Shown here one piece after another: positions 1 to 40,951 of a stretch of DNA of 40,951 nucleotides. Numbering within the stretch: position 1 is the first letter of the stretch; every line of letters begins with the position of its first letter. Made by a program: the position numbers and the translations under genes. The stretch lies in the IMG/VR virus record IMGVR_UViG_3300012666_001113, positions 1-40,951 of that record, one strand, 5' to 3'. The notes under the pieces are model-generated. The model was not told the DNA's origin. It searched no databases and worked only from the letters and a program-made list of their open reading frames with translations. The stretch is from a virus.

Positions 1-126
1 CCTAACATTGCTAAGGTGCTTACCGAGACTTTGCACCATAAATACGTCTCTCATACCCACAATGGAGGGTGTTGTGGGAATACTGTAACTGTTCAATTCC
101 CCTTGAACTCATACTTACCCCTTTAA
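1..126 (+). CDS. 3' end of an unidentified gene (partial)
   Basis: Frame 1 is open from the first base of the window to a TAA at 124-126, giving a 41-residue C-terminal fragment that ends four bases before the psbA start. It contains a His/Cys-rich stretch (SHTHNGGCCGN). I do not recognise the family, and the fragment is short enough that an open frame could be chance. If real, psbA lies directly downstream of it in the same transcription unit. Confidence 0.45.
   Translation, partial: PNIAKVLTETLHHKYVSHTHNGGCCGNTVTVQFPLNSYLPL
37..44 (+). promoter_or_regulatory. Possible T4-type late promoter element upstream of psbA
   Basis: CATAAATA fits the NATAAATA late promoter form reported for cyanomyoviruses and lies about 85 bases upstream of the psbA start. 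It falls inside the partial upstream reading frame, where it encodes His-Lys-Tyr, so it may be coincidental. No convincing sigma70 promoter was seen between it and psbA. Confidence 0.3.
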
Positions 127-129
127 CAA

Positions 130-1212
130 ATGACTGCTACAATTGCTACACGCCAATCAGGCGAAAATCTCTGGGAACGTTACCTTAGTTGGGTAACAAG
201 TACAAATAATCGTTTATACGTCGGACATTTTGGAACCATTATGATTCCAACATTGCTTGCTGCAACTGTATGTTTCATCGTTGCCTTCATTGCCGCACCT
301 CCGGTGGACATTGATGGTATTCGTGAACCTGTTGCTGGTTCACTTATGTATGGCAACAACATCATCTCAGGTGCTGTTGTTCCTTCAAGCAACGCAATCG
401 GACTGCACTTCTACCCCATTTGGGAAGCAGCAAGTCTTGATGAATGGCTCTATAACGGTGGACCCTATCAGTTGGTTGTTTTCCACTTCCTTATTGGCAT
501 CTTCTGCTATATGGGTCGTGAATGGGAACTTTCCTATCGTCTTGGTATGCGTCCATGGATTATGGTTGCCTATAGTGCTCCTGTTGCAGCTGCCACCGCA
601 GTATTTCTTGTCTATCCTTTTGGTCAAGGTTCTTTTTCTGATGGTATGCCTTTGGGTATTTCTGGAACCTTTAACTATATGTTTGTGTTCCAGGCTGAGC
701 ACAACATCCTGATGCACCCCTTCCATATGCTTGGAGTTGCTGGTGTATTTGGTGGTTCTCTATTCAGTGCTATGCATGGATCTCTGGTCACTAGCTCACT
801 CGTTCGTGAAACAACGGAAACTGAATCGCAAAACTATGGATACAAGTTTGGACAAGAAGAAGAAACTTATAACATATGTGCAGCTCATGGATATTTTGGT
901 CGTCTCATCTTCCAATATGCTTCGTTTAACAATTCTCGTAGTCTGCATTTCTTCCTTGCTGCTTGGCCCGTCGTGGGTATTTGGTTTGCCGCTCTTGGTG
1001 TATCTACTATGGCGTTCAATTTGAATGGTTTCAACTTTAATCAATCCCTGATTGATAGTCAGAATCGTGTAATTCCTACTTGGGCAGACATCCTAAATCG
1101 TGCTGGTCTTGGTATGGAAGTTATGCATGAACGAAACGCCCATAATTTCCCGTTGGATCTAGCATCAGTTGAAGCAACGCCAGTTGCCTTGACTGCTCCA
1201 ACCATCGGTTGA
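130..1212 (+). CDS. psbA: Photosystem II reaction-centre protein D1
   Basis: D1 binds the photosystem II redox cofactors and the manganese cluster. Phage copies are thought to replace the fast-turning-over host D1 during infection. The 360-residue protein is nearly canonical, but a one-residue N-terminal insertion shifts numbering by +1. TyrZ is Y162, cluster ligands are D171, E190, H333, E334, H338, D343 and A345, the P680 ligand is H199, and the iron ligands are H216 and H273. Five hydrophobic membrane helices are present. Residue 131 (standard 130) is Glu, as in high-light D1 forms. A 15-residue tail follows A345, where CtpA would cleave. The early VGWFG motif reads VGHFG here. No clear Shine-Dalgarno sequence precedes the ATG. 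A strong terminator follows. The copy is intact, with no intron. Confidence 0.98.
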
Positions 1213-1226
1213 TATAAAACTCAAAA

Positions 1227-1234
1227 AATAAATA
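1227..1234 (+). promoter_or_regulatory. Possible late promoter element (AATAAATA) at the psbA terminator
   Basis: AATAAATA matches NATAAATA and ends one base before the left arm of the psbA terminator. A transcript starting 6-7 bases downstream would begin inside that arm and so could not form the hairpin. That would let the small genes downstream be expressed independently of psbA. The sequence is AT-rich, so a chance match is possible. Confidence 0.35.
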
Positions 1235-1235
1235 G

Positions 1236-1262
1236 AGGAGTTCCACAAGAACTCCTTTTTTT
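1236..1262 (+). terminator. Rho-independent terminator of psbA
   Basis: AGGAGTTC (1236-1243) pairs with GAACTCCT (1249-1256) across a CACAA loop, followed by an uninterrupted T run to 1262. It lies 24 bases after the psbA stop codon, on the plus strand. Confidence 0.88.
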
Positions 1263-1328
1263 ATGCTCCTCATCCTCCTCCTCTTCCAGATCTTCGGAGT
1301 GTTCCTCTTTCTAATGTCCCTATTATGA
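1263..1328 (+). CDS. Possible 21-residue membrane peptide
   Basis: This short frame starts with ATG immediately after the terminator T run. It encodes 21 residues that are almost all Leu, Ile, Phe, Met and Val with one Gln and one Gly, enough for a single membrane helix. Its stop overlaps the next start as ATGA (1325-1328), the same coupling used by the neighbouring genes, which favours a real gene. There is no Shine-Dalgarno sequence of its own, unless the terminator arm GGAG serves at a poor distance. It could be a small thylakoid or inner-membrane peptide or a chance frame. I do not recognise it. Confidence 0.35.
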   Translation: MLLILLLFQIFGVFLFLMSLL

Positions 1329-1364
1329 TATCCTCAGACACTCCCTATAAACTCGCAGATATTA
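1325..1364 (+). repeat. 40-bp direct repeat, left copy
   Basis: The 40 bases at 1325-1364 match 1818-1857 at 38 positions; the differences are C/T at base 30 and T/A at base 36. The two copies flank the HNH gene exactly, like a target duplication or a carried-in piece of the resident gene. Confidence 0.95.
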
Positions 1365-1369
1365 TATGA
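1325..1369 (+). pseudogene. Truncated first copy of the 41-residue gene
   Basis: This frame begins with the same residues as the intact gene at 1818 (MISSDTPYKLA) and stops after 14 residues, its TGA overlapping the HNH start as ATGA. It is the 5' stub of a small gene that the HNH cassette appears to have split, while a second copy of the same 5' end downstream rebuilt the full gene. The stub keeps translational coupling into the endonuclease. It probably has no function of its own. Confidence 0.7.
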
Positions 1370-1821
1370 TTTTAAATTTTTGTGCTATATGTGGAACAAG
1401 AGATGATTTGCATCACCACCATTTTGTTGCTAAAAGTCATGGTGGTAGTGACGATGAAACAAATATGCTTACCTTATGTTTTAAGCATCATAATGAGATT
1501 CATAGTAAATCATATAGAAATAATCTTAATCATAGCAAATTAACAAAAGAAGGATTACAAAGAGCAAGAGAACGGGGAGTTGTCCTTGGAAATTCTAAAA
1601 ATCTTGTAGAATATAATAAGATCAAAAAACGTAATGCAAAAAAATATGCTTGGGAATACAAAGACCTTATTTTATCTTTTCAGAACAACGGAATGACATA
1701 TCGGCAAATATGTGCTGAAATGCAAAAGTTGGGTATTAAAACTAGTCATGGTTCTAATATCTGGCACCCTGTTCAAATAGGTAGAATATTGAAAAGAATT
1801 AAAAATGGTACTATTATATGA
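1366..1821 (+). CDS. HNH endonuclease with a serine-recombinase-like C-terminal region
   Basis: Probable free-standing homing endonuclease of 151 residues. The N-terminus is a zinc-bound HNH module: Cys6-x2-Cys9, the HHHH run at 16-19, N33, Cys38 with His41/His42, and His46. From about residue 60 the protein changes character. It carries an RARERGVVLGN segment, then a helix-turn-helix-like stretch with GIKTSHGS, a Trp, and VQIGRILKRI. These resemble the linker and DNA-binding part of large serine recombinases, but the catalytic resolvase domain is absent. The start overlaps the upstream stub stop and the stop overlaps the next start, both as ATGA. The gene is flanked by the 40-bp direct repeats. 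The nuclease call is firm; target and activity are inferred. Confidence 0.85.
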   Translation: MILNFCAICGTRDDLHHHHFVAKSHGGSDDETNMLTLCFKHHNEIHSKSYRNNLNHSKLTKEGLQRARERGVVLGNSKNLVEYNKIKKRNAKKYAWEYKDLILSFQNNGMTYRQICAEMQKLGIKTSHGSNIWHPVQIGRILKRIKNGTII

Positions 1822-1857
1822 TATCCTCAGACACTCCCTATAAACTTGCAGAAATTA
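1818..1857 (+). repeat. 40-bp direct repeat, right copy
   Basis: Right-hand copy of the repeat flanking the HNH gene, 38 of 40 bases identical to 1325-1364. It supplies the start codon and first 13 codons of the intact 41-residue gene. Confidence 0.95.
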
Positions 1858-1943
1858 TCAGAGATACTTGGCCTCAACTTTACAGAAAACCAGAAGCATC
1901 TTACAATAAACAAAAGACTTTGAAAAATGAAAAAATACAATGA
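1818..1943 (+). CDS. Small 41-residue protein rebuilt downstream of the HNH gene
   Basis: This gene starts at the ATG that overlaps the HNH stop and ends at 1943, inside the next gene (start 1927). Its 41 residues are charged and soluble, with a Trp-Pro in the middle (IIRDTWPQLYRKP). I do not recognise a family. The case for a real gene is that its 5' end exists twice, so an insertion preserved its frame, and that it is overlap-coupled on both sides. Its start codon and translation now depend on the endonuclease gene. Confidence 0.6.
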   Translation: MISSDTPYKLAEIIRDTWPQLYRKPEASYNKQKTLKNEKIQ

Positions 1944-2232
1944 AGAATATTTTTCTGTAATTGAAACTAAAACAGGAAGAAAAATTGTTGATTGTGGTGA
2001 TGAAATGGATGCATATGCAATGATTGCCTTTGACCCACAAAACCGAACGATTACAAGAAATAAAGTTTTGATGAGTCCAGTAATTGATGTTGAAATTCCA
2101 AAAGCACTTCCTACAACAAATGTCGTTGCATCAAACGTAAAAGAAGGTGAATGTACAACAAAACAACAACTACTTGATGCTGGACAATTAAAACTTCTAG
2201 AAGATCAAAGAATTCCAGTCAATGCTAAATAA
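1927..2232 (+). CDS. Conserved-looking phage protein, function unknown
   Basis: 101 residues, soluble, with no membrane segment. The N-terminal half reads like a small beta-rich fold (YFSVIETKTGRKIVDCGDE); the rest is low in complexity, ending QLLDAGQLKLLEDQRIPVNAK. It overlaps the previous gene by 17 bases and is followed 21 bases later by the glutaredoxin gene, so the set probably forms one operon. I cannot assign a function. Confidence 0.65.
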   Translation: MKKYNEEYFSVIETKTGRKIVDCGDEMDAYAMIAFDPQNRTITRNKVLMSPVIDVEIPKALPTTNVVASNVKEGECTTKQQLLDAGQLKLLEDQRIPVNAK

Positions 2233-2253
2233 CTTTCAGTTTTATTAAGAAAT

Positions 2254-2490
2254 ATGAAATTTACAGTTTATTCAAAAGATGGTTGTCCATATTGCACAAA
2301 AGTTCAGCAGGTGCTAGAATTGGCAGAACTACAATACGTGGTTTACAAATTGAATGTAGATTTTACTCGTGAAGAGTTCTATGCCGAATTTGGAGAAGGG
2401 TCTACCTTTCCTCAAGTAATTGTTGATGAAAAACATATCGGAGGTTGCTCCGATACAGTTCAATATTTGAAGGAGCAAAATCTAGTTTAA
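2254..2490 (+). CDS. Glutaredoxin
   Basis: A 78-residue dithiol glutaredoxin, the normal length for the family. The active site is C11-P-Y-C14, the cis-proline motif is TFPQV, and the C-terminal GGCSD motif binds glutathione. It would reduce ribonucleotide reductase or other disulfides using glutathione; T4 NrdC and many cyanophage proteins share this role. It ends with TAATG, its last base starting the next gene. No ribonucleotide reductase gene is present in this window. Confidence 0.93.
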   Translation: MKFTVYSKDGCPYCTKVQQVLELAELQYVVYKLNVDFTREEFYAEFGEGSTFPQVIVDEKHIGGCSDTVQYLKEQNLV

Positions 2491-2849
2491 TGAATACTAA
2501 TTTTCACGAAGTTTACAATGATGTTGAAAAGGCAATCGATTATGCCTTTAATGGACAATTTGTTTTGAAGTTTTATGATTATTTGAAAATTCGTGGAACA
2601 AAAAGATACGAAGTTGAAGAGTTTATTGAAAGCGCTACAGCAAATGAAATTAATAATCTTGTAATAGATTTGGATACGTATTTGGAAGGTGGTGCTGATG
2701 ATCTTCATAAACAACTTCGTGAGGCTTATGGACATATTCCAAAACCTCAAGCAAGAAAAATTAGAAACTACATCTATGGCATCTTAGAAGATGCTTGGAA
2801 ATATAGTAATGACAAACGACCAGGAAGACGCAAGAAAAACACTAAATAA
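2490..2849 (+). CDS. Conserved cyanophage-type protein, function unknown
   Basis: 119 residues counted from the ATG at 2490, which overlaps the glutaredoxin stop. A longer in-frame start at 2445 lies inside the glutaredoxin gene and is less likely. The protein is mostly helical and charged, with a basic tail (KRPGRRKKNTK) that could touch nucleic acid. No domain was recognised. The next gene begins inside its last 41 bases. Confidence 0.65.
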   Translation: MNTNFHEVYNDVEKAIDYAFNGQFVLKFYDYLKIRGTKRYEVEEFIESATANEINNLVIDLDTYLEGGADDLHKQLREAYGHIPKPQARKIRNYIYGILEDAWKYSNDKRPGRRKKNTK

Positions 2850-3015
2850 TAATGAACTCCAAATTAATCGGGGTGTTGAACTATTACTACGCAATAGGAG
2901 GAAGGAGAAATCAAAACCAAAAACTTTTCAAGTGAAGTTTGGTAAAATGATTTCTCTCTTCCGTAGAGAGTTTCATTTTTTTATTGAATTTCACTTCGAC
3001 ATTAGGAAAAAATAA
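2809..3015 (+). CDS. Small conserved-looking phage protein
   Basis: 68 residues from the ATG at 2809 (an alternative ATG lies at 2791). The N-terminus is acidic and polar. The C-terminal half is basic and aromatic (VKFGKMISLFRREFHFF, ending FDIRKK), which could form an amphipathic membrane-associated segment. It overlaps the previous gene by 41 bases and ends 19 bases before the next. I recall similar aromatic tails in cyanophage proteins of unknown function but cannot name the family. Confidence 0.55.
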   Translation: MTNDQEDARKTLNNNELQINRGVELLLRNRRKEKSKPKTFQVKFGKMISLFRREFHFFIEFHFDIRKK

Positions 3016-3034
3016 ACCTCTCTGGAGAAGAAAA

Positions 3035-3256
3035 ATGTTAGCAGTAACTCTAACTATAGGAACATTAGTTTCAATTATGTTCTTTTTTGTAGGAGGTGTG
3101 GTAGGATGGTTAGCAAAAGAGCATTTCTATCAAACACAACCAATTTTTACACACCCAGAGATGTTTGACTCTAATGGTAATGTAATACCCGACGAAATTT
3201 TAGCTGTGAGATTTGAGAATGATTTTGATTATGATGATGAAGATGAAGATGAATAA
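3035..3256 (+). CDS. Single-pass membrane protein with an acidic tail
   Basis: 73 residues from the ATG at 3035, chosen because GGAGAA sits just upstream at a good distance; a longer frame from 2984 lacks this. One membrane helix covers about residues 3-26, with glycines (FFVGGVVGWLAKE). A polar region follows with GNVIPDEILAVRFE, then a tail made almost only of Asp and Glu. A second, differently coded version of this tail occurs at 3864-3905, beyond the GIY-YIG gene. The role is unknown; orientation and membrane cannot be told from sequence. Confidence 0.75.
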   Translation: MLAVTLTIGTLVSIMFFFVGGVVGWLAKEHFYQTQPIFTHPEMFDSNGNVIPDEILAVRFENDFDYDDEDEDE

Positions 3257-3291
3257 ATAAAACTGCCTGTGTGGTTCGCATCTATCGGGTA

Positions 3292-3319
3292 GAAAAGGTG
3301 TTTAGGCACCTTTTCTTTT
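3292..3319 (+). terminator. Rho-independent terminator after the acidic-tail membrane protein
   Basis: GAAAAGGTG (3292-3300) pairs perfectly with CACCTTTTC (3307-3315) across a TTTAGG loop, followed by TTTT. A late promoter element begins at its last base. Confidence 0.85.
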
Positions 3320-3326
3320 ATAAATA
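3319..3326 (+). promoter_or_regulatory. T4-type late promoter, perfect TATAAATA
   Basis: Exact T4 late consensus, directly after a terminator and 27 bases upstream of the GIY-YIG gene. In T4, such sites are read by host polymerase carrying gp55 with gp33 and the gp45 clamp. It likely drives the endonuclease and perhaps the DUF6433 gene beyond it. Confidence 0.75.
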
Positions 3327-3352
3327 ATATTGCGAATCACGATAGAGCAGAA

Positions 3353-3820
3353 ATGTATTACACTTATGCATATTTGCGTGAGGATAGAACACCTTATTAT
3401 ATTGGTAAAGGTGAAGGTAATAGAGCATACAAATCACATAAAAGAAAAAATGGGCAGGAATTAAAACCAAAAAACAAAAATCAAATCATTATTCTTAAAA
3501 AATTTAAAAGTGAAAAAGAAGCATATATTCACGAAGAATATATGATATCAATTTTTAAAAGAAAATGTGATAGAGGCATTCTTGTAAATATATCTTTAGG
3601 TGGAGAACAACCAAATTCAAAATACAAAACTTTGGAAGAAAAGGTAGAAGCAAGAAGAATAAGATCTAGAATAAATGCTAAAAAATACAGGGAAAATGAA
3701 ACGAATGAACAAAAAGAAAAAAGAAATAAAAAAAGAAGAAAAAAATATTCATTGAACAAAGAAATTATAAATCAAAAAAGAAGAGAAATTTACAAACTAA
3801 ATAAACAGATTGACGAATAA
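3353..3820 (+). CDS. GIY-YIG homing endonuclease
   Basis: 155 residues. The N-terminal catalytic module has the family signature: YTYAYLRE at 3-10, TPYYIGKG at 13-20, Arg/Lys residues in NRAYKSHKR, and a conserved Glu at 61/62 in HEEYMISIF. The C-terminal half is extremely Lys/Arg-rich with repeated KKYRENE/KKYSLNKE-type units, as in the DNA-binding part of Seg-like phage enzymes. It has its own perfect late promoter and follows a terminator. It lies between the acidic-tail membrane gene and a leftover copy of that tail, which suggests it entered at their junction. Target site and activity are inferred. Confidence 0.85.
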   Translation: MYYTYAYLREDRTPYYIGKGEGNRAYKSHKRKNGQELKPKNKNQIIILKKFKSEKEAYIHEEYMISIFKRKCDRGILVNISLGGEQPNSKYKTLEEKVEARRIRSRINAKKYRENETNEQKEKRNKKRRKKYSLNKEIINQKRREIYKLNKQIDE

Positions 3821-3838
3821 ATTAAATTATTCTAAAAT
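3810..3838 (+). promoter_or_regulatory. Candidate weak sigma70-type promoter before the DUF6433 gene
   Basis: TTGACG, 17 bases, TAAAAT. It overlaps the end of the endonuclease gene and would start transcription about 15-20 bases before the DUF6433 start. The surrounding sequence is very AT-rich, so this could be chance. Confidence 0.3.
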
Positions 3839-3861
3839 GTAAATAAATTAAAATTAAAATT

Positions 3862-4440
3862 ATGGCGATTATGACTACGACGAAGACGACGAAGACGAAG
3901 ACTGAAACTCCAATTGAGAGTCTTCCATCCAACCCATTTGTATTTGAAGTTTTAGAACTTGTTTCAAAGCAAAGAAGCAATGCAAAAAAAGTTGAAGTTC
4001 TTAAAGCATATGAACACGATTCTTTAAAGACTGTTTTTATTTGGAACTTTGATGATACAGTAATTTCTCTTCTTCCTGACGGTGAAGTTCCGTATGCGAA
4101 TACTGATGAACAATCTGTTTATGCTGGAACTCTGTCTGAAAATCTAGCAAGAGAAGCTGCTGGAGGTGAATCGGCAACAGGTCAAGATCTAGATGGAAGA
4201 GGTCGCACATCTCTCCGCAGAGAATATCAAAACCTTTATCACTATGTAAAAGGTGGTAATGACTCACTTTCTACAATTCGTAGAGAAATGATGTTTATTA
4301 ATCTTCTTCAAGGACTTCATCCAAGAGAAGCAGAAGTATTAATTCTTACAAAAGATAAGAGGTTGACAAATAAATACAAAATAAGTATTGATAATGTGAA
4401 AGAATCCTATCCCGAAATTCAATGGGGTGGACGTTCGTGA
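3862..4440 (+). CDS. DUF6433-type cyanophage protein
   Basis: 192 residues if started at 3862; the ATG at 3871 is equally possible, and neither has a Shine-Dalgarno sequence. The core looks like the conserved cyanomyovirus family DUF6433: FEVLELVSKQRSNAKKVEVL, then FIWNFDDTVISLLPDGEVPY, TSLRREYQNLYHYVKGGNDS and a C-terminal YPEIQWGGRS. Function is unknown. The first dozen residues are an odd Thr/Lys repeat, because the same DNA in another frame encodes the acidic tail remnant (3864-3905). An insertion of about 25 residues (near residues 88-113) sits before TSLRREY. The family assignment is from memory. Confidence 0.7.
   Translation: MAIMTTTKTTKTKTETPIESLPSNPFVFEVLELVSKQRSNAKKVEVLKAYEHDSLKTVFIWNFDDTVISLLPDGEVPYANTDEQSVYAGTLSENLAREAAGGESATGQDLDGRGRTSLRREYQNLYHYVKGGNDSLSTIRREMMFINLLQGLHPREAEVLILTKDKRLTNKYKISIDNVKESYPEIQWGGRS
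3864..3905 (+). pseudogene. Remnant of an acidic gene tail overlapping the DUF6433 start
   Basis: Read in the frame beginning at 3864, this DNA encodes G-D-Y-D-Y-D-E-D-D-E-D-E-D followed by TGA, closely resembling the end of the membrane protein at 3035-3256 (DFDYDDEDEDE and stop). Just upstream, the frame is closed by a TAA at 3855-3857. The codons are mostly GAC, while the intact gene uses GAT and GAA. It looks like the original 3' end of that gene, left behind when the GIY-YIG cassette brought or made a second end. Confidence 0.6.
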
Positions 4441-4466
4441 CAGTTGCAGTAAGTGGAGAAAAAAGT

Positions 4467-4772
4467 ATGGCAGAATCTGAAAAAGAAGAAAAAAATATTC
4501 TGCCATCCCGATATGGTTGTGAAATTGTTTTAGAAAAAACAACCCTTGAAAAAGCAAAAGATTCTTCTTTTCCAAGTGATGCTTACTTAGTTTGGTATGT
4601 AATTGATGGAAAACAATATCTTGATTTAACAAGAGGAACCAAGATTCGCATTTTTGATATGTATTATGACACTTATGGTCCTGGAACACTCAAAAAAATT
4701 GACTTTGGATATGGAAGAGTAAATCCCAAACTTTGGGGGTATAGGCAACCAGAGAAAAAGAAAAGAAGATGA
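4467..4772 (+). CDS. Conserved-looking phage protein, function unknown
   Basis: 101 residues from the ATG at 4467, which has GGAG eight bases upstream. An ATG at 4422 and a GTG at 4437 are alternatives overlapping the previous gene. The protein is soluble and aromatic-rich, with YGCEIVLEKTTLEKAK and AYLVWYVIDGKQYLDLTRG, a short DMYYDTYGPGTLKKIDFGYG motif, and a basic tail. No domain was recognised. Its stop overlaps the next start as ATGA. Confidence 0.7.
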   Translation: MAESEKEEKNILPSRYGCEIVLEKTTLEKAKDSSFPSDAYLVWYVIDGKQYLDLTRGTKIRIFDMYYDTYGPGTLKKIDFGYGRVNPKLWGYRQPEKKKRR

Positions 4773-4954
4773 CAGAAGGATTTAGTAAGGAAAAAATTGA
4801 TGTTACTATCAATAAAGATGAGATAAATAAAATATTAAAAAAATACAAGAAAATTAAAAAGTATCAAAGGTCTCCTCTTTTTGAAGTTAAAACTATGGAC
4901 GGAACCGAAACATATGTCAGCAAATTAATTCAAGAAGGACAGGAGAACCTATGA
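4769..4954 (+). CDS. Small unknown protein upstream of speD
   Basis: 61 residues, Lys/Glu-rich and probably helical (INKILKKYKKIKKYQRSP), with an extended C-terminal half. It is coupled by ATGA to the upstream gene and ends four bases before the speD start. It carries AGGAG near its end, which serves as the speD ribosome site. No family was recognised. Confidence 0.55.
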   Translation: MTEGFSKEKIDVTINKDEINKILKKYKKIKKYQRSPLFEVKTMDGTETYVSKLIQEGQENL

Positions 4955-4957
4955 AAA

Positions 4958-5284
4958 ATGGGCAAGCACTATTTACTTAATTTGTATGGTTGTTCATTTG
5001 TTCTTTTGAATGATGAACTTTGCCTCATAGATTTACTAGAAAATGCAGCAGCGGCATCTGGTGCGACTGTGGTTCAAACGATTTCAAAAAAGTTTGAACC
5101 ACAAGGAGTTACTGTAATGTGCTTGTTGTCGGAAAGTCATATTAGTATTCATACTTGGCCTGAAGAAGGTAAAGCTGCAGTAGATGTTTATACTTGTGGT
5201 GATTGCAATCCAAAGATTGGATGTGATATTATCATTCAGCAACTTTATGCATCAAACCATACACTAAGTTATATTGAAAGGTAA
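4958..5284 (+). CDS. speD: S-adenosylmethionine decarboxylase proenzyme
   Basis: 108-residue bacterial-type SpeD, which makes decarboxylated AdoMet for spermidine synthesis. The self-cleavage motif LSESHISIHTWPE is intact: cleavage between E59 and S60 would give the pyruvoyl group on S60, with H64 nearby. The catalytic C-rich motif VDVYTCGDCNP is also present. The length fits the small prokaryotic form, which acts as a heteromeric self-processed enzyme. speD is a known cyanophage metabolic gene, possibly raising polyamines for DNA packaging or photosystem stability. It is the last gene before a promoter and structured leader. Confidence 0.95.
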   Translation: MGKHYLLNLYGCSFVLLNDELCLIDLLENAAAASGATVVQTISKKFEPQGVTVMCLLSESHISIHTWPEEGKAAVDVYTCGDCNPKIGCDIIIQQLYASNHTLSYIER

Positions 5285-5302
5285 CAAAAGTTACAAAATT
5301 GC

Positions 5303-5331
5303 TTGACTATATACGTCGGGTAGATTAAACT
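5303..5331 (+). promoter_or_regulatory. Sigma70-type promoter after speD
   Basis: TTGACT, 17 bases, TAAACT, in the only sizeable intergenic region of this part. A small inverted repeat (GTAAC, AAAA, GTTAC at 5281-5294) lies just upstream. Transcription would start near 5338 and produce a long leader before the small gene at 5467. Confidence 0.6.
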
Positions 5332-5466
5332 ACCTATACGTTCATTCCCAACGGGAACGGAAGTAAGCCGACTCGGAACGGATCGTTCATTCTCTATTCG
5401 CAAATAGAGAACGCAAAAGCCGACTGAAGGAACGCTCTTTAACTTAAACAACTAAGGAGAACCCTA
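5332..5466 (+). promoter_or_regulatory. Structured 135-base leader of the YRGV-motif gene
   Basis: No gene is visible here. The stretch holds a perfect 9-bp hairpin (TTCTCTATT 5390-5398, CGCA loop, AATAGAGAA 5403-5411). It also holds two copies of AAGCCGACT (5365-5373 and 5417-5425), each followed within ten bases by GGAACG. A strong AAGGAG ribosome site ends it. Its GC content looks higher than that of neighbouring DNA. The length and repeated elements suggest an mRNA leader with a regulatory fold, or a small RNA. I recognise no known riboswitch. Confidence 0.45.
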
Positions 5467-5604
5467 ATGTCACAAGTCGTATACCGTGGTGTCGCATATG
5501 ACACCGAAGTTCGTCGCCAGCAACAACAGCAGGCACAACAACAGTCCCAACAATATAATGAAACTTATCGTGGTGTTAAGTTTATAAAGGAGGGGCAAAA
5601 ATGA
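5467..5604 (+). CDS. 45-residue YRGV-repeat protein (DUF4278-like)
   Basis: Starts at an ATG preceded by AAGGAG and ends overlapping the next gene as ATGA. The protein has a YRGVAYD motif at residues 6-12 and a second YRGVKF at 34-39, separated by a Gln-rich linker. The YRGV(x)Y motif is typical of the short cyanobacterial and cyanophage family DUF4278, whose function is unknown. It has its own sigma70-type promoter, long leader and strong ribosome site, suggesting high early expression. Confidence 0.65.
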   Translation: MSQVVYRGVAYDTEVRRQQQQQAQQQSQQYNETYRGVKFIKEGQK

Positions 5605-5702
5605 ACACTTATTTTGTTCGTTATCTTAAACTTAAAGCAAAAAAAGAAAAGTTTCTTAAAATTGCACAACTGAATATGGCAAAGCAACCACAAGTTGCAT
5701 AA
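5601..5702 (+). CDS. 33-residue basic peptide
   Basis: A tiny gene coupled by ATGA to the YRGV gene, with AAGGAGG just upstream, inside that gene. It encodes a Lys-rich, probably helical peptide (YLKLKAKKEKFLKIAQ). It ends three bases before a strong terminator. The ribosome site, coupling and terminator support a real gene; function is unknown. Confidence 0.6.
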   Translation: MNTYFVRYLKLKAKKEKFLKIAQLNMAKQPQVA

Positions 5703-5705
5703 TTT

Positions 5706-5736
5706 AAGAGAGGTGCTTGACACCTCTCTTTTTTTT
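5706..5736 (+). terminator. Strong Rho-independent terminator
   Basis: AAGAGAGGTG (5706-5715) pairs perfectly over 10 bp with CACCTCTCTT (5721-5730) across a CTTGA loop, followed by a run of T to 5736. The loop and right arm also supply the -35 element of the next promoter. Confidence 0.92.
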
Positions 5737-5745
5737 ATGTATAAT
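5717..5745 (+). promoter_or_regulatory. Consensus sigma70 promoter of the replication operon
   Basis: TTGACA (5717-5722), exactly 17 bases, TATAAT (5740-5745): a perfect match to the sigma70 consensus, so it should be read by host RNA polymerase early in infection. The -35 lies in the loop and right arm of the preceding terminator. Start of transcription would be near 5752, past the hairpin. The first gene starts at 5769. Confidence 0.85.
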
Positions 5746-5768
5746 TACCTTTGTTGAGGTTAATAAAG

Positions 5769-5939
5769 ATGGATAAAGAAAAGCTTAAGCTTATTGTAAG
5801 AAATCTTGAGTCTTTAGTTGATTGCCTTAAGTCAGAGATTTATTCTGATACATCTTCATATAAGTATGAAGAAATTGCCCCACATATAAACGATTACGAC
5901 GAAGTTTTTTATGAAGATGACGATGGATACGCAGATTGA
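5769..5939 (+). CDS. 56-residue acidic early protein
   Basis: Starts at the ATG at 5769 with GAGG nine bases upstream; a longer frame from 5751 would begin inside the promoter region. Residues 1-28 form a probable helix (KEKLKLIVRNLESLVDCLK). The tail is strongly acidic with aromatic residues (DEVFYEDDDGYAD). As the first gene behind a consensus promoter it is likely an immediate early product. The acidic, small character resembles phage proteins that bind host enzymes, but that is speculation. Confidence 0.65.
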   Translation: MDKEKLKLIVRNLESLVDCLKSEIYSDTSSYKYEEIAPHINDYDEVFYEDDDGYAD

Positions 5940-5952
5940 TGAATTTGAGTTT

Positions 5953-6642
5953 ATGAAACCAGAAGTTAAACTTATTAGTGTTACTCCAGATGCAGAAAAG
6001 CATATGGCATACTGTGCTCGGGTAAGTAATCCAGATAATCAACAGAATGAAAAGTTTTCTGGATTACTTAAGTATTGTATTCAGCATCAGCATTGGAGTA
6101 TCTTTGAACAGGCTTCAATGACTGTTGAGATTAATACTACAAGAGGTATTGCAGCACAAATTTTGAGACATCGTAGTTTTACTTTTCAAGAGTTTTCTCA
6201 ACGATATGCTGATACTGGACTTTTAAGTAAATCAATTCCTCTCCCTGAACTTCGTAGGCAAGATACTAAAAATCGTCAAAATAGTATTGATGATATTCCT
6301 GATTATTTGAAATTGGTTTTGCTTGAAGATATTCGTGTGCTTTTTGAACACTCTCAGAGCATCTACAATCGTCTTCTGGATAAGGGTGTGGCAAAAGAGT
6401 GTGCAAGGTTTGTACTGCCCTTAGCAACCCCCACAAGACTCTATATGACGGGTTCTGTGCGTTCTTGGATTCATTACATTGATCTTCGTTCAGCACACGG
6501 AACACAGAAGGAACATATGGAGATTGCAGAACTGATTCGTTGTATTTTTACTTGTCAGTTTCCTGCAGTATCTGAGGCACTTAGTTGGACTCGTGAAGGA
6601 TGTGCTGAGTGTATGGATGCTCCATCCATCACTATTGAATAA
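5953..6642 (+). CDS. thyX: Flavin-dependent thymidylate synthase
   Basis: Makes dTMP from dUMP using methylene-tetrahydrofolate, FAD and NADPH. The ThyX signature RHRSFTFQEFSQRY lies at residues 72-85 of the 229-residue form starting at 5953. The rest is full length, including the C-terminal R..HxxL-like region with WIHYIDLRSAHGTQKEH. The ATG at 5953 was chosen because family members begin close to VKLISVTPDAE; ATGs at 5911 and 5920 would overlap the previous gene and cannot be excluded. It belongs to the early operon and would support phage DNA synthesis. Confidence 0.95.
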   Translation: MKPEVKLISVTPDAEKHMAYCARVSNPDNQQNEKFSGLLKYCIQHQHWSIFEQASMTVEINTTRGIAAQILRHRSFTFQEFSQRYADTGLLSKSIPLPELRRQDTKNRQNSIDDIPDYLKLVLLEDIRVLFEHSQSIYNRLLDKGVAKECARFVLPLATPTRLYMTGSVRSWIHYIDLRSAHGTQKEHMEIAELIRCIFTCQFPAVSEALSWTREGCAECMDAPSITIE

Positions 6643-6645
6643 ATA
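6638..6645 (+). promoter_or_regulatory. Possible late promoter element (AATAAATA) at the thyX end
   Basis: AATAAATA overlaps the thyX stop codon and lies 23 bases upstream of the FmdB-like gene. Chance occurrence is plausible, because Glu-stop-AAATA sequence is common here. Confidence 0.3.
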
Positions 6646-6667
6646 TTTTTGTTGTAATTGATAACAT

Positions 6668-6916
6668 ATGGCAACATACCCTGTTTATAATAAAGTTACT
6701 GGTGAACAAAAAGAAGTGACAATGAGTGTTCACGATTGGGAACAATGGAAGAAAGACAACTCTGATTGGGATAGAGATTGGTCTGATCCTTCAACTTGCC
6801 CTTCATCTGGTGAAGTTGGAGAGGTGTATGACAGACTTAAAAAATCTCATCCTGGATGGAACGATATTTTACACAAAGCATCAAAAGCTCCTGGGTCCAA
6901 AGTAAAACCAATCTAG
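6668..6916 (+). CDS. FmdB-like small phage protein
   Basis: 82 residues: an N-terminal beta segment (YPVYNKVTGEQKEVTMSV), a middle with WEQWKKDN, and a conserved-looking C-terminus (YDRLKKSHPGWNDILHKASKAPGSKV). The layout matches cyanophage proteins annotated as FmdB-type regulators, which have lost the zinc ribbon of cellular FmdB; only one Cys is present here. Its role is unknown. It lies between thyX and phoH in the early operon, eight bases before the phoH ATG. Confidence 0.6.
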   Translation: MATYPVYNKVTGEQKEVTMSVHDWEQWKKDNSDWDRDWSDPSTCPSSGEVGEVYDRLKKSHPGWNDILHKASKAPGSKVKPI

Positions 6917-6923
6917 AAAGTAA

Positions 6924-7679
6924 ATGTCAAGAAAAAGAAATCAACCAGCAACACCAGTTCCTTTTGGAATGAGCAATAAGCAAATGAAAAGGAAAAAACC
7001 AATTAGTGTGGATTTGATGAGAGATATTGAACCTCTCACTGATAATCAAGAAGAATTTTTTAGATCTTACCGATTGGATAAAAACATTGTTGCTTATGGA
7101 TGTGCAGGTACAGGTAAGACTTTTATTGCACTCTATAATGCACTAAAAGATGTTCTTGATGAAAAATCTCCATATGAAAAAATTTACATTGTTCGTTCAC
7201 TAGTTGCCACAAGAGAAATTGGTTTCCTTCCTGGAGATCACGAAGATAAGTCTTCACTTTATCAAATTCCTTATAAGAATATGGTGAAGTATATGTTTGA
7301 AATGCCAGATGATGCTAGTTTTGAAATGCTCTATGGTAATCTCAAAACTCAAGGAACAATTAGTTTTTGGAGTACATCGTTTATTCGTGGAACTACTTTG
7401 GATAATTCAATTATTATTGTAGATGAATTTCAAAATCTTAATTTTCACGAATTAGATTCTATCATCACTCGTGTTGGTGAAAATTCTAAAATTATGTTCT
7501 GTGGTGATGCAACACAATCTGATTTGATACGAACAAATGAAAAGAATGGGATTGTTGATTTTATGAAGGTTCTTCGTATAATGCCTTCTATTGATGTCAT
7601 TGAGTTTAGTGTAGAAGACATTGTTCGTTCTGGATTAGTCAAAGAATATATTCTTGCAAAAATGGAAGTAGGTGTATGA
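6924..7679 (+). CDS. phoH: PhoH-like P-loop ATPase
   Basis: 251 residues. Walker A is GCAGTGKT at 59-66, and Walker B is IIIVDEFQN at about 163-171, followed by FCGDATQSDL as in PhoH proteins. A basic N-terminal extension of about 35 residues precedes the core. PhoH is widespread in cyanophages. Its role is unsettled: phosphate stress response or RNA handling. No pho-box was identified upstream. The stop overlaps the exonuclease start as ATGA. Confidence 0.93.
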   Translation: MSRKRNQPATPVPFGMSNKQMKRKKPISVDLMRDIEPLTDNQEEFFRSYRLDKNIVAYGCAGTGKTFIALYNALKDVLDEKSPYEKIYIVRSLVATREIGFLPGDHEDKSSLYQIPYKNMVKYMFEMPDDASFEMLYGNLKTQGTISFWSTSFIRGTTLDNSIIIVDEFQNLNFHELDSIITRVGENSKIMFCGDATQSDLIRTNEKNGIVDFMKVLRIMPSIDVIEFSVEDIVRSGLVKEYILAKMEVGV

Positions 7680-8356
7680 GTTTTATTCATCATAATTTTT
7701 TAGGTGATCTTGAATTAGAAAAGAAAGAACAAAACGGCATCCGTCTGTATCATCTTCCTGATGGTCAGTGGGTGCCTTCTATCACTTCTGTAACGTCTTT
7801 CTACAATAGACAGATTTTTGTGAAGTGGAGAGAACGTGTTGGTCTTGAAGAAGCAAATCGTATTACTAAAAGAGCAACAGCACGAGGGACTGATTTTCAC
7901 CAAGTTTGTCAGGACTATCTTGAAAACAAAGAACTGAACTGGGATGATTATCAACCCCTAACAAAGTTTATGTTTTATCATCTCAAACCAGAACTTGATA
8001 AGATAAATAACATACACGCAATTGAAAGAACTTTATATTCACAGTACTATGGGCTTGCAGGACGAGTCGATTGTATTGCTGAATATGAAGGAGAACTTGC
8101 GGTAATTGACTTTAAAACTTCAGACAAAATTAAACCAGAAGAGTGGATTGAAAACTATTTCGTTCAAGAAATGTTTTATGCTGCTTCATATTATGAAATG
8201 ACAGAAATTCCAATTAAAAAATTAATTACTTTGATGGTCACTCCTGGTGGTGAAGTCAAAGTATTTGACAAAAGGAACAAAGGGGATTATATTAAGTTAC
8301 TAGTCCGATATATCAAAGAATTTGTACATCACAATACTGGGTCAGATGGAAAATGA
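7676..8356 (+). CDS. PD-(D/E)XK exonuclease (RecB/MGME1-like)
   Basis: 226 residues. The nuclease core has RGTDFHQVCQDYL, then GLAGRVDCIAEYEGELAVIDFKTS at about 126-149, carrying the acidic residue of GRVD and the D-x-K pair of IDFKTS. QEMFYAASYYEM follows, the Q-containing helix typical of RecB-family nucleases. Cyanophages carry this as a putative exonuclease; it could degrade host DNA or process recombination ends. It is translationally coupled to phoH upstream and overlaps gp33 downstream. Confidence 0.85.
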   Translation: MSFIHHNFLGDLELEKKEQNGIRLYHLPDGQWVPSITSVTSFYNRQIFVKWRERVGLEEANRITKRATARGTDFHQVCQDYLENKELNWDDYQPLTKFMFYHLKPELDKINNIHAIERTLYSQYYGLAGRVDCIAEYEGELAVIDFKTSDKIKPEEWIENYFVQEMFYAASYYEMTEIPIKKLITLMVTPGGEVKVFDKRNKGDYIKLLVRYIKEFVHHNTGSDGK

Positions 8357-8603
8357 ATTAGAAAAAGCATTAGAGAGTAAGTTCTTTTGTCCATCAAAAT
8401 TTGCTCAAGAAATCGAAACTCTTGTGCATACAAATGAGGATATGAATTATATTGATGCAATTATTCATTTCTGTGAAAAGAATAGTATTGATGTAGAATC
8501 CATTCCTAAATTGATCTCTAAACCACTGAAAGAGAAAATTAAGTATGAGGCAATGGAACTTAACTTTCTCAAAAAAACTTCCCGTGCTAAATTAGTATTT
8601 TGA
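8346..8603 (+). CDS. gp33: Late promoter transcription accessory protein gp33
   Basis: 85 residues from the ATG at 8346, inside the end of the exonuclease gene; the longer frame from 8322 is unlikely. The C-terminal part, MNYIDAIIHFCEKNSID followed by IPKLISKPLKEKI and YEAMELNFL, aligns by eye with the same region of T4 gp33. gp33 bridges RNA polymerase and the gp45 clamp to activate late promoters. Position next to gp59 and gp32 mirrors the T4 cluster. This gene explains how the TATAAATA elements in this window would be used. Confidence 0.85.
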   Translation: MENELEKALESKFFCPSKFAQEIETLVHTNEDMNYIDAIIHFCEKNSIDVESIPKLISKPLKEKIKYEAMELNFLKKTSRAKLVF

Positions 8604-9200
8604 ATGATGCCGTTTGATGCATATCGTGAATATCTTGCGTTAAAGAATCACTTTACAAAAGATAGTTATGACTACTTTAAGTATTGTGGTAAAAGTCGTG
8701 CAACTGTTCAATCTTTTTACAAACGCAAAGATCGTTTTTGGTTTGAAAAAGTAGCACGACAAAAAACAGATCAAGAAGTCGTAGAATTTTTTGTATCAAA
8801 TTTTATCACCTGTACTGATCCAAGCAAACTTTGGATTGGTGAAATGATCCGAGAAGGTGATAGGAGATATGAAGACTGGAAAAAGAAAAATCAATCACTT
8901 TCCTATGTCTTTAAACAAGAAACTCAAAATTTGTTTGAAGATAAAAAAGTAGATGAAGTTTTTGTGTGTTCCAAGGGTCATCCTCCAGTTCTCAAAAATT
9001 TCCTGAACGGGAACATTAGTCTTGAAACACTAGTCATTTATGATAGAATATTCCTGTTCGGGAAAAACTTTGATAAAAAACTTAAAGATCCTGTGTGGGA
9101 ATCTGTAAGTATGAAGATGAAAAAATATTCTCCTTTCCTACATATAGATGTACAGCGTTATAAACATATTTTAAAAGAAATTATTTTGGGGGATAAATGA
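8604..9200 (+). CDS. gp59: DNA helicase loader gp59
   Basis: 198 residues, slightly shorter than T4 gp59 (217). It begins MMPFDAYREYLALKNHF and contains SYDYFKYCGK, FYKRKDRFWFEK and a middle with DPSKLWIGEMIREG, as in gp59 proteins that load the gp41 helicase onto forked DNA coated with gp32. The start ATG follows the gp33 stop directly; a second ATG at 8607 is an equal choice. The stop overlaps the DUF1825 start as ATGA. Its neighbours gp33 and gp32 support the call. Confidence 0.87.
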   Translation: MMPFDAYREYLALKNHFTKDSYDYFKYCGKSRATVQSFYKRKDRFWFEKVARQKTDQEVVEFFVSNFITCTDPSKLWIGEMIREGDRRYEDWKKKNQSLSYVFKQETQNLFEDKKVDEVFVCSKGHPPVLKNFLNGNISLETLVIYDRIFLFGKNFDKKLKDPVWESVSMKMKKYSPFLHIDVQRYKHILKEIILGDK

Positions 9201-9541
9201 GTTTCTTTAAATCTGAAGTTGTTCGTGCTGAGATGGCAGAAATTGGTGAATTACAAGAAGACGTTTATCGCAATGTCTTTAAGTTTTCTACAATGACGAA
9301 GGAAGAAAAACTTAATCACGTCAAAGTTCTTGAAAAACTTCTTGAAAAACAGAAAGTTCTTTATACTAGATTAAGTTTATCTGATGATCCTGAAGCAGTT
9401 GAAATGAAAGAACGCATTACGCAATCTGCAACAATGATGGGACTCCCCCAAAATGTTGATATGAATATCATTTTGAATAATATGTCTAAAATGCTTGAAG
9501 TGATGAAACAGCAAATTGACAAAACAGGTTCCGACCTGTAG
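9197..9541 (+). CDS. DUF1825-type protein
   Basis: 114 residues, mostly helical, resembling the cyanobacterial and cyanophage family DUF1825: MSFFKSEVVRAEMAEI at the start, KLLEKQKVLYTRLSLSDDPEA in the middle, and a Met-rich end (MMGLPQNVDMNIILNNMSKM). The function is unknown. Cyanobacterial relatives share the helical pattern, so it may be host-derived. Its last codons contain the promoter of gp32, including a palindromic spacer. It is coupled by ATGA to gp59. Confidence 0.8.
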   Translation: MSFFKSEVVRAEMAEIGELQEDVYRNVFKFSTMTKEEKLNHVKVLEKLLEKQKVLYTRLSLSDDPEAVEMKERITQSATMMGLPQNVDMNIILNNMSKMLEVMKQQIDKTGSDL

Positions 9542-9544
9542 AAT
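9516..9544 (+). promoter_or_regulatory. Sigma70-type promoter of gp32 with palindromic spacer
   Basis: TTGACA (9516-9521), 17 bases, TAGAAT (9539-9544), inside the end of the DUF1825 gene, with expected start near 9551 and gp32 starting at 9591. Between the boxes lies ACAGGT-TCCG-ACCTGT (9524-9539), a perfect 6-bp inverted repeat that could be an operator. Confidence 0.7.
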
Positions 9545-9590
9545 AACGAAGTACACAAAAGCCAAATCTGTACAAATACGAGGTAATCTA

Positions 9591-10526
9591 ATGTCTTTTA
9601 AAGATCTTAAGAAACAATCTTCTCTGGGTTCTCTTACACAGAAACTAGTAAAAGAAGTAGAGAAGATGAGTACAACTTCTGGTGGCACTGATGAACGTCT
9701 CTGGAAACCCGAAGTGGATAAAACTGGTAACGGTTTTGCCGTGATTCGTTTTCTTCCTGCTCCTGAAGGTGAAGAACTTCCCTGGGCAAAAATGTATTCT
9801 CACGCATTCCAAGGTCCTGGTGGTTGGTACATTGAGAATAGTCTGACTACAATCGGTCAGAAAGATCCCCTTGGAGAACATAATCGTGAACTCTGGAACA
9901 GTGGAACTGAAGCAAACAAAGAAACTGTTCGTAAGCAAAAGCGTAAACTTTCCTACTATTCTAACATCTATGTCGTAAAGGATCCTACCAATCCTCAGAA
10001 TGAAGGTAAAGTCTTCCTCTTCAAGTATGGTAAGAAAATCTTTGACAAGGTTATGGAAGCAATGCAACCTGAGTTTGAAGATGAGACTCCTATCAATCCC
10101 TTTGACTTCTGGCAAGGTGCAAACTTCAAACTGAAGATTGTGAAGAAGGATGGTTATTGGAACTACGACAAGTCTGAGTTTGGTTCTGTAGAACCTCTGC
10201 TGGACGATGATGATGCTCTGGAAGCAATCTGGAAGAAAGAGTATTCTCTTGCTGCTGTGACTGCTCCCGATCAATTCAAGTCTTATGAAGAACTTGAAAA
10301 GCGTTTGAAGTATGTTCTCGGTCAGAAAGGTTCTTCTCGTTCTTCTGTTGAAGAAGAAACTGAGTATGATGATTACTCTGAGAACAATGTTGAGAGTGCT
10401 GTTGTAAAGGAACTTGAAGAGTCCTATGCTCGTTCTAAGTCCCCTTCACTTCCAGTAGTCACCAAAGAAGTTGATGACGATGAAGATGATGCTCTTGCAT
10501 ACTTCTCTCGTCTTGCTGATGAATGA
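9591..10526 (+). CDS. gp32: Single-stranded DNA-binding protein gp32
   Basis: 311 residues from the ATG at 9591, which has GAGGTAA upstream. gp32 coats single-stranded DNA in replication, recombination and repair. Visible parts: basic N-terminal domain (FKDLKKQSSLGSLTQKL), an OB-fold core with RFLPAPEG, GGWYIENSLTTIG and YSNIYVVKDPTNPQNEGKVF, and an acidic C-terminal tail ending DDDEDDALAYFSRLADE, as needed for partner contacts. The protein has no cysteine, so the T4 zinc site is missing; I believe this is normal in cyanophages. It has its own promoter and ends at a terminator shared with the convergent gp53 gene. Confidence 0.95.
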   Translation: MSFKDLKKQSSLGSLTQKLVKEVEKMSTTSGGTDERLWKPEVDKTGNGFAVIRFLPAPEGEELPWAKMYSHAFQGPGGWYIENSLTTIGQKDPLGEHNRELWNSGTEANKETVRKQKRKLSYYSNIYVVKDPTNPQNEGKVFLFKYGKKIFDKVMEAMQPEFEDETPINPFDFWQGANFKLKIVKKDGYWNYDKSEFGSVEPLLDDDDALEAIWKKEYSLAAVTAPDQFKSYEELEKRLKYVLGQKGSSRSSVEEETEYDDYSENNVESAVVKELEESYARSKSPSLPVVTKEVDDDEDDALAYFSRLADE

Positions 10527-11195
10527 TTAGGAGTAAAGTTTAATATTATCTCCTTTCTTAAGGTCCTCACTAACATACTGTGAGGACCCTTTTTTATAGG
10601 ACATAATTTCGTCCATATCATTCAAAACAACATTTAAGTATTGGGATTTTAAAACAAAAATATTTCTTTTATCGTTTTCTAGTTTTTCTTCATATTCATA
10701 GTTTGTGACTGGAACTGCTATATTTCCACTATCAACTTGTTGATCAATAAAATAATCATAAAAACTTATAGAGTATGGTGATGAAACTTGAAGTCCTCCA
10801 GGAACAATAATTACATCTTGACTATTTTTAATTTCTGTTGTTTCGTAATGATGAATACCTCCATATAGAGTTTCATAATCTCCGTATTTGGATAGCATCA
10901 AATCATCAAATTGTTGTTGAGGTAATGGCCACTCTGTTTGAATATTGACAATATTATTGCATAAGAGAACTAACCAATCTAAACTAGAATCTTGATAAAC
11001 TTCATATGCTACATTATCTGGACGATCATTACCTTTGATCTGATACTTGGTGAAGAATGCTAAGTTTTGAAAAATGTCTTCTCTTAATTTTCCTTTCTTG
11101 AATAGATTTTTAAGAGGAGCATAGTCTCCAATCTTAGCATCTGGAAGTCTGCTAACGTATTCAAAGTTTGGAACTTGGCGGAAGTAACTTGGCAT
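10527..11195 (-). CDS. gp53: Baseplate wedge subunit gp53
   Basis: 222 residues, minus strand. N-terminal FRQVPNFEYVSRLPDAK, then YQIKGNDRPDNVAYEVYQDSS and a LDWLVLLCNN segment, match the T4 gp53 pattern of a wedge subunit with a conserved RP..A..Y....WV.L..N motif. It is 26 residues longer than T4 gp53 (196). Its stop codon directly abuts the gp32 stop (no base between), and a terminator hairpin for gp32 lies inside its last codons. It is the last gene of the minus-strand late block. Confidence 0.85.
   Translation of the reverse strand: MPSYFRQVPNFEYVSRLPDAKIGDYAPLKNLFKKGKLREDIFQNLAFFTKYQIKGNDRPDNVAYEVYQDSSLDWLVLLCNNIVNIQTEWPLPQQQFDDLMLSKYGDYETLYGGIHHYETTEIKNSQDVIIVPGGLQVSSPYSISFYDYFIDQQVDSGNIAVPVTNYEYEEKLENDKRNIFVLKSQYLNVVLNDMDEIMSYKKGSSQYVSEDLKKGDNIKLYS
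10562..10595 (+). terminator. gp32 terminator, embedded in the gp53 coding sequence
   Basis: GGTCCTCAC (10562-10570) pairs perfectly with GTGAGGACC (10580-10588) across a nine-base loop, followed by CTTTTTT. It stops plus-strand gp32 transcription. On the other strand the same DNA encodes residues near the gp53 C-terminus, and no T run follows the hairpin in that direction beyond a short AT-rich stretch. Confidence 0.85.
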
Positions 11196-11196
11196 T

Positions 11197-12525
11197 TTAG
11201 TAACCTATGTTGGTGTATCCATTACCATAATCATCATCATAAATTGGCTCAAGTTCTTGGAAAGTTAAATCAAGTTGGTATGAAACCATTGCTCCATCTT
11301 CAAAAGACATATATGTTGCTTCTGGAGTGTAATTTACATTACAACTTGTTAATGCACACTCTTTAAATTTATTTAAGTATGGGTGATTTTCTTTCTTAAA
11401 AATGTAAGAAATTGCAAAAGTATGTGGTGTTTGTAATAAAAATGAAGAAGCAGATCTTTTTACTGACATTGCTTGTTTAAATGTTCTAATAATTTTTCTA
11501 ACTATTTCTGCTTCAGTTTTTGAACGTGGTGATAATTTAAAATTAAAAGAAAATTGACGAAGATCTGGAGAATTAAAAAGCAATTCTAAGTTTGGATTGA
11601 TTATCGCACCAAATTCTCTTTGCATTATACCACCTTGACCAATTGCACTTTCAATAAGTTTTGAAACTATTGCGGTTCTTGCTCCACTACCTGGAGCAGA
11701 GATATCTTCTGCTTGTTTCACAAAATCTTTAGACATATCTCCACCCATTATTCCAGTTCTCATCAAACCTGCAAGTGCCCCTTGAAGATCTGGTAAATCC
11801 ATTCCGGACCAATTTACTCTATTACTATCAGATATTCCTCCTGGTATTGGTAATACTATTGTGCCTAATATCTTTCTTTCTTTATTTTTAAATTCTGGTC
11901 TTCCCCCATCAACTGTTACTCTTCTTAAATCTTGATTTCCTGGTCCAAACCCTTTGAGACCCGATTGTTGATATTTGACAATTGAAAATTTTATACAATC
12001 TTGATAATTTAGATTTAAACCCTCTGGATAAACAATGGGTTTGTTTTTTCCATAATCGTCTCTTGATTTTATATTTTTTCTTTCTTCCTCAAAAAAGTTT
12101 CGATTTTCATTTGTTATTGGGTCTCCTATTTTTGTTGAAGTTGCTGTATTAGAAGACCCTGATACTGCTTTAGTTTGTTCTGGTGTTAATCCTTCTTTTT
12201 TAGATGCAGTGTTTATTTGTTGTTGTGTAGTAGTTTTTAGTGCCCCTTCTTTAAGAGACTTTTGAGCATCTGCTCCTAACCAAGGAGTATTTGAAAATGG
12301 TTTATTATTATTTTTCCAATCTCCTGATGTACCAGTGCGTGTTGCTGCTATCACACCATCTCCAATTTTTCCTTCGTAATAAATTATTTCGTGTTTTACA
12401 GAATTTGGATTTATTTTCCCAGTTTCATCTAATGTATATGTTGTTCTTGTTGATGTTGTTATTTCTACTCCTTGAGCACCAACTTTTGTTGTATTTTTAC
12501 CACTTTCTATTGTTTTAGTTGCCAT
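11197..12525 (-). CDS. gp48: Baseplate tail tube cap gp48
   Basis: 442 residues, minus strand, from the ATG whose complement ends at 12525; a GGGGAGGGAG ribosome site precedes it, which decides against the TTG three bases upstream. The first 170 residues are Thr/Lys-rich and low in complexity. The C-terminal 150 residues carry the tube-like fold: NPNLELLFNSPDLRQFSFNF, KLSPRSKTEAEIVRKIIRTF and a final YTPEATYMSF with DLTFQELEPIY. T4 gp48 caps the tail tube on the baseplate together with gp54. It lies one base from gp53. Related tube proteins such as gp54 are the main alternative. Confidence 0.75.
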   Translation of the reverse strand: MATKTIESGKNTTKVGAQGVEITTSTRTTYTLDETGKINPNSVKHEIIYYEGKIGDGVIAATRTGTSGDWKNNNKPFSNTPWLGADAQKSLKEGALKTTTQQQINTASKKEGLTPEQTKAVSGSSNTATSTKIGDPITNENRNFFEEERKNIKSRDDYGKNKPIVYPEGLNLNYQDCIKFSIVKYQQSGLKGFGPGNQDLRRVTVDGGRPEFKNKERKILGTIVLPIPGGISDSNRVNWSGMDLPDLQGALAGLMRTGIMGGDMSKDFVKQAEDISAPGSGARTAIVSKLIESAIGQGGIMQREFGAIINPNLELLFNSPDLRQFSFNFKLSPRSKTEAEIVRKIIRTFKQAMSVKRSASSFLLQTPHTFAISYIFKKENHPYLNKFKECALTSCNVNYTPEATYMSFEDGAMVSYQLDLTFQELEPIYDDDYGNGYTNIGY

Positions 12526-12584
12526 CAAACTCCCTCCCCGTTTACAAGAGGATTAATGATCTCAATTTTTTGTAGAGTATGAGA

Positions 12585-12592
12585 CATTTATA
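12585..12592 (-). promoter_or_regulatory. Possible minus-strand late promoter for gp48
   Basis: On the minus strand the bases read TATAAATG, one mismatch from the T4 late consensus, about 60 bases upstream of the gp48 start in a 75-base gap. It could give gp48 and gp53 a second start besides the promoter at 13468. Confidence 0.35.
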
Positions 12593-12600
12593 AGGAGTTT

Positions 12601-12990
12601 TTATTTATTTAGAAGGATTTTTGCATAAGGTATGGAGAGTAGTTCATCAAGTTCTTCATATTTAACAATATATAATTGCCCTAATATTTCTTCCCAAGTA
12701 TAGTTTCTAGGTTTTCTCCAGTGAAAATTAATTCCCTTAAATCCCCATTTTTGTATTTCAGTACAAGCAATCAGTGGGTGTTGGTCATATTCAATACCTG
12801 GAGTTTTTGCTCTATAAACAAAGGTATAAAACTTTCCAACTTCTGGGATCCAAGTTTTTTCTTTGAAGATACTCATAATCAAAATCATAATATCTTCTGG
12901 ATCCTTTACACTCATCTTTCCAACTTCTTCTTTGAGTTTTCTAACTCTTGCTGTTGATCCTGCAATATATTGTCCGAAACCTTCTGCCAT
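12601..12990 (-). CDS. Conserved-looking late protein, function unknown
   Basis: 129 residues, minus strand. It starts MAEGFGQYIAGSTARVRKL, with a helical N-terminus. A compact beta-rich half follows with GKFYTFVYRAKTPGIEYD, HPLIACTEI and a KGINFHWRKPRNYTWEEI stretch. The single base shared with the gp4 stop shows tight coupling. It sits between gp4 and gp48 in a late structural block, so a virion or assembly role is likely, but I cannot name the family. Confidence 0.7.
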   Translation of the reverse strand: MAEGFGQYIAGSTARVRKLKEEVGKMSVKDPEDIMILIMSIFKEKTWIPEVGKFYTFVYRAKTPGIEYDQHPLIACTEIQKWGFKGINFHWRKPRNYTWEEILGQLYIVKYEELDELLSIPYAKILLNK

Positions 12991-13433
12991 TATTTGATAC
13001 CTAGGTCTTCTTCGGTGATTACTTTAAACTGCAAAAGTCTATCATCACACCATTCTTTTGCTGCTTTCCATTTTGCCTGATTCACTGCATAAGTAGTGCA
13101 TTCATAAAGATATGATTTAGTAGCTCTACTTTTTTTCTGTGGAGGAACAGTTTGTTTTTTGGGTTTTACTTCAATCACATAAGTTTTAACTTGCCCAGAT
13201 TGTTCTTTTACTTTAATAATAAAATCTGGAAAGTATCTATGAACTCTATTGTCAACTGGAGAAAGATATGGAATGTAAAATTCTTCACTACCCCATTCTA
13301 AAATATTTTCATTTAGATCACACCAACTACAGAAACGTCTTTCCCAACTACTCCTACAAATGATATTATTTGGGTCTCCTTTGTATTTTTGTGGGTAAGA
13401 TGGTTTATATTTACTCTTAATACTTTCTGCCAT
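12990..13433 (-). CDS. gp4: Head completion protein gp4
   Basis: 147 residues, minus strand, close to the T4 gp4 length (150). It has the nuclease-like layout of this family: ICRSSWERRFCSWCDLN near the N-terminus, EEFYIPYLSP, the DFII acidic position in YFPDFIIKV, and VIEVKPKKQ, together a PD-(D/E)XK-type site. T4 gp4 (also called gp50/65) finishes filled heads so that tails can join. It is the first gene behind the perfect minus-strand late promoter at 13468. Confidence 0.87.
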   Translation of the reverse strand: MAESIKSKYKPSYPQKYKGDPNNIICRSSWERRFCSWCDLNENILEWGSEEFYIPYLSPVDNRVHRYFPDFIIKVKEQSGQVKTYVIEVKPKKQTVPPQKKSRATKSYLYECTTYAVNQAKWKAAKEWCDDRLLQFKVITEEDLGIK

Positions 13434-13467
13434 TTTCCTTAATACATAATATATACCAGTTAAAAAG

Positions 13468-13475
13468 TATTTATA
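13468..13475 (-). promoter_or_regulatory. T4-type late promoter for gp4-gp48-gp53, perfect TATAAATA
   Basis: On the minus strand these bases read TATAAATA, 34 bases upstream of the gp4 start. It explains expression of the whole inverted block. The divergent gp54 gene starts only two bases to the right, so no matching plus-strand promoter fits in the 43-base gap except upstream within gp4. Confidence 0.8.
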
Positions 13476-13476
13476 G

Positions 13477-14328
13477 ATGGCATCTCCGTCTCCATCAAAG
13501 AAAAGTGTATTCGATATAAAATCAAAAATATTAAGACCTGCACTAACCTCTCATTTTCAGTGTTGGTTCAATCCACCTCAAGCAGTAAAAAACTGGTTGA
13601 AAGAGAGACAAGAAGCTGGTATTGGAGTTGCTTATGAAGGTAATGAAGAATTATTTTCATTACTTTGTTCTGAAACTTCTCTACCCGGATCTTCTTTAGC
13701 AACTTTGGATATTAATAATGATTTTACTGGTGTAACAGAGAGACACGCATATCGTAGAATTTATGATGATAGAATTGATTTTACTTTTTATGTTGATCAC
13801 GATTATAATATAATTAAATTCTTTGAAAATTGGATTGGGTATATTGCAAATGAGCAATATACGGATGAAAATGGTGTAAAAAATAATGCAATAGAACTAC
13901 CAAATTATTCTTATAAAGTGAGATATCCAAATCTTTATAGGACAGAAGTTTATGTTAATAAATTTGAAAGAGATTATAATGGAAGATATATTCGTTATAG
14001 ATTTTTGCAGGCATATCCAATTAGTATACAATCAATGCCTGTGTCTTATGACTCCTCTTCTTTATTAAAATGTACAGTTTCTTTTACTTATACTAGATAT
14101 TTGACTACAGGAGAATTTAATACTGAGTCGCAGAAAAACTTATTTAATAATATAACTGCAGAACAAGCTGCAGCAATTAATGCAGCTTCCTATAATCCAA
14201 ATCTTAATCTTGGAATAGATTATGCAAGATATAATGTAACTGGTGGAGTTAACTATGCTGCTGCATTTGCATCTGGAAATTCTGTCAATATTACTCCAGA
14301 GACTAGTGATTACAGAGATTACAACTAA
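13477..14328 (+). CDS. gp54: Baseplate tail tube initiator gp54
   Basis: 283 residues (T4 gp54 has 320). After a Ser/Lys-rich start, the sequence has the tube-fold pattern: FQCWFNPP, HAYRRIYDDRIDFTFYVD, FFENWIGYI, then YPNLYRTEVYVNKFERD and RFLQAYPISIQSMPVSY with KCTVSFTYTRY. gp54 begins polymerisation of the gp19 tail tube on the gp48-capped baseplate. The ending is Ala/Asn-rich. Divergent from gp4 with only 43 bases between. gp19 or gp48-like proteins share the fold, so the exact number is less sure than the tail-tube family. Confidence 0.7.
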   Translation: MASPSPSKKSVFDIKSKILRPALTSHFQCWFNPPQAVKNWLKERQEAGIGVAYEGNEELFSLLCSETSLPGSSLATLDINNDFTGVTERHAYRRIYDDRIDFTFYVDHDYNIIKFFENWIGYIANEQYTDENGVKNNAIELPNYSYKVRYPNLYRTEVYVNKFERDYNGRYIRYRFLQAYPISIQSMPVSYDSSSLLKCTVSFTYTRYLTTGEFNTESQKNLFNNITAEQAAAINAASYNPNLNLGIDYARYNVTGGVNYAAAFASGNSVNITPETSDYRDYN

Positions 14329-14358
14329 ATAATCACATCTGAAATTCTATAGGTCATT

Positions 14359-15078
14359 ATGCCTTTACCAAAGATTAGTACTCCAACTTATGAAGTTGAA
14401 TTGCCATCAACAGGAGAAACAATTCAATATAGACCTTTTTTAGTTAAAGAAGAAAAAGTATTAGTAATTGCTTTAGAAAGTGAAGACACAAAGCAAATCA
14501 CAAATGCAATCAAAACAGTAATTAAAAATTGTATTTTATCCAAGGGAGTAAAGGTAGAAACACTCCCTACATTTGATATTGAATATTTGTTTCTTAATAT
14601 TCGTGGTAAGTCAGTTGGAGAAGAAATTGAAGTCAATATAATCTGTCCTGATGATGAAGAAACTACAACTACAGTAACTCTTAATTTGGACGATATTAAA
14701 GTCCAAAAGAATGAAGATCACACAAATAAAATTCGTGTAGATAAAAGCATTATGATGGAAATGAAGTATCCATCACTTGAGCAGTTTATTAAAACTAATT
14801 TTGATTCTTCAAATACAAATGCAATGGATCAATCATTTGAATTGATTGCTTCTTGTATTGATAAAATCTATACTGAGGATGAAGTTTGGTCTACTGCTGA
14901 TGTGACTAAAAAAGAACTAAATGAATTTTTAGAACAGATGAACTCATCACAGTTCAAGGAAATTGAAAAGTTCTTTGAAACGATGCCTAAACTTTCTCAT
15001 AAGGTCAAAGTTACAAATCCAAAAACTCAAGTTGAAAGTGAAGTTATTTTAGAAGGGTTAGCATCTTTTTTCGCATAG
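14359..15078 (+). CDS. gp26: Baseplate hub/assembly protein gp26
   Basis: 239 residues, close to T4 gp26 (208) and similar in pattern: MPLPKISTPTYEVELPSTG at the start, YRPFLVKEEKVLVIALES, a central LNIRGKSVGEEIEVNIICP segment, and a C-terminal helical part with EIEKFFETMPKLSH. T4 gp26 is needed to assemble the hub. The last codons contain a TTTTTTC run four bases before the TAG; a -1 shift there would continue without a stop into gp51. This is how tail-assembly chaperones upstream of tape-measure genes are made in many tailed phages. Confidence 0.8.
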   Translation: MPLPKISTPTYEVELPSTGETIQYRPFLVKEEKVLVIALESEDTKQITNAIKTVIKNCILSKGVKVETLPTFDIEYLFLNIRGKSVGEEIEVNIICPDDEETTTTVTLNLDDIKVQKNEDHTNKIRVDKSIMMEMKYPSLEQFIKTNFDSSNTNAMDQSFELIASCIDKIYTEDEVWSTADVTKKELNEFLEQMNSSQFKEIEKFFETMPKLSHKVKVTNPKTQVESEVILEGLASFFA

Positions 15079-15096
15079 CACTGGTTCATATGAACC
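15066..15096 (+). other. Candidate -1 ribosomal frameshift site joining gp26 to gp51
   Basis: The heptamer T-TTT-TTC (15066-15072) is in the right phase for gp26 codons TTT TTC. Ten bases later GGTTC-ATAT-GAACC (15083-15096) can fold into a 5-bp stem-loop. The -1 frame is open from the heptamer through 15269, giving a predicted 303-residue fusion. The stem also traps the gp51 ATG at 15090. Confidence 0.55.
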
Positions 15097-15269
15097 TTGA
15101 AAGCTATTTTCGTCTCAACTTTGCCTTGATGCAGTACCATAAATACTCATTAACGGAGATTGAAAATATGATGCCTTGGGAACGAGACATCTATGTTGAA
15201 TTGTTAATGCAGCATCTGGAAGAAGAAAAAACAAAACAACAGCAAGTAAATGGCACTCAATTCTTCTAA
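15090..15269 (+). CDS. gp51: Small hub-assembly protein gp51
   Basis: 59 residues from the ATG at 15090, 11 bases after the gp26 stop and overlapping the next gene by 20 bases. It reads MNLESYFRLNFALMQYHKYS, then IENMMPWERDIYVELLMQHL and a Lys/Gln tail. The MMPWERDIYV pattern fits the short T4 gp51-like or chaperone C-terminal extensions found just before tape-measure genes. No Shine-Dalgarno sequence precedes the ATG, which lies in a small hairpin. It may be made mainly as a -1 frameshift extension of gp26. Confidence 0.7.
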   Translation: MNLESYFRLNFALMQYHKYSLTEIENMMPWERDIYVELLMQHLEEEKTKQQQVNGTQFF

Positions 15270-17334
15270 AATTGTACCAGTATCAAAACCGAAGAATGGT
15301 CGTGCCTTAGTTGATGAGAAGATAGACGAAAGGATACTAAGATTACTTGGTCTTGAAGGTGTTTTTGATATTGATTATGATACTTATGCATCTCTTCTCA
15401 AAGAGAGGATGGGTTCTGCAAGAATGAGAAAGCAGACTCTTCCAACAGAAGAAGTTGAATTACTTACAAATGAATGGAAAAAAATAAAGGGTAAGAAAGG
15501 TAGATTTAAAGTCAAAAAGATTACTGCAGAAAGTTTTAAAAAGGGCACTGCAGTTGGAATGAATTTGGGAAAACAAAAATTTCTTGGTGGCATAAAACCA
15601 CTAGCACTTCCTCAAGCAACAGATAAGATGGTTGGGAAAAATGATATTCAAGAAATTATAGATTTACTTGCAGAAATTATTAAAAATCTAACACAACAGA
15701 ATAAAATACAAAAAGATTCAAACGAGAGAGAAAGAAAAGAAAGTGAAAACGTAAAGAGAGCACTAGCTGAATCAAAGTTAGAAAAAGGATTTGCTCTTGC
15801 GATTAAAACGGCAGAAAAAGTTATCGCTCCTGTGAAGTCAATGCTCAGTAGAATCATTGACTTCTTTATGGCTATTTTCTTTGGTAAAGTTTTTCTCAAG
15901 TTATTAGATTGGTTTGCTGATCCAGAAAACAAGAAAAAGATTAATTCTTTGTTTAGATTTTTTGGTGACCATTGGCCAAAACTTCTTGCACTTTACCTTA
16001 GATTTGGAACAGGATTTGGTAAGTTTGTTGGTGGATTGACAAATCTGGTATTTTTTGGAGCAAGAAAGTTGCTTCAAATTGTTGCTCAAATGGTGGGAGC
16101 AAAAGGAGCAGCAAAATTTCTTGGAGGTAAAGGTGGTAAATTAGTTGCAGCAGGATTATCAGTTGCTACGACAGTTGGAACCACAATGGCTCTAAGTAAA
16201 GGAATAGAAAATTTTGCGGGACAGGGTGAAGATAAGCAACCAAAAATACCCACATTTAAAGGTGGTGGATTTGCGAATTTTAAAAACTTGTTTGGGATGT
16301 TTGGTAATGGTTCTCTTAGTTCTGGATATGTAAGTGGAGAAAAGGGTGTAGATAAAGTTCCTGCAATGTTAAGTGATGGTGAATTTGTAATGTCTCGTGG
16401 TGCTGTTGAAAAATATGGTGTGAATACTTTAGAAGCAATGAATGCTGCGGGTGGTGGTACAAATAGACCGAAAATGATTAGTGGGACCACATATGCTGCT
16501 GGTGGAGGAATGATTGGAGGTTCTCCTGATTTTTGGAAGATAGCAGCACTTGCATCAAAAGAGGATAGCATAAATCCTCAGGGTCAGGCGGATGTGGCAC
16601 AGTCAATATACAATCGTATTAATCTTGGATCTTATCCTGGTGGAAAAAGTATTTCTGCGGTAATTACTGCTCCAGGTCAGTATCAACCCACTTTTTCTAA
16701 TCCATCTAAGTGGAAATCAATAAAAGATAGGGTTTCTGCAATCAATGCTACTGGTAATGAAAAAAAGATTGATATGGCTGCTAAATCAATTACAAATCCA
16801 GCATTACAAAGAGAATCTGCAAAATTTGTTGGTGGAAGAACTGATTTTCAGGGAGAAAGTCAGAAAAAATATATGAAACCTTCCGATGTTACCCGAGGTA
16901 AAAGTCATAATTTCTTTGGGTGGTTTTATGATGCAAAATTACCAAAACCTGCACCAATACCCAATATAGTTTCTTCTCAATCCAAACAAATTCAAACTCC
17001 TCCTATGAAACCAGATATGAATGGGAGTAAAAATCAACCAAACATTATAGAGAGAGTTAAAAACTTTATTTTTAGTCCATCACAACCAAAAGAACCAAGG
17101 TATGCTCAAGGTGGAATGGTGCAGTCACCAATGCAATTAACGAAAATGCCTTTAAGAGCAAAAAATATTACTCCTCCATCTGCTCCACCTGTACTTGTTT
17201 CTACGACAAATAAAACAAGTACTGCAATGCCATCTATACCGTCATCACCTGGTGTTCCAAAAGCTCCATCATTTAATTCTATTCATAGTAATAATGAAAG
17301 AAAGAGAATACTTGCAATTCACGGAGTAGCATAA
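15250..17334 (+). CDS. Tape-measure-like tail protein with SleB-like hydrolase domain
   Basis: 694 residues. A charged coiled-coil-like segment covers about 130-180. Hydrophobic segments follow at 201-222 (IIDFFMAIFFGKVFLKLLDW), about 260-285 and 297-318. A tape-measure motif GEKGVDKVPAMLSDGEFVMS starts at 364. A domain at 428-560 resembles cell-wall hydrolase SleB: KEDS with ADVAQSIYNRI, then VITAPGQYQPTF and a final GWFY. The C-terminal part is Pro-rich. The position after gp26/gp51 and before the hub fits a protein that sets tail length and enters the envelope during injection. The T4 counterpart would be gp29, but sequence alone does not prove that. Confidence 0.7.
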   Translation: MALNSSKIVPVSKPKNGRALVDEKIDERILRLLGLEGVFDIDYDTYASLLKERMGSARMRKQTLPTEEVELLTNEWKKIKGKKGRFKVKKITAESFKKGTAVGMNLGKQKFLGGIKPLALPQATDKMVGKNDIQEIIDLLAEIIKNLTQQNKIQKDSNERERKESENVKRALAESKLEKGFALAIKTAEKVIAPVKSMLSRIIDFFMAIFFGKVFLKLLDWFADPENKKKINSLFRFFGDHWPKLLALYLRFGTGFGKFVGGLTNLVFFGARKLLQIVAQMVGAKGAAKFLGGKGGKLVAAGLSVATTVGTTMALSKGIENFAGQGEDKQPKIPTFKGGGFANFKNLFGMFGNGSLSSGYVSGEKGVDKVPAMLSDGEFVMSRGAVEKYGVNTLEAMNAAGGGTNRPKMISGTTYAAGGGMIGGSPDFWKIAALASKEDSINPQGQADVAQSIYNRINLGSYPGGKSISAVITAPGQYQPTFSNPSKWKSIKDRVSAINATGNEKKIDMAAKSITNPALQRESAKFVGGRTDFQGESQKKYMKPSDVTRGKSHNFFGWFYDAKLPKPAPIPNIVSSQSKQIQTPPMKPDMNGSKNQPNIIERVKNFIFSPSQPKEPRYAQGGMVQSPMQLTKMPLRAKNITPPSAPPVLVSTTNKTSTAMPSIPSSPGVPKAPSFNSIHSNNERKRILAIHGVA

Positions 17335-17343
17335 TCAAAACCT

Positions 17344-20142
17344 ATGGAACCTAAAGCACTTCCGCCTGCAAAAATTAATCCAACAAAACTTTTAAGAGGA
17401 AGTTCTTTAATACCCACTGTAAAAAGGATTAGTGCTAAGTCAGTTGTTGATGGTAATAAGTCTTTTGAATTGCGTATTATTAAAAGACAAGTAATTCAAA
17501 TTAGCAATTTAATCAAAACAAATACACTATTAAAATCAAAAGAAGAAGAAAAAAAGAAAAAAGAAAGTGAGAAAAAAAGATTTTCGGAGAAAGAAAAAAA
17601 ACTTGAAAAACCAAAAGAGGGCAAAAGTGATACAATCAAATTGCCTTCATTACCTCGTTTAGGTTTTCTTGATAGAATTAAGAAGTTTTTATTTAATATA
17701 TTTCTTGGTTATATTTCACTTCGTTTATTACCGTATCTTCCAAAACTTGCAGGAGTTGTTGGTACAATTGTAAAAGTTCAGGATACTGTGATTGATGTAT
17801 CTGGTAAAATCTTAAATGGTTTGGTTTCCTTTGTTGATAAGGCATATGAGGTTCACGACAAAACAAGAAAATTTTTAGGAAATCTTGGAGGAGAAAACTT
17901 TACCAAAGCATTTGATGGATTTATTGGTGCGATGGATAAAGTCATCACAGCATCAATTATTGCTGCGATTGCTTTTGGTGAACTTCGTGATGTGAGTGGT
18001 CCTGATGTTGCAACAAAAACTGGAAAAGGAATTATTGGTAGAGGAATTGGGAGATCGGCAAAAAGACTTGGATTAAAACTTATTGGAAAAGATGCAACAA
18101 AACAAATTTTAAGATTTATAAAACCGATTGCTGGAAAAGCACCTATAATTGGAGGACTGCTTGAATTTGGTATTTCTTGGGCACTTGGTGATCCAGTTGG
18201 TAAGGCAGCATTTAGAGGAATAGGTGCAGGTCTTTTAGGTGCAATTGGTACTGCTATCGGAGGTCCTATTGGTCTTGCAATTGGTGGATATGCTGGAGGT
18301 GAACTTGGAGGTGTTCTTTATGATGTTCTGTTTGGAAACAAACAACCAACAAAATCAAAAATTCAAGGACGTGCTCAAGGTGGTCAGGTTACAAGAGGTG
18401 GAAAATATACTGGTCCAATCAAAAGAACTATAAAAAAAACACCACCAAGAACTTTAAAAGTAAAACCAACAGAAGTTAAACCAGGCCAATCTGTTGGTGG
18501 TAAGGATAAGATTAAAAAAATATTCCCTGGAGATGAGTCAAAAGATCAATCAAAAAATGTAAATCCACTTGGTTATATGAAGAGTTCTTATAAGACAGCA
18601 TCTTCAACACCAGGATTAGGTGGATTGTTTGGTATTATGATGAAGGCACAACTTGGTGAAAGACCATCTAGTGTAGATTATCAAAGTGCGGCAGATGGAT
18701 TAACTGCTTGGATGCAGAGAACTGTTGGTGGGGGAATTCAAAGAACTGTAGGTGCATTTGCTCAAGGTGGAGAAGTTGATGCTGGAATGTTTAGCAATAG
18801 TACGGATATGAAAAATGTAATTGCAAAAGCACTTCAAGATAGTGTTACTCCTAAAGTTGATGATATACTTAATGATTTGAAGAGGCAGATTGAACTTAAA
18901 GCAATTGAAGGTAAAGCAAAGGAGGGAGCAACACTCTCACCAGAGGAGGGAGAGTTTTCGGTTAGTGGTGGTACGGAAGATTTTTGGACTTTGGTTGCAG
19001 TTGCATCAAGAGAAGATGCCGACCCCCAGGGAAGTGCTGATGTTGCACAAACAATTTATAATCGTCTTGCATCTGGTGCATATACTGGAAAGACAATTAA
19101 ACAACTCATAACAGCAAGAAACCAATATCAACCAACTTGGGATTATCCAAATGGACCTACTCAAGGAAGTGGTAATCCAAATCCAGAGTGGTTGGCCATT
19201 CGAGATGCAGAATCAGCTGCTGCAGCTGCTGGTATGGAAGTTGGTGCAATAAAAAAAGTTGCAGCAAACATATTAGATCCTACGTTACAAAAAAATGCTA
19301 GAGATTTTATACAAGGAAGAACTGATTTCAAGGCACAAGGACAAGGTGTAACTGGTATCAGTAGATCTGCAAGAGGAAATGTTTTTGGATGGCATTATAA
19401 TTATAAAGAAAATAAAATTGCAAGTGTTCCTAATTTTGGTGCCACTGTTGCATCTCGTCCTGGTGGAGGTTTTGATATTAAACTAGGAACAAGTAAATTT
19501 GGTATTGTAGAGTACATAACTGGTGATAAATCTCATCCAAATTTTGAGTTGTCGGGTCACGGGCTTCCCAGTAATTATCACGATCATATTGCTTTCTCTA
19601 ATATTCAAGAAAAGGAGATGGCAAAAAAATTACTCTCATCTTTTGGAATTAAAATAGGAAGTGAACTTCGTCCTGGAGATCCAGGATATCACGGAAAAAA
19701 TTTGGCGATTGATATACCAGGGTATCAGTGGGGTGGAACTGGATCTATTGGTGAAAAGGAATATGCAGGTTCTAGAAAAGTTAGACAAATTTTAGGAATC
19801 GGAAGTCAAAAATTTGAAAAAGGTGGAAAAGTTCACGGTTTCACTAGAGCAATACTTGGAGAAAAAGGTCCAGAGTTTGTAATTGATGCTGATTCAACCA
19901 GAGCACTGGAAGAAAACTATCCTGGTTTCTTGAATGCATTAAATAAATCAAATTATCAAGGAGCATTGAATGTAATAAGAAGTTATGCTTCTTATGAACA
20001 AGGTGCAACAATTCGTGCGATTGTAGATGAGAAGTTAATTCCTGTTCCAATCCCTGTTGGTTCTTCTCAACAATCTTCAATGATGGTGTCTATATTTGAT
20101 GAAGTAGAAGATTATATGGCATCAAGTTATAAGGGTAAATAA
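17344..20142 (+). CDS. Second tape-measure-like tail protein with SleB-like and peptidase-like domains
   Basis: 932 residues, nine bases after the first tape-measure-like gene and organised like it. A Lys/Glu coiled coil (about 60-100) is followed by hydrophobic segments at 108-145, 196-215 and 293-332 (Gly-rich). Domain 547-685 is a second SleB-like copy (SREDADPQGSADVAQTIYNR, RNQYQPTW, GWHYNY). Residues about 710-820 hold NYHDHIAF and YHGKNLAIDIPG, reminiscent of M15-type DD-peptidases. A tape-measure motif ILGEKGPEFVIDAD is near 830. Together the two genes look like a duplicated or split tape measure with wall-cutting activities. The peptidase call is tentative. Confidence 0.65.
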   Translation: MEPKALPPAKINPTKLLRGSSLIPTVKRISAKSVVDGNKSFELRIIKRQVIQISNLIKTNTLLKSKEEEKKKKESEKKRFSEKEKKLEKPKEGKSDTIKLPSLPRLGFLDRIKKFLFNIFLGYISLRLLPYLPKLAGVVGTIVKVQDTVIDVSGKILNGLVSFVDKAYEVHDKTRKFLGNLGGENFTKAFDGFIGAMDKVITASIIAAIAFGELRDVSGPDVATKTGKGIIGRGIGRSAKRLGLKLIGKDATKQILRFIKPIAGKAPIIGGLLEFGISWALGDPVGKAAFRGIGAGLLGAIGTAIGGPIGLAIGGYAGGELGGVLYDVLFGNKQPTKSKIQGRAQGGQVTRGGKYTGPIKRTIKKTPPRTLKVKPTEVKPGQSVGGKDKIKKIFPGDESKDQSKNVNPLGYMKSSYKTASSTPGLGGLFGIMMKAQLGERPSSVDYQSAADGLTAWMQRTVGGGIQRTVGAFAQGGEVDAGMFSNSTDMKNVIAKALQDSVTPKVDDILNDLKRQIELKAIEGKAKEGATLSPEEGEFSVSGGTEDFWTLVAVASREDADPQGSADVAQTIYNRLASGAYTGKTIKQLITARNQYQPTWDYPNGPTQGSGNPNPEWLAIRDAESAAAAAGMEVGAIKKVAANILDPTLQKNARDFIQGRTDFKAQGQGVTGISRSARGNVFGWHYNYKENKIASVPNFGATVASRPGGGFDIKLGTSKFGIVEYITGDKSHPNFELSGHGLPSNYHDHIAFSNIQEKEMAKKLLSSFGIKIGSELRPGDPGYHGKNLAIDIPGYQWGGTGSIGEKEYAGSRKVRQILGIGSQKFEKGGKVHGFTRAILGEKGPEFVIDADSTRALEENYPGFLNALNKSNYQGALNVIRSYASYEQGATIRAIVDEKLIPVPIPVGSSQQSSMMVSIFDEVEDYMASSYKGK

Positions 20143-20163
20143 TAGAATAGGAGTTTTATTTCA

Positions 20164-21537
20164 ATGCAAGAGAGTACTAGAAATTATTCTATTGATAAGT
20201 TCATAATCAATCCCTCAGCAGGAAGAAAAACTTCTCCAATTGATTTGGGTGCAAGTGGAACAACTATTACTGACTTTTATTATTATGAAAGTATTTTGAA
20301 TGAGACGATTAAATGTAGTGTAACTTATAGTGATATTGGAAAATATTCTGTTGCAGATGGTGTTACAAGTACTGTTATAGATGGAATGCCTTTAGAAGGT
20401 GGAGAGGATGTTGATATTACTTTTAAGGATATGAATCACGATGCAACTTTAAAATTAAAGATGCAGGTGAGATCAATTAATCCATTATCAAAAGATACTG
20501 TAAGGTCATTAGCAACTCTTGATTTAATATCTGAAGAAGGTATTCGTAATTATAAAAAGGTTGTAAATAAAAGATATGATGGAAAAATTTCTGATACTGT
20601 TACAAAGATTTGTAGAGAGTTTTTACAAACAGAAAAAAATTTAGATATTGAAACGACGGATAATAATTACAATATCATATCAAATAATTGGCATCCATTT
20701 TATATTCTTCATTGGTTGTCGGGAAGATCCATTCCAAATATACAAGGTGCAAAAGGAAACACTGCGGGATTTTTCTTTTTTGAAACCTCAGAAGGATTTA
20801 AGTTTAAATCTATAGATGGAATGCTTTCTGAGACTGGAACTGGTGGAAATAAAAAGAATGTAAAAAAATTCATATACAATCAAACTGTTGATCTTCCTGT
20901 TGATTATGATGCAAAAATTCTTGAACTTGATCCACCAAATCCAAGTGGAGATATTATAAGAAAATTAGAAGCAGGAACCTATTCTACAAGAACAATCCTA
21001 TTTGATCCCTTTGATTGTTATTATGAAGTTATAAATCCAAATTCACAATCTTCTGCTTCAAGTAAAGCATCACAAGAAAATCTTCAAAAAGCAGGAAAGA
21101 ATCTACCAAAAATAAATCCAAAGTTTAATATTGAAGGACAAAACAAAGACTTTTCAAAGACAAAATATCATTTGATTGATAGAGGATCATTACCATCTGG
21201 AGATACAAAACAACAAATAGAGAAATCTAAAGATCAAAATTTTGATCCAAAGAATATTTTGAATCAATCTTCAATGAGATACAATCAACTCTTCTCATCA
21301 AAAACCACGATTACAATTTATGGCGATTTAAGTTTACACGCAGGAGATTTGATTTGGATAGACCCACCAGAACTATCAAACAAACAAACTCAAGGACTGG
21401 ACAATTATCTTGGTGGATATTATATTATTGCAGACCTCTGCCATTATTACAATTTATCAACAGGATGCTTTACTAAGATTACTGCAGTGAGGGATTCTAC
21501 TGGGAAAAAAGGAAATCCCATCTATAATCCTTTTTAA
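20164..21537 (+). CDS. Baseplate hub protein, gp27-like
   Basis: 457 residues, just after the tape-measure pair and two genes before gp5. It is beta-rich throughout, with TDFYYYESILNETIKCSV near the start, GKISDTVTKICREFL, HPFYILHWLSGRS and a C-terminal GGYYIIADLCHYYNLSTG followed by ITAVRDSTGKKGNP. Such features fit hub proteins of the gp27/gpD type that hold the spike. The gp27 assignment rests on position and general pattern, so the number is left blank. A GAGTTTTA-type weak ribosome site precedes the ATG. Confidence 0.6.
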   Translation: MQESTRNYSIDKFIINPSAGRKTSPIDLGASGTTITDFYYYESILNETIKCSVTYSDIGKYSVADGVTSTVIDGMPLEGGEDVDITFKDMNHDATLKLKMQVRSINPLSKDTVRSLATLDLISEEGIRNYKKVVNKRYDGKISDTVTKICREFLQTEKNLDIETTDNNYNIISNNWHPFYILHWLSGRSIPNIQGAKGNTAGFFFFETSEGFKFKSIDGMLSETGTGGNKKNVKKFIYNQTVDLPVDYDAKILELDPPNPSGDIIRKLEAGTYSTRTILFDPFDCYYEVINPNSQSSASSKASQENLQKAGKNLPKINPKFNIEGQNKDFSKTKYHLIDRGSLPSGDTKQQIEKSKDQNFDPKNILNQSSMRYNQLFSSKTTITIYGDLSLHAGDLIWIDPPELSNKQTQGLDNYLGGYYIIADLCHYYNLSTGCFTKITAVRDSTGKKGNPIYNPF

Positions 21538-21569
21538 AATTGTTAAATAGTAAATAATACCTTACCAAT

Positions 21570-21782
21570 ATGGAAAGTGTAGATAAACACATAGAGTATG
21601 ATAAAAAAATATTAGATGATCCACTAACATCCCCTCAGGCAAAGCGTCACATTGAGGATGAGTTAGCTGCACTTGAAAGATGGACTCAGAATCATCCAAC
21701 CAAACATCACGATCCGACGGCATTAGAATTATATTGCAATGATAATCCTGATGCATTGGAATGTAGAATTTATGAGGACTAA
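21570..21782 (+). CDS. CP12-like protein
   Basis: 70 residues. The C-terminal half (LYCNDNPDALECRIYED, residues 54-70) is nearly identical in pattern to the GAPDH-binding end of cyanobacterial CP12, with the C-x8-C loop formed by C56 and C65. CP12 links GAPDH and PRK and switches off the Calvin cycle; phage copies are thought to turn host carbon flow to the pentose phosphate pathway. The N-terminal Cys pair is missing and the PRK-binding AWD..EEL motif is only vaguely echoed by IEDELAALERW. It is embedded between hub and spike genes, its stop overlapping the gp5 start as TAATG. Confidence 0.72.
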   Translation: MESVDKHIEYDKKILDDPLTSPQAKRHIEDELAALERWTQNHPTKHHDPTALELYCNDNPDALECRIYED

Positions 21783-23506
21783 TGAGTTTATATAATCCTG
21801 GATTTCTTGGTGAACATTTTAATTGGTGGATCGGACAGATTGCCGATGATTCCACTTGGAGAGATAACATACTGCCTGGAAAATTTACAGACAGAAATAG
21901 TGTCGTTGGATGGGGATATCGTTATAAAGTAAGAATCATTGGTCTTCACGATCAAGATGAAGAATCACTTCGTTCTGAAGAACTTGCTTGGGCACAAGTG
22001 ATGTATCCAGTGACGGCAGGAGGTGGACAAGCTTCTGCATCACAAACTCCAAATCTTCGTCAAGGAAATTTTGTATTTGGATTTTTCCTTGATGGGCAGG
22101 ATCAACAAGTCCCAGTCATTATGGGAGTTCTGGGTAATAATGCACAAACAGCATTATCTAATAAAACAGCACTCACTGGAGGAAAGAATTTTAGTCCTCA
22201 AAGTGGATTTGCAAATACTCAAGAACCAAAGGTAAGAGATAAAAAGGAAAAAGTTCCTGATGAAGAGAAAGTTATTGTAAAACCAAAGACACCAGAGCAG
22301 ACAGCAGAATGTGCTCCTGCTCCACCAAATGTCTCTGTAAATGAATACGGACTTCGTTCAGATAAGTCTCTTACACCCACTCAACTTGCAGATGCTCAAA
22401 GTGCAAGAGCAGAGGCAGACCAAAAAGGATTAACTGGTGTAGAAAGAGATAATTATGTTCAACAAAAAGTAGCACAAGGAATTAAAAATCGTTGTAGAGA
22501 AGCAAGTTCTCCAGCATCATTATCTCAACCAGGAGCAACAAAAGAAAGTACAAATGCAGTTCATCAGATAGGTGCAGGAGATAAAAAAAGACAGGATAAG
22601 TATCAAGAAAGAATTCCTCTATTAAAACCAGATGATAAAGTTGGATCTGCAATTAAAGCTATTCAAACGGTATTGGACAATTTGCTACAAGAAATAGCAA
22701 AGTATTTAAATGCTATTAAATGCTATGCGGATGCTGTTTCAAGTGTGATAAGAGAAATACTAAGTTTAATTTCAAAAGCTGCTTGCATTATCGCAAAATA
22801 TATGAAAATAATTTTTGATAAGATTATGGAATATGTTTTGAAGTTGTTAAACAAAGAATTGACCAAAATTGTTTCTGCAATGCCTTCAAGTATGAGGCAT
22901 ATGATTGCAGACATTAAAGAAATTATTACTGAACTTATTTTATGCTTGTATAATAAAATTACTCAAGGATTATGTGGTTTAATTGAATCTTTATTGCTTG
23001 CTGCATTGCAACCAGAAAAGATAGAACAACAAGCAAGACAAAGCACTGATGATAAAAGAAAGCACCCATATGTCCCAATGTGTTATGCTGAAGAAATTGT
23101 AGGGCAAGCAATTTCTTTCAGTAAAAATGATATCACAGAAGCAAACAATACTTTAATTAATAATGTTAATGCTTTTCTGGATGATGTTCAGGGTCAAATT
23201 TCTGGAGTAAATGGACCTTTCTCAGATATTACTTCATTGATTGGAAACATTGATGGAAGTATGACTTCTGCTTTAAGTTTTGAAAATCTTAAATTAAATC
23301 TTTTTGGATGTGAATTAAAACCAAATGTGGCAGTATCAGACTTCTATACTTTTGCAAGAGGTGGTGCATCACAACCAGAACCTCAAACACCAAATCTTAA
23401 GTCCGTTGAAGACGTTGCAGCAAAAGCAACATCAGTAACTCCAACTGCAGAGGTTCCTTATGTTGAGCCAACAAAAGCAACTCCAGACGTGAATTTAAAG
23501 AGATAA
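21782..23506 (+). CDS. gp5: Baseplate hub and spike protein gp5 (no lysozyme domain)
   Basis: 574 residues. The N-terminal 130 residues form the gp5 OB-fold: WWIGQIADDSTW, WGYRYKVRIIGLHD, ELAWAQVMYPVTAGGG, NLRQGNFVFGFFLDG and VPVIMGVLGNN. The lysozyme domain of T4 gp5 is absent. The middle carries a long helical, amphipathic region (about 290-420) and the end is Pro/Thr-rich. The C-terminal beta-helix of T4 gp5 appears to be a separate gene at 27718. The wall-cutting role may have moved to the SleB-like tape-measure proteins. Start overlaps the CP12-like stop. Confidence 0.85.
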   Translation: MSLYNPGFLGEHFNWWIGQIADDSTWRDNILPGKFTDRNSVVGWGYRYKVRIIGLHDQDEESLRSEELAWAQVMYPVTAGGGQASASQTPNLRQGNFVFGFFLDGQDQQVPVIMGVLGNNAQTALSNKTALTGGKNFSPQSGFANTQEPKVRDKKEKVPDEEKVIVKPKTPEQTAECAPAPPNVSVNEYGLRSDKSLTPTQLADAQSARAEADQKGLTGVERDNYVQQKVAQGIKNRCREASSPASLSQPGATKESTNAVHQIGAGDKKRQDKYQERIPLLKPDDKVGSAIKAIQTVLDNLLQEIAKYLNAIKCYADAVSSVIREILSLISKAACIIAKYMKIIFDKIMEYVLKLLNKELTKIVSAMPSSMRHMIADIKEIITELILCLYNKITQGLCGLIESLLLAALQPEKIEQQARQSTDDKRKHPYVPMCYAEEIVGQAISFSKNDITEANNTLINNVNAFLDDVQGQISGVNGPFSDITSLIGNIDGSMTSALSFENLKLNLFGCELKPNVAVSDFYTFARGGASQPEPQTPNLKSVEDVAAKATSVTPTAEVPYVEPTKATPDVNLKR

Positions 23507-23509
23507 ATA
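23502..23509 (+). promoter_or_regulatory. T4-type late promoter element (GATAAATA) before the PA14-repeat gene
   Basis: GATAAATA overlaps the gp5 stop codon and lies 35 bases upstream of the next start, a spacing like that of the other late elements in this window. Confidence 0.5.
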
Positions 23510-23544
23510 TGATTAAACTGGAATTTAAGAAAGATATAATATAG

Positions 23545-26500
23545 ATGTCTTTTAATATTTTTGGACCTGCCTCACAAGATGCGATTAAAGTAGGATACAT
23601 TTCCACCGACAGGGGATTTGTTGAGGGTGTGTCCGTCTGTGAAGCTAATGATTATGCAAAATTAAATCCTGGAACTCGTTTTGTATTTAAGACCAGGAAC
23701 TTTATTAAGTATCTAAACATCAATGAAGTTAATCAACTCACTCCAAACGATATAGTTTCTCAAGAGAATCCTTGTGGAGGAATTCAACTTGAATCTGAGT
23801 GTGGACCCCCTCAAGTTTATTTTTATGGTGGTGGTGGAGTTGGTGTTCAGGGTAATCCAGTCATCGGTCAAGATGGTGCATTACTTGCGATTGACTTAGT
23901 TTCTGGTGGATTTGGATATCAATATGCACCGATTGTAGAAGTTAAAGATGGGTGCAATATTGGAGTTGGTGCAGTTACTCGTGCTGTCATTGGAGAAATT
24001 ACGGAAACTGTCGAATTTTATGATCAAGAAGATGATTTTGAAGAGTATGAAATCTGTGAACCAACTGATGTTGGATATGGTTTAAGATATGATCCAAATG
24101 GAAAAGAACTTGGATCCTGGGATCCGACTCTCTATGCAAATTTATCCAAAGATCCGATTGCAAGGGAAATTAAAGAATATCAAGACTTTCTTCAGCAGTT
24201 ACAAAATCCTTGGTGGAGTACAAGAAAAGAACCTCCTCTAAGATTAACTTCTGCAAACAAGGTTACAAGAACCAAGTTTAATGTTGATTATCCTGCTTGG
24301 AATGAATTTATGAATTCATTTGCAGTATCTCCTGTTTCTCCATCAAATGTTCCGGGAAGTGATTTTGCAGGAATTCCTTTTACATTTGAATGGGAAGAAG
24401 AGTTTCCTTATGATGGTGAGTATGTCTTTAGAGGATTGTGTGATAATAAAGCAGAGTTTTATTTAGATAATGTTAAAATAACAGATCTGAGATCTTTTAA
24501 AGATTCTCCTGAAGCAATCACAAAAACGATTAAAGCAGGTGTTCATAGAATTAGATTAGACTTATTGAATATTCCAATCAAAGAAAAAGTCATAAAGCAA
24601 GTTATAACACAACCATCCACTCCAAATCAAAAACCATTTAAAGTTACTGCTGCTTATTCTGGAGTAAAAAACCTAGTAAATAATTTTAAGGCAGGTATTT
24701 ACAAAGTAAAAGTAGCGTATGATCAAGTAACTGGTCCTTCTGGAATTGCTATTGAAATCAAAAATAAATCAAATGGAAAAATAGTTTTTGATAGTTTAAG
24801 AAATATTAATAGTTCCAATGTGAAATTAATTCCAGTTACTTCGGGAGAATATCCCTTAAATGAATTCTCTAAAAATTCTGCAGAGAGTCAAATCTTTTTG
24901 CAAAGAAGTGGAGTTCTTCCTGAAAATGTAAAGGATAATACAACTACAAATATTGAATGGGCAAATGTATACATTAATGAAAGTGGAGATTATGAAATTT
25001 CTGCAAGTGTTGATGATCAAATGGTTCTTGAAGTATTAATTGCAAGTGCTTTACCTCTAGAAATTGCGCCACAACCTCCAAAAACATCAACATCAACATC
25101 ATCACAAAATATACAATCAAGAAATATTTTTAATACTATTGATTACATCAATAGAGCAAATAGACAACTTTGGAGAATTGATCCAACAGCAGGAAGAGAC
25201 TCTGGATTTATAAATCAATATGGAATTCTTCCCTTTGATCCTTCTTCTTCAGGAGCACAAGAAGAAAGTTATGTTGGAACCCATAGGATTGTTTGGGATA
25301 ATTTAGACTTTCCAATTGATGGTAATTATAACATTGAAATAATGGTAGATGATAATGTGAATCTTACTTTTAGTGGACCAGGTGGAGATACTGTAATTAC
25401 TAAGAGAGGATTTAGTAGTCCCGGAAGAAGCACAGGTAAAACTTTAGAAACAAAATTCTTTAAAGCAGGAAAATATAAACTGACTGCTGACTTGGAGCAA
25501 ATTAATGTTGGTCCTTTGGCAAAAGGAAATCCAATGGCTCTTGCAATAAATGTTGAAACTTCATTTACTGAAGAAGAAGTTATCTCTGCAAAGTCTTGGA
25601 ATGAAAATCCAATGGGAGTTGCATTGACAATTGATGCTCCAATGCCTCCAATTCCTCAAGAACCTATCATACAACAAGAGGGTAGATGCCCAAATAATCC
25701 AATTTGGACAACAAGATTTCCTAGTGGAAAGGAAAAGTGGTGGCCAGTTAAATATGTGAAAACTCCAGGAGAGGGACCAAGTTGGAGTCAATTTATGAAT
25801 CGTTATGCGATTTCTCCAGTTCCTCCTTTATCAAAAAAAGGAAGTGATAGTGGTGGAGTTGTTTATAGGAATTCTTGGAATTTGGATATCCCTTATGACG
25901 GGTTTTATGCGCTTAAATCAACTGTTGATAATGCGGGTAGAATCTTAATTGATGATGTGCCGATTATGCAGGCAAATTATATACCAATAGAATTAAGAAA
26001 TACTAGAGGTGGAAGTGGTGCTCAACAAAGAAGTGGTATTGCTGATATTGATGGTGGTAGAATTTTTAACTGGAGGGAAAATAATCCCAAACCAAAGAAA
26101 GTTTTTCTAACAAAAGGAAAACATACAATACAAGTTGAAGTTGAAAATGGAATTACAGAAACATTTCAATTAGTAGATAAAAAGATTTTTAGCACAAGAG
26201 ACTGGATTGTCAGTGCTCAAGGACCAAAAACAGTTGATGTTGACTTTGATATATCAGTTACTGGATTGTATGCAAACACTTTTAAAATTGAAGAATTGGG
26301 AATTAATGTTTCAAAACAATATGGAGAAGGAAAAGAGGTTCGTCAAAAAATTAAAAAAACTTTGGAATATGGAAAAGTATACACTGTAAATCTATCAAGT
26401 GTTCAGGGAAGAATTCAACAAAGATTCCCCGCAGAAAATTTTCTACAAGTTGAAGATTCTAATAATCCAAATAATCCCTATCGTGATATTGAATGTCTTG

Positions 26501-27681
26501 CAAGTGTTGGAAAGTTTTTCGGTTCTCAAGGAGACACTTGTAACTTTGTTGTTACTTACAAACCACCAGCAACAACAAGTGGAACTTCAAAAAGTGGTGC
26601 TGTTTATGAAGGCCCAACAGCAATTGCAAACTACAGTGGAGATTTTATATCTCCACTTTTTGAAGATGTGAATGCAAAACCAAATGAAGAAATTCAAGGA
26701 AAGACTTGGATTTTCCGTTGGAGTAATGTAGATTTTTCAGAAGATGGTCAATACACCTTAGAAGCAGAGGCAGATGATACTTTGATTGTTAAAATTGATG
26801 GAGTTAAAGTTGGAGAATCAAAAGTATTTGAAGGTAGAAGAAAAACAAACTTTAATATTACTAAAGGAAAGAGGACTGTTGAATTAGAACTCTCAAATAT
26901 AAGAATACCTGATACTGGATTCCAACAAAATCCTGTTGTTGGATTTGTACAGATTACTAAAAAAGTAAATCAAGCAACTGGAGTCAGCAAACCTTGGATA
27001 GAAAACCCAATGGGAATTTCTGCAATTTTAATTCCCCCACCTTGCCCTAAGAGAATTAGAGGAAAAGGTGTTGTTACTGATGTCATTGTTGATGATCCTG
27101 GAAATGGATTTCCACGCCCAGGAACAGGCGATTACCCAGTATCATTAAGACTTAAGAATGTTATTGTAGACGATACGGGTATCAATTACAGTTGTGGGTT
27201 AGACCAAATTCAAATTACACCAAGTAATGGTGCTGTTCTTGATTATGAATGTGATACTTTTGGTAGAATTATCAACGTAAAAGTTCTAAACCCTGGTCTT
27301 GGATTCACAAGATATCCAGAGATTACTCTACCATCAGACACAGGAATCAATGCATCATTTAGACCACAGTTTGAAGTTGTAAGAGATCCAATTGTTACTG
27401 AACCACAAAAACTGATTCAAGTTACTGATTTGGTTGGACTCAAGCAAACAGGATATGTAGATGGTCGTGCGTATTATGGTGCAGTCTTTTATAAAGAAGG
27501 TATTCGTTACGCTGGATTCTATGAAACTCCAGGGCAACTTGTACAAGTTTATGATACTCTTCAAGAAAGTATTGATGCTCAAGTCACTACACCTCCATCT
27601 GCGATTCAGAGACAAGGTACGGATATTACCAGCAACGATCCAAGACTTAATCTTCCAGGCACTCCCGAAAATCTTATCTAA
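23545..27681 (+). CDS. Giant baseplate/tail structural protein with PA14-like repeats
   Basis: 1378 residues. Five segments have the pattern DG-x-Y-x(5-8)-DD/DN-x(4)-hydrophobic-DG/DN seen in PA14-type beta-sandwiches, near residues 287, 475, 587, 780 and 1062 (for example FPYDGEYVFRGLCDNKAEFY). Around 250 and 745 a longer block is duplicated (W-x2-FMN-x2-A-x-SPV-x-P...GSD...PYDG). Both ends hold SGGFGYQYAPIVEV- or GLGFTRYPEITL-like Gly-Tyr-Pro motifs common in cyanophage virion proteins. PA14 modules bind sugars in many proteins, so a role in contacting host lipopolysaccharide is plausible but unproven. It has a late promoter element and stands between gp5 and the spike. Confidence 0.7.
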   Translation: MSFNIFGPASQDAIKVGYISTDRGFVEGVSVCEANDYAKLNPGTRFVFKTRNFIKYLNINEVNQLTPNDIVSQENPCGGIQLESECGPPQVYFYGGGGVGVQGNPVIGQDGALLAIDLVSGGFGYQYAPIVEVKDGCNIGVGAVTRAVIGEITETVEFYDQEDDFEEYEICEPTDVGYGLRYDPNGKELGSWDPTLYANLSKDPIAREIKEYQDFLQQLQNPWWSTRKEPPLRLTSANKVTRTKFNVDYPAWNEFMNSFAVSPVSPSNVPGSDFAGIPFTFEWEEEFPYDGEYVFRGLCDNKAEFYLDNVKITDLRSFKDSPEAITKTIKAGVHRIRLDLLNIPIKEKVIKQVITQPSTPNQKPFKVTAAYSGVKNLVNNFKAGIYKVKVAYDQVTGPSGIAIEIKNKSNGKIVFDSLRNINSSNVKLIPVTSGEYPLNEFSKNSAESQIFLQRSGVLPENVKDNTTTNIEWANVYINESGDYEISASVDDQMVLEVLIASALPLEIAPQPPKTSTSTSSQNIQSRNIFNTIDYINRANRQLWRIDPTAGRDSGFINQYGILPFDPSSSGAQEESYVGTHRIVWDNLDFPIDGNYNIEIMVDDNVNLTFSGPGGDTVITKRGFSSPGRSTGKTLETKFFKAGKYKLTADLEQINVGPLAKGNPMALAINVETSFTEEEVISAKSWNENPMGVALTIDAPMPPIPQEPIIQQEGRCPNNPIWTTRFPSGKEKWWPVKYVKTPGEGPSWSQFMNRYAISPVPPLSKKGSDSGGVVYRNSWNLDIPYDGFYALKSTVDNAGRILIDDVPIMQANYIPIELRNTRGGSGAQQRSGIADIDGGRIFNWRENNPKPKKVFLTKGKHTIQVEVENGITETFQLVDKKIFSTRDWIVSAQGPKTVDVDFDISVTGLYANTFKIEELGINVSKQYGEGKEVRQKIKKTLEYGKVYTVNLSSVQGRIQQRFPAENFLQVEDSNNPNNPYRDIECLASVGKFFGSQGDTCNFVVTYKPPATTSGTSKSGAVYEGPTAIANYSGDFISPLFEDVNAKPNEEIQGKTWIFRWSNVDFSEDGQYTLEAEADDTLIVKIDGVKVGESKVFEGRRKTNFNITKGKRTVELELSNIRIPDTGFQQNPVVGFVQITKKVNQATGVSKPWIENPMGISAILIPPPCPKRIRGKGVVTDVIVDDPGNGFPRPGTGDYPVSLRLKNVIVDDTGINYSCGLDQIQITPSNGAVLDYECDTFGRIINVKVLNPGLGFTRYPEITLPSDTGINASFRPQFEVVRDPIVTEPQKLIQVTDLVGLKQTGYVDGRAYYGAVFYKEGIRYAGFYETPGQLVQVYDTLQESIDAQVTTPPSAIQRQGTDITSNDPRLNLPGTPENLI

Positions 27682-27717
27682 ATCTTGATTAAATACTTAT
27701 CATATAGAAATTTATAA

Positions 27718-28434
27718 ATGCCTCTTTCTGACGATTTTACAAGAGAGATTGAAAATCAATCTCAACAGGTTTTTGGAAATCTTGATGACATTGCAAACAG
27801 ATGTGCTGTTGATAGATTAGGTGCTACTGAAGGTGGAAACGCAAGCACAAATCCATCAGATACAGCAAAGCAGAATTATACTGCAATTCGTTATGGAAAT
27901 GATCACGGATCTATTAGCTTTGGACACATTCACGAAAAAGCAGATGTAACTGCTGCAGTTATTCTTCAGACTCCTGATGGAAGACACCAACTTTCTATGG
28001 ACAAAGATGGTCCAAGAAAGGGATGGACGACACTTACAGCACCTGGAAATATCCAGATAGAGGCTGGAAGTGATAATCAAGAGGCACAAGACACCTTGAT
28101 GATTAATTCAAAAAATGGTAATATACTTATTGTTGCATCTAATGGTAAAATTAGATTAGAGGGAACTGATATTGAATTAATTGCTACTGGTGAGGGTGGA
28201 AGTAAAGGAAATATCCGAATGACTGCATCCGAAAACATCAGTGCAGACTCAAAGAAGTTTCTAGTTAATGCTTCGGCATCATATAAAATCTGTACTCCTG
28301 GAACTGGAGAAATAATTTCAAACGGAGTCTTAAAGATGTATGGATCTATTATTCAAGGAGTCACTGATGCTTGTGCAAAAAAAGATTCAAAAGTAGGCGG
28401 TCAAAATTTTCAAAGAAAAAATAATCAAATTTAA
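27718..28434 (+). CDS. Beta-helical spike protein (gp5 C-terminal/VgrG-like)
   Basis: 238 residues. The start is polar; from about residue 85 the sequence turns into short repeating strands (LMINSKNGNILIVASNGKIR, IELIATGEGGSKGNIRMTAS, SADSKKFLVNASASYK) ending in LKMYGSIIQGV. This repeated 8-10-residue rhythm matches the triple-stranded beta-helix of T4 gp5C and VgrG spikes. It supplies the needle missing from the gp5 gene upstream. A PAAR-type tip was not recognised. It has no clear ribosome site (ATG preceded by AAATTTATAA). Confidence 0.65.
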   Translation: MPLSDDFTREIENQSQQVFGNLDDIANRCAVDRLGATEGGNASTNPSDTAKQNYTAIRYGNDHGSISFGHIHEKADVTAAVILQTPDGRHQLSMDKDGPRKGWTTLTAPGNIQIEAGSDNQEAQDTLMINSKNGNILIVASNGKIRLEGTDIELIATGEGGSKGNIRMTASENISADSKKFLVNASASYKICTPGTGEIISNGVLKMYGSIIQGVTDACAKKDSKVGGQNFQRKNNQI

Positions 28435-28445
28435 GGAGATTATAA

Positions 28446-29240
28446 ATGAGTTTTACTCAAGACGATGTAAATGTAGGAGGACAACTTAAAGTAGGAACTG
28501 GTATTGTTCCTGCCATTAAAGAGGGTGATCAAAAGATTAATGGATCAATGTTTGCAGAAGGCCCTGCAGTTTTTGGAAGTCCAACACACTTTCCAACTGC
28601 ATATGCAACTGTAAACATTGGTCCTCTTACAAACAGTGATCCAGATACTGTTCCTCCGTTTGTTCCAGGATCTTTATGCTTACCTGTAAGTAATCCCTAT
28701 GCATTATGCGTTTCTGATAATGCTGCAATTATGGGAAACCTTGATGTGAATTTTAGGATTCAAGCAGGTGGAGACTTAACAGTTTCTGGTAATGTAATTT
28801 CCAATTGTGGTGGTCATATTCTTGCAGCAAAGAAAAACTTTGATATTCCTCACCCAACAAAAGAAGGATGGAGACTTCGCCATACCTGCCCAGAAGGACC
28901 ATCTAATGATGTTTATGTGAGGGGTAAGGTTCTCAACAGAACTGAGATTGAACTTCCAAAGTATTGGAAGAAACTTGTTGATTTTACTACAATCACTGTG
29001 TCTCTTACACCGATTGGAGCACATCAAGACGTAATCATCAAAAGAATTGATGAGGAGAAAGTCTATCTTCAATCGAGAAGTGGAATTCCTATTCATTGCT
29101 TCTATCATATCTTTGGAACACGTGCCGATGGTGAACGATTGATTCCAGAATATGAAGGAGAAAGCCCAGCAGATTATCCAGGAAACAATAACGAATATTC
29201 AGTTTCTGGATATCACTATGATGTTAGAAAGGAGGATTGA
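28446..29240 (+). CDS. Short fibre/tip protein, paralogue 1
   Basis: 264 residues, with AAGGAG upstream of the ATG. The C-terminal 140 residues form a domain shared with the next gene: KKNFDIPHPTKEGWRLRHTC, PEGPSNDVYVRGKV, LPKYWKKLVDF, VSLTPIGAHQD and EYEGES. I recall this (HP...LRH..EGPE..VY.RG..) domain at the ends of many cyanophage and other viral fibre proteins. The N-terminal half is Gly/Pro/Asp-rich. Likely a virion surface or tail tip protein; the precise role is unknown. Confidence 0.65.
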   Translation: MSFTQDDVNVGGQLKVGTGIVPAIKEGDQKINGSMFAEGPAVFGSPTHFPTAYATVNIGPLTNSDPDTVPPFVPGSLCLPVSNPYALCVSDNAAIMGNLDVNFRIQAGGDLTVSGNVISNCGGHILAAKKNFDIPHPTKEGWRLRHTCPEGPSNDVYVRGKVLNRTEIELPKYWKKLVDFTTITVSLTPIGAHQDVIIKRIDEEKVYLQSRSGIPIHCFYHIFGTRADGERLIPEYEGESPADYPGNNNEYSVSGYHYDVRKED

Positions 29241-29242
29241 AA

Positions 29243-29992
29243 ATGCCAGCACCAGGACAACCAGAAAATGTAGAATTTCCAGGAGAATTTATACCATCTG
29301 CGAGTGGAAAAAACTGCGATAAGTTTGCAGGAGGATGGGGTCTCCCAATGAATGATTATGAATATATTTGGTATTCAAATGCGGATGAAAGTCGTTATCC
29401 AGCAGATGCTTGTAGACCTTATTATCACCGAGCAGCACAGATTGATAATTTTAAAGTAAATACTTTACTTGATGGTGGAGGAAGTATCACAATGGGAGGA
29501 AACGTAAGCTCAAATGGTGGAGCACACGTTCTTTCTAATAAAAAAAATCTTCCATTTGATATGCCTCATCCTAATAAACCAGGATGGAGACTTCGCCACG
29601 TTTGTATTGAAGGACCAGAAATTGCTGTTTATTGTAGGGGTAAAGTATCTCAAGATGGAATTATTAATCTTCCATCTTTTTGGGAAGGTCTCATAAATCC
29701 AGAAGATATTACAATCAATTTAACTCCTATTGGTTCCTGGCAAGAATTATTTGTTAAGGAAATTCGTTGGGGGAAACAAATTGTTGTTCGTAATAATGCG
29801 GGTGGAGCAATTAATGCAGACTATCACATCATTGCTCGCCGTCTTGATGATGATTTGGTGGTAGAATATGAGGGAGAAACTCACGAAGATTATCCGAATG
29901 GCAATGAAGGATATTCATTTAACTTTGAACATAATTATGTGAAGAACCTGATTCAAGAGACCGTCAGAGAACACCTTGACAATCCGTCCTGA
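29243..29992 (+). CDS. Short fibre/tip protein, paralogue 2
   Basis: 249 residues from the ATG at 29243, chosen because GGAGG lies seven bases upstream; an in-frame TTG at 29237 is less likely. The C-terminal domain repeats that of the preceding gene: MPHPNKPGWRLRHVC, IEGPEIAVYCRGKV, LPSFWEGL, INLTPIGSWQE and EYEGE, with about half of these positions shared. The N-terminus differs completely (aromatic, Cys-containing). The last codons contain the sigma70-type promoter of the following early gene. It ends the tail module. Confidence 0.65.
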   Translation: MPAPGQPENVEFPGEFIPSASGKNCDKFAGGWGLPMNDYEYIWYSNADESRYPADACRPYYHRAAQIDNFKVNTLLDGGGSITMGGNVSSNGGAHVLSNKKNLPFDMPHPNKPGWRLRHVCIEGPEIAVYCRGKVSQDGIINLPSFWEGLINPEDITINLTPIGSWQELFVKEIRWGKQIVVRNNAGGAINADYHIIARRLDDDLVVEYEGETHEDYPNGNEGYSFNFEHNYVKNLIQETVREHLDNPS

Positions 29993-30004
29993 CCCTGCTA
30001 TGAT
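29976..30004 (+). promoter_or_regulatory. Sigma70-type promoter of the accessory island
   Basis: TTGACA (29976-29981), 17 bases, TATGAT (29999-30004), in the last codons of the fibre gene and just past its stop. Start of transcription would fall near 30011, 20 bases before the next gene. It marks the switch from late to early-type expression. Confidence 0.75.
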
Positions 30005-30030
30005 AATCCAGTAATCAACAAACGGACCGA

Positions 30031-30252
30031 ATGCAAGATCAACCCCTGGCAGAACCACAATCAACCAATGGAAATCAAGAGTACTTAACACGTTGCGTTG
30101 TAGACCCTCTCAAAAGGACTGTGTATCTGTATTCTAATGAAGGCAAAGAAAAGCAAGTGACCTGTGAAACTATAGATCAGTTTATGAATGTATTAAAGTT
30201 AGTTCGTTCTCGTGTAAGTGATGATTGTCTTGCGTATGCAAATCCACTTTAA
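30031..30252 (+). CDS. Small conserved-looking early protein
   Basis: 73 residues. It opens with a Gln/Pro/Asn-rich stretch (MQDQPLAEPQSTNGNQE), followed by a beta-strand core (YLTRCVVDPLKRTVYLYS) and a helix (IDQFMNVLKLVRSRV), ending DDCLAYANPL. First gene behind a strong sigma70-type promoter, so probably early. No function was recognised. Confidence 0.65.
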   Translation: MQDQPLAEPQSTNGNQEYLTRCVVDPLKRTVYLYSNEGKEKQVTCETIDQFMNVLKLVRSRVSDDCLAYANPL

Positions 30253-30313
30253 GTTTCATTTTAGGTCCAAAAAAATCCCCGGCAAAAATTCCCACACGAT
30301 ACTTTTTTAAAGT

Positions 30314-30520
30314 ATGAATTTTTACAAAATCAGTAAGTGGAACTTTTATGAAGTTCCTGTAAAAACAACTCCAGAAAACGTTAAAGAGGCAAACGAAGCA
30401 CTTTTTGTTGCAAAATGGAATTTGCCTCAAGCAGCAAAACATTGTGGAATGTCACAAAAAGAAATGAAGTTGACATTTTATGAGTATTTGAAGTATCATC
30501 CAAGAACCTATCAAGGATGA
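30314..30520 (+). CDS. Small helix-turn-helix-like protein
   Basis: 68 residues. After WNFYEVPVKTTPENVKEAN, the segment LFVAKWNLPQAAKHCGMSQK has the spacing of a helix-turn-helix (A-x3-C-G-M-S-x-K), so DNA binding is possible. The rest is aromatic (MKLTFYEYLKYHPRTY). The start codon lies in an ATACTTT/AAAGTAT inverted repeat and has no ribosome site. Its coding sequence contains the tRNA-Leu promoter. Function is inferred only from this pattern. Confidence 0.55.
   Translation: MNFYKISKWNFYEVPVKTTPENVKEANEALFVAKWNLPQAAKHCGMSQKEMKLTFYEYLKYHPRTYQG
30470..30499 (+). promoter_or_regulatory. Candidate sigma70-type promoter of tRNA-Leu
   Basis: TTGACA (30470-30475), 18 bases, TATCAT (30494-30499), within the end of the previous small gene. 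Transcription would start near 30506, about 20 bases before the tRNA. Confidence 0.55.
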
Positions 30521-30527
30521 TTTTTAT

Positions 30528-30611
30528 GGGCGAGTGTCGTAATAGGTAGCCGAATCGCACTTAAAATGCGCTGGGAGTAATCCCGTGGGGGTTCGAGTCC
30601 CCCCTTGCCCA
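30528..30611 (+). tRNA. trnL(uaa): tRNA-Leu (anticodon UAA)
   Basis: 84 bases. The 7-bp acceptor stem is GGGCGAG (30528-30534) with CTTGCCC (30604-30610), one G-U pair, discriminator A. The anticodon TAA sits at 30562-30564 in a seven-base loop closed by CGCA/TGCG. A long variable arm (GGGA-GTAA-TCCC) marks a class II tRNA, and the T arm has GGTTCGAGTCC. No 3' CCA is encoded. It would read UUA (and UUG), frequent in this AT-rich phage. Confidence 0.93.
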
Positions 30612-30612
30612 T

Positions 30613-30652
30613 TAACTACTTAAAATATATAAATAGTTCTTTTAAGTAGTTA
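30613..30652 (+). repeat. Perfect 13-bp inverted repeat after tRNA-Leu, enclosing a late promoter
   Basis: TAACTACTTAAAA (30613-30625) pairs with TTTTAAGTAGTTA (30640-30652) around a 14-base loop that contains TATAAATA. It starts two bases after the tRNA and ends two bases before the HNH start. It may act as a processing or termination structure for the tRNA, or mark an insertion end. Confidence 0.9.
30628..30635 (+). promoter_or_regulatory. T4-type late promoter of the HNH gene, perfect TATAAATA
   Basis: Exact late consensus, 19 bases upstream of the HNH start, in the loop of a 13-bp inverted repeat. Confidence 0.65.
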
Positions 30653-30653
30653 T

Positions 30654-30995
30654 ATGCCTCAAAATTCTAACGAATATCAAAGAGCATATCAAAATGATTG
30701 GTATAAAAAACAATCTAAAGAATATAAGGAAAGACAAAAACTTTTAAAAAAACAAAGAGTTGAAAAAAATCAAAAATTTTTAGTAGAAAAAAGATCTAAT
30801 CCTTGTTATTGTTGTCAAGAAATTCATCCTCAAGAGATAATGGAATTTCATCATATTGAAGGAAAACCAGATTATAGAGTATCAAATTTACTTGGCAATT
30901 CGCTTAAAAGATTAGAAGAAGAAATCAATAAATGTATTTTAGTTTGTCCTAATTGTCACACCAAAATACATAGAGAGATTTTATCTCTTATCTAA
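30654..30995 (+). CDS. HNH endonuclease
   Basis: 113 residues. A basic helical N-terminus (YQRAYQNDWYKKQSKEYKER) is followed by the HNH core: CYCC (51-54), IMEFHHIEGKPDYRVSNLL with the catalytic His pair, and CPNCHTKIH near the end, giving a four-Cys zinc site. It resembles the small free-standing HNH nucleases found beside tRNAs and in intergenic spots of T-even and cyanophages. A perfect late promoter precedes it. It has no apparent partner gene, and the target may be the tRNA-flanking DNA of related phages. Confidence 0.83.
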   Translation: MPQNSNEYQRAYQNDWYKKQSKEYKERQKLLKKQRVEKNQKFLVEKRSNPCYCCQEIHPQEIMEFHHIEGKPDYRVSNLLGNSLKRLEEEINKCILVCPNCHTKIHREILSLI

Positions 30996-31004
30996 ATATT
31001 CAAA

Positions 31005-31022
31005 AGTAATAGGAATATTACT
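31005..31022 (+). promoter_or_regulatory. Hairpin presenting the ribosome-binding site in its loop
   Basis: AGTAATA (31005-31011) pairs with TATTACT (31016-31022) around a GGAA tetraloop, directly before the ATG at 31023. The only Shine-Dalgarno-like bases (AGGA) lie at the loop. Confidence 0.45.
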
Positions 31023-31292
31023 ATGAAGTACAGAATTGATGCCGCATACGTTTGGTACAATAAAGGAACTCAAATTGTTCTAATGTACTTTATAAATTAC
31101 ATTCCATTTACTTTTGATGAACTTCCTGATTGTGCAATGCAAGATTTGGAAGTTATTCATTTAGCAGACCAACAATTAAGATACGAACCAGAAGATTTGT
31201 ATCGAACATCATTCTATTTGATTGATGAGGAGTGCCATCCAATGTTATTTGACGTTGAACTGGAAAATCCTGAAATGTTGCCTGTTGATTAA
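31023..31292 (+). CDS. Small protein, function unknown
   Basis: 89 residues, acidic. It starts with an aromatic beta-rich half (YRIDAAYVWYNKGTQIVLMY, then FINYIPFTFDELPD) and continues with LEVIHLADQQLRYEPEDLYR and FYLIDEECHPMLFDVELENPE. No membrane segment or known motif was seen. It lies between the HNH gene and tRNA-Thr, with an unusual hairpin ribosome site. Confidence 0.6.
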   Translation: MKYRIDAAYVWYNKGTQIVLMYFINYIPFTFDELPDCAMQDLEVIHLADQQLRYEPEDLYRTSFYLIDEECHPMLFDVELENPEMLPVD

Positions 31293-31299
31293 TCTTTCT

Positions 31300-31372
31300 G
31301 CTCCTAAAGCATTTAGTGGCGATGTACCTGACTTGTAATCAGGAGAGGATGGTTCAATTCCATCTGGGGGCT
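31300..31372 (+). tRNA. trnT(ugu): tRNA-Thr (anticodon UGU)
   Basis: 73 bases. The acceptor stem GCTCCTA (31300-31306) pairs with TGGGGGC (31365-31371), with two G-U pairs; discriminator T. The anticodon stem CCTGA/TCAGG encloses a seven-base loop with TGT at 31334-31336. The T arm is GATGG-TTCAATT-CCATC. The D arm is weak (GCA/TGT). No 3' CCA is encoded. It would read ACA and, by wobble, other Thr codons. Confidence 0.88.
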
Positions 31373-31393
31373 TGAGTTTTTATCACAACTCTT

Positions 31394-31552
31394 ATGTCTT
31401 TACTTTCACAAACAGATCGCCAAATGGTGATTGAAGCATTGGAATATTATATTCAAAAACTCAAAGAAGATAACTGCACTGAGGCTTCTATTACTGCATT
31501 TCAAACACTTCTTCTTTGGGTTGAACTGGAGCACTTTAAGAATGAAGATTAA
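31394..31552 (+). CDS. 52-residue helical protein
   Basis: Starts at the ATG 22 bases after tRNA-Thr and overlaps the next gene by 11 bases. The sequence is helical and acidic (SLLSQTDRQMVIEALEYYIQ, then EASITAFQTLLLWVELEHF). The length, overlap with its neighbour and balanced composition favour a real gene. No function was recognised and no strong ribosome site is visible. Confidence 0.5.
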   Translation: MSLLSQTDRQMVIEALEYYIQKLKEDNCTEASITAFQTLLLWVELEHFKNED

Positions 31553-31712
31553 TCTTTGGTATTGTAAAGAAATGAGTCAGTGGAGATGGGTATTAACTCA
31601 AGATTCCCGTCCAGTGATAAGACAAGAATCGGGACAGCAACCAGATCTTCGTGTAGCTATGAATGACATTGCAAATACTGTAGAATATATTTTGGAATCC
31701 AAACAAAACTAA
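31542..31712 (+). CDS. 56-residue conserved-looking phage protein
   Basis: From the ATG at 31542 (an internal ATG at 31572 is an alternative; the longer frame from 31431 runs through the previous gene). The sequence has KINLWYCKEMSQWRWVLTQD and QESGQQPDLRVAMNDIANTV, which I associate with a short cyanophage family of unknown function. It overlaps the previous gene and ends 13 bases before the Mom-like gene. Confidence 0.6.
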   Translation: MKINLWYCKEMSQWRWVLTQDSRPVIRQESGQQPDLRVAMNDIANTVEYILESKQN

Positions 31713-31725
31713 GCACAAATACTTA

Positions 31726-32355
31726 ATGAAATCTGATTTTTATATAGATAAGGTGTGTAAAGAGGAAATCAAAAACCTTCTTTATACTCATCATTATCTT
31801 AAAGACGAATCAAAAGATTTTAAAAGTGGATACAACTACGGTTTATTCAAATCCAATATTTGTGATTTTTTGCACGTTGGGCACTGTCTCGCTGCTTGTG
31901 TCTTTACTAAAATCCCCGTCCCAGAAATAGCGGTCGGTGCATTTGGTTTAGATCGCAATCAACAAGATGGACTTTACGAACTTTCAAGATTATGTGTTGA
32001 TCCAGAAATTCAAAAAAAAGAATATAATATCACATCTTGGTTCTTAAGTCGTTGCATACGGAGGTTTAAAAAAGATGCAAATGTTTCTGCTATTCTTAGC
32101 TACGCTGATTCTACTCGCCACAACGGAATTATCTACCGTGCTTGTAATTTCAAGTATTATGGGTTAACAGATCCCAAAAAAGATTTTTATTATGCTGATG
32201 GAACTAAACATTCACGGGGATCTGTCAAAGGTGTTCAAGGTGAATGGAAAGATCGTCCTAGAAAACATAGATACTTAATGATTTTTGATAAAGAATTAGA
32301 AAAAAGATTGACGTGGAAAGAAGAGAAGTGGTATAATAATCAAGGTGATACTTAA
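31726..32355 (+). CDS. GNAT-fold protein resembling phage Mu Mom
   Basis: 209 residues. The core reads YELSRLCVDPEIQKKEYN, then WFLSRCIRRFKKD and ILSYADSTRHNGIIYRACNF with YYGLTD. The arrangement of an acidic-start strand, RLCV, a helix with an SR..R pair and SYAD...H.G.IYRA.NF matches Mom-type proteins, which have a GNAT fold and modify adenine in phage DNA against restriction. A basic tail (GEWKDRPRKHRYLM) follows. The match is by eye; other GNAT proteins are possible. It stands alone between early small genes and a terminator, with no com-like regulator seen. Confidence 0.55.
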   Translation: MKSDFYIDKVCKEEIKNLLYTHHYLKDESKDFKSGYNYGLFKSNICDFLHVGHCLAACVFTKIPVPEIAVGAFGLDRNQQDGLYELSRLCVDPEIQKKEYNITSWFLSRCIRRFKKDANVSAILSYADSTRHNGIIYRACNFKYYGLTDPKKDFYYADGTKHSRGSVKGVQGEWKDRPRKHRYLMIFDKELEKRLTWKEEKWYNNQGDT

Positions 32356-32380
32356 CCAAACTCCTTCCGTGTGACTTCAA

Positions 32381-32400
32381 GACCACCTTCGGGTGGTTTT
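32381..32400 (+). terminator. Rho-independent terminator with TTCG tetraloop
   Basis: ACCACC (32382-32387) pairs with GGTGGT (32392-32397) across TTCG, extended by G-T and A-T pairs (AAG with TTT) and followed by TTTTG. It ends the accessory island, 26 bases after the Mom-like gene. Confidence 0.87.
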
Positions 32401-32407
32401 GTTGTAT

Positions 32408-32415
32408 GATAAATA
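32408..32415 (+). promoter_or_regulatory. T4-type late promoter of the fibre module (GATAAATA)
   Basis: GATAAATA lies eight bases after the terminator and 32 bases upstream of the 1951-residue structural gene, the usual spacing for late elements in this window. Confidence 0.7.
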
Positions 32416-32446
32416 ATCCATAACGGAAACTATAAGCATTAATAAA

Positions 32447-35400
32447 ATGGGTCTTTCAAGATTAGATAATTTTTTGAAGTCTGTAAGAGGCACAATTCTC
32501 TATGTTGATCCAAACTCTCTTGATTCAACCGATAGTATTGAAAACACGGGAAATTCACTGACTCGTCCATTCAAAACTATTCAACGTGCATTAATTGAAG
32601 CATCAAGATTTTCATATCAAAGAGGACTGAATAATGATCGATTTGGAAAGACTACAATTCTTTTATATCCTGGCGATCATATTGTAGATAATCGTCCAGG
32701 GTGGATTCCTGATGGGGCAAATAATTTTAAATTAAGAGATGGAACAACCTCAAATGATTTTCCACCCTTTGATTTAACAACTAATTTTGATGTTACAACA
32801 TCTAACAATGCTCTTTATAAACTGAATAGTATTCACGGTGGTGTAATTATTCCTCGTGGCACTTCACTTGTTGGATTAGATCTTCGTAAAACAAAAATTC
32901 GTCCAAAGTATGTGCCAGATCCGACAAATGATAATATTGAAAGATCTACAATTTTTCGTGTAACTGGTGGATGTTATTTCTGGCAGTTTTCAATTTTTGA
33001 TGCTGACCCAAATGGTCAGTGTTATCTTGATTATAATCCAAATTTATTTGTTCCTAACTTTTCACATCATAAGTTAACTTGTTTTGAATATGCCGATGGT
33101 ACGAATGACGTAAGTATTACCGATACATTCATTGGATCATATTCAACAGATCGTACAGATCTGGATATGTACTATGAAAAAGTTGGTCTTGCTTATGGGC
33201 AATCATCAGGTCGTGCAATTGAACCCGATTATCCAAGTTCTGGTCTGGATATTCAACCAAAGATTGATGAATATCGTATCGTTGGACCAACTGGTGGTGA
33301 AGTTGGAATCACAAGTATCAGAGCTGGTGATGGTGTAACTGCAGACACAACAATTACAGTTACTACTGCATCTACGGTATCTGGATTGGATGTTGATACT
33401 GCTTTTAGAATTCGTAACGTTTCTGAATCAACCTATAACGGTCAGTTTGTTGTTACTGAAAGAGTAAATGATACTAACTTTAAATATCAAGTTCAAAATA
33501 CTCCTACTCTTGCACTTCCAAGTGTAACCAATGCATCACTGACTCTATCCTCAGACACTGTTACCTCAGCATCACCATATATCTTTAACATCTCTCTACG
33601 TTCTGTGTATGGAATGTGTGGTGTTCTTGCTGATGGTGATAAGGCAAGTGGATTTAAATCAATGGTCATTGCCCAGTTTACGGGTATTGGACTTCAAAAA
33701 GATGATAAAGCTTTTGTTCTCTACAATTCAACAACAGGTGAGTATGATGATAATACAAAACCTGGAAATGAAACAATAAGTAATAATTCAAGAGCAATCT
33801 TTAAACCAACTTATCGCAACTTCCATATTAAGACTATCAATGAAGCGTTCATTCAAAACGTTTCTATTTTTGCAATTGGATATGCAGAGCATTTTTCAAC
33901 TGATACTGGTGGAGATCAATCTGTTACAAACTCTAACTCTAACTTTGGTGCAAAATCACTTGTTGCATCTGGATTTAGAAAGAATGCATTTCCACAGGAT
34001 GATTTTGGATATATTACTCACATTATTCCTCCTAAAGAATTACCTCTCACGGAAACAGCAATTGAATTTAATGCAATTGATGTAAACAAAACTGTTGGTG
34101 TTGCATCTACTGGAAATCTTTATCTTTATAATCAAACAAACGCGGATATTCCGCCAGAAAATGTATTTGAAGGATATAGAGTAGGTGCAAGAGAAAATGA
34201 TGCACTTAAGGTATTGATTTCATCAAGTGGATCTGTAACTGAATACAGTGCTCGTATTGTAATGCCTGGATCCCAATCCAGCTCCGAAAAGAAGTTTACT
34301 GTATCTCGTGTTGGAACCACAAATAACATTACTGGAGGAAATACTTTAAATCTCACCAGTAATCATACATTCTATAGTGGTGAATCTGTAAGGATTTTAA
34401 GTGATAATGGTCAGTTACCTGATGGTCTCACACCAAATACGGTTTATTATGCAATTACAAACACTGTAGATGGTACATTATCATCAAGTCAACTGAAACT
34501 TGCAAAAACTGAAACAGATTCTACCGTTTCAACAAATGCAATTGCAATCAATAACAAAGGTGGAATTTTATCTGTAGTTAGTAGAGTTACTGATAAAAAC
34601 TCTGGAGATCTTGGGCATCCAGTTCAATATGACAGTACAAATGGTCAATGGTACATTAAAGTTGCCACTGCATCTACCGAAAACAATATCTATTCTACAA
34701 TCGTAGGACTTGGATCTACAGCACTTGGTGCAGCAACACCAAGAACTTATTTTAAACGTAAACAAGATAATCGTTCATCAACTGATACTCTTTACCGTGT
34801 AAGATATGTAATTCCAAAGAGTACCGGAGGAATTGTTGCAAGACCTCCAGTTGATGCATTCATTCTTCAGGAGTCTAATACCTCTATTGGCGCAACTGAT
34901 GGAGAAATTCAAACTTATTTTGGAAATGGATCTTTAACCAATATAACAGATCAAAGGAACTTTAGATTTGTTGCAAATGCCGAATGGACATCAAACACTG
35001 CAAAGATCACTACAGAGCTTCCTCATAATCTTTCTGTTGGATCACAAGTTGAACTTATAAACATTAAGAGCACAAATAACCTCACTGGAGTAGCAAACAC
35101 TGGATTTAATAGATCCTTTATTGTTACGGGAATTAGTAGTGCAAAACAATTTAATGTCGAACTTTCTACTGATCCTGGATCATTTACAAACGATACTTCA
35201 GCAAGAACGACTTCTCTTCCATACTTTAAGAGAAAGCAGTATAAAGAAACTTTCTATGTTTATAGAACTCAAGAAGCACAGAAGTATGTTACAGGACAGC
35301 AAGATGGAATATACTACATTACAGTATTAAATGCATCCAACACTCCAACTGTTGCTCCATTTACTGACGAAAAATTCTCTCAACCAGTTAAAGAACTTTA

Positions 35401-38302
35401 TCCACAAATCAATCGTGATAATCCAGAATCAGATCCTGATGAAACCGTCTGTACTGCATCAGCATCTGTAATTGGTGAAGTTGTAGTTAATGATGTTCGC
35501 AATAGCATTACTAAAGAAACGATTGGTAAGTTTTTAAAGGATACTGATGTTGGGATTGGTTTAACAGACATTGTTTCTGGTATTGGTAATACAACTCATA
35601 CTATTCACATAAATATTGATCACGGATTCAACCGAATTACAAGACTCACACTTACAACTGCAGGTGCTGGTTATGGATCTGGCACTGCAGGAAGTCTTTA
35701 CAATGCAAGACTTGTTGGATTTGCTGGATCAATCACTGGTGAACACGCAACAGCAAAAATTACAGTAGATGGATCTGGAACCATCACTGATGTTAAGATT
35801 ATGGATGGTGGATCTGCATATGGTATTGGTAATACTCTTGCAGTTGTTGGTGTTGGTACAACAACAGGATATACTCAAGCAGTTGTAACTGTTGCTGGTG
35901 TTTATAATAATGTTGGAGATACTGTAAGAATTTCTGGTGTTTCTTCAGAGGCATATGCTTCATTTAATGATGTTTATAGAATTACAAATGTTGAAGTTGG
36001 TGCAGCAAAGAGTTTTGTTGTAACTTCAACCAGTGTCATTGGAGTTGGAACTACTACAGGAATTGGTGCAACAGTCAATTCAAATTCATATGTATACCTC
36101 ACTGGTGAGGCAATTCGTATCAGTGCTCTTTCATATGATAATACAACAGGAATTGCTCTTGTAACATCAATCAACAATCACGGATTGAAAGTTGATAGTA
36201 AAATTCGTGTTACTGGTGCAAGTGAAAGTTTGTATAATGGTGATTTTGTTGTTACTGAAAATGTAAGCAACACGTCATTTAAGATTAATATCGGAGTTTC
36301 TACAAGTGCTCCAACTGCAACAGGAACTCTCTTTGCGTATCGTGAGGGTGTAACATCAAATGATGGTGTAATTACTACGGACAATGAGAATCTAGATGGC
36401 AGAATGATAACCATTTATGCTGGCATCACTACTACACTTTTAAGTCCAGTAATTAATGCAACAACTGATCAAATTAGTTTAACTGCAGTTTCTAATCTTG
36501 ATATCAACATTGGAGATTACCTGCTAATTGATGATGAAATAATGAGAATTAAGACAACGACTTCTACAAGTAGTATTACTGGAATTACAAATCCAATAAC
36601 CGTATTCCGTGGTATTCTTGGAAGTAAAGCAACAACTCATTCTGCTGGAGCAGTTGTAAGAAAGATTGAAATTAAACCAATTGAATTAAGAAGACACTCA
36701 ATCATTCGTGCTTCTGGGCATACATTTGAATATGTTGGATTTGGTCCTGGTAACTATTCAACTGCTTTCCCAGATAAGCAAGATCGTCAAATCTCTGCAC
36801 AAGAAGAAATCCTTTCGCAATCTACAAGAAAGAATGGTGGTGTAAACTTCTATACTGGAATGAATGATAGAGGTGTATCGTATTCTGGTAATAAAAAGTT
36901 ATCGAGTGTAACTGGAGCAGAAGAAATTTTTGATACACCAGTTCAAACAATTACTGGTGAAGATATTGGTCCTCTTCAAGGATTAAATATCGTAAATGCG
37001 ACTGAAGGATCTTTTGCAAGATCAATCCGTATTGATGGGGGATCTGATGGTAAGGCAACATCAGAATTTAATGGACCAGCAATCTTCAGTAATAAGTTAA
37101 CTTCTACTTCAACAAAAGGTATTGAGGCATTCTCACTGTTCTTACAAGGTGACTCAACTGTCTCCAGAAAGTATACAGTTGGAATTGCAACACCATCACT
37201 TGCAGGAAACCCAGGAGATATTATCTATCTGGATAACCCAAGCAAAGGTGGATATGTTGGGTGGATTTATACAACTGATAATGATTGGTATCGTTTTGGT
37301 GCAATCAGTCTTTCTAAGACTCTGAATATTGGTCTCTTTGATCAAGTTGGAATTGCAACAACTTCACCAGGAACTGCAAAACTTCTGGTTGGATCTGGAA
37401 CAACTCAATTCTCTGTTGATGGAAATGGTGGAGTTGGTATTGGAACCACTGCAAATAATTATAAACTACAAGTTATTGGTGGAACAAATATTGTTGGAAC
37501 AGTAACTGCAACTGCGTTTGTTGGTGATGGAAGTTTACTTAATAATGTAAATGTCTCTGCAGCAGGATGGACAAATGTTGGTGGGACGATTCTTTACAAC
37601 ACTTCACTAACTAATGTTGGTATCGGCACCTCAATTCCAAGATTTAATCTTGAACTTGGTGCAATTGGAACTGCTTCAACTTCACTTTATGTCAACGGAA
37701 TTGCTCAGTTTGTGGGCATCATTACTGCAAATAATGTATTTGTAAGTGGAATCATTACTGCAACTGGTGCATATGATCTGAATAGTTCATCTGGCAGAAT
37801 TAATGCTGGAGTTGTAACTGCTACATCACTTTATGTTGGAACTTCATCTACGGCAATTGTTTCTACAGGTGGATTGGTTGGTATTGGAACTACGGTTCCA
37901 AGAGCAAAACTTGATGTGGAAGGTCTCACAAGACTGAAAACATTTACTGAAGTTGTTCAAACAGTTTCAAGTTCTTCAAATATAGTTACACTTGATCTTT
38001 CTCAAGCACAAACATTTGAATTAACTTTAACTGAAAATGTAAATCAATTTATAGTTACAAATCCACCAGCTGGATCAAGTTCCTTTACAATTAAGATTGC
38101 CCAAAATTCTACTGGTGGATATACTGTCGATATTGATGACATTAGAAATTCTGGTGGAAGTGTACTTCCAATTTATTGGTCTGGTGGTGGTGTTATTCCA
38201 ATCGTAACTCCAACTGCAAGTAGATCTGATATTTACTCATTTAAGACTTTTGATGGAGGATCGACTTGGCATGGAATTGTTATCGGTCAAAACTTTGCTT
38301 GA
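32447..38302 (+). CDS. Very large tail fibre or virion structural protein
   Basis: 1951 residues. The first 300 look like a right-handed beta-helix (FKTIQRALIEASRFSY with TTILLYPGDHIVDNRPGW, then IHGGVIIPRGTSLVGLDL). The long middle contains repeated Ig-like or spacer units; one, with ESTYNGQFVVTERVNDTNFK near residue 325, recurs as ESLYNGDFVVTENVSNTSFK near 1260. The C-terminus has VGIGT-x2-P-x3-LDV units (near 1660, 1730 and 1815) and a final SFKTFDGGSTWHGIVIGQNF typical of cyanophage fibre ends. The product is probably a trimeric fibre or a large neck/tail appendage. It is the largest gene in the window, intact and without frameshift. Confidence 0.75.
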   Translation: MGLSRLDNFLKSVRGTILYVDPNSLDSTDSIENTGNSLTRPFKTIQRALIEASRFSYQRGLNNDRFGKTTILLYPGDHIVDNRPGWIPDGANNFKLRDGTTSNDFPPFDLTTNFDVTTSNNALYKLNSIHGGVIIPRGTSLVGLDLRKTKIRPKYVPDPTNDNIERSTIFRVTGGCYFWQFSIFDADPNGQCYLDYNPNLFVPNFSHHKLTCFEYADGTNDVSITDTFIGSYSTDRTDLDMYYEKVGLAYGQSSGRAIEPDYPSSGLDIQPKIDEYRIVGPTGGEVGITSIRAGDGVTADTTITVTTASTVSGLDVDTAFRIRNVSESTYNGQFVVTERVNDTNFKYQVQNTPTLALPSVTNASLTLSSDTVTSASPYIFNISLRSVYGMCGVLADGDKASGFKSMVIAQFTGIGLQKDDKAFVLYNSTTGEYDDNTKPGNETISNNSRAIFKPTYRNFHIKTINEAFIQNVSIFAIGYAEHFSTDTGGDQSVTNSNSNFGAKSLVASGFRKNAFPQDDFGYITHIIPPKELPLTETAIEFNAIDVNKTVGVASTGNLYLYNQTNADIPPENVFEGYRVGARENDALKVLISSSGSVTEYSARIVMPGSQSSSEKKFTVSRVGTTNNITGGNTLNLTSNHTFYSGESVRILSDNGQLPDGLTPNTVYYAITNTVDGTLSSSQLKLAKTETDSTVSTNAIAINNKGGILSVVSRVTDKNSGDLGHPVQYDSTNGQWYIKVATASTENNIYSTIVGLGSTALGAATPRTYFKRKQDNRSSTDTLYRVRYVIPKSTGGIVARPPVDAFILQESNTSIGATDGEIQTYFGNGSLTNITDQRNFRFVANAEWTSNTAKITTELPHNLSVGSQVELINIKSTNNLTGVANTGFNRSFIVTGISSAKQFNVELSTDPGSFTNDTSARTTSLPYFKRKQYKETFYVYRTQEAQKYVTGQQDGIYYITVLNASNTPTVAPFTDEKFSQPVKELYPQINRDNPESDPDETVCTASASVIGEVVVNDVRNSITKETIGKFLKDTDVGIGLTDIVSGIGNTTHTIHINIDHGFNRITRLTLTTAGAGYGSGTAGSLYNARLVGFAGSITGEHATAKITVDGSGTITDVKIMDGGSAYGIGNTLAVVGVGTTTGYTQAVVTVAGVYNNVGDTVRISGVSSEAYASFNDVYRITNVEVGAAKSFVVTSTSVIGVGTTTGIGATVNSNSYVYLTGEAIRISALSYDNTTGIALVTSINNHGLKVDSKIRVTGASESLYNGDFVVTENVSNTSFKINIGVSTSAPTATGTLFAYREGVTSNDGVITTDNENLDGRMITIYAGITTTLLSPVINATTDQISLTAVSNLDINIGDYLLIDDEIMRIKTTTSTSSITGITNPITVFRGILGSKATTHSAGAVVRKIEIKPIELRRHSIIRASGHTFEYVGFGPGNYSTAFPDKQDRQISAQEEILSQSTRKNGGVNFYTGMNDRGVSYSGNKKLSSVTGAEEIFDTPVQTITGEDIGPLQGLNIVNATEGSFARSIRIDGGSDGKATSEFNGPAIFSNKLTSTSTKGIEAFSLFLQGDSTVSRKYTVGIATPSLAGNPGDIIYLDNPSKGGYVGWIYTTDNDWYRFGAISLSKTLNIGLFDQVGIATTSPGTAKLLVGSGTTQFSVDGNGGVGIGTTANNYKLQVIGGTNIVGTVTATAFVGDGSLLNNVNVSAAGWTNVGGTILYNTSLTNVGIGTSIPRFNLELGAIGTASTSLYVNGIAQFVGIITANNVFVSGIITATGAYDLNSSSGRINAGVVTATSLYVGTSSTAIVSTGGLVGIGTTVPRAKLDVEGLTRLKTFTEVVQTVSSSSNIVTLDLSQAQTFELTLTENVNQFIVTNPPAGSSSFTIKIAQNSTGGYTVDIDDIRNSGGSVLPIYWSGGGVIPIVTPTASRSDIYSFKTFDGGSTWHGIVIGQNFA

Positions 38303-38313
38303 GGATACTATAA

Positions 38314-39984
38314 ATGATTAATAAACAGACTACTTTAGATTTAAATGGTCCTATTTTATCATTTACAACCCACCCAACATCTCTTTCTGTTGCTAATGCT
38401 GGAATTGTAACTTTTGTTGGTATTGCAACAGCAACTTTTCCGTCACAAAGTCCGACAAATCCAGCAACAAATACAGGAATTATTGCATATCGGTGGTATG
38501 CTGATGGTTATGGTCAATTAACTGATGGATCATATCTTGGTGCTACATTGTCTGGATCGGGAACAACTACACTTACAATGTCAAATATTGTAAGTCCAAA
38601 TGGAAATGGGGCAAAATTTTACGTTCAGGCTGATTATATTGCATCTGCATATAACACAACAGGAGTTACGGAAGTAGGGTCTGGAAGATCTACAGGAAAT
38701 GCAGTAAATGAGCCAATTAATTCCAATACAGCAACACTTACAGTTTATCCATTAGTTTCTATTTCATCACAACCATCATCACAAACTGTTTCGCAAACTT
38801 CTACGGCAACTTTTTCTATTGTCGCATCTTCAAATGATGGAGGATCTGTTGCGTATCAGTGGTCCATTAATGGAGTTGCATTAAATAATGGATCTAATTC
38901 TATTAGTGGATCAACATTCACTGTGTCTGGAGCAACAAGTTCAACACTTTCAATTTCTGGAACTGCAATTGGAAATTACAACGTTACTTCAACTGTTTCT
39001 AATTCAATAGCAAGTAATTCTCCATTGACAAGTAACACTGCAGTTTTTTCTGTTGTATCCGCTAGAAAAATTATTAATTTGGAAAAAGTCAATCAAACTG
39101 GTGGATCTTCTGCAACATTATCAAGTACAAATGTGTTTTTTAATTCCTTTGTACTTGCAGCAGAATCGGGAGATCCGTTAGGAACCATTTATTCATTCTA
39201 TGCTCCGGAAACTGATATTGATGTTTTTGTAGACCTGTTTGGGTGTGTTGGAGCTAGTAATGGTGGATATAGGGGTGGTGAGGGTGGAACATCAACAATT
39301 AGAATGACTTTACAAAAAAATGTTGAATATATCGTTTCAGCACTCCCGCAAGTATCTGGTGGAGCAGCTGTATTTTTATGGAGAAAATCTTCTTTGATTG
39401 CATCTGTAGGTGGTGGAGGAAACGCTGGCAACGGTGGTAATGGTGGAGATGGTGGCGGAGTTAATGTTGCAGGTGGAAATGGATTTGGAAGAGGTGCTGG
39501 TTCTGGTGGTAGATTATACTTGCCAGGAACATTACCAACAACAAGTGGAGTTTTTGGTTCAGTATCTGGTCAAGTAGCAATTTATTCTGAAGATAGTAGA
39601 GCATCAGCACCTGATGGGGGTAGAGCTCTTGGATGTTCAAAGGGTGGAACAGCACCAGGAAATTCTTATTGGTTAAATAGAGGATTTTCTGCTTGTCAGG
39701 ATATTGGTGCAGTTCAGTTAGTAAATGCTGATGGGTATGTTATTCCAAACAGTGCATTTATTAATAGAGGACATAAACTTGGATATGCAATCAGACAAAC
39801 TGCCGGACTTGGCTTAAATGGTGGTGGAAATGGGGCAAATGGTGCAACCGGTGGTCAAGGTGGTAATGGTGGTGGAGGTGGTGGAGGAGGAAGTGGATAT
39901 ACTGATGGATCTGTAACAATAGTTTCTACAAGACAAGGTGGTCATACTGGACTTGCAAAGGTAGTTGTTAGGAACGCTATATAG
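38314..39984 (+). CDS. Ig-like and glycine-rich tail adhesin
   Basis: 556 residues. Two Ig-like domains fill about 1-250 (LSFTTHPTSLSVANAGIVTF with YRWYADG, and ISSQPSSQTVSQTSTATFSI with YQWSINGVAL). A third region resembles a beta-sandwich. Then come glycine-rich tracts at about 367-400 and 499-533 (GGGGNAGNGGNGGDGGG and GGNGGGGGGGGSGYTDGS). Such tracts recall the polyglycine-II bundle of T-even gp38-type adhesins, which carry the host-recognition loops. The gene sits between two large fibre genes. A receptor-binding role is inferred. Confidence 0.7.
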   Translation: MINKQTTLDLNGPILSFTTHPTSLSVANAGIVTFVGIATATFPSQSPTNPATNTGIIAYRWYADGYGQLTDGSYLGATLSGSGTTTLTMSNIVSPNGNGAKFYVQADYIASAYNTTGVTEVGSGRSTGNAVNEPINSNTATLTVYPLVSISSQPSSQTVSQTSTATFSIVASSNDGGSVAYQWSINGVALNNGSNSISGSTFTVSGATSSTLSISGTAIGNYNVTSTVSNSIASNSPLTSNTAVFSVVSARKIINLEKVNQTGGSSATLSSTNVFFNSFVLAAESGDPLGTIYSFYAPETDIDVFVDLFGCVGASNGGYRGGEGGTSTIRMTLQKNVEYIVSALPQVSGGAAVFLWRKSSLIASVGGGGNAGNGGNGGDGGGVNVAGGNGFGRGAGSGGRLYLPGTLPTTSGVFGSVSGQVAIYSEDSRASAPDGGRALGCSKGGTAPGNSYWLNRGFSACQDIGAVQLVNADGYVIPNSAFINRGHKLGYAIRQTAGLGLNGGGNGANGATGGQGGNGGGGGGGGSGYTDGSVTIVSTRQGGHTGLAKVVVRNAI

Positions 39985-39991
39985 ATAAATA
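39984..39991 (+). promoter_or_regulatory. T4-type late promoter element (GATAAATA) before the last fibre gene
   Basis: GATAAATA overlaps the adhesin stop codon and lies 33 bases upstream of the ATG at 40024. The spacing matches that of 23502 and 32408. Confidence 0.6.
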
Positions 39992-40023
39992 TTTAAAAAC
40001 TAATGGGTGGAGAGTGAAACCCA

Positions 40024-40951
40024 ATGGCTATTAATAAAAATTTTGTAGTCAAAAATGGTTTTGAAGTCAATCAAGACCTTGTTCTTGCAAATGCAACAAC
40101 AAAAAAGGTTGGTATTGGAACATCAAATCCAAGATATAATTTAGATGTTCGTGGTGGAATTGGTGCTACTGATGTAATTGTTTCGGGAATTGCTACAGTT
40201 CTTAACGAATTAAGAGTTGGAACTGGTGGAACAATCTTCAGTGTTATCGCAGGACCAACAGGAATTGCACAGTCTGTTGGTGTTGGAACTGCAAAACCAG
40301 GATATCTTTTAGATATTCGTTCACCAGTTTCTACTGGACAAACGGCACTCTATGTTCAGGGTGATGTAAGAATTACTGGTGATTTAAGTCTTGATGATTT
40401 AACATTCGATCAAGCAGATATTGCAAGACTAAATGTATCTGGAATTTCAACATTTGTAGGATTTGCAACATTTAGAGATTCTGTCACAATTGAAGACAAT
40501 CTTTATGTCAGTGGCATTACTACAGTTGCTGCAAATGGTGGCATCACAACTACGGGTGGTGACTTTTATGTTGGTGGAAACTTCTACAGTAATGGTGGTG
40601 TAATCGTTGATACTGATCTTTATATTATTGGTATTGCTACCATTGCAACTCTTAATGTTCTTGGTCTTTCGACCATAAGAGATCTCTATGTTGCTGGATT
40701 TTCTACTTTTGTAGGACTCTCAACATTTAATGACTACGTTGTTATTCAAGACGGATTAAGAGTTACTGGTGTTTCTACTTTTGTAGGACTCTCAACATTT
40801 AATGACTACGTTGTTATTCAAAATGGATTAAGAGTTACTGGTGTTTCTACTTTTGTAGGACTCTCAACATTTAATGACTACGTTGTTATTCAAAATGGAT
40901 TAAGAGTTACTGGTGTTTCTACTTTTGTAGGACTCTCAACATTTAATGACT
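40024..40951 (+). CDS. Repeat-rich tail fibre protein (partial, runs off the window)
   Basis: The frame is open from the ATG at 40024 to the last base: 309 codons without a stop. It starts AINKNFVVKNGFEVNQDLVL, then has VGIGTSNPRYNLDVRG and VGVGTAKPGYLLDIR units, like those in the 1951-residue protein. Short VSGIATV or GISTF strands follow, and the final 256 bases are near-identical 24-residue repeats with VSTFVGLSTFNDYVVIQ. The repeated strands suggest a beta-structured trimeric fibre shaft. The N-terminal sequence resembles the virion-attachment end of cyanophage fibres. The C-terminus and receptor-binding part lie outside the window. Confidence 0.8.
   Translation, partial: MAINKNFVVKNGFEVNQDLVLANATTKKVGIGTSNPRYNLDVRGGIGATDVIVSGIATVLNELRVGTGGTIFSVIAGPTGIAQSVGVGTAKPGYLLDIRSPVSTGQTALYVQGDVRITGDLSLDDLTFDQADIARLNVSGISTFVGFATFRDSVTIEDNLYVSGITTVAANGGITTTGGDFYVGGNFYSNGGVIVDTDLYIIGIATIATLNVLGLSTIRDLYVAGFSTFVGLSTFNDYVVIQDGLRVTGVSTFVGLSTFNDYVVIQNGLRVTGVSTFVGLSTFNDYVVIQNGLRVTGVSTFVGLSTFND
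40696..40951 (+). repeat. 72-bp tandem repeats in the fibre gene
   Basis: Units start at 40696, 40768, 40840 and 40912; the fourth is cut by the window end. They differ at only a few bases: the first has GGATTT in place of GGTGTT at its start, and GACG in place of AATG. Each encodes 24 residues in frame. Such similarity at DNA level points to recent duplication by slippage or recombination. Confidence 0.95.

Follow-up and report, generated by a model that had tools for sequence, protein, structure and literature searches.

The locus between psbA and a conserved small gene

We analyzed a stretch of 40,951 bases from an IMG/VR virus record (the window), which belongs to a freshwater T4-like cyanophage. 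With the 41-amino-acid (41-aa) gene listed below used as a yardstick, its nearest cultured relatives are Synechococcus phages, e.g., DSL-LC02. The psbA end of the window carries the following features.

3 to 91: PhotoRC-II RNA, ahead of psbA
130 to 1212: psbA
1236 to 1262, plus strand: terminator-like hairpin behind psbA, GGAGTTC-CACAA-GAACTCC and a T run, read directly
1263 to 1328, plus strand: hydrophobic upstream frame of 21 residues, MLLILLLFQIFGVFLFLMSLL and a stop, ending in ATGA
1324 to 1365, plus strand: left copy of a repeat, the 5' stub of the 41-aa gene, 40/42 identical to the right copy
1325 to 1369, plus strand: stub frame of 14 codons, MISSDTPYKLADII and a stop, encoded by the left copy and read directly
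1366 to 1821, plus strand: free-standing HNH endonuclease gene (151 aa), with an HNH domain and a C-terminal recombinase/resolvase-like helical domain
1817 to 1858, plus strand: right copy of the repeat, the start of the intact 41-aa gene, 40/42 identical to the left copy
1818 to 1943, plus strand: conserved cyanophage gene of 41 aa, rebuilt whole (tblastn)

The HNH gene, which is intact and lies downstream of psbA, stands between the two copies of the repeat. The initial annotation had placed a 40-bp repeat, matching at 38 of 40 positions, on either side of this gene; we confirmed it and found that it extends to 42 nucleotides (nt), of which 40 are identical in an ungapped alignment of positions 1324 to 1365 with 1817 to 1858. 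If a 2-nt gap is allowed, the repeat becomes about 5 bases longer leftward (CTATT--ATGA at 1320 to 1328 against CTATTATATGA at 1811 to 1821) and reaches into the 3' end of the 21-residue upstream frame. The CTATTAT ahead of the right copy provides the final codons and the stop of the HNH gene. All three junctions at the locus are ATGA: that between the upstream frame and the stub (1325 to 1328), that between the stub and the HNH gene (1366 to 1369), where the last bases of the stub sit on the HNH start codon, and that between the HNH gene and the intact 41-aa gene (1818 to 1821), where the end of the first sits on the start of the second. Direct reading also bore out the earlier description of the left copy as a 5' stub that runs into the HNH start as ATGA (1325 to 1369), and of the right copy as a segment that begins at the HNH stop as ATGA and continues as the full gene (1818 to 1943), so that a duplicated 5' end rebuilds the small gene. 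From the ATGA overlaps, we infer that translational coupling may work across these junctions.

To place this repeat among others, we refer to an unbiased scan of ORF flanks (1,245 ORFs in all fetched loci, from one strand and with redundant loci), in which the HNH flanks scored 36, near the top (median, 7; 95th percentile, 10); this rules out a chance repeat. Visual inspection showed two top hits of the scan, in L203 and L063, to be a tandem paralogue pair and a repeated leader, and these were not counted. The same structure was found in four other IMG/VR contigs (L001 to L004), one of which (L004) carries another HNH allele that is one codon shorter, and an assembly artifact is thereby ruled out. 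The best copy of the repeat outside these loci matched at 38 of 42 positions, so the left and right copies are only slightly closer to each other.

The HNH protein has both the sequence profile and the beta-beta-alpha metal fold of an HNH endonuclease. It passed the PF01844 cut-off (E value, 9e-6; 26.2 bits versus a cut-off of 21.4), and its C terminus matched the recombinase/resolvase-like family PF07508 below cut-off (E value, 0.002). The AF2 model, of modest confidence (pLDDT, 66), consists of two strands and a helix followed by further helices. A sequence profile gave weak matches to the HNH chains of McrA and IscB, and a Foldseek search with this model likewise gave only weak matches, none at an E value below 0.001. 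Compared with its relative in L005, the gene had a dN/dS of 0.30/1.10, by which it is under purifying selection; together with the conserved HNH residues and the C-terminal helical domain, this makes the protein look able to act. Moreover, the window and L004 are nearly identical, with 17 differences in 3.67 kb, and 16 of these are confined to 122 nt of the HNH gene (1536 to 1657, plus strand), as if this patch had been converted from a diverged copy; the concentration suggests that the gene keeps recombining. No Rfam intron matched the window at the gathering cut-off, which rules out a group I intron, and an intein is ruled out because the stub stops in frame (TGA).

Empty sites and a recombinant island

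Both small genes that flank the HNH gene occur in relatives that lack it. The upstream frame belongs to a family of 21 to 24 aa that is conserved in HNH-free relatives, with the pattern MxxILxxFxLFGxFxFxMSL(TQD)L. Variable columns by codon position numbered 14/7/22 of 24, a third-position bias that suggests that this microprotein frame is translated. The frame starts right in the terminator's T run behind psbA and shares an ATGA with the 41-aa gene; the hairpin and T run are kept directly ahead of the homologous frames in relatives. The 41-aa gene is real and old. A tblastn search found homologues in 305 phage records, where the initial annotation had allowed for there being none; they include syn9 gp217, Syn33_214, and WJZ48294.1 of DSL-LC02. 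Conservation of the first 22 residues extends over hundreds of cyanophages, and the usual place of the gene is near psbA/psbD. In the loci L023 to L102, many different genes precede the 41-aa gene, and its first 22 residues stay conserved. In phage RB11-B (L009, 2601 to 3069), the interval between psbA and the small gene holds a gene with the annotation recombination endonuclease VII, which covers the first 44 nt of the small gene.

For each of the 88 copies of the 41-aa gene in the fetched loci, we scored the first 40 nt and counted repeat copies. The 86 loci without an upstream HNH gene had one copy each, and the two HNH-bearing loci had two. In HNH-free L025, L030, L034, L035, L088, and L090, the upstream frame leads by way of the single copy directly into the 41-aa gene, with ATGA as the junction. 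These counts and junction alignments agree with the prediction of the initial annotation that relatives lacking the HNH gene would join the two small genes through one copy, and with its view that the cassette entered an overlapping gene pair; HNH-free relatives with two copies, which would have spoken against it, were absent among the 86 loci.

Comparison with the HNH-free loci L025 to L027 delimits one further feature.

1269 to 1862, plus strand: donor-like island (putative co-conversion tract) in an L025-like background, from comparison with L025

The window had no mismatches to L025 to L027 at 896 to 1220, and the terminator is common to both. Against L025, about half of the positions were mismatched over 1269 to 1324, and there were 12 mismatches in 1818 to 1862, none over 1863 to 1917, and about 96% identity onward. 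The divergence from these HNH-free loci therefore spans about 55 nt to the left and 45 nt to the right of the cassette, with identical outer sides; given identical flanks outside and divergence inside, the HNH gene and both repeat copies form one foreign island of ∼600 bp. Such an island is the co-conversion footprint expected of homing, and co-converted flanks have been recorded for homing in T4 (PMC2988022). The island may stem from gain in the window or from loss in L025, but HNH-free sites are far commoner than HNH-bearing ones. Since both copies look donor-derived and fall within the one island, the duplication was probably formed elsewhere than in this genome. No HNH-bearing donor with an L088-like background was found. 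An ORF outside any intron or intein, an empty site in relatives, and co-conversion of flanks are among the marks of a free-standing homing endonuclease gene, and the HNH gene has these three; a fourth, predicted mark would be site-specific cleavage of the empty allele that spares its own.

Duplications at the gp44 site and elsewhere

Relatives of the HNH protein (55 to 60% identical) are encoded right after the clamp-loader gene gp44 in L005, L006, and L007; a scan of the genome contigs found no further sites of this HNH family. At gp44, the flanking repeat is the 3' end of gp44 itself (24/24 nt in L006, 16/16 nt in L005, and a remnant in L007). A repeat carried by the cassette is ruled out, since the gp44 relatives have gp44 sequence instead, and these comparisons indicate that the duplication belongs to the site, not to the HNH gene. 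The aligned HNH proteins agree up to ..RxLKxIxNG and then continue with residues from the local target: TII in the window, LVECEFK in L006, LME in L005, and LVSNDYE in L007, each followed by the stop codon. Because the protein tails match the local site, the cassette appears to be an ORF that has a start and lacks its own stop, with the duplicated target giving the end. The local allele is also mirrored in L265, where an unusual gp44 allele (GTGTAAC) has the counterpart GTGTAAA in its copy. In L005, a second, antisense HNH gene (2460 to 3000) lies between the gp44 end and the first HNH gene, with further degenerate copies of the gp44 3' end nearby; these are apparently nested insertions.

Of 121 gp44 3' ends found by pattern, 12 were judged to precede a nuclease-like gene. 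A copy of the gp44 3' end was found with 6 of these 12 next genes versus 1 of the 109 others (Fisher P = 1.6e-6; some of the 12 were classed by eye only, and other reasonable countings give 1e-7 to 6e-6). Pfam supports an HNH domain in L137, L143 (just under the cut-off), L180, L192, L202, and L208. L156 has a sub-threshold PD-(D/E)XK match (PDDEXK_5-like) and L110 only a sub-threshold match of the Eco29kI type; the next genes of L184 and L188 had no Pfam match, and L185 and L195 were classed as nuclease-like by eye. The genes that end in a copy of the gp44 piece, with their borrowed ends before the stop, are as follows.

L137: HNH_3, GGV
L156: PDDEXK_5-like (sub-threshold), DGV
L184: unclassified, VECEFK
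L192: HNH, GGV
L202: HNH_3 (weak copy), VEL
L208: HNH_3, EYEFK

The piece provides a stop in whichever frame it is entered, and GGAG..ATGA is thereby restored before the next gene. The duplications differ in length from site to site (16 to 42 nt), the HNH gene lacks inverted repeats at its borders, and its product is an HNH protein, not a transposase; a transposon with target site duplication is rejected on these grounds.

The window holds a second candidate insertion.

3220 to 3256, plus strand: left copy of a duplicated overlap, the acidic C terminus of the upstream gene, recoded
3353 to 3820, plus strand: second inserted gene, GIY-YIG-like by eye, splitting a gene pair that overlaps in relatives
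3862 to 3905, plus strand: right copy of the duplicated overlap, the N terminus of the downstream gene

The GIY-YIG-like gene had no Pfam match. The gene pair around it overlaps by 35 to 41 nt in L025, L030, and L033, which lack the gene, and L057 has a sibling of the gene at the same site. In L028, the same pair is unoverlapped without a nuclease gene; this case is thus less clean and may have another history.

A proposed route of insertion and its alternatives

Phage genomes are full of gene pairs that overlap and are coupled in translation, and such pairs should exclude insertions. We consider it likely that the HNH gene encodes a free-standing homing endonuclease, that duplication of the target lets its ectopic insertions survive, and that the gene then spreads by homing. 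The gene has the form of a bare ORF cassette, intron-less and intein-less, that starts on the ATGA of any upstream frame and holds no stop codon before the target sequence. The likely first step would be that the HNH nuclease or a different one breaks the DNA at the 5' end of the 41-aa gene or close to it. Sister genomes in the replicating pool may then contribute ends that overlap, between which illegitimate repair joins the cassette. Insertion would thereby duplicate the target, about 42 to 49 bp here and about 16 to 29 bp at the gp44 site, and the right-hand copy always restarts the downstream gene from slightly before its start codon. The upstream gene, the nuclease, and the downstream gene thereby keep complete frames, and the nuclease takes its final codons and its stop from the duplicated piece. 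Survival would be limited to insertions in which both neighbors remain intact. Later spread would be ordinary homing with co-conversion of about 50 to 60 bp per side. Since the right copy keeps an uncut-looking target, self-protection would rest on sequence differences.

An alternative is that ordinary illegitimate recombination or template switching put in a passenger gene with a tandem duplication, the nuclease being passive and selection favoring intact neighbors. We regard this as unlikely, although the process is neither obligatory nor exclusive to nucleases. In L112 (1101 to 1628), a 2OG-Fe(II) oxygenase-like gene has at its borders a 46-nt segment duplicated from the 3' end of the upstream gene and takes its stop codon from this segment; the HNH_3 genes of L143 and L180 at gp44 lack a copy; and the flank scan found no flanking repeat at 20 HNH/GIY-YIG genes elsewhere in related contigs. 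Against a passive nuclease stand the concentration of gp44 copies behind nuclease genes and the short conversion tract that surrounds the window HNH gene, which fits transfer driven by a break. In our view, the process is illegitimate repair under selection for intact neighbors, and nucleases would be overrepresented among the duplications because they create breaks.

Less probable again is that the copies are translation start modules, with a start signal and ATGA, which selection and gene conversion have kept or re-created, and not insertion remnants. The gp44 piece does have GGAG and ATGA, the copies mirror the local allele (as in L265), and in L137 the piece occurs a third time, behind a small frame that does not encode a nuclease. 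The duplication in the window, however, reaches 42 nt deep into the coding sequence downstream, farther than any start signal requires, and its left copy is a stub with no evident use. A partial tandem duplication of the small gene, with the HNH gene arriving later between the copies, would yield the identical order of parts but is very improbable, the duplication being present in 0 of 86 HNH-free loci.

Extending the homing reading to T4-like cyanophages in general, we would only tentatively propose, and with more doubt than confidence, a recurring route to hosting nuclease genes between genes that overlap or are coupled by ATGA, in which stop-less ORF cassettes insert with a duplicated local start or overlap segment from a nuclease-made break (e.g., offset nicks), each insertion repairing its own damage.

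Repair by a duplicated end is known from fungal mitochondrial mobile ORFs, in which the host gene is rebuilt in this way; examples are Allomyces macrogynus atp6, Glomus sp. atp6, atp9, cox2, and nad3, Rhizopus atp9, and Mortierella cox2 (PMC3630166). The initial annotation had set the HNH insertion apart from ordinary homing on this point, which overstated the contrast. As in the fungal cases, the window has an endonuclease ORF and a duplicated host-gene end that restores a complete host frame. The fungal ORFs, however, have a C-terminal piece, often foreign (64 to 81% alike), fused in front (PMC3630166), whereas the piece in the window is a short 5' one of 42 bp (at gp44, a 3' one of 16 to 29 bp), and ATGA overlaps are kept among three phage genes.

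Among phage systems, the free-standing endonucleases seg and mob of T4, of which mobE has a UAAUGA overlap with nrdA (PMC2988022), share with the window a promoter-less nuclease gene, a start coupled to the upstream stop, and co-conversion tracts. Work on T4 supports both microhomology-mediated repair as a route to ectopic sites and coupling of the ATGA type for free-standing nucleases (PMC2988022). In that 2010 review, however, seg and mob are described as intergenic insertions or as splitting genes, and a term for duplication at the insertion point is absent (PMC2988022). F-CphI of cyanophage S-PM2, which cuts psbA (PMC6083498), is likewise a free-standing cyanomyovirus endonuclease with a psbA link, but it has an Endo VII catalytic motif and belongs to another protein family than the window HNH protein with its recombinase-like C terminus. 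Term searches of the T4 review (PMC2988022) and of a phage nuclease survey (PMC10448857) found no description of insertion-site duplication in phages, and full-text searches of non-subscription papers found no report of a self-repairing phage nuclease insertion. On our reading, the window has a free-standing phage homing gene whose insertion into coupled gene pairs is self-repairing.

The locus shows how selfish nuclease genes may enter coupled phage genes with neither intron nor intein. Recent insertions can be searched for by a signature, a short repeat from which the neighbor's frame restarts. The ectopic first step of homing-gene invasion is usually invisible; at the gp44 junction, where several unrelated nuclease types share one borrowed piece, it becomes testable. 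Elsewhere in the window, a candidate glutamine riboswitch aptamer (Rfam RF01739) lies at 5382 to 5438, with a score just above the gathering threshold.

Follow-up and report, generated by a model that had tools for sequence, protein, structure and literature searches.

Tail assembly chaperones of lambda and T4-like phages

The G/GT tail assembly chaperones of phage lambda are made as a short product and a -1 frameshift product, in which the extra C-terminal domain links the tape measure with the tail-tube protein (PMC5009743). Among T4-like phages, tail assembly chaperones were identified by Vladimirov, Gautam & Davidson (Virology 2022;566:9-15), as cited in PMC10885494 and PMC12846349; the former mentions some T4-like phages in which a short gene and a longer, fused one take the place of frameshifting, and the latter speaks of polyT -1 frameshift signals known in TAC-N genes of T4-like phages. 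PMC12846349 also describes, for phage Adele and Vandenendeviridae / Andersonviridae, a conserved -1 shift at the polyT motif GTTTTT at the end of TAC-N, and states that the extension is usually misannotated as a hypothetical gene in these families. PMC3004832 describes T4 gp51 as an essential protein that has no known function and is missing from the finished particle, a description that fits a chaperone role. The core idea of frameshifted T4-like tail-assembly chaperones is already known, and the cyanophage case described here is a well-supported addition to it. Vladimirov and colleagues reportedly name 26 and 51 as the T4 genes and find frameshifting retained in several groups of T4-like phages.

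The cyanophage locus resembles lambda G/GT in its short form and its predicted -1 long form with an added C-terminal domain, and probably also in gene order, which in lambda runs from tail tube to chaperone to tape measure and here from a tail-tube-type gene through the chaperone gene to candidate tape-measure genes. It differs in that the lambda slippery heptamer is not the cyanophage T_TTT_TTC, that covarying downstream hairpins are a feature of the cyanophages, and that no sequence homology has been shown between the two systems. The T4-like chaperones of Vladimirov and colleagues belong to the same gene families as cyanophage gp26/gp51, whereas Vandenendeviridae / Andersonviridae are other phage families which use another slippery motif and for which no hairpin is described in the passages of PMC12846349 consulted. 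A search for published peptide, ribosome-profiling or reporter support for a cyanophage fusion found none, profiling papers being judged by their titles and the opening lines of their abstracts.

The gp26-gp51 junction in the window

The window, which is the whole stretch of 40,951 nucleotides analysed (IMG/VR record IMGVR_UViG_3300012666_001113), carries genes for photosystem II D1, PhoH, thymidylate synthase and single-strand DNA binding protein along with T4-type baseplate genes, and is a fragment of a cyanophage (marine T4-like virus). The features around the junction are listed below.

13477 to 14328, + strand: upstream tail-tube-type gene (PF23849, E 1.5e-15; phrog_45, E 5e-36)
14359 to 15078, + strand: gp26 ORF, the predicted short chaperone form (TAC-N), 239 aa (PF12322 T4_baseplate, E 2.9e-77; phrog_150)
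15066 to 15072, + strand: slippery heptamer T_TTT_TTC (in-phase T6 heptamer in 235/240 distinct junctions)
15072 to 15269, + strand: -1 frame extension, 65 codons and TAA, the predicted C-terminal domain of the long form (TAC-NC)
15076 to 15078, + strand: zero-frame stop TAG ending the short form, one codon past the heptamer
15083 to 15096, + strand: RNA hairpin GGTTC-ATAT-GAACC, 10 nt past the heptamer and a likely stimulator of frameshifting
15090 to 15092, + strand: ATG, the conventional start of gp51, which is probably just a Met codon inside the frame (88/235 relatives without an ATG among the first ten -1 codons)
15250 to 17334, + strand: candidate tape-measure protein 1, 694 aa (weak matches to phrog_25241 and phrog_3547, tail length tape measure)
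17344 to 20142, + strand: candidate second tape-measure / hub-lysozyme-like protein, 932 aa, proposed from its position

The 3' codons of gp26 are TCT (15064-66), TTT (67-69), TTC (70-72), GCA (73-75) and TAG (76-78), and these confirm that the heptamer T_TTT_TTC is correctly phased for a -1 slip, as an earlier sequence-only reading of this DNA had claimed. The heptamer has the X_XXY_YYZ form of a -1 programmed ribosomal frameshift site and stands in phase with gp26. The distance to the TAG, which that reading had given as four bases, is actually three bases (one codon). Its open -1 frame through 15269 was borne out: after a tandem slip, reading from 15072 passes through CGC ATA GCA CTG GTT CAT ATG and covers 65 codons before it meets the TAA at 15267-15269, which yields the predicted fusion of 303 residues (238+65).

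The short form falls in the gp26/gp51 family (PF12322), and in profile alignment the long form would consist of the short form plus an extra C-terminal domain, labelled gene 51 in relatives; the annotated gp51 part of the -1 frame matches phrog_634 with E 1e-26 in a profile search. NCBIfam has no model for the gp26/gp51 proteins. When an AlphaFold2 model of gp26 (pLDDT 86) was searched against PDB with Foldseek, the only matches with probability >0.5 were to the HK97 tail assembly chaperone 2OB9 (0.63 and 0.69), with E 0.8-1.7, which is below significance, and about 60 residues aligned; the structural likeness of the modelled gp26 to the HK97 protein is suggestive only. In its family, its two-form design and its location after a tail-tube-type gene the locus agrees with known tail assembly chaperones, lambda G/GT among them.

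We propose with high confidence that gp26 and 'gp51' form one gene, from which two tail-assembly chaperones are predicted to be made through a -1 slip probably aided by the hairpin; the comparison thereby supports the frameshift and fusion put forward in the sequence-only reading. The heptamer, its phase, the open frame, the coding constraint at the junction, the missing starts, the covarying hairpin and the homology to T4 gp26/gp51 are all observed in the sequences, and from them we infer the occurrence of slippage, its efficiency and the chaperone role. Most ribosomes would end at the TAG at 15076 and release the short form, TAC-N, of 239 aa. A minority, with tRNA-Phe in the P and A sites on T_TTT_TTC, would move back by one base (TTT TTC to TTT TTT) and go on to complete the 303-aa long form, TAC-NC, the extra domain of which would be the gp51 of the annotators. 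Ribosomes on the heptamer are probably held up by the hairpin that lies 10 nt further on, which would contribute to the ratio of the two forms. Lambda G/GT serves as the model for their roles: the short form would cover the tape-measure protein, and the extra domain would bring in subunits of the tail tube.

Conservation of the slippery site

Relatives of gp26 were gathered by IMG/VR searches with five different seeds and joined with 18 annotated isolates, which gave 240 distinct junctions. The heptamer was present in every junction of the first set read, and over the full collection the 235 in-phase T6 sites comprised 216 of TTTTTTC and 19 of TTTTTTT. The codon preceding TTT ends in T in 235/235 sites and may encode Ser, Asp, Ala, Asn, Gly or Thr, against a background of T-ending codons in the same genes of 59% for Ser and 35% for Ala, and 92% of sites use TTC for the second Phe vs 25% in the gene body. 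The gap between heptamer and stop is one codon in 200/235 junctions, and all of the 231 relatives with a visible end have a -1 frame that stays open for 164-206 nt. Phages of Pelagibacter, Vibrio (KVP40-like), Aeromonas (65), Stenotrophomonas and Pseudomonas are among those that keep the heptamer. The alignment of junctions, which had been proposed as a check, showed conservation of heptamer, spacing and open -1 frame across Kyanoviridae and other T4-like groups.

The site is more than a chance occurrence because the T6 heptamer is in place in nearly all of these junctions, whereas counts within the window are by themselves suggestive only: TTTTTTC occurs six times on the + strand, only the copy at 15066 being in phase within an ORF that reaches 100 aa or more, and among the phased heptamers listed the longest open -1 extension belongs to this site (65 codons; the next are 47 and 44). 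Conservation in homologues, codon choice and the window-wide heptamer counts rule out a chance heptamer. In the baseplate tail tube cap gene (ORF 11197-12528) we noticed a phased A_AAA_AAC at 12049 on the - strand with 44 open -1 codons, which is probably due to chance.

The five junctions lacking T6 are four of Ackermannviridae type and one apparent in-frame fusion. Phages of Ackermannviridae type (CBA120, T751, Dickeya RC-2014, Vibrio YC and others; L279-L284, L090-L093), for which six isolates of this or related type were taken from GenBank records and further relatives sought in IMG/VR were not found, have an open coding -1 frame and no T6 heptamer, and in their gp26 ends a T precedes the last Phe codon (NTT TTY or GCT TTC). 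Since neither CBA120 nor T751 has a start codon at the junction, these phages are likely to use a -1 shift of a non-canonical kind. In the in-frame case (L152, IMGVR_UViG_3300049043_000112) a 2-nt deletion at the heptamer joins gp26 and gp51 in one open frame of 299 aa with a single PF12322 copy, which is either an assembly error or a phage that would make the short form by a +1 slip on TTT-T, with GGT TAG following. Rhizobium phage RHph_N34 (L281) has, at the corresponding position, T_TTT_TTG in place of T_TTT_TTC, and its -1 frame is open.

Hairpins downstream of the heptamer

The hairpin GGTTC-ATAT-GAACC, said in the sequence-only reading to begin ten bases past the heptamer and to cover the ATG at 15090, is indeed present at 15083-15096. 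Within the clade of the window it shows compensatory changes in 5/5 pairs with 86% of cells paired, and its stem (15083-15087 with 15092-15096) is the top covarying 5-bp stem among all those tested. Shuffles reached its covariation score in 0/500 cases, and when the 65 nt past the heptamer were folded the mean was -12.8 kcal/mol vs -9.2 in shuffles that preserved every amino acid and each column's codons (z -25), two control stretches farther downstream being also below zero (z -6.6 and -5.2); these z and covariation figures are not probabilities, as the shuffle controls leave phylogenetic relatedness in. A sister clade (P-SSM2-like) has an 11-bp hairpin which begins 5 nt after the heptamer, and in one of its pairs, read as T-A in 16, G-C in 13 and A-T in 11 sequences, the silent third position of an Ala codon changes together with a non-silent base. 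Downstream RNA structure, which is common and not obligatory at -1 programmed frameshift sites, is thus represented here by covarying hairpins.

It may be argued that the hairpin is a by-product of coding constraint with no frameshift role, the heptamer being sufficient by itself. This would agree with the variation in hairpin position and length from clade to clade and with the lack of an evident hairpin in some relatives, e.g. in the fold of L017; the window hairpin is itself short (5 bp), and its spacer is 10 nt vs 5 nt in the sister clade. However, we consider it unlikely, since the stability exceeds that of codon shuffles which keep the amino acids, the covariation beats all shuffles in two clades of differing geometry, and the silent Ala base of the second clade follows its partner over three pair types. 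The hairpin at 15083-15096 is, in our reading, a likely frameshift stimulator, and the covarying hairpins as a whole offer concrete candidates for this function. From the literature searched they are apparently an RNA element not previously reported, and possibly known elsewhere.

The 5' end of 'gp51'

Cyanophage genomes are routinely given a gp26 'baseplate hub' and a gp51 'hub assembly catalyst' as two genes, and the annotated records read, RefSeq cyanophages included, show gp26 and, where annotated, gp51 as separate features (Aeromonas 65.2, CBA120 and T751 carry no gp51 annotation). A separate gene that starts from the ATG at 15090, whether through a ribosome site of its own or because its translation is coupled to the termination of gp26, would agree with the separate ORF that follows gp26 in all 18 annotated records except Aeromonas 65.2, and the window does have the ATG. 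Against it, 88/235 junctions lack an ATG among the first ten -1 codons; the codon at the ATG position is TTG in L058, ATT in L070 and AAT in L054 and L060, and the next Met in ATG-less relatives is often within the conserved FALMQ(H/Y)HKYSL motif. Furthermore, the -1 codons between heptamer and annotated ATG show conservation at the protein level (R-I/L/V-A/G/S-L/M-x-H), codon 6, upstream of the ATG, being His in 220/235, so that the overlapping -1 frame is a conserved coding sequence, open in 231/231, already 5' of the ATG. As the sequence-only reading had stated, no Shine-Dalgarno-like sequence lies ahead of 15090. A separate gene would also leave unexplained the frozen heptamer and the full-length homology of T4 gp51 across the junction, and we regard it as very improbable; an independent gp51 start is rejected on account of the ATG-less relatives and the conserved upstream -1 codons.

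Given these missing starts and conserved codons, gp51 is no independent gene, and as far as sequence comparison can tell it is the C-terminal part of the fusion. The data point to one frameshifted gene, and therefore the annotation and the gp51 start site would be wrong in many records. The count of start-less gp51 was not found in the literature searched and may be known elsewhere. Least probable of all is fusion by transcriptional slippage on the T run instead of by ribosomes, for although the site is a homopolymer of six T (seven in 19/235 relatives), six T is short for polymerase slippage, the run is held at T6C against a codon bias favouring a longer one (TTC 92% vs 25%), and exact -1 phasing of the heptamer with a covarying downstream hairpin are hallmarks of ribosomal frameshifting.

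Two genes in T4

The sequence-only reading had extended the G/GT model from this frameshifted gene to T4 gp26 and gp51. The assignment of a chaperone role agrees with prior work and is not a new finding, but the frameshift does not carry over: with its genes 26 and 51 on opposite strands, T4 cannot use a gp26/gp51 frameshift. Both T4 proteins match PF12322. The alignment of the fused cyanophage profile to T4 gp51 covers residues 13-244 and runs across the frameshift junction (E 1.6e-9), whereas the alignment of T4 gp26 to it stops at the junction (E 2.4e-16), and phrog_634 is common to the T4 gp51-type long form and the cyanophage extension. Judged from these alignments, T4 gp26 and gp51 are paralogues and the counterparts of the short and fused forms, respectively.

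T4 has two PF12322 copies and each of the 19 other records searched has one. Some Straboviridae, namely Vibrio KVP40-like phages and Aeromonas 65.2, retain the heptamer and have a single PF12322 copy. A fossil T6 site is absent from T4 gene 26, the end of which reads GAG TTC TTT GAG TTA CTA TAA. The most economical reading, with its direction taken from comparison and not from a tree, would be that the T4 lineage swapped frameshifting for duplication. One frameshifted gene against two duplicated genes in T4 makes a natural experiment on the need for both chaperone forms. We think it rather likely that in marine T4-like phages the hairpin sets the short:long ratio, its geometry shifting under compensatory selection, and that T4 and close relatives use gene duplication instead.

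Neighbouring open reading frames

The chaperone gene is adjoined upstream by a clear tail-tube-type gene, and tape-measure matches downstream are weak. ORF 15250-17334 shares 20 nt with the end of the -1 frame, and ORF 17344-20142 has profile matches only to phrog_35997 (unknown function) and phrog_12490 (endolysin); that both are tape-measure proteins is plausible and weakly supported by profiles. Each of these two adjacent large ORFs also has a similar sub-threshold Hydrolase_2 (cell wall hydrolase) region, which suggests that the pair are tandem paralogues with a common lysozyme-like module.
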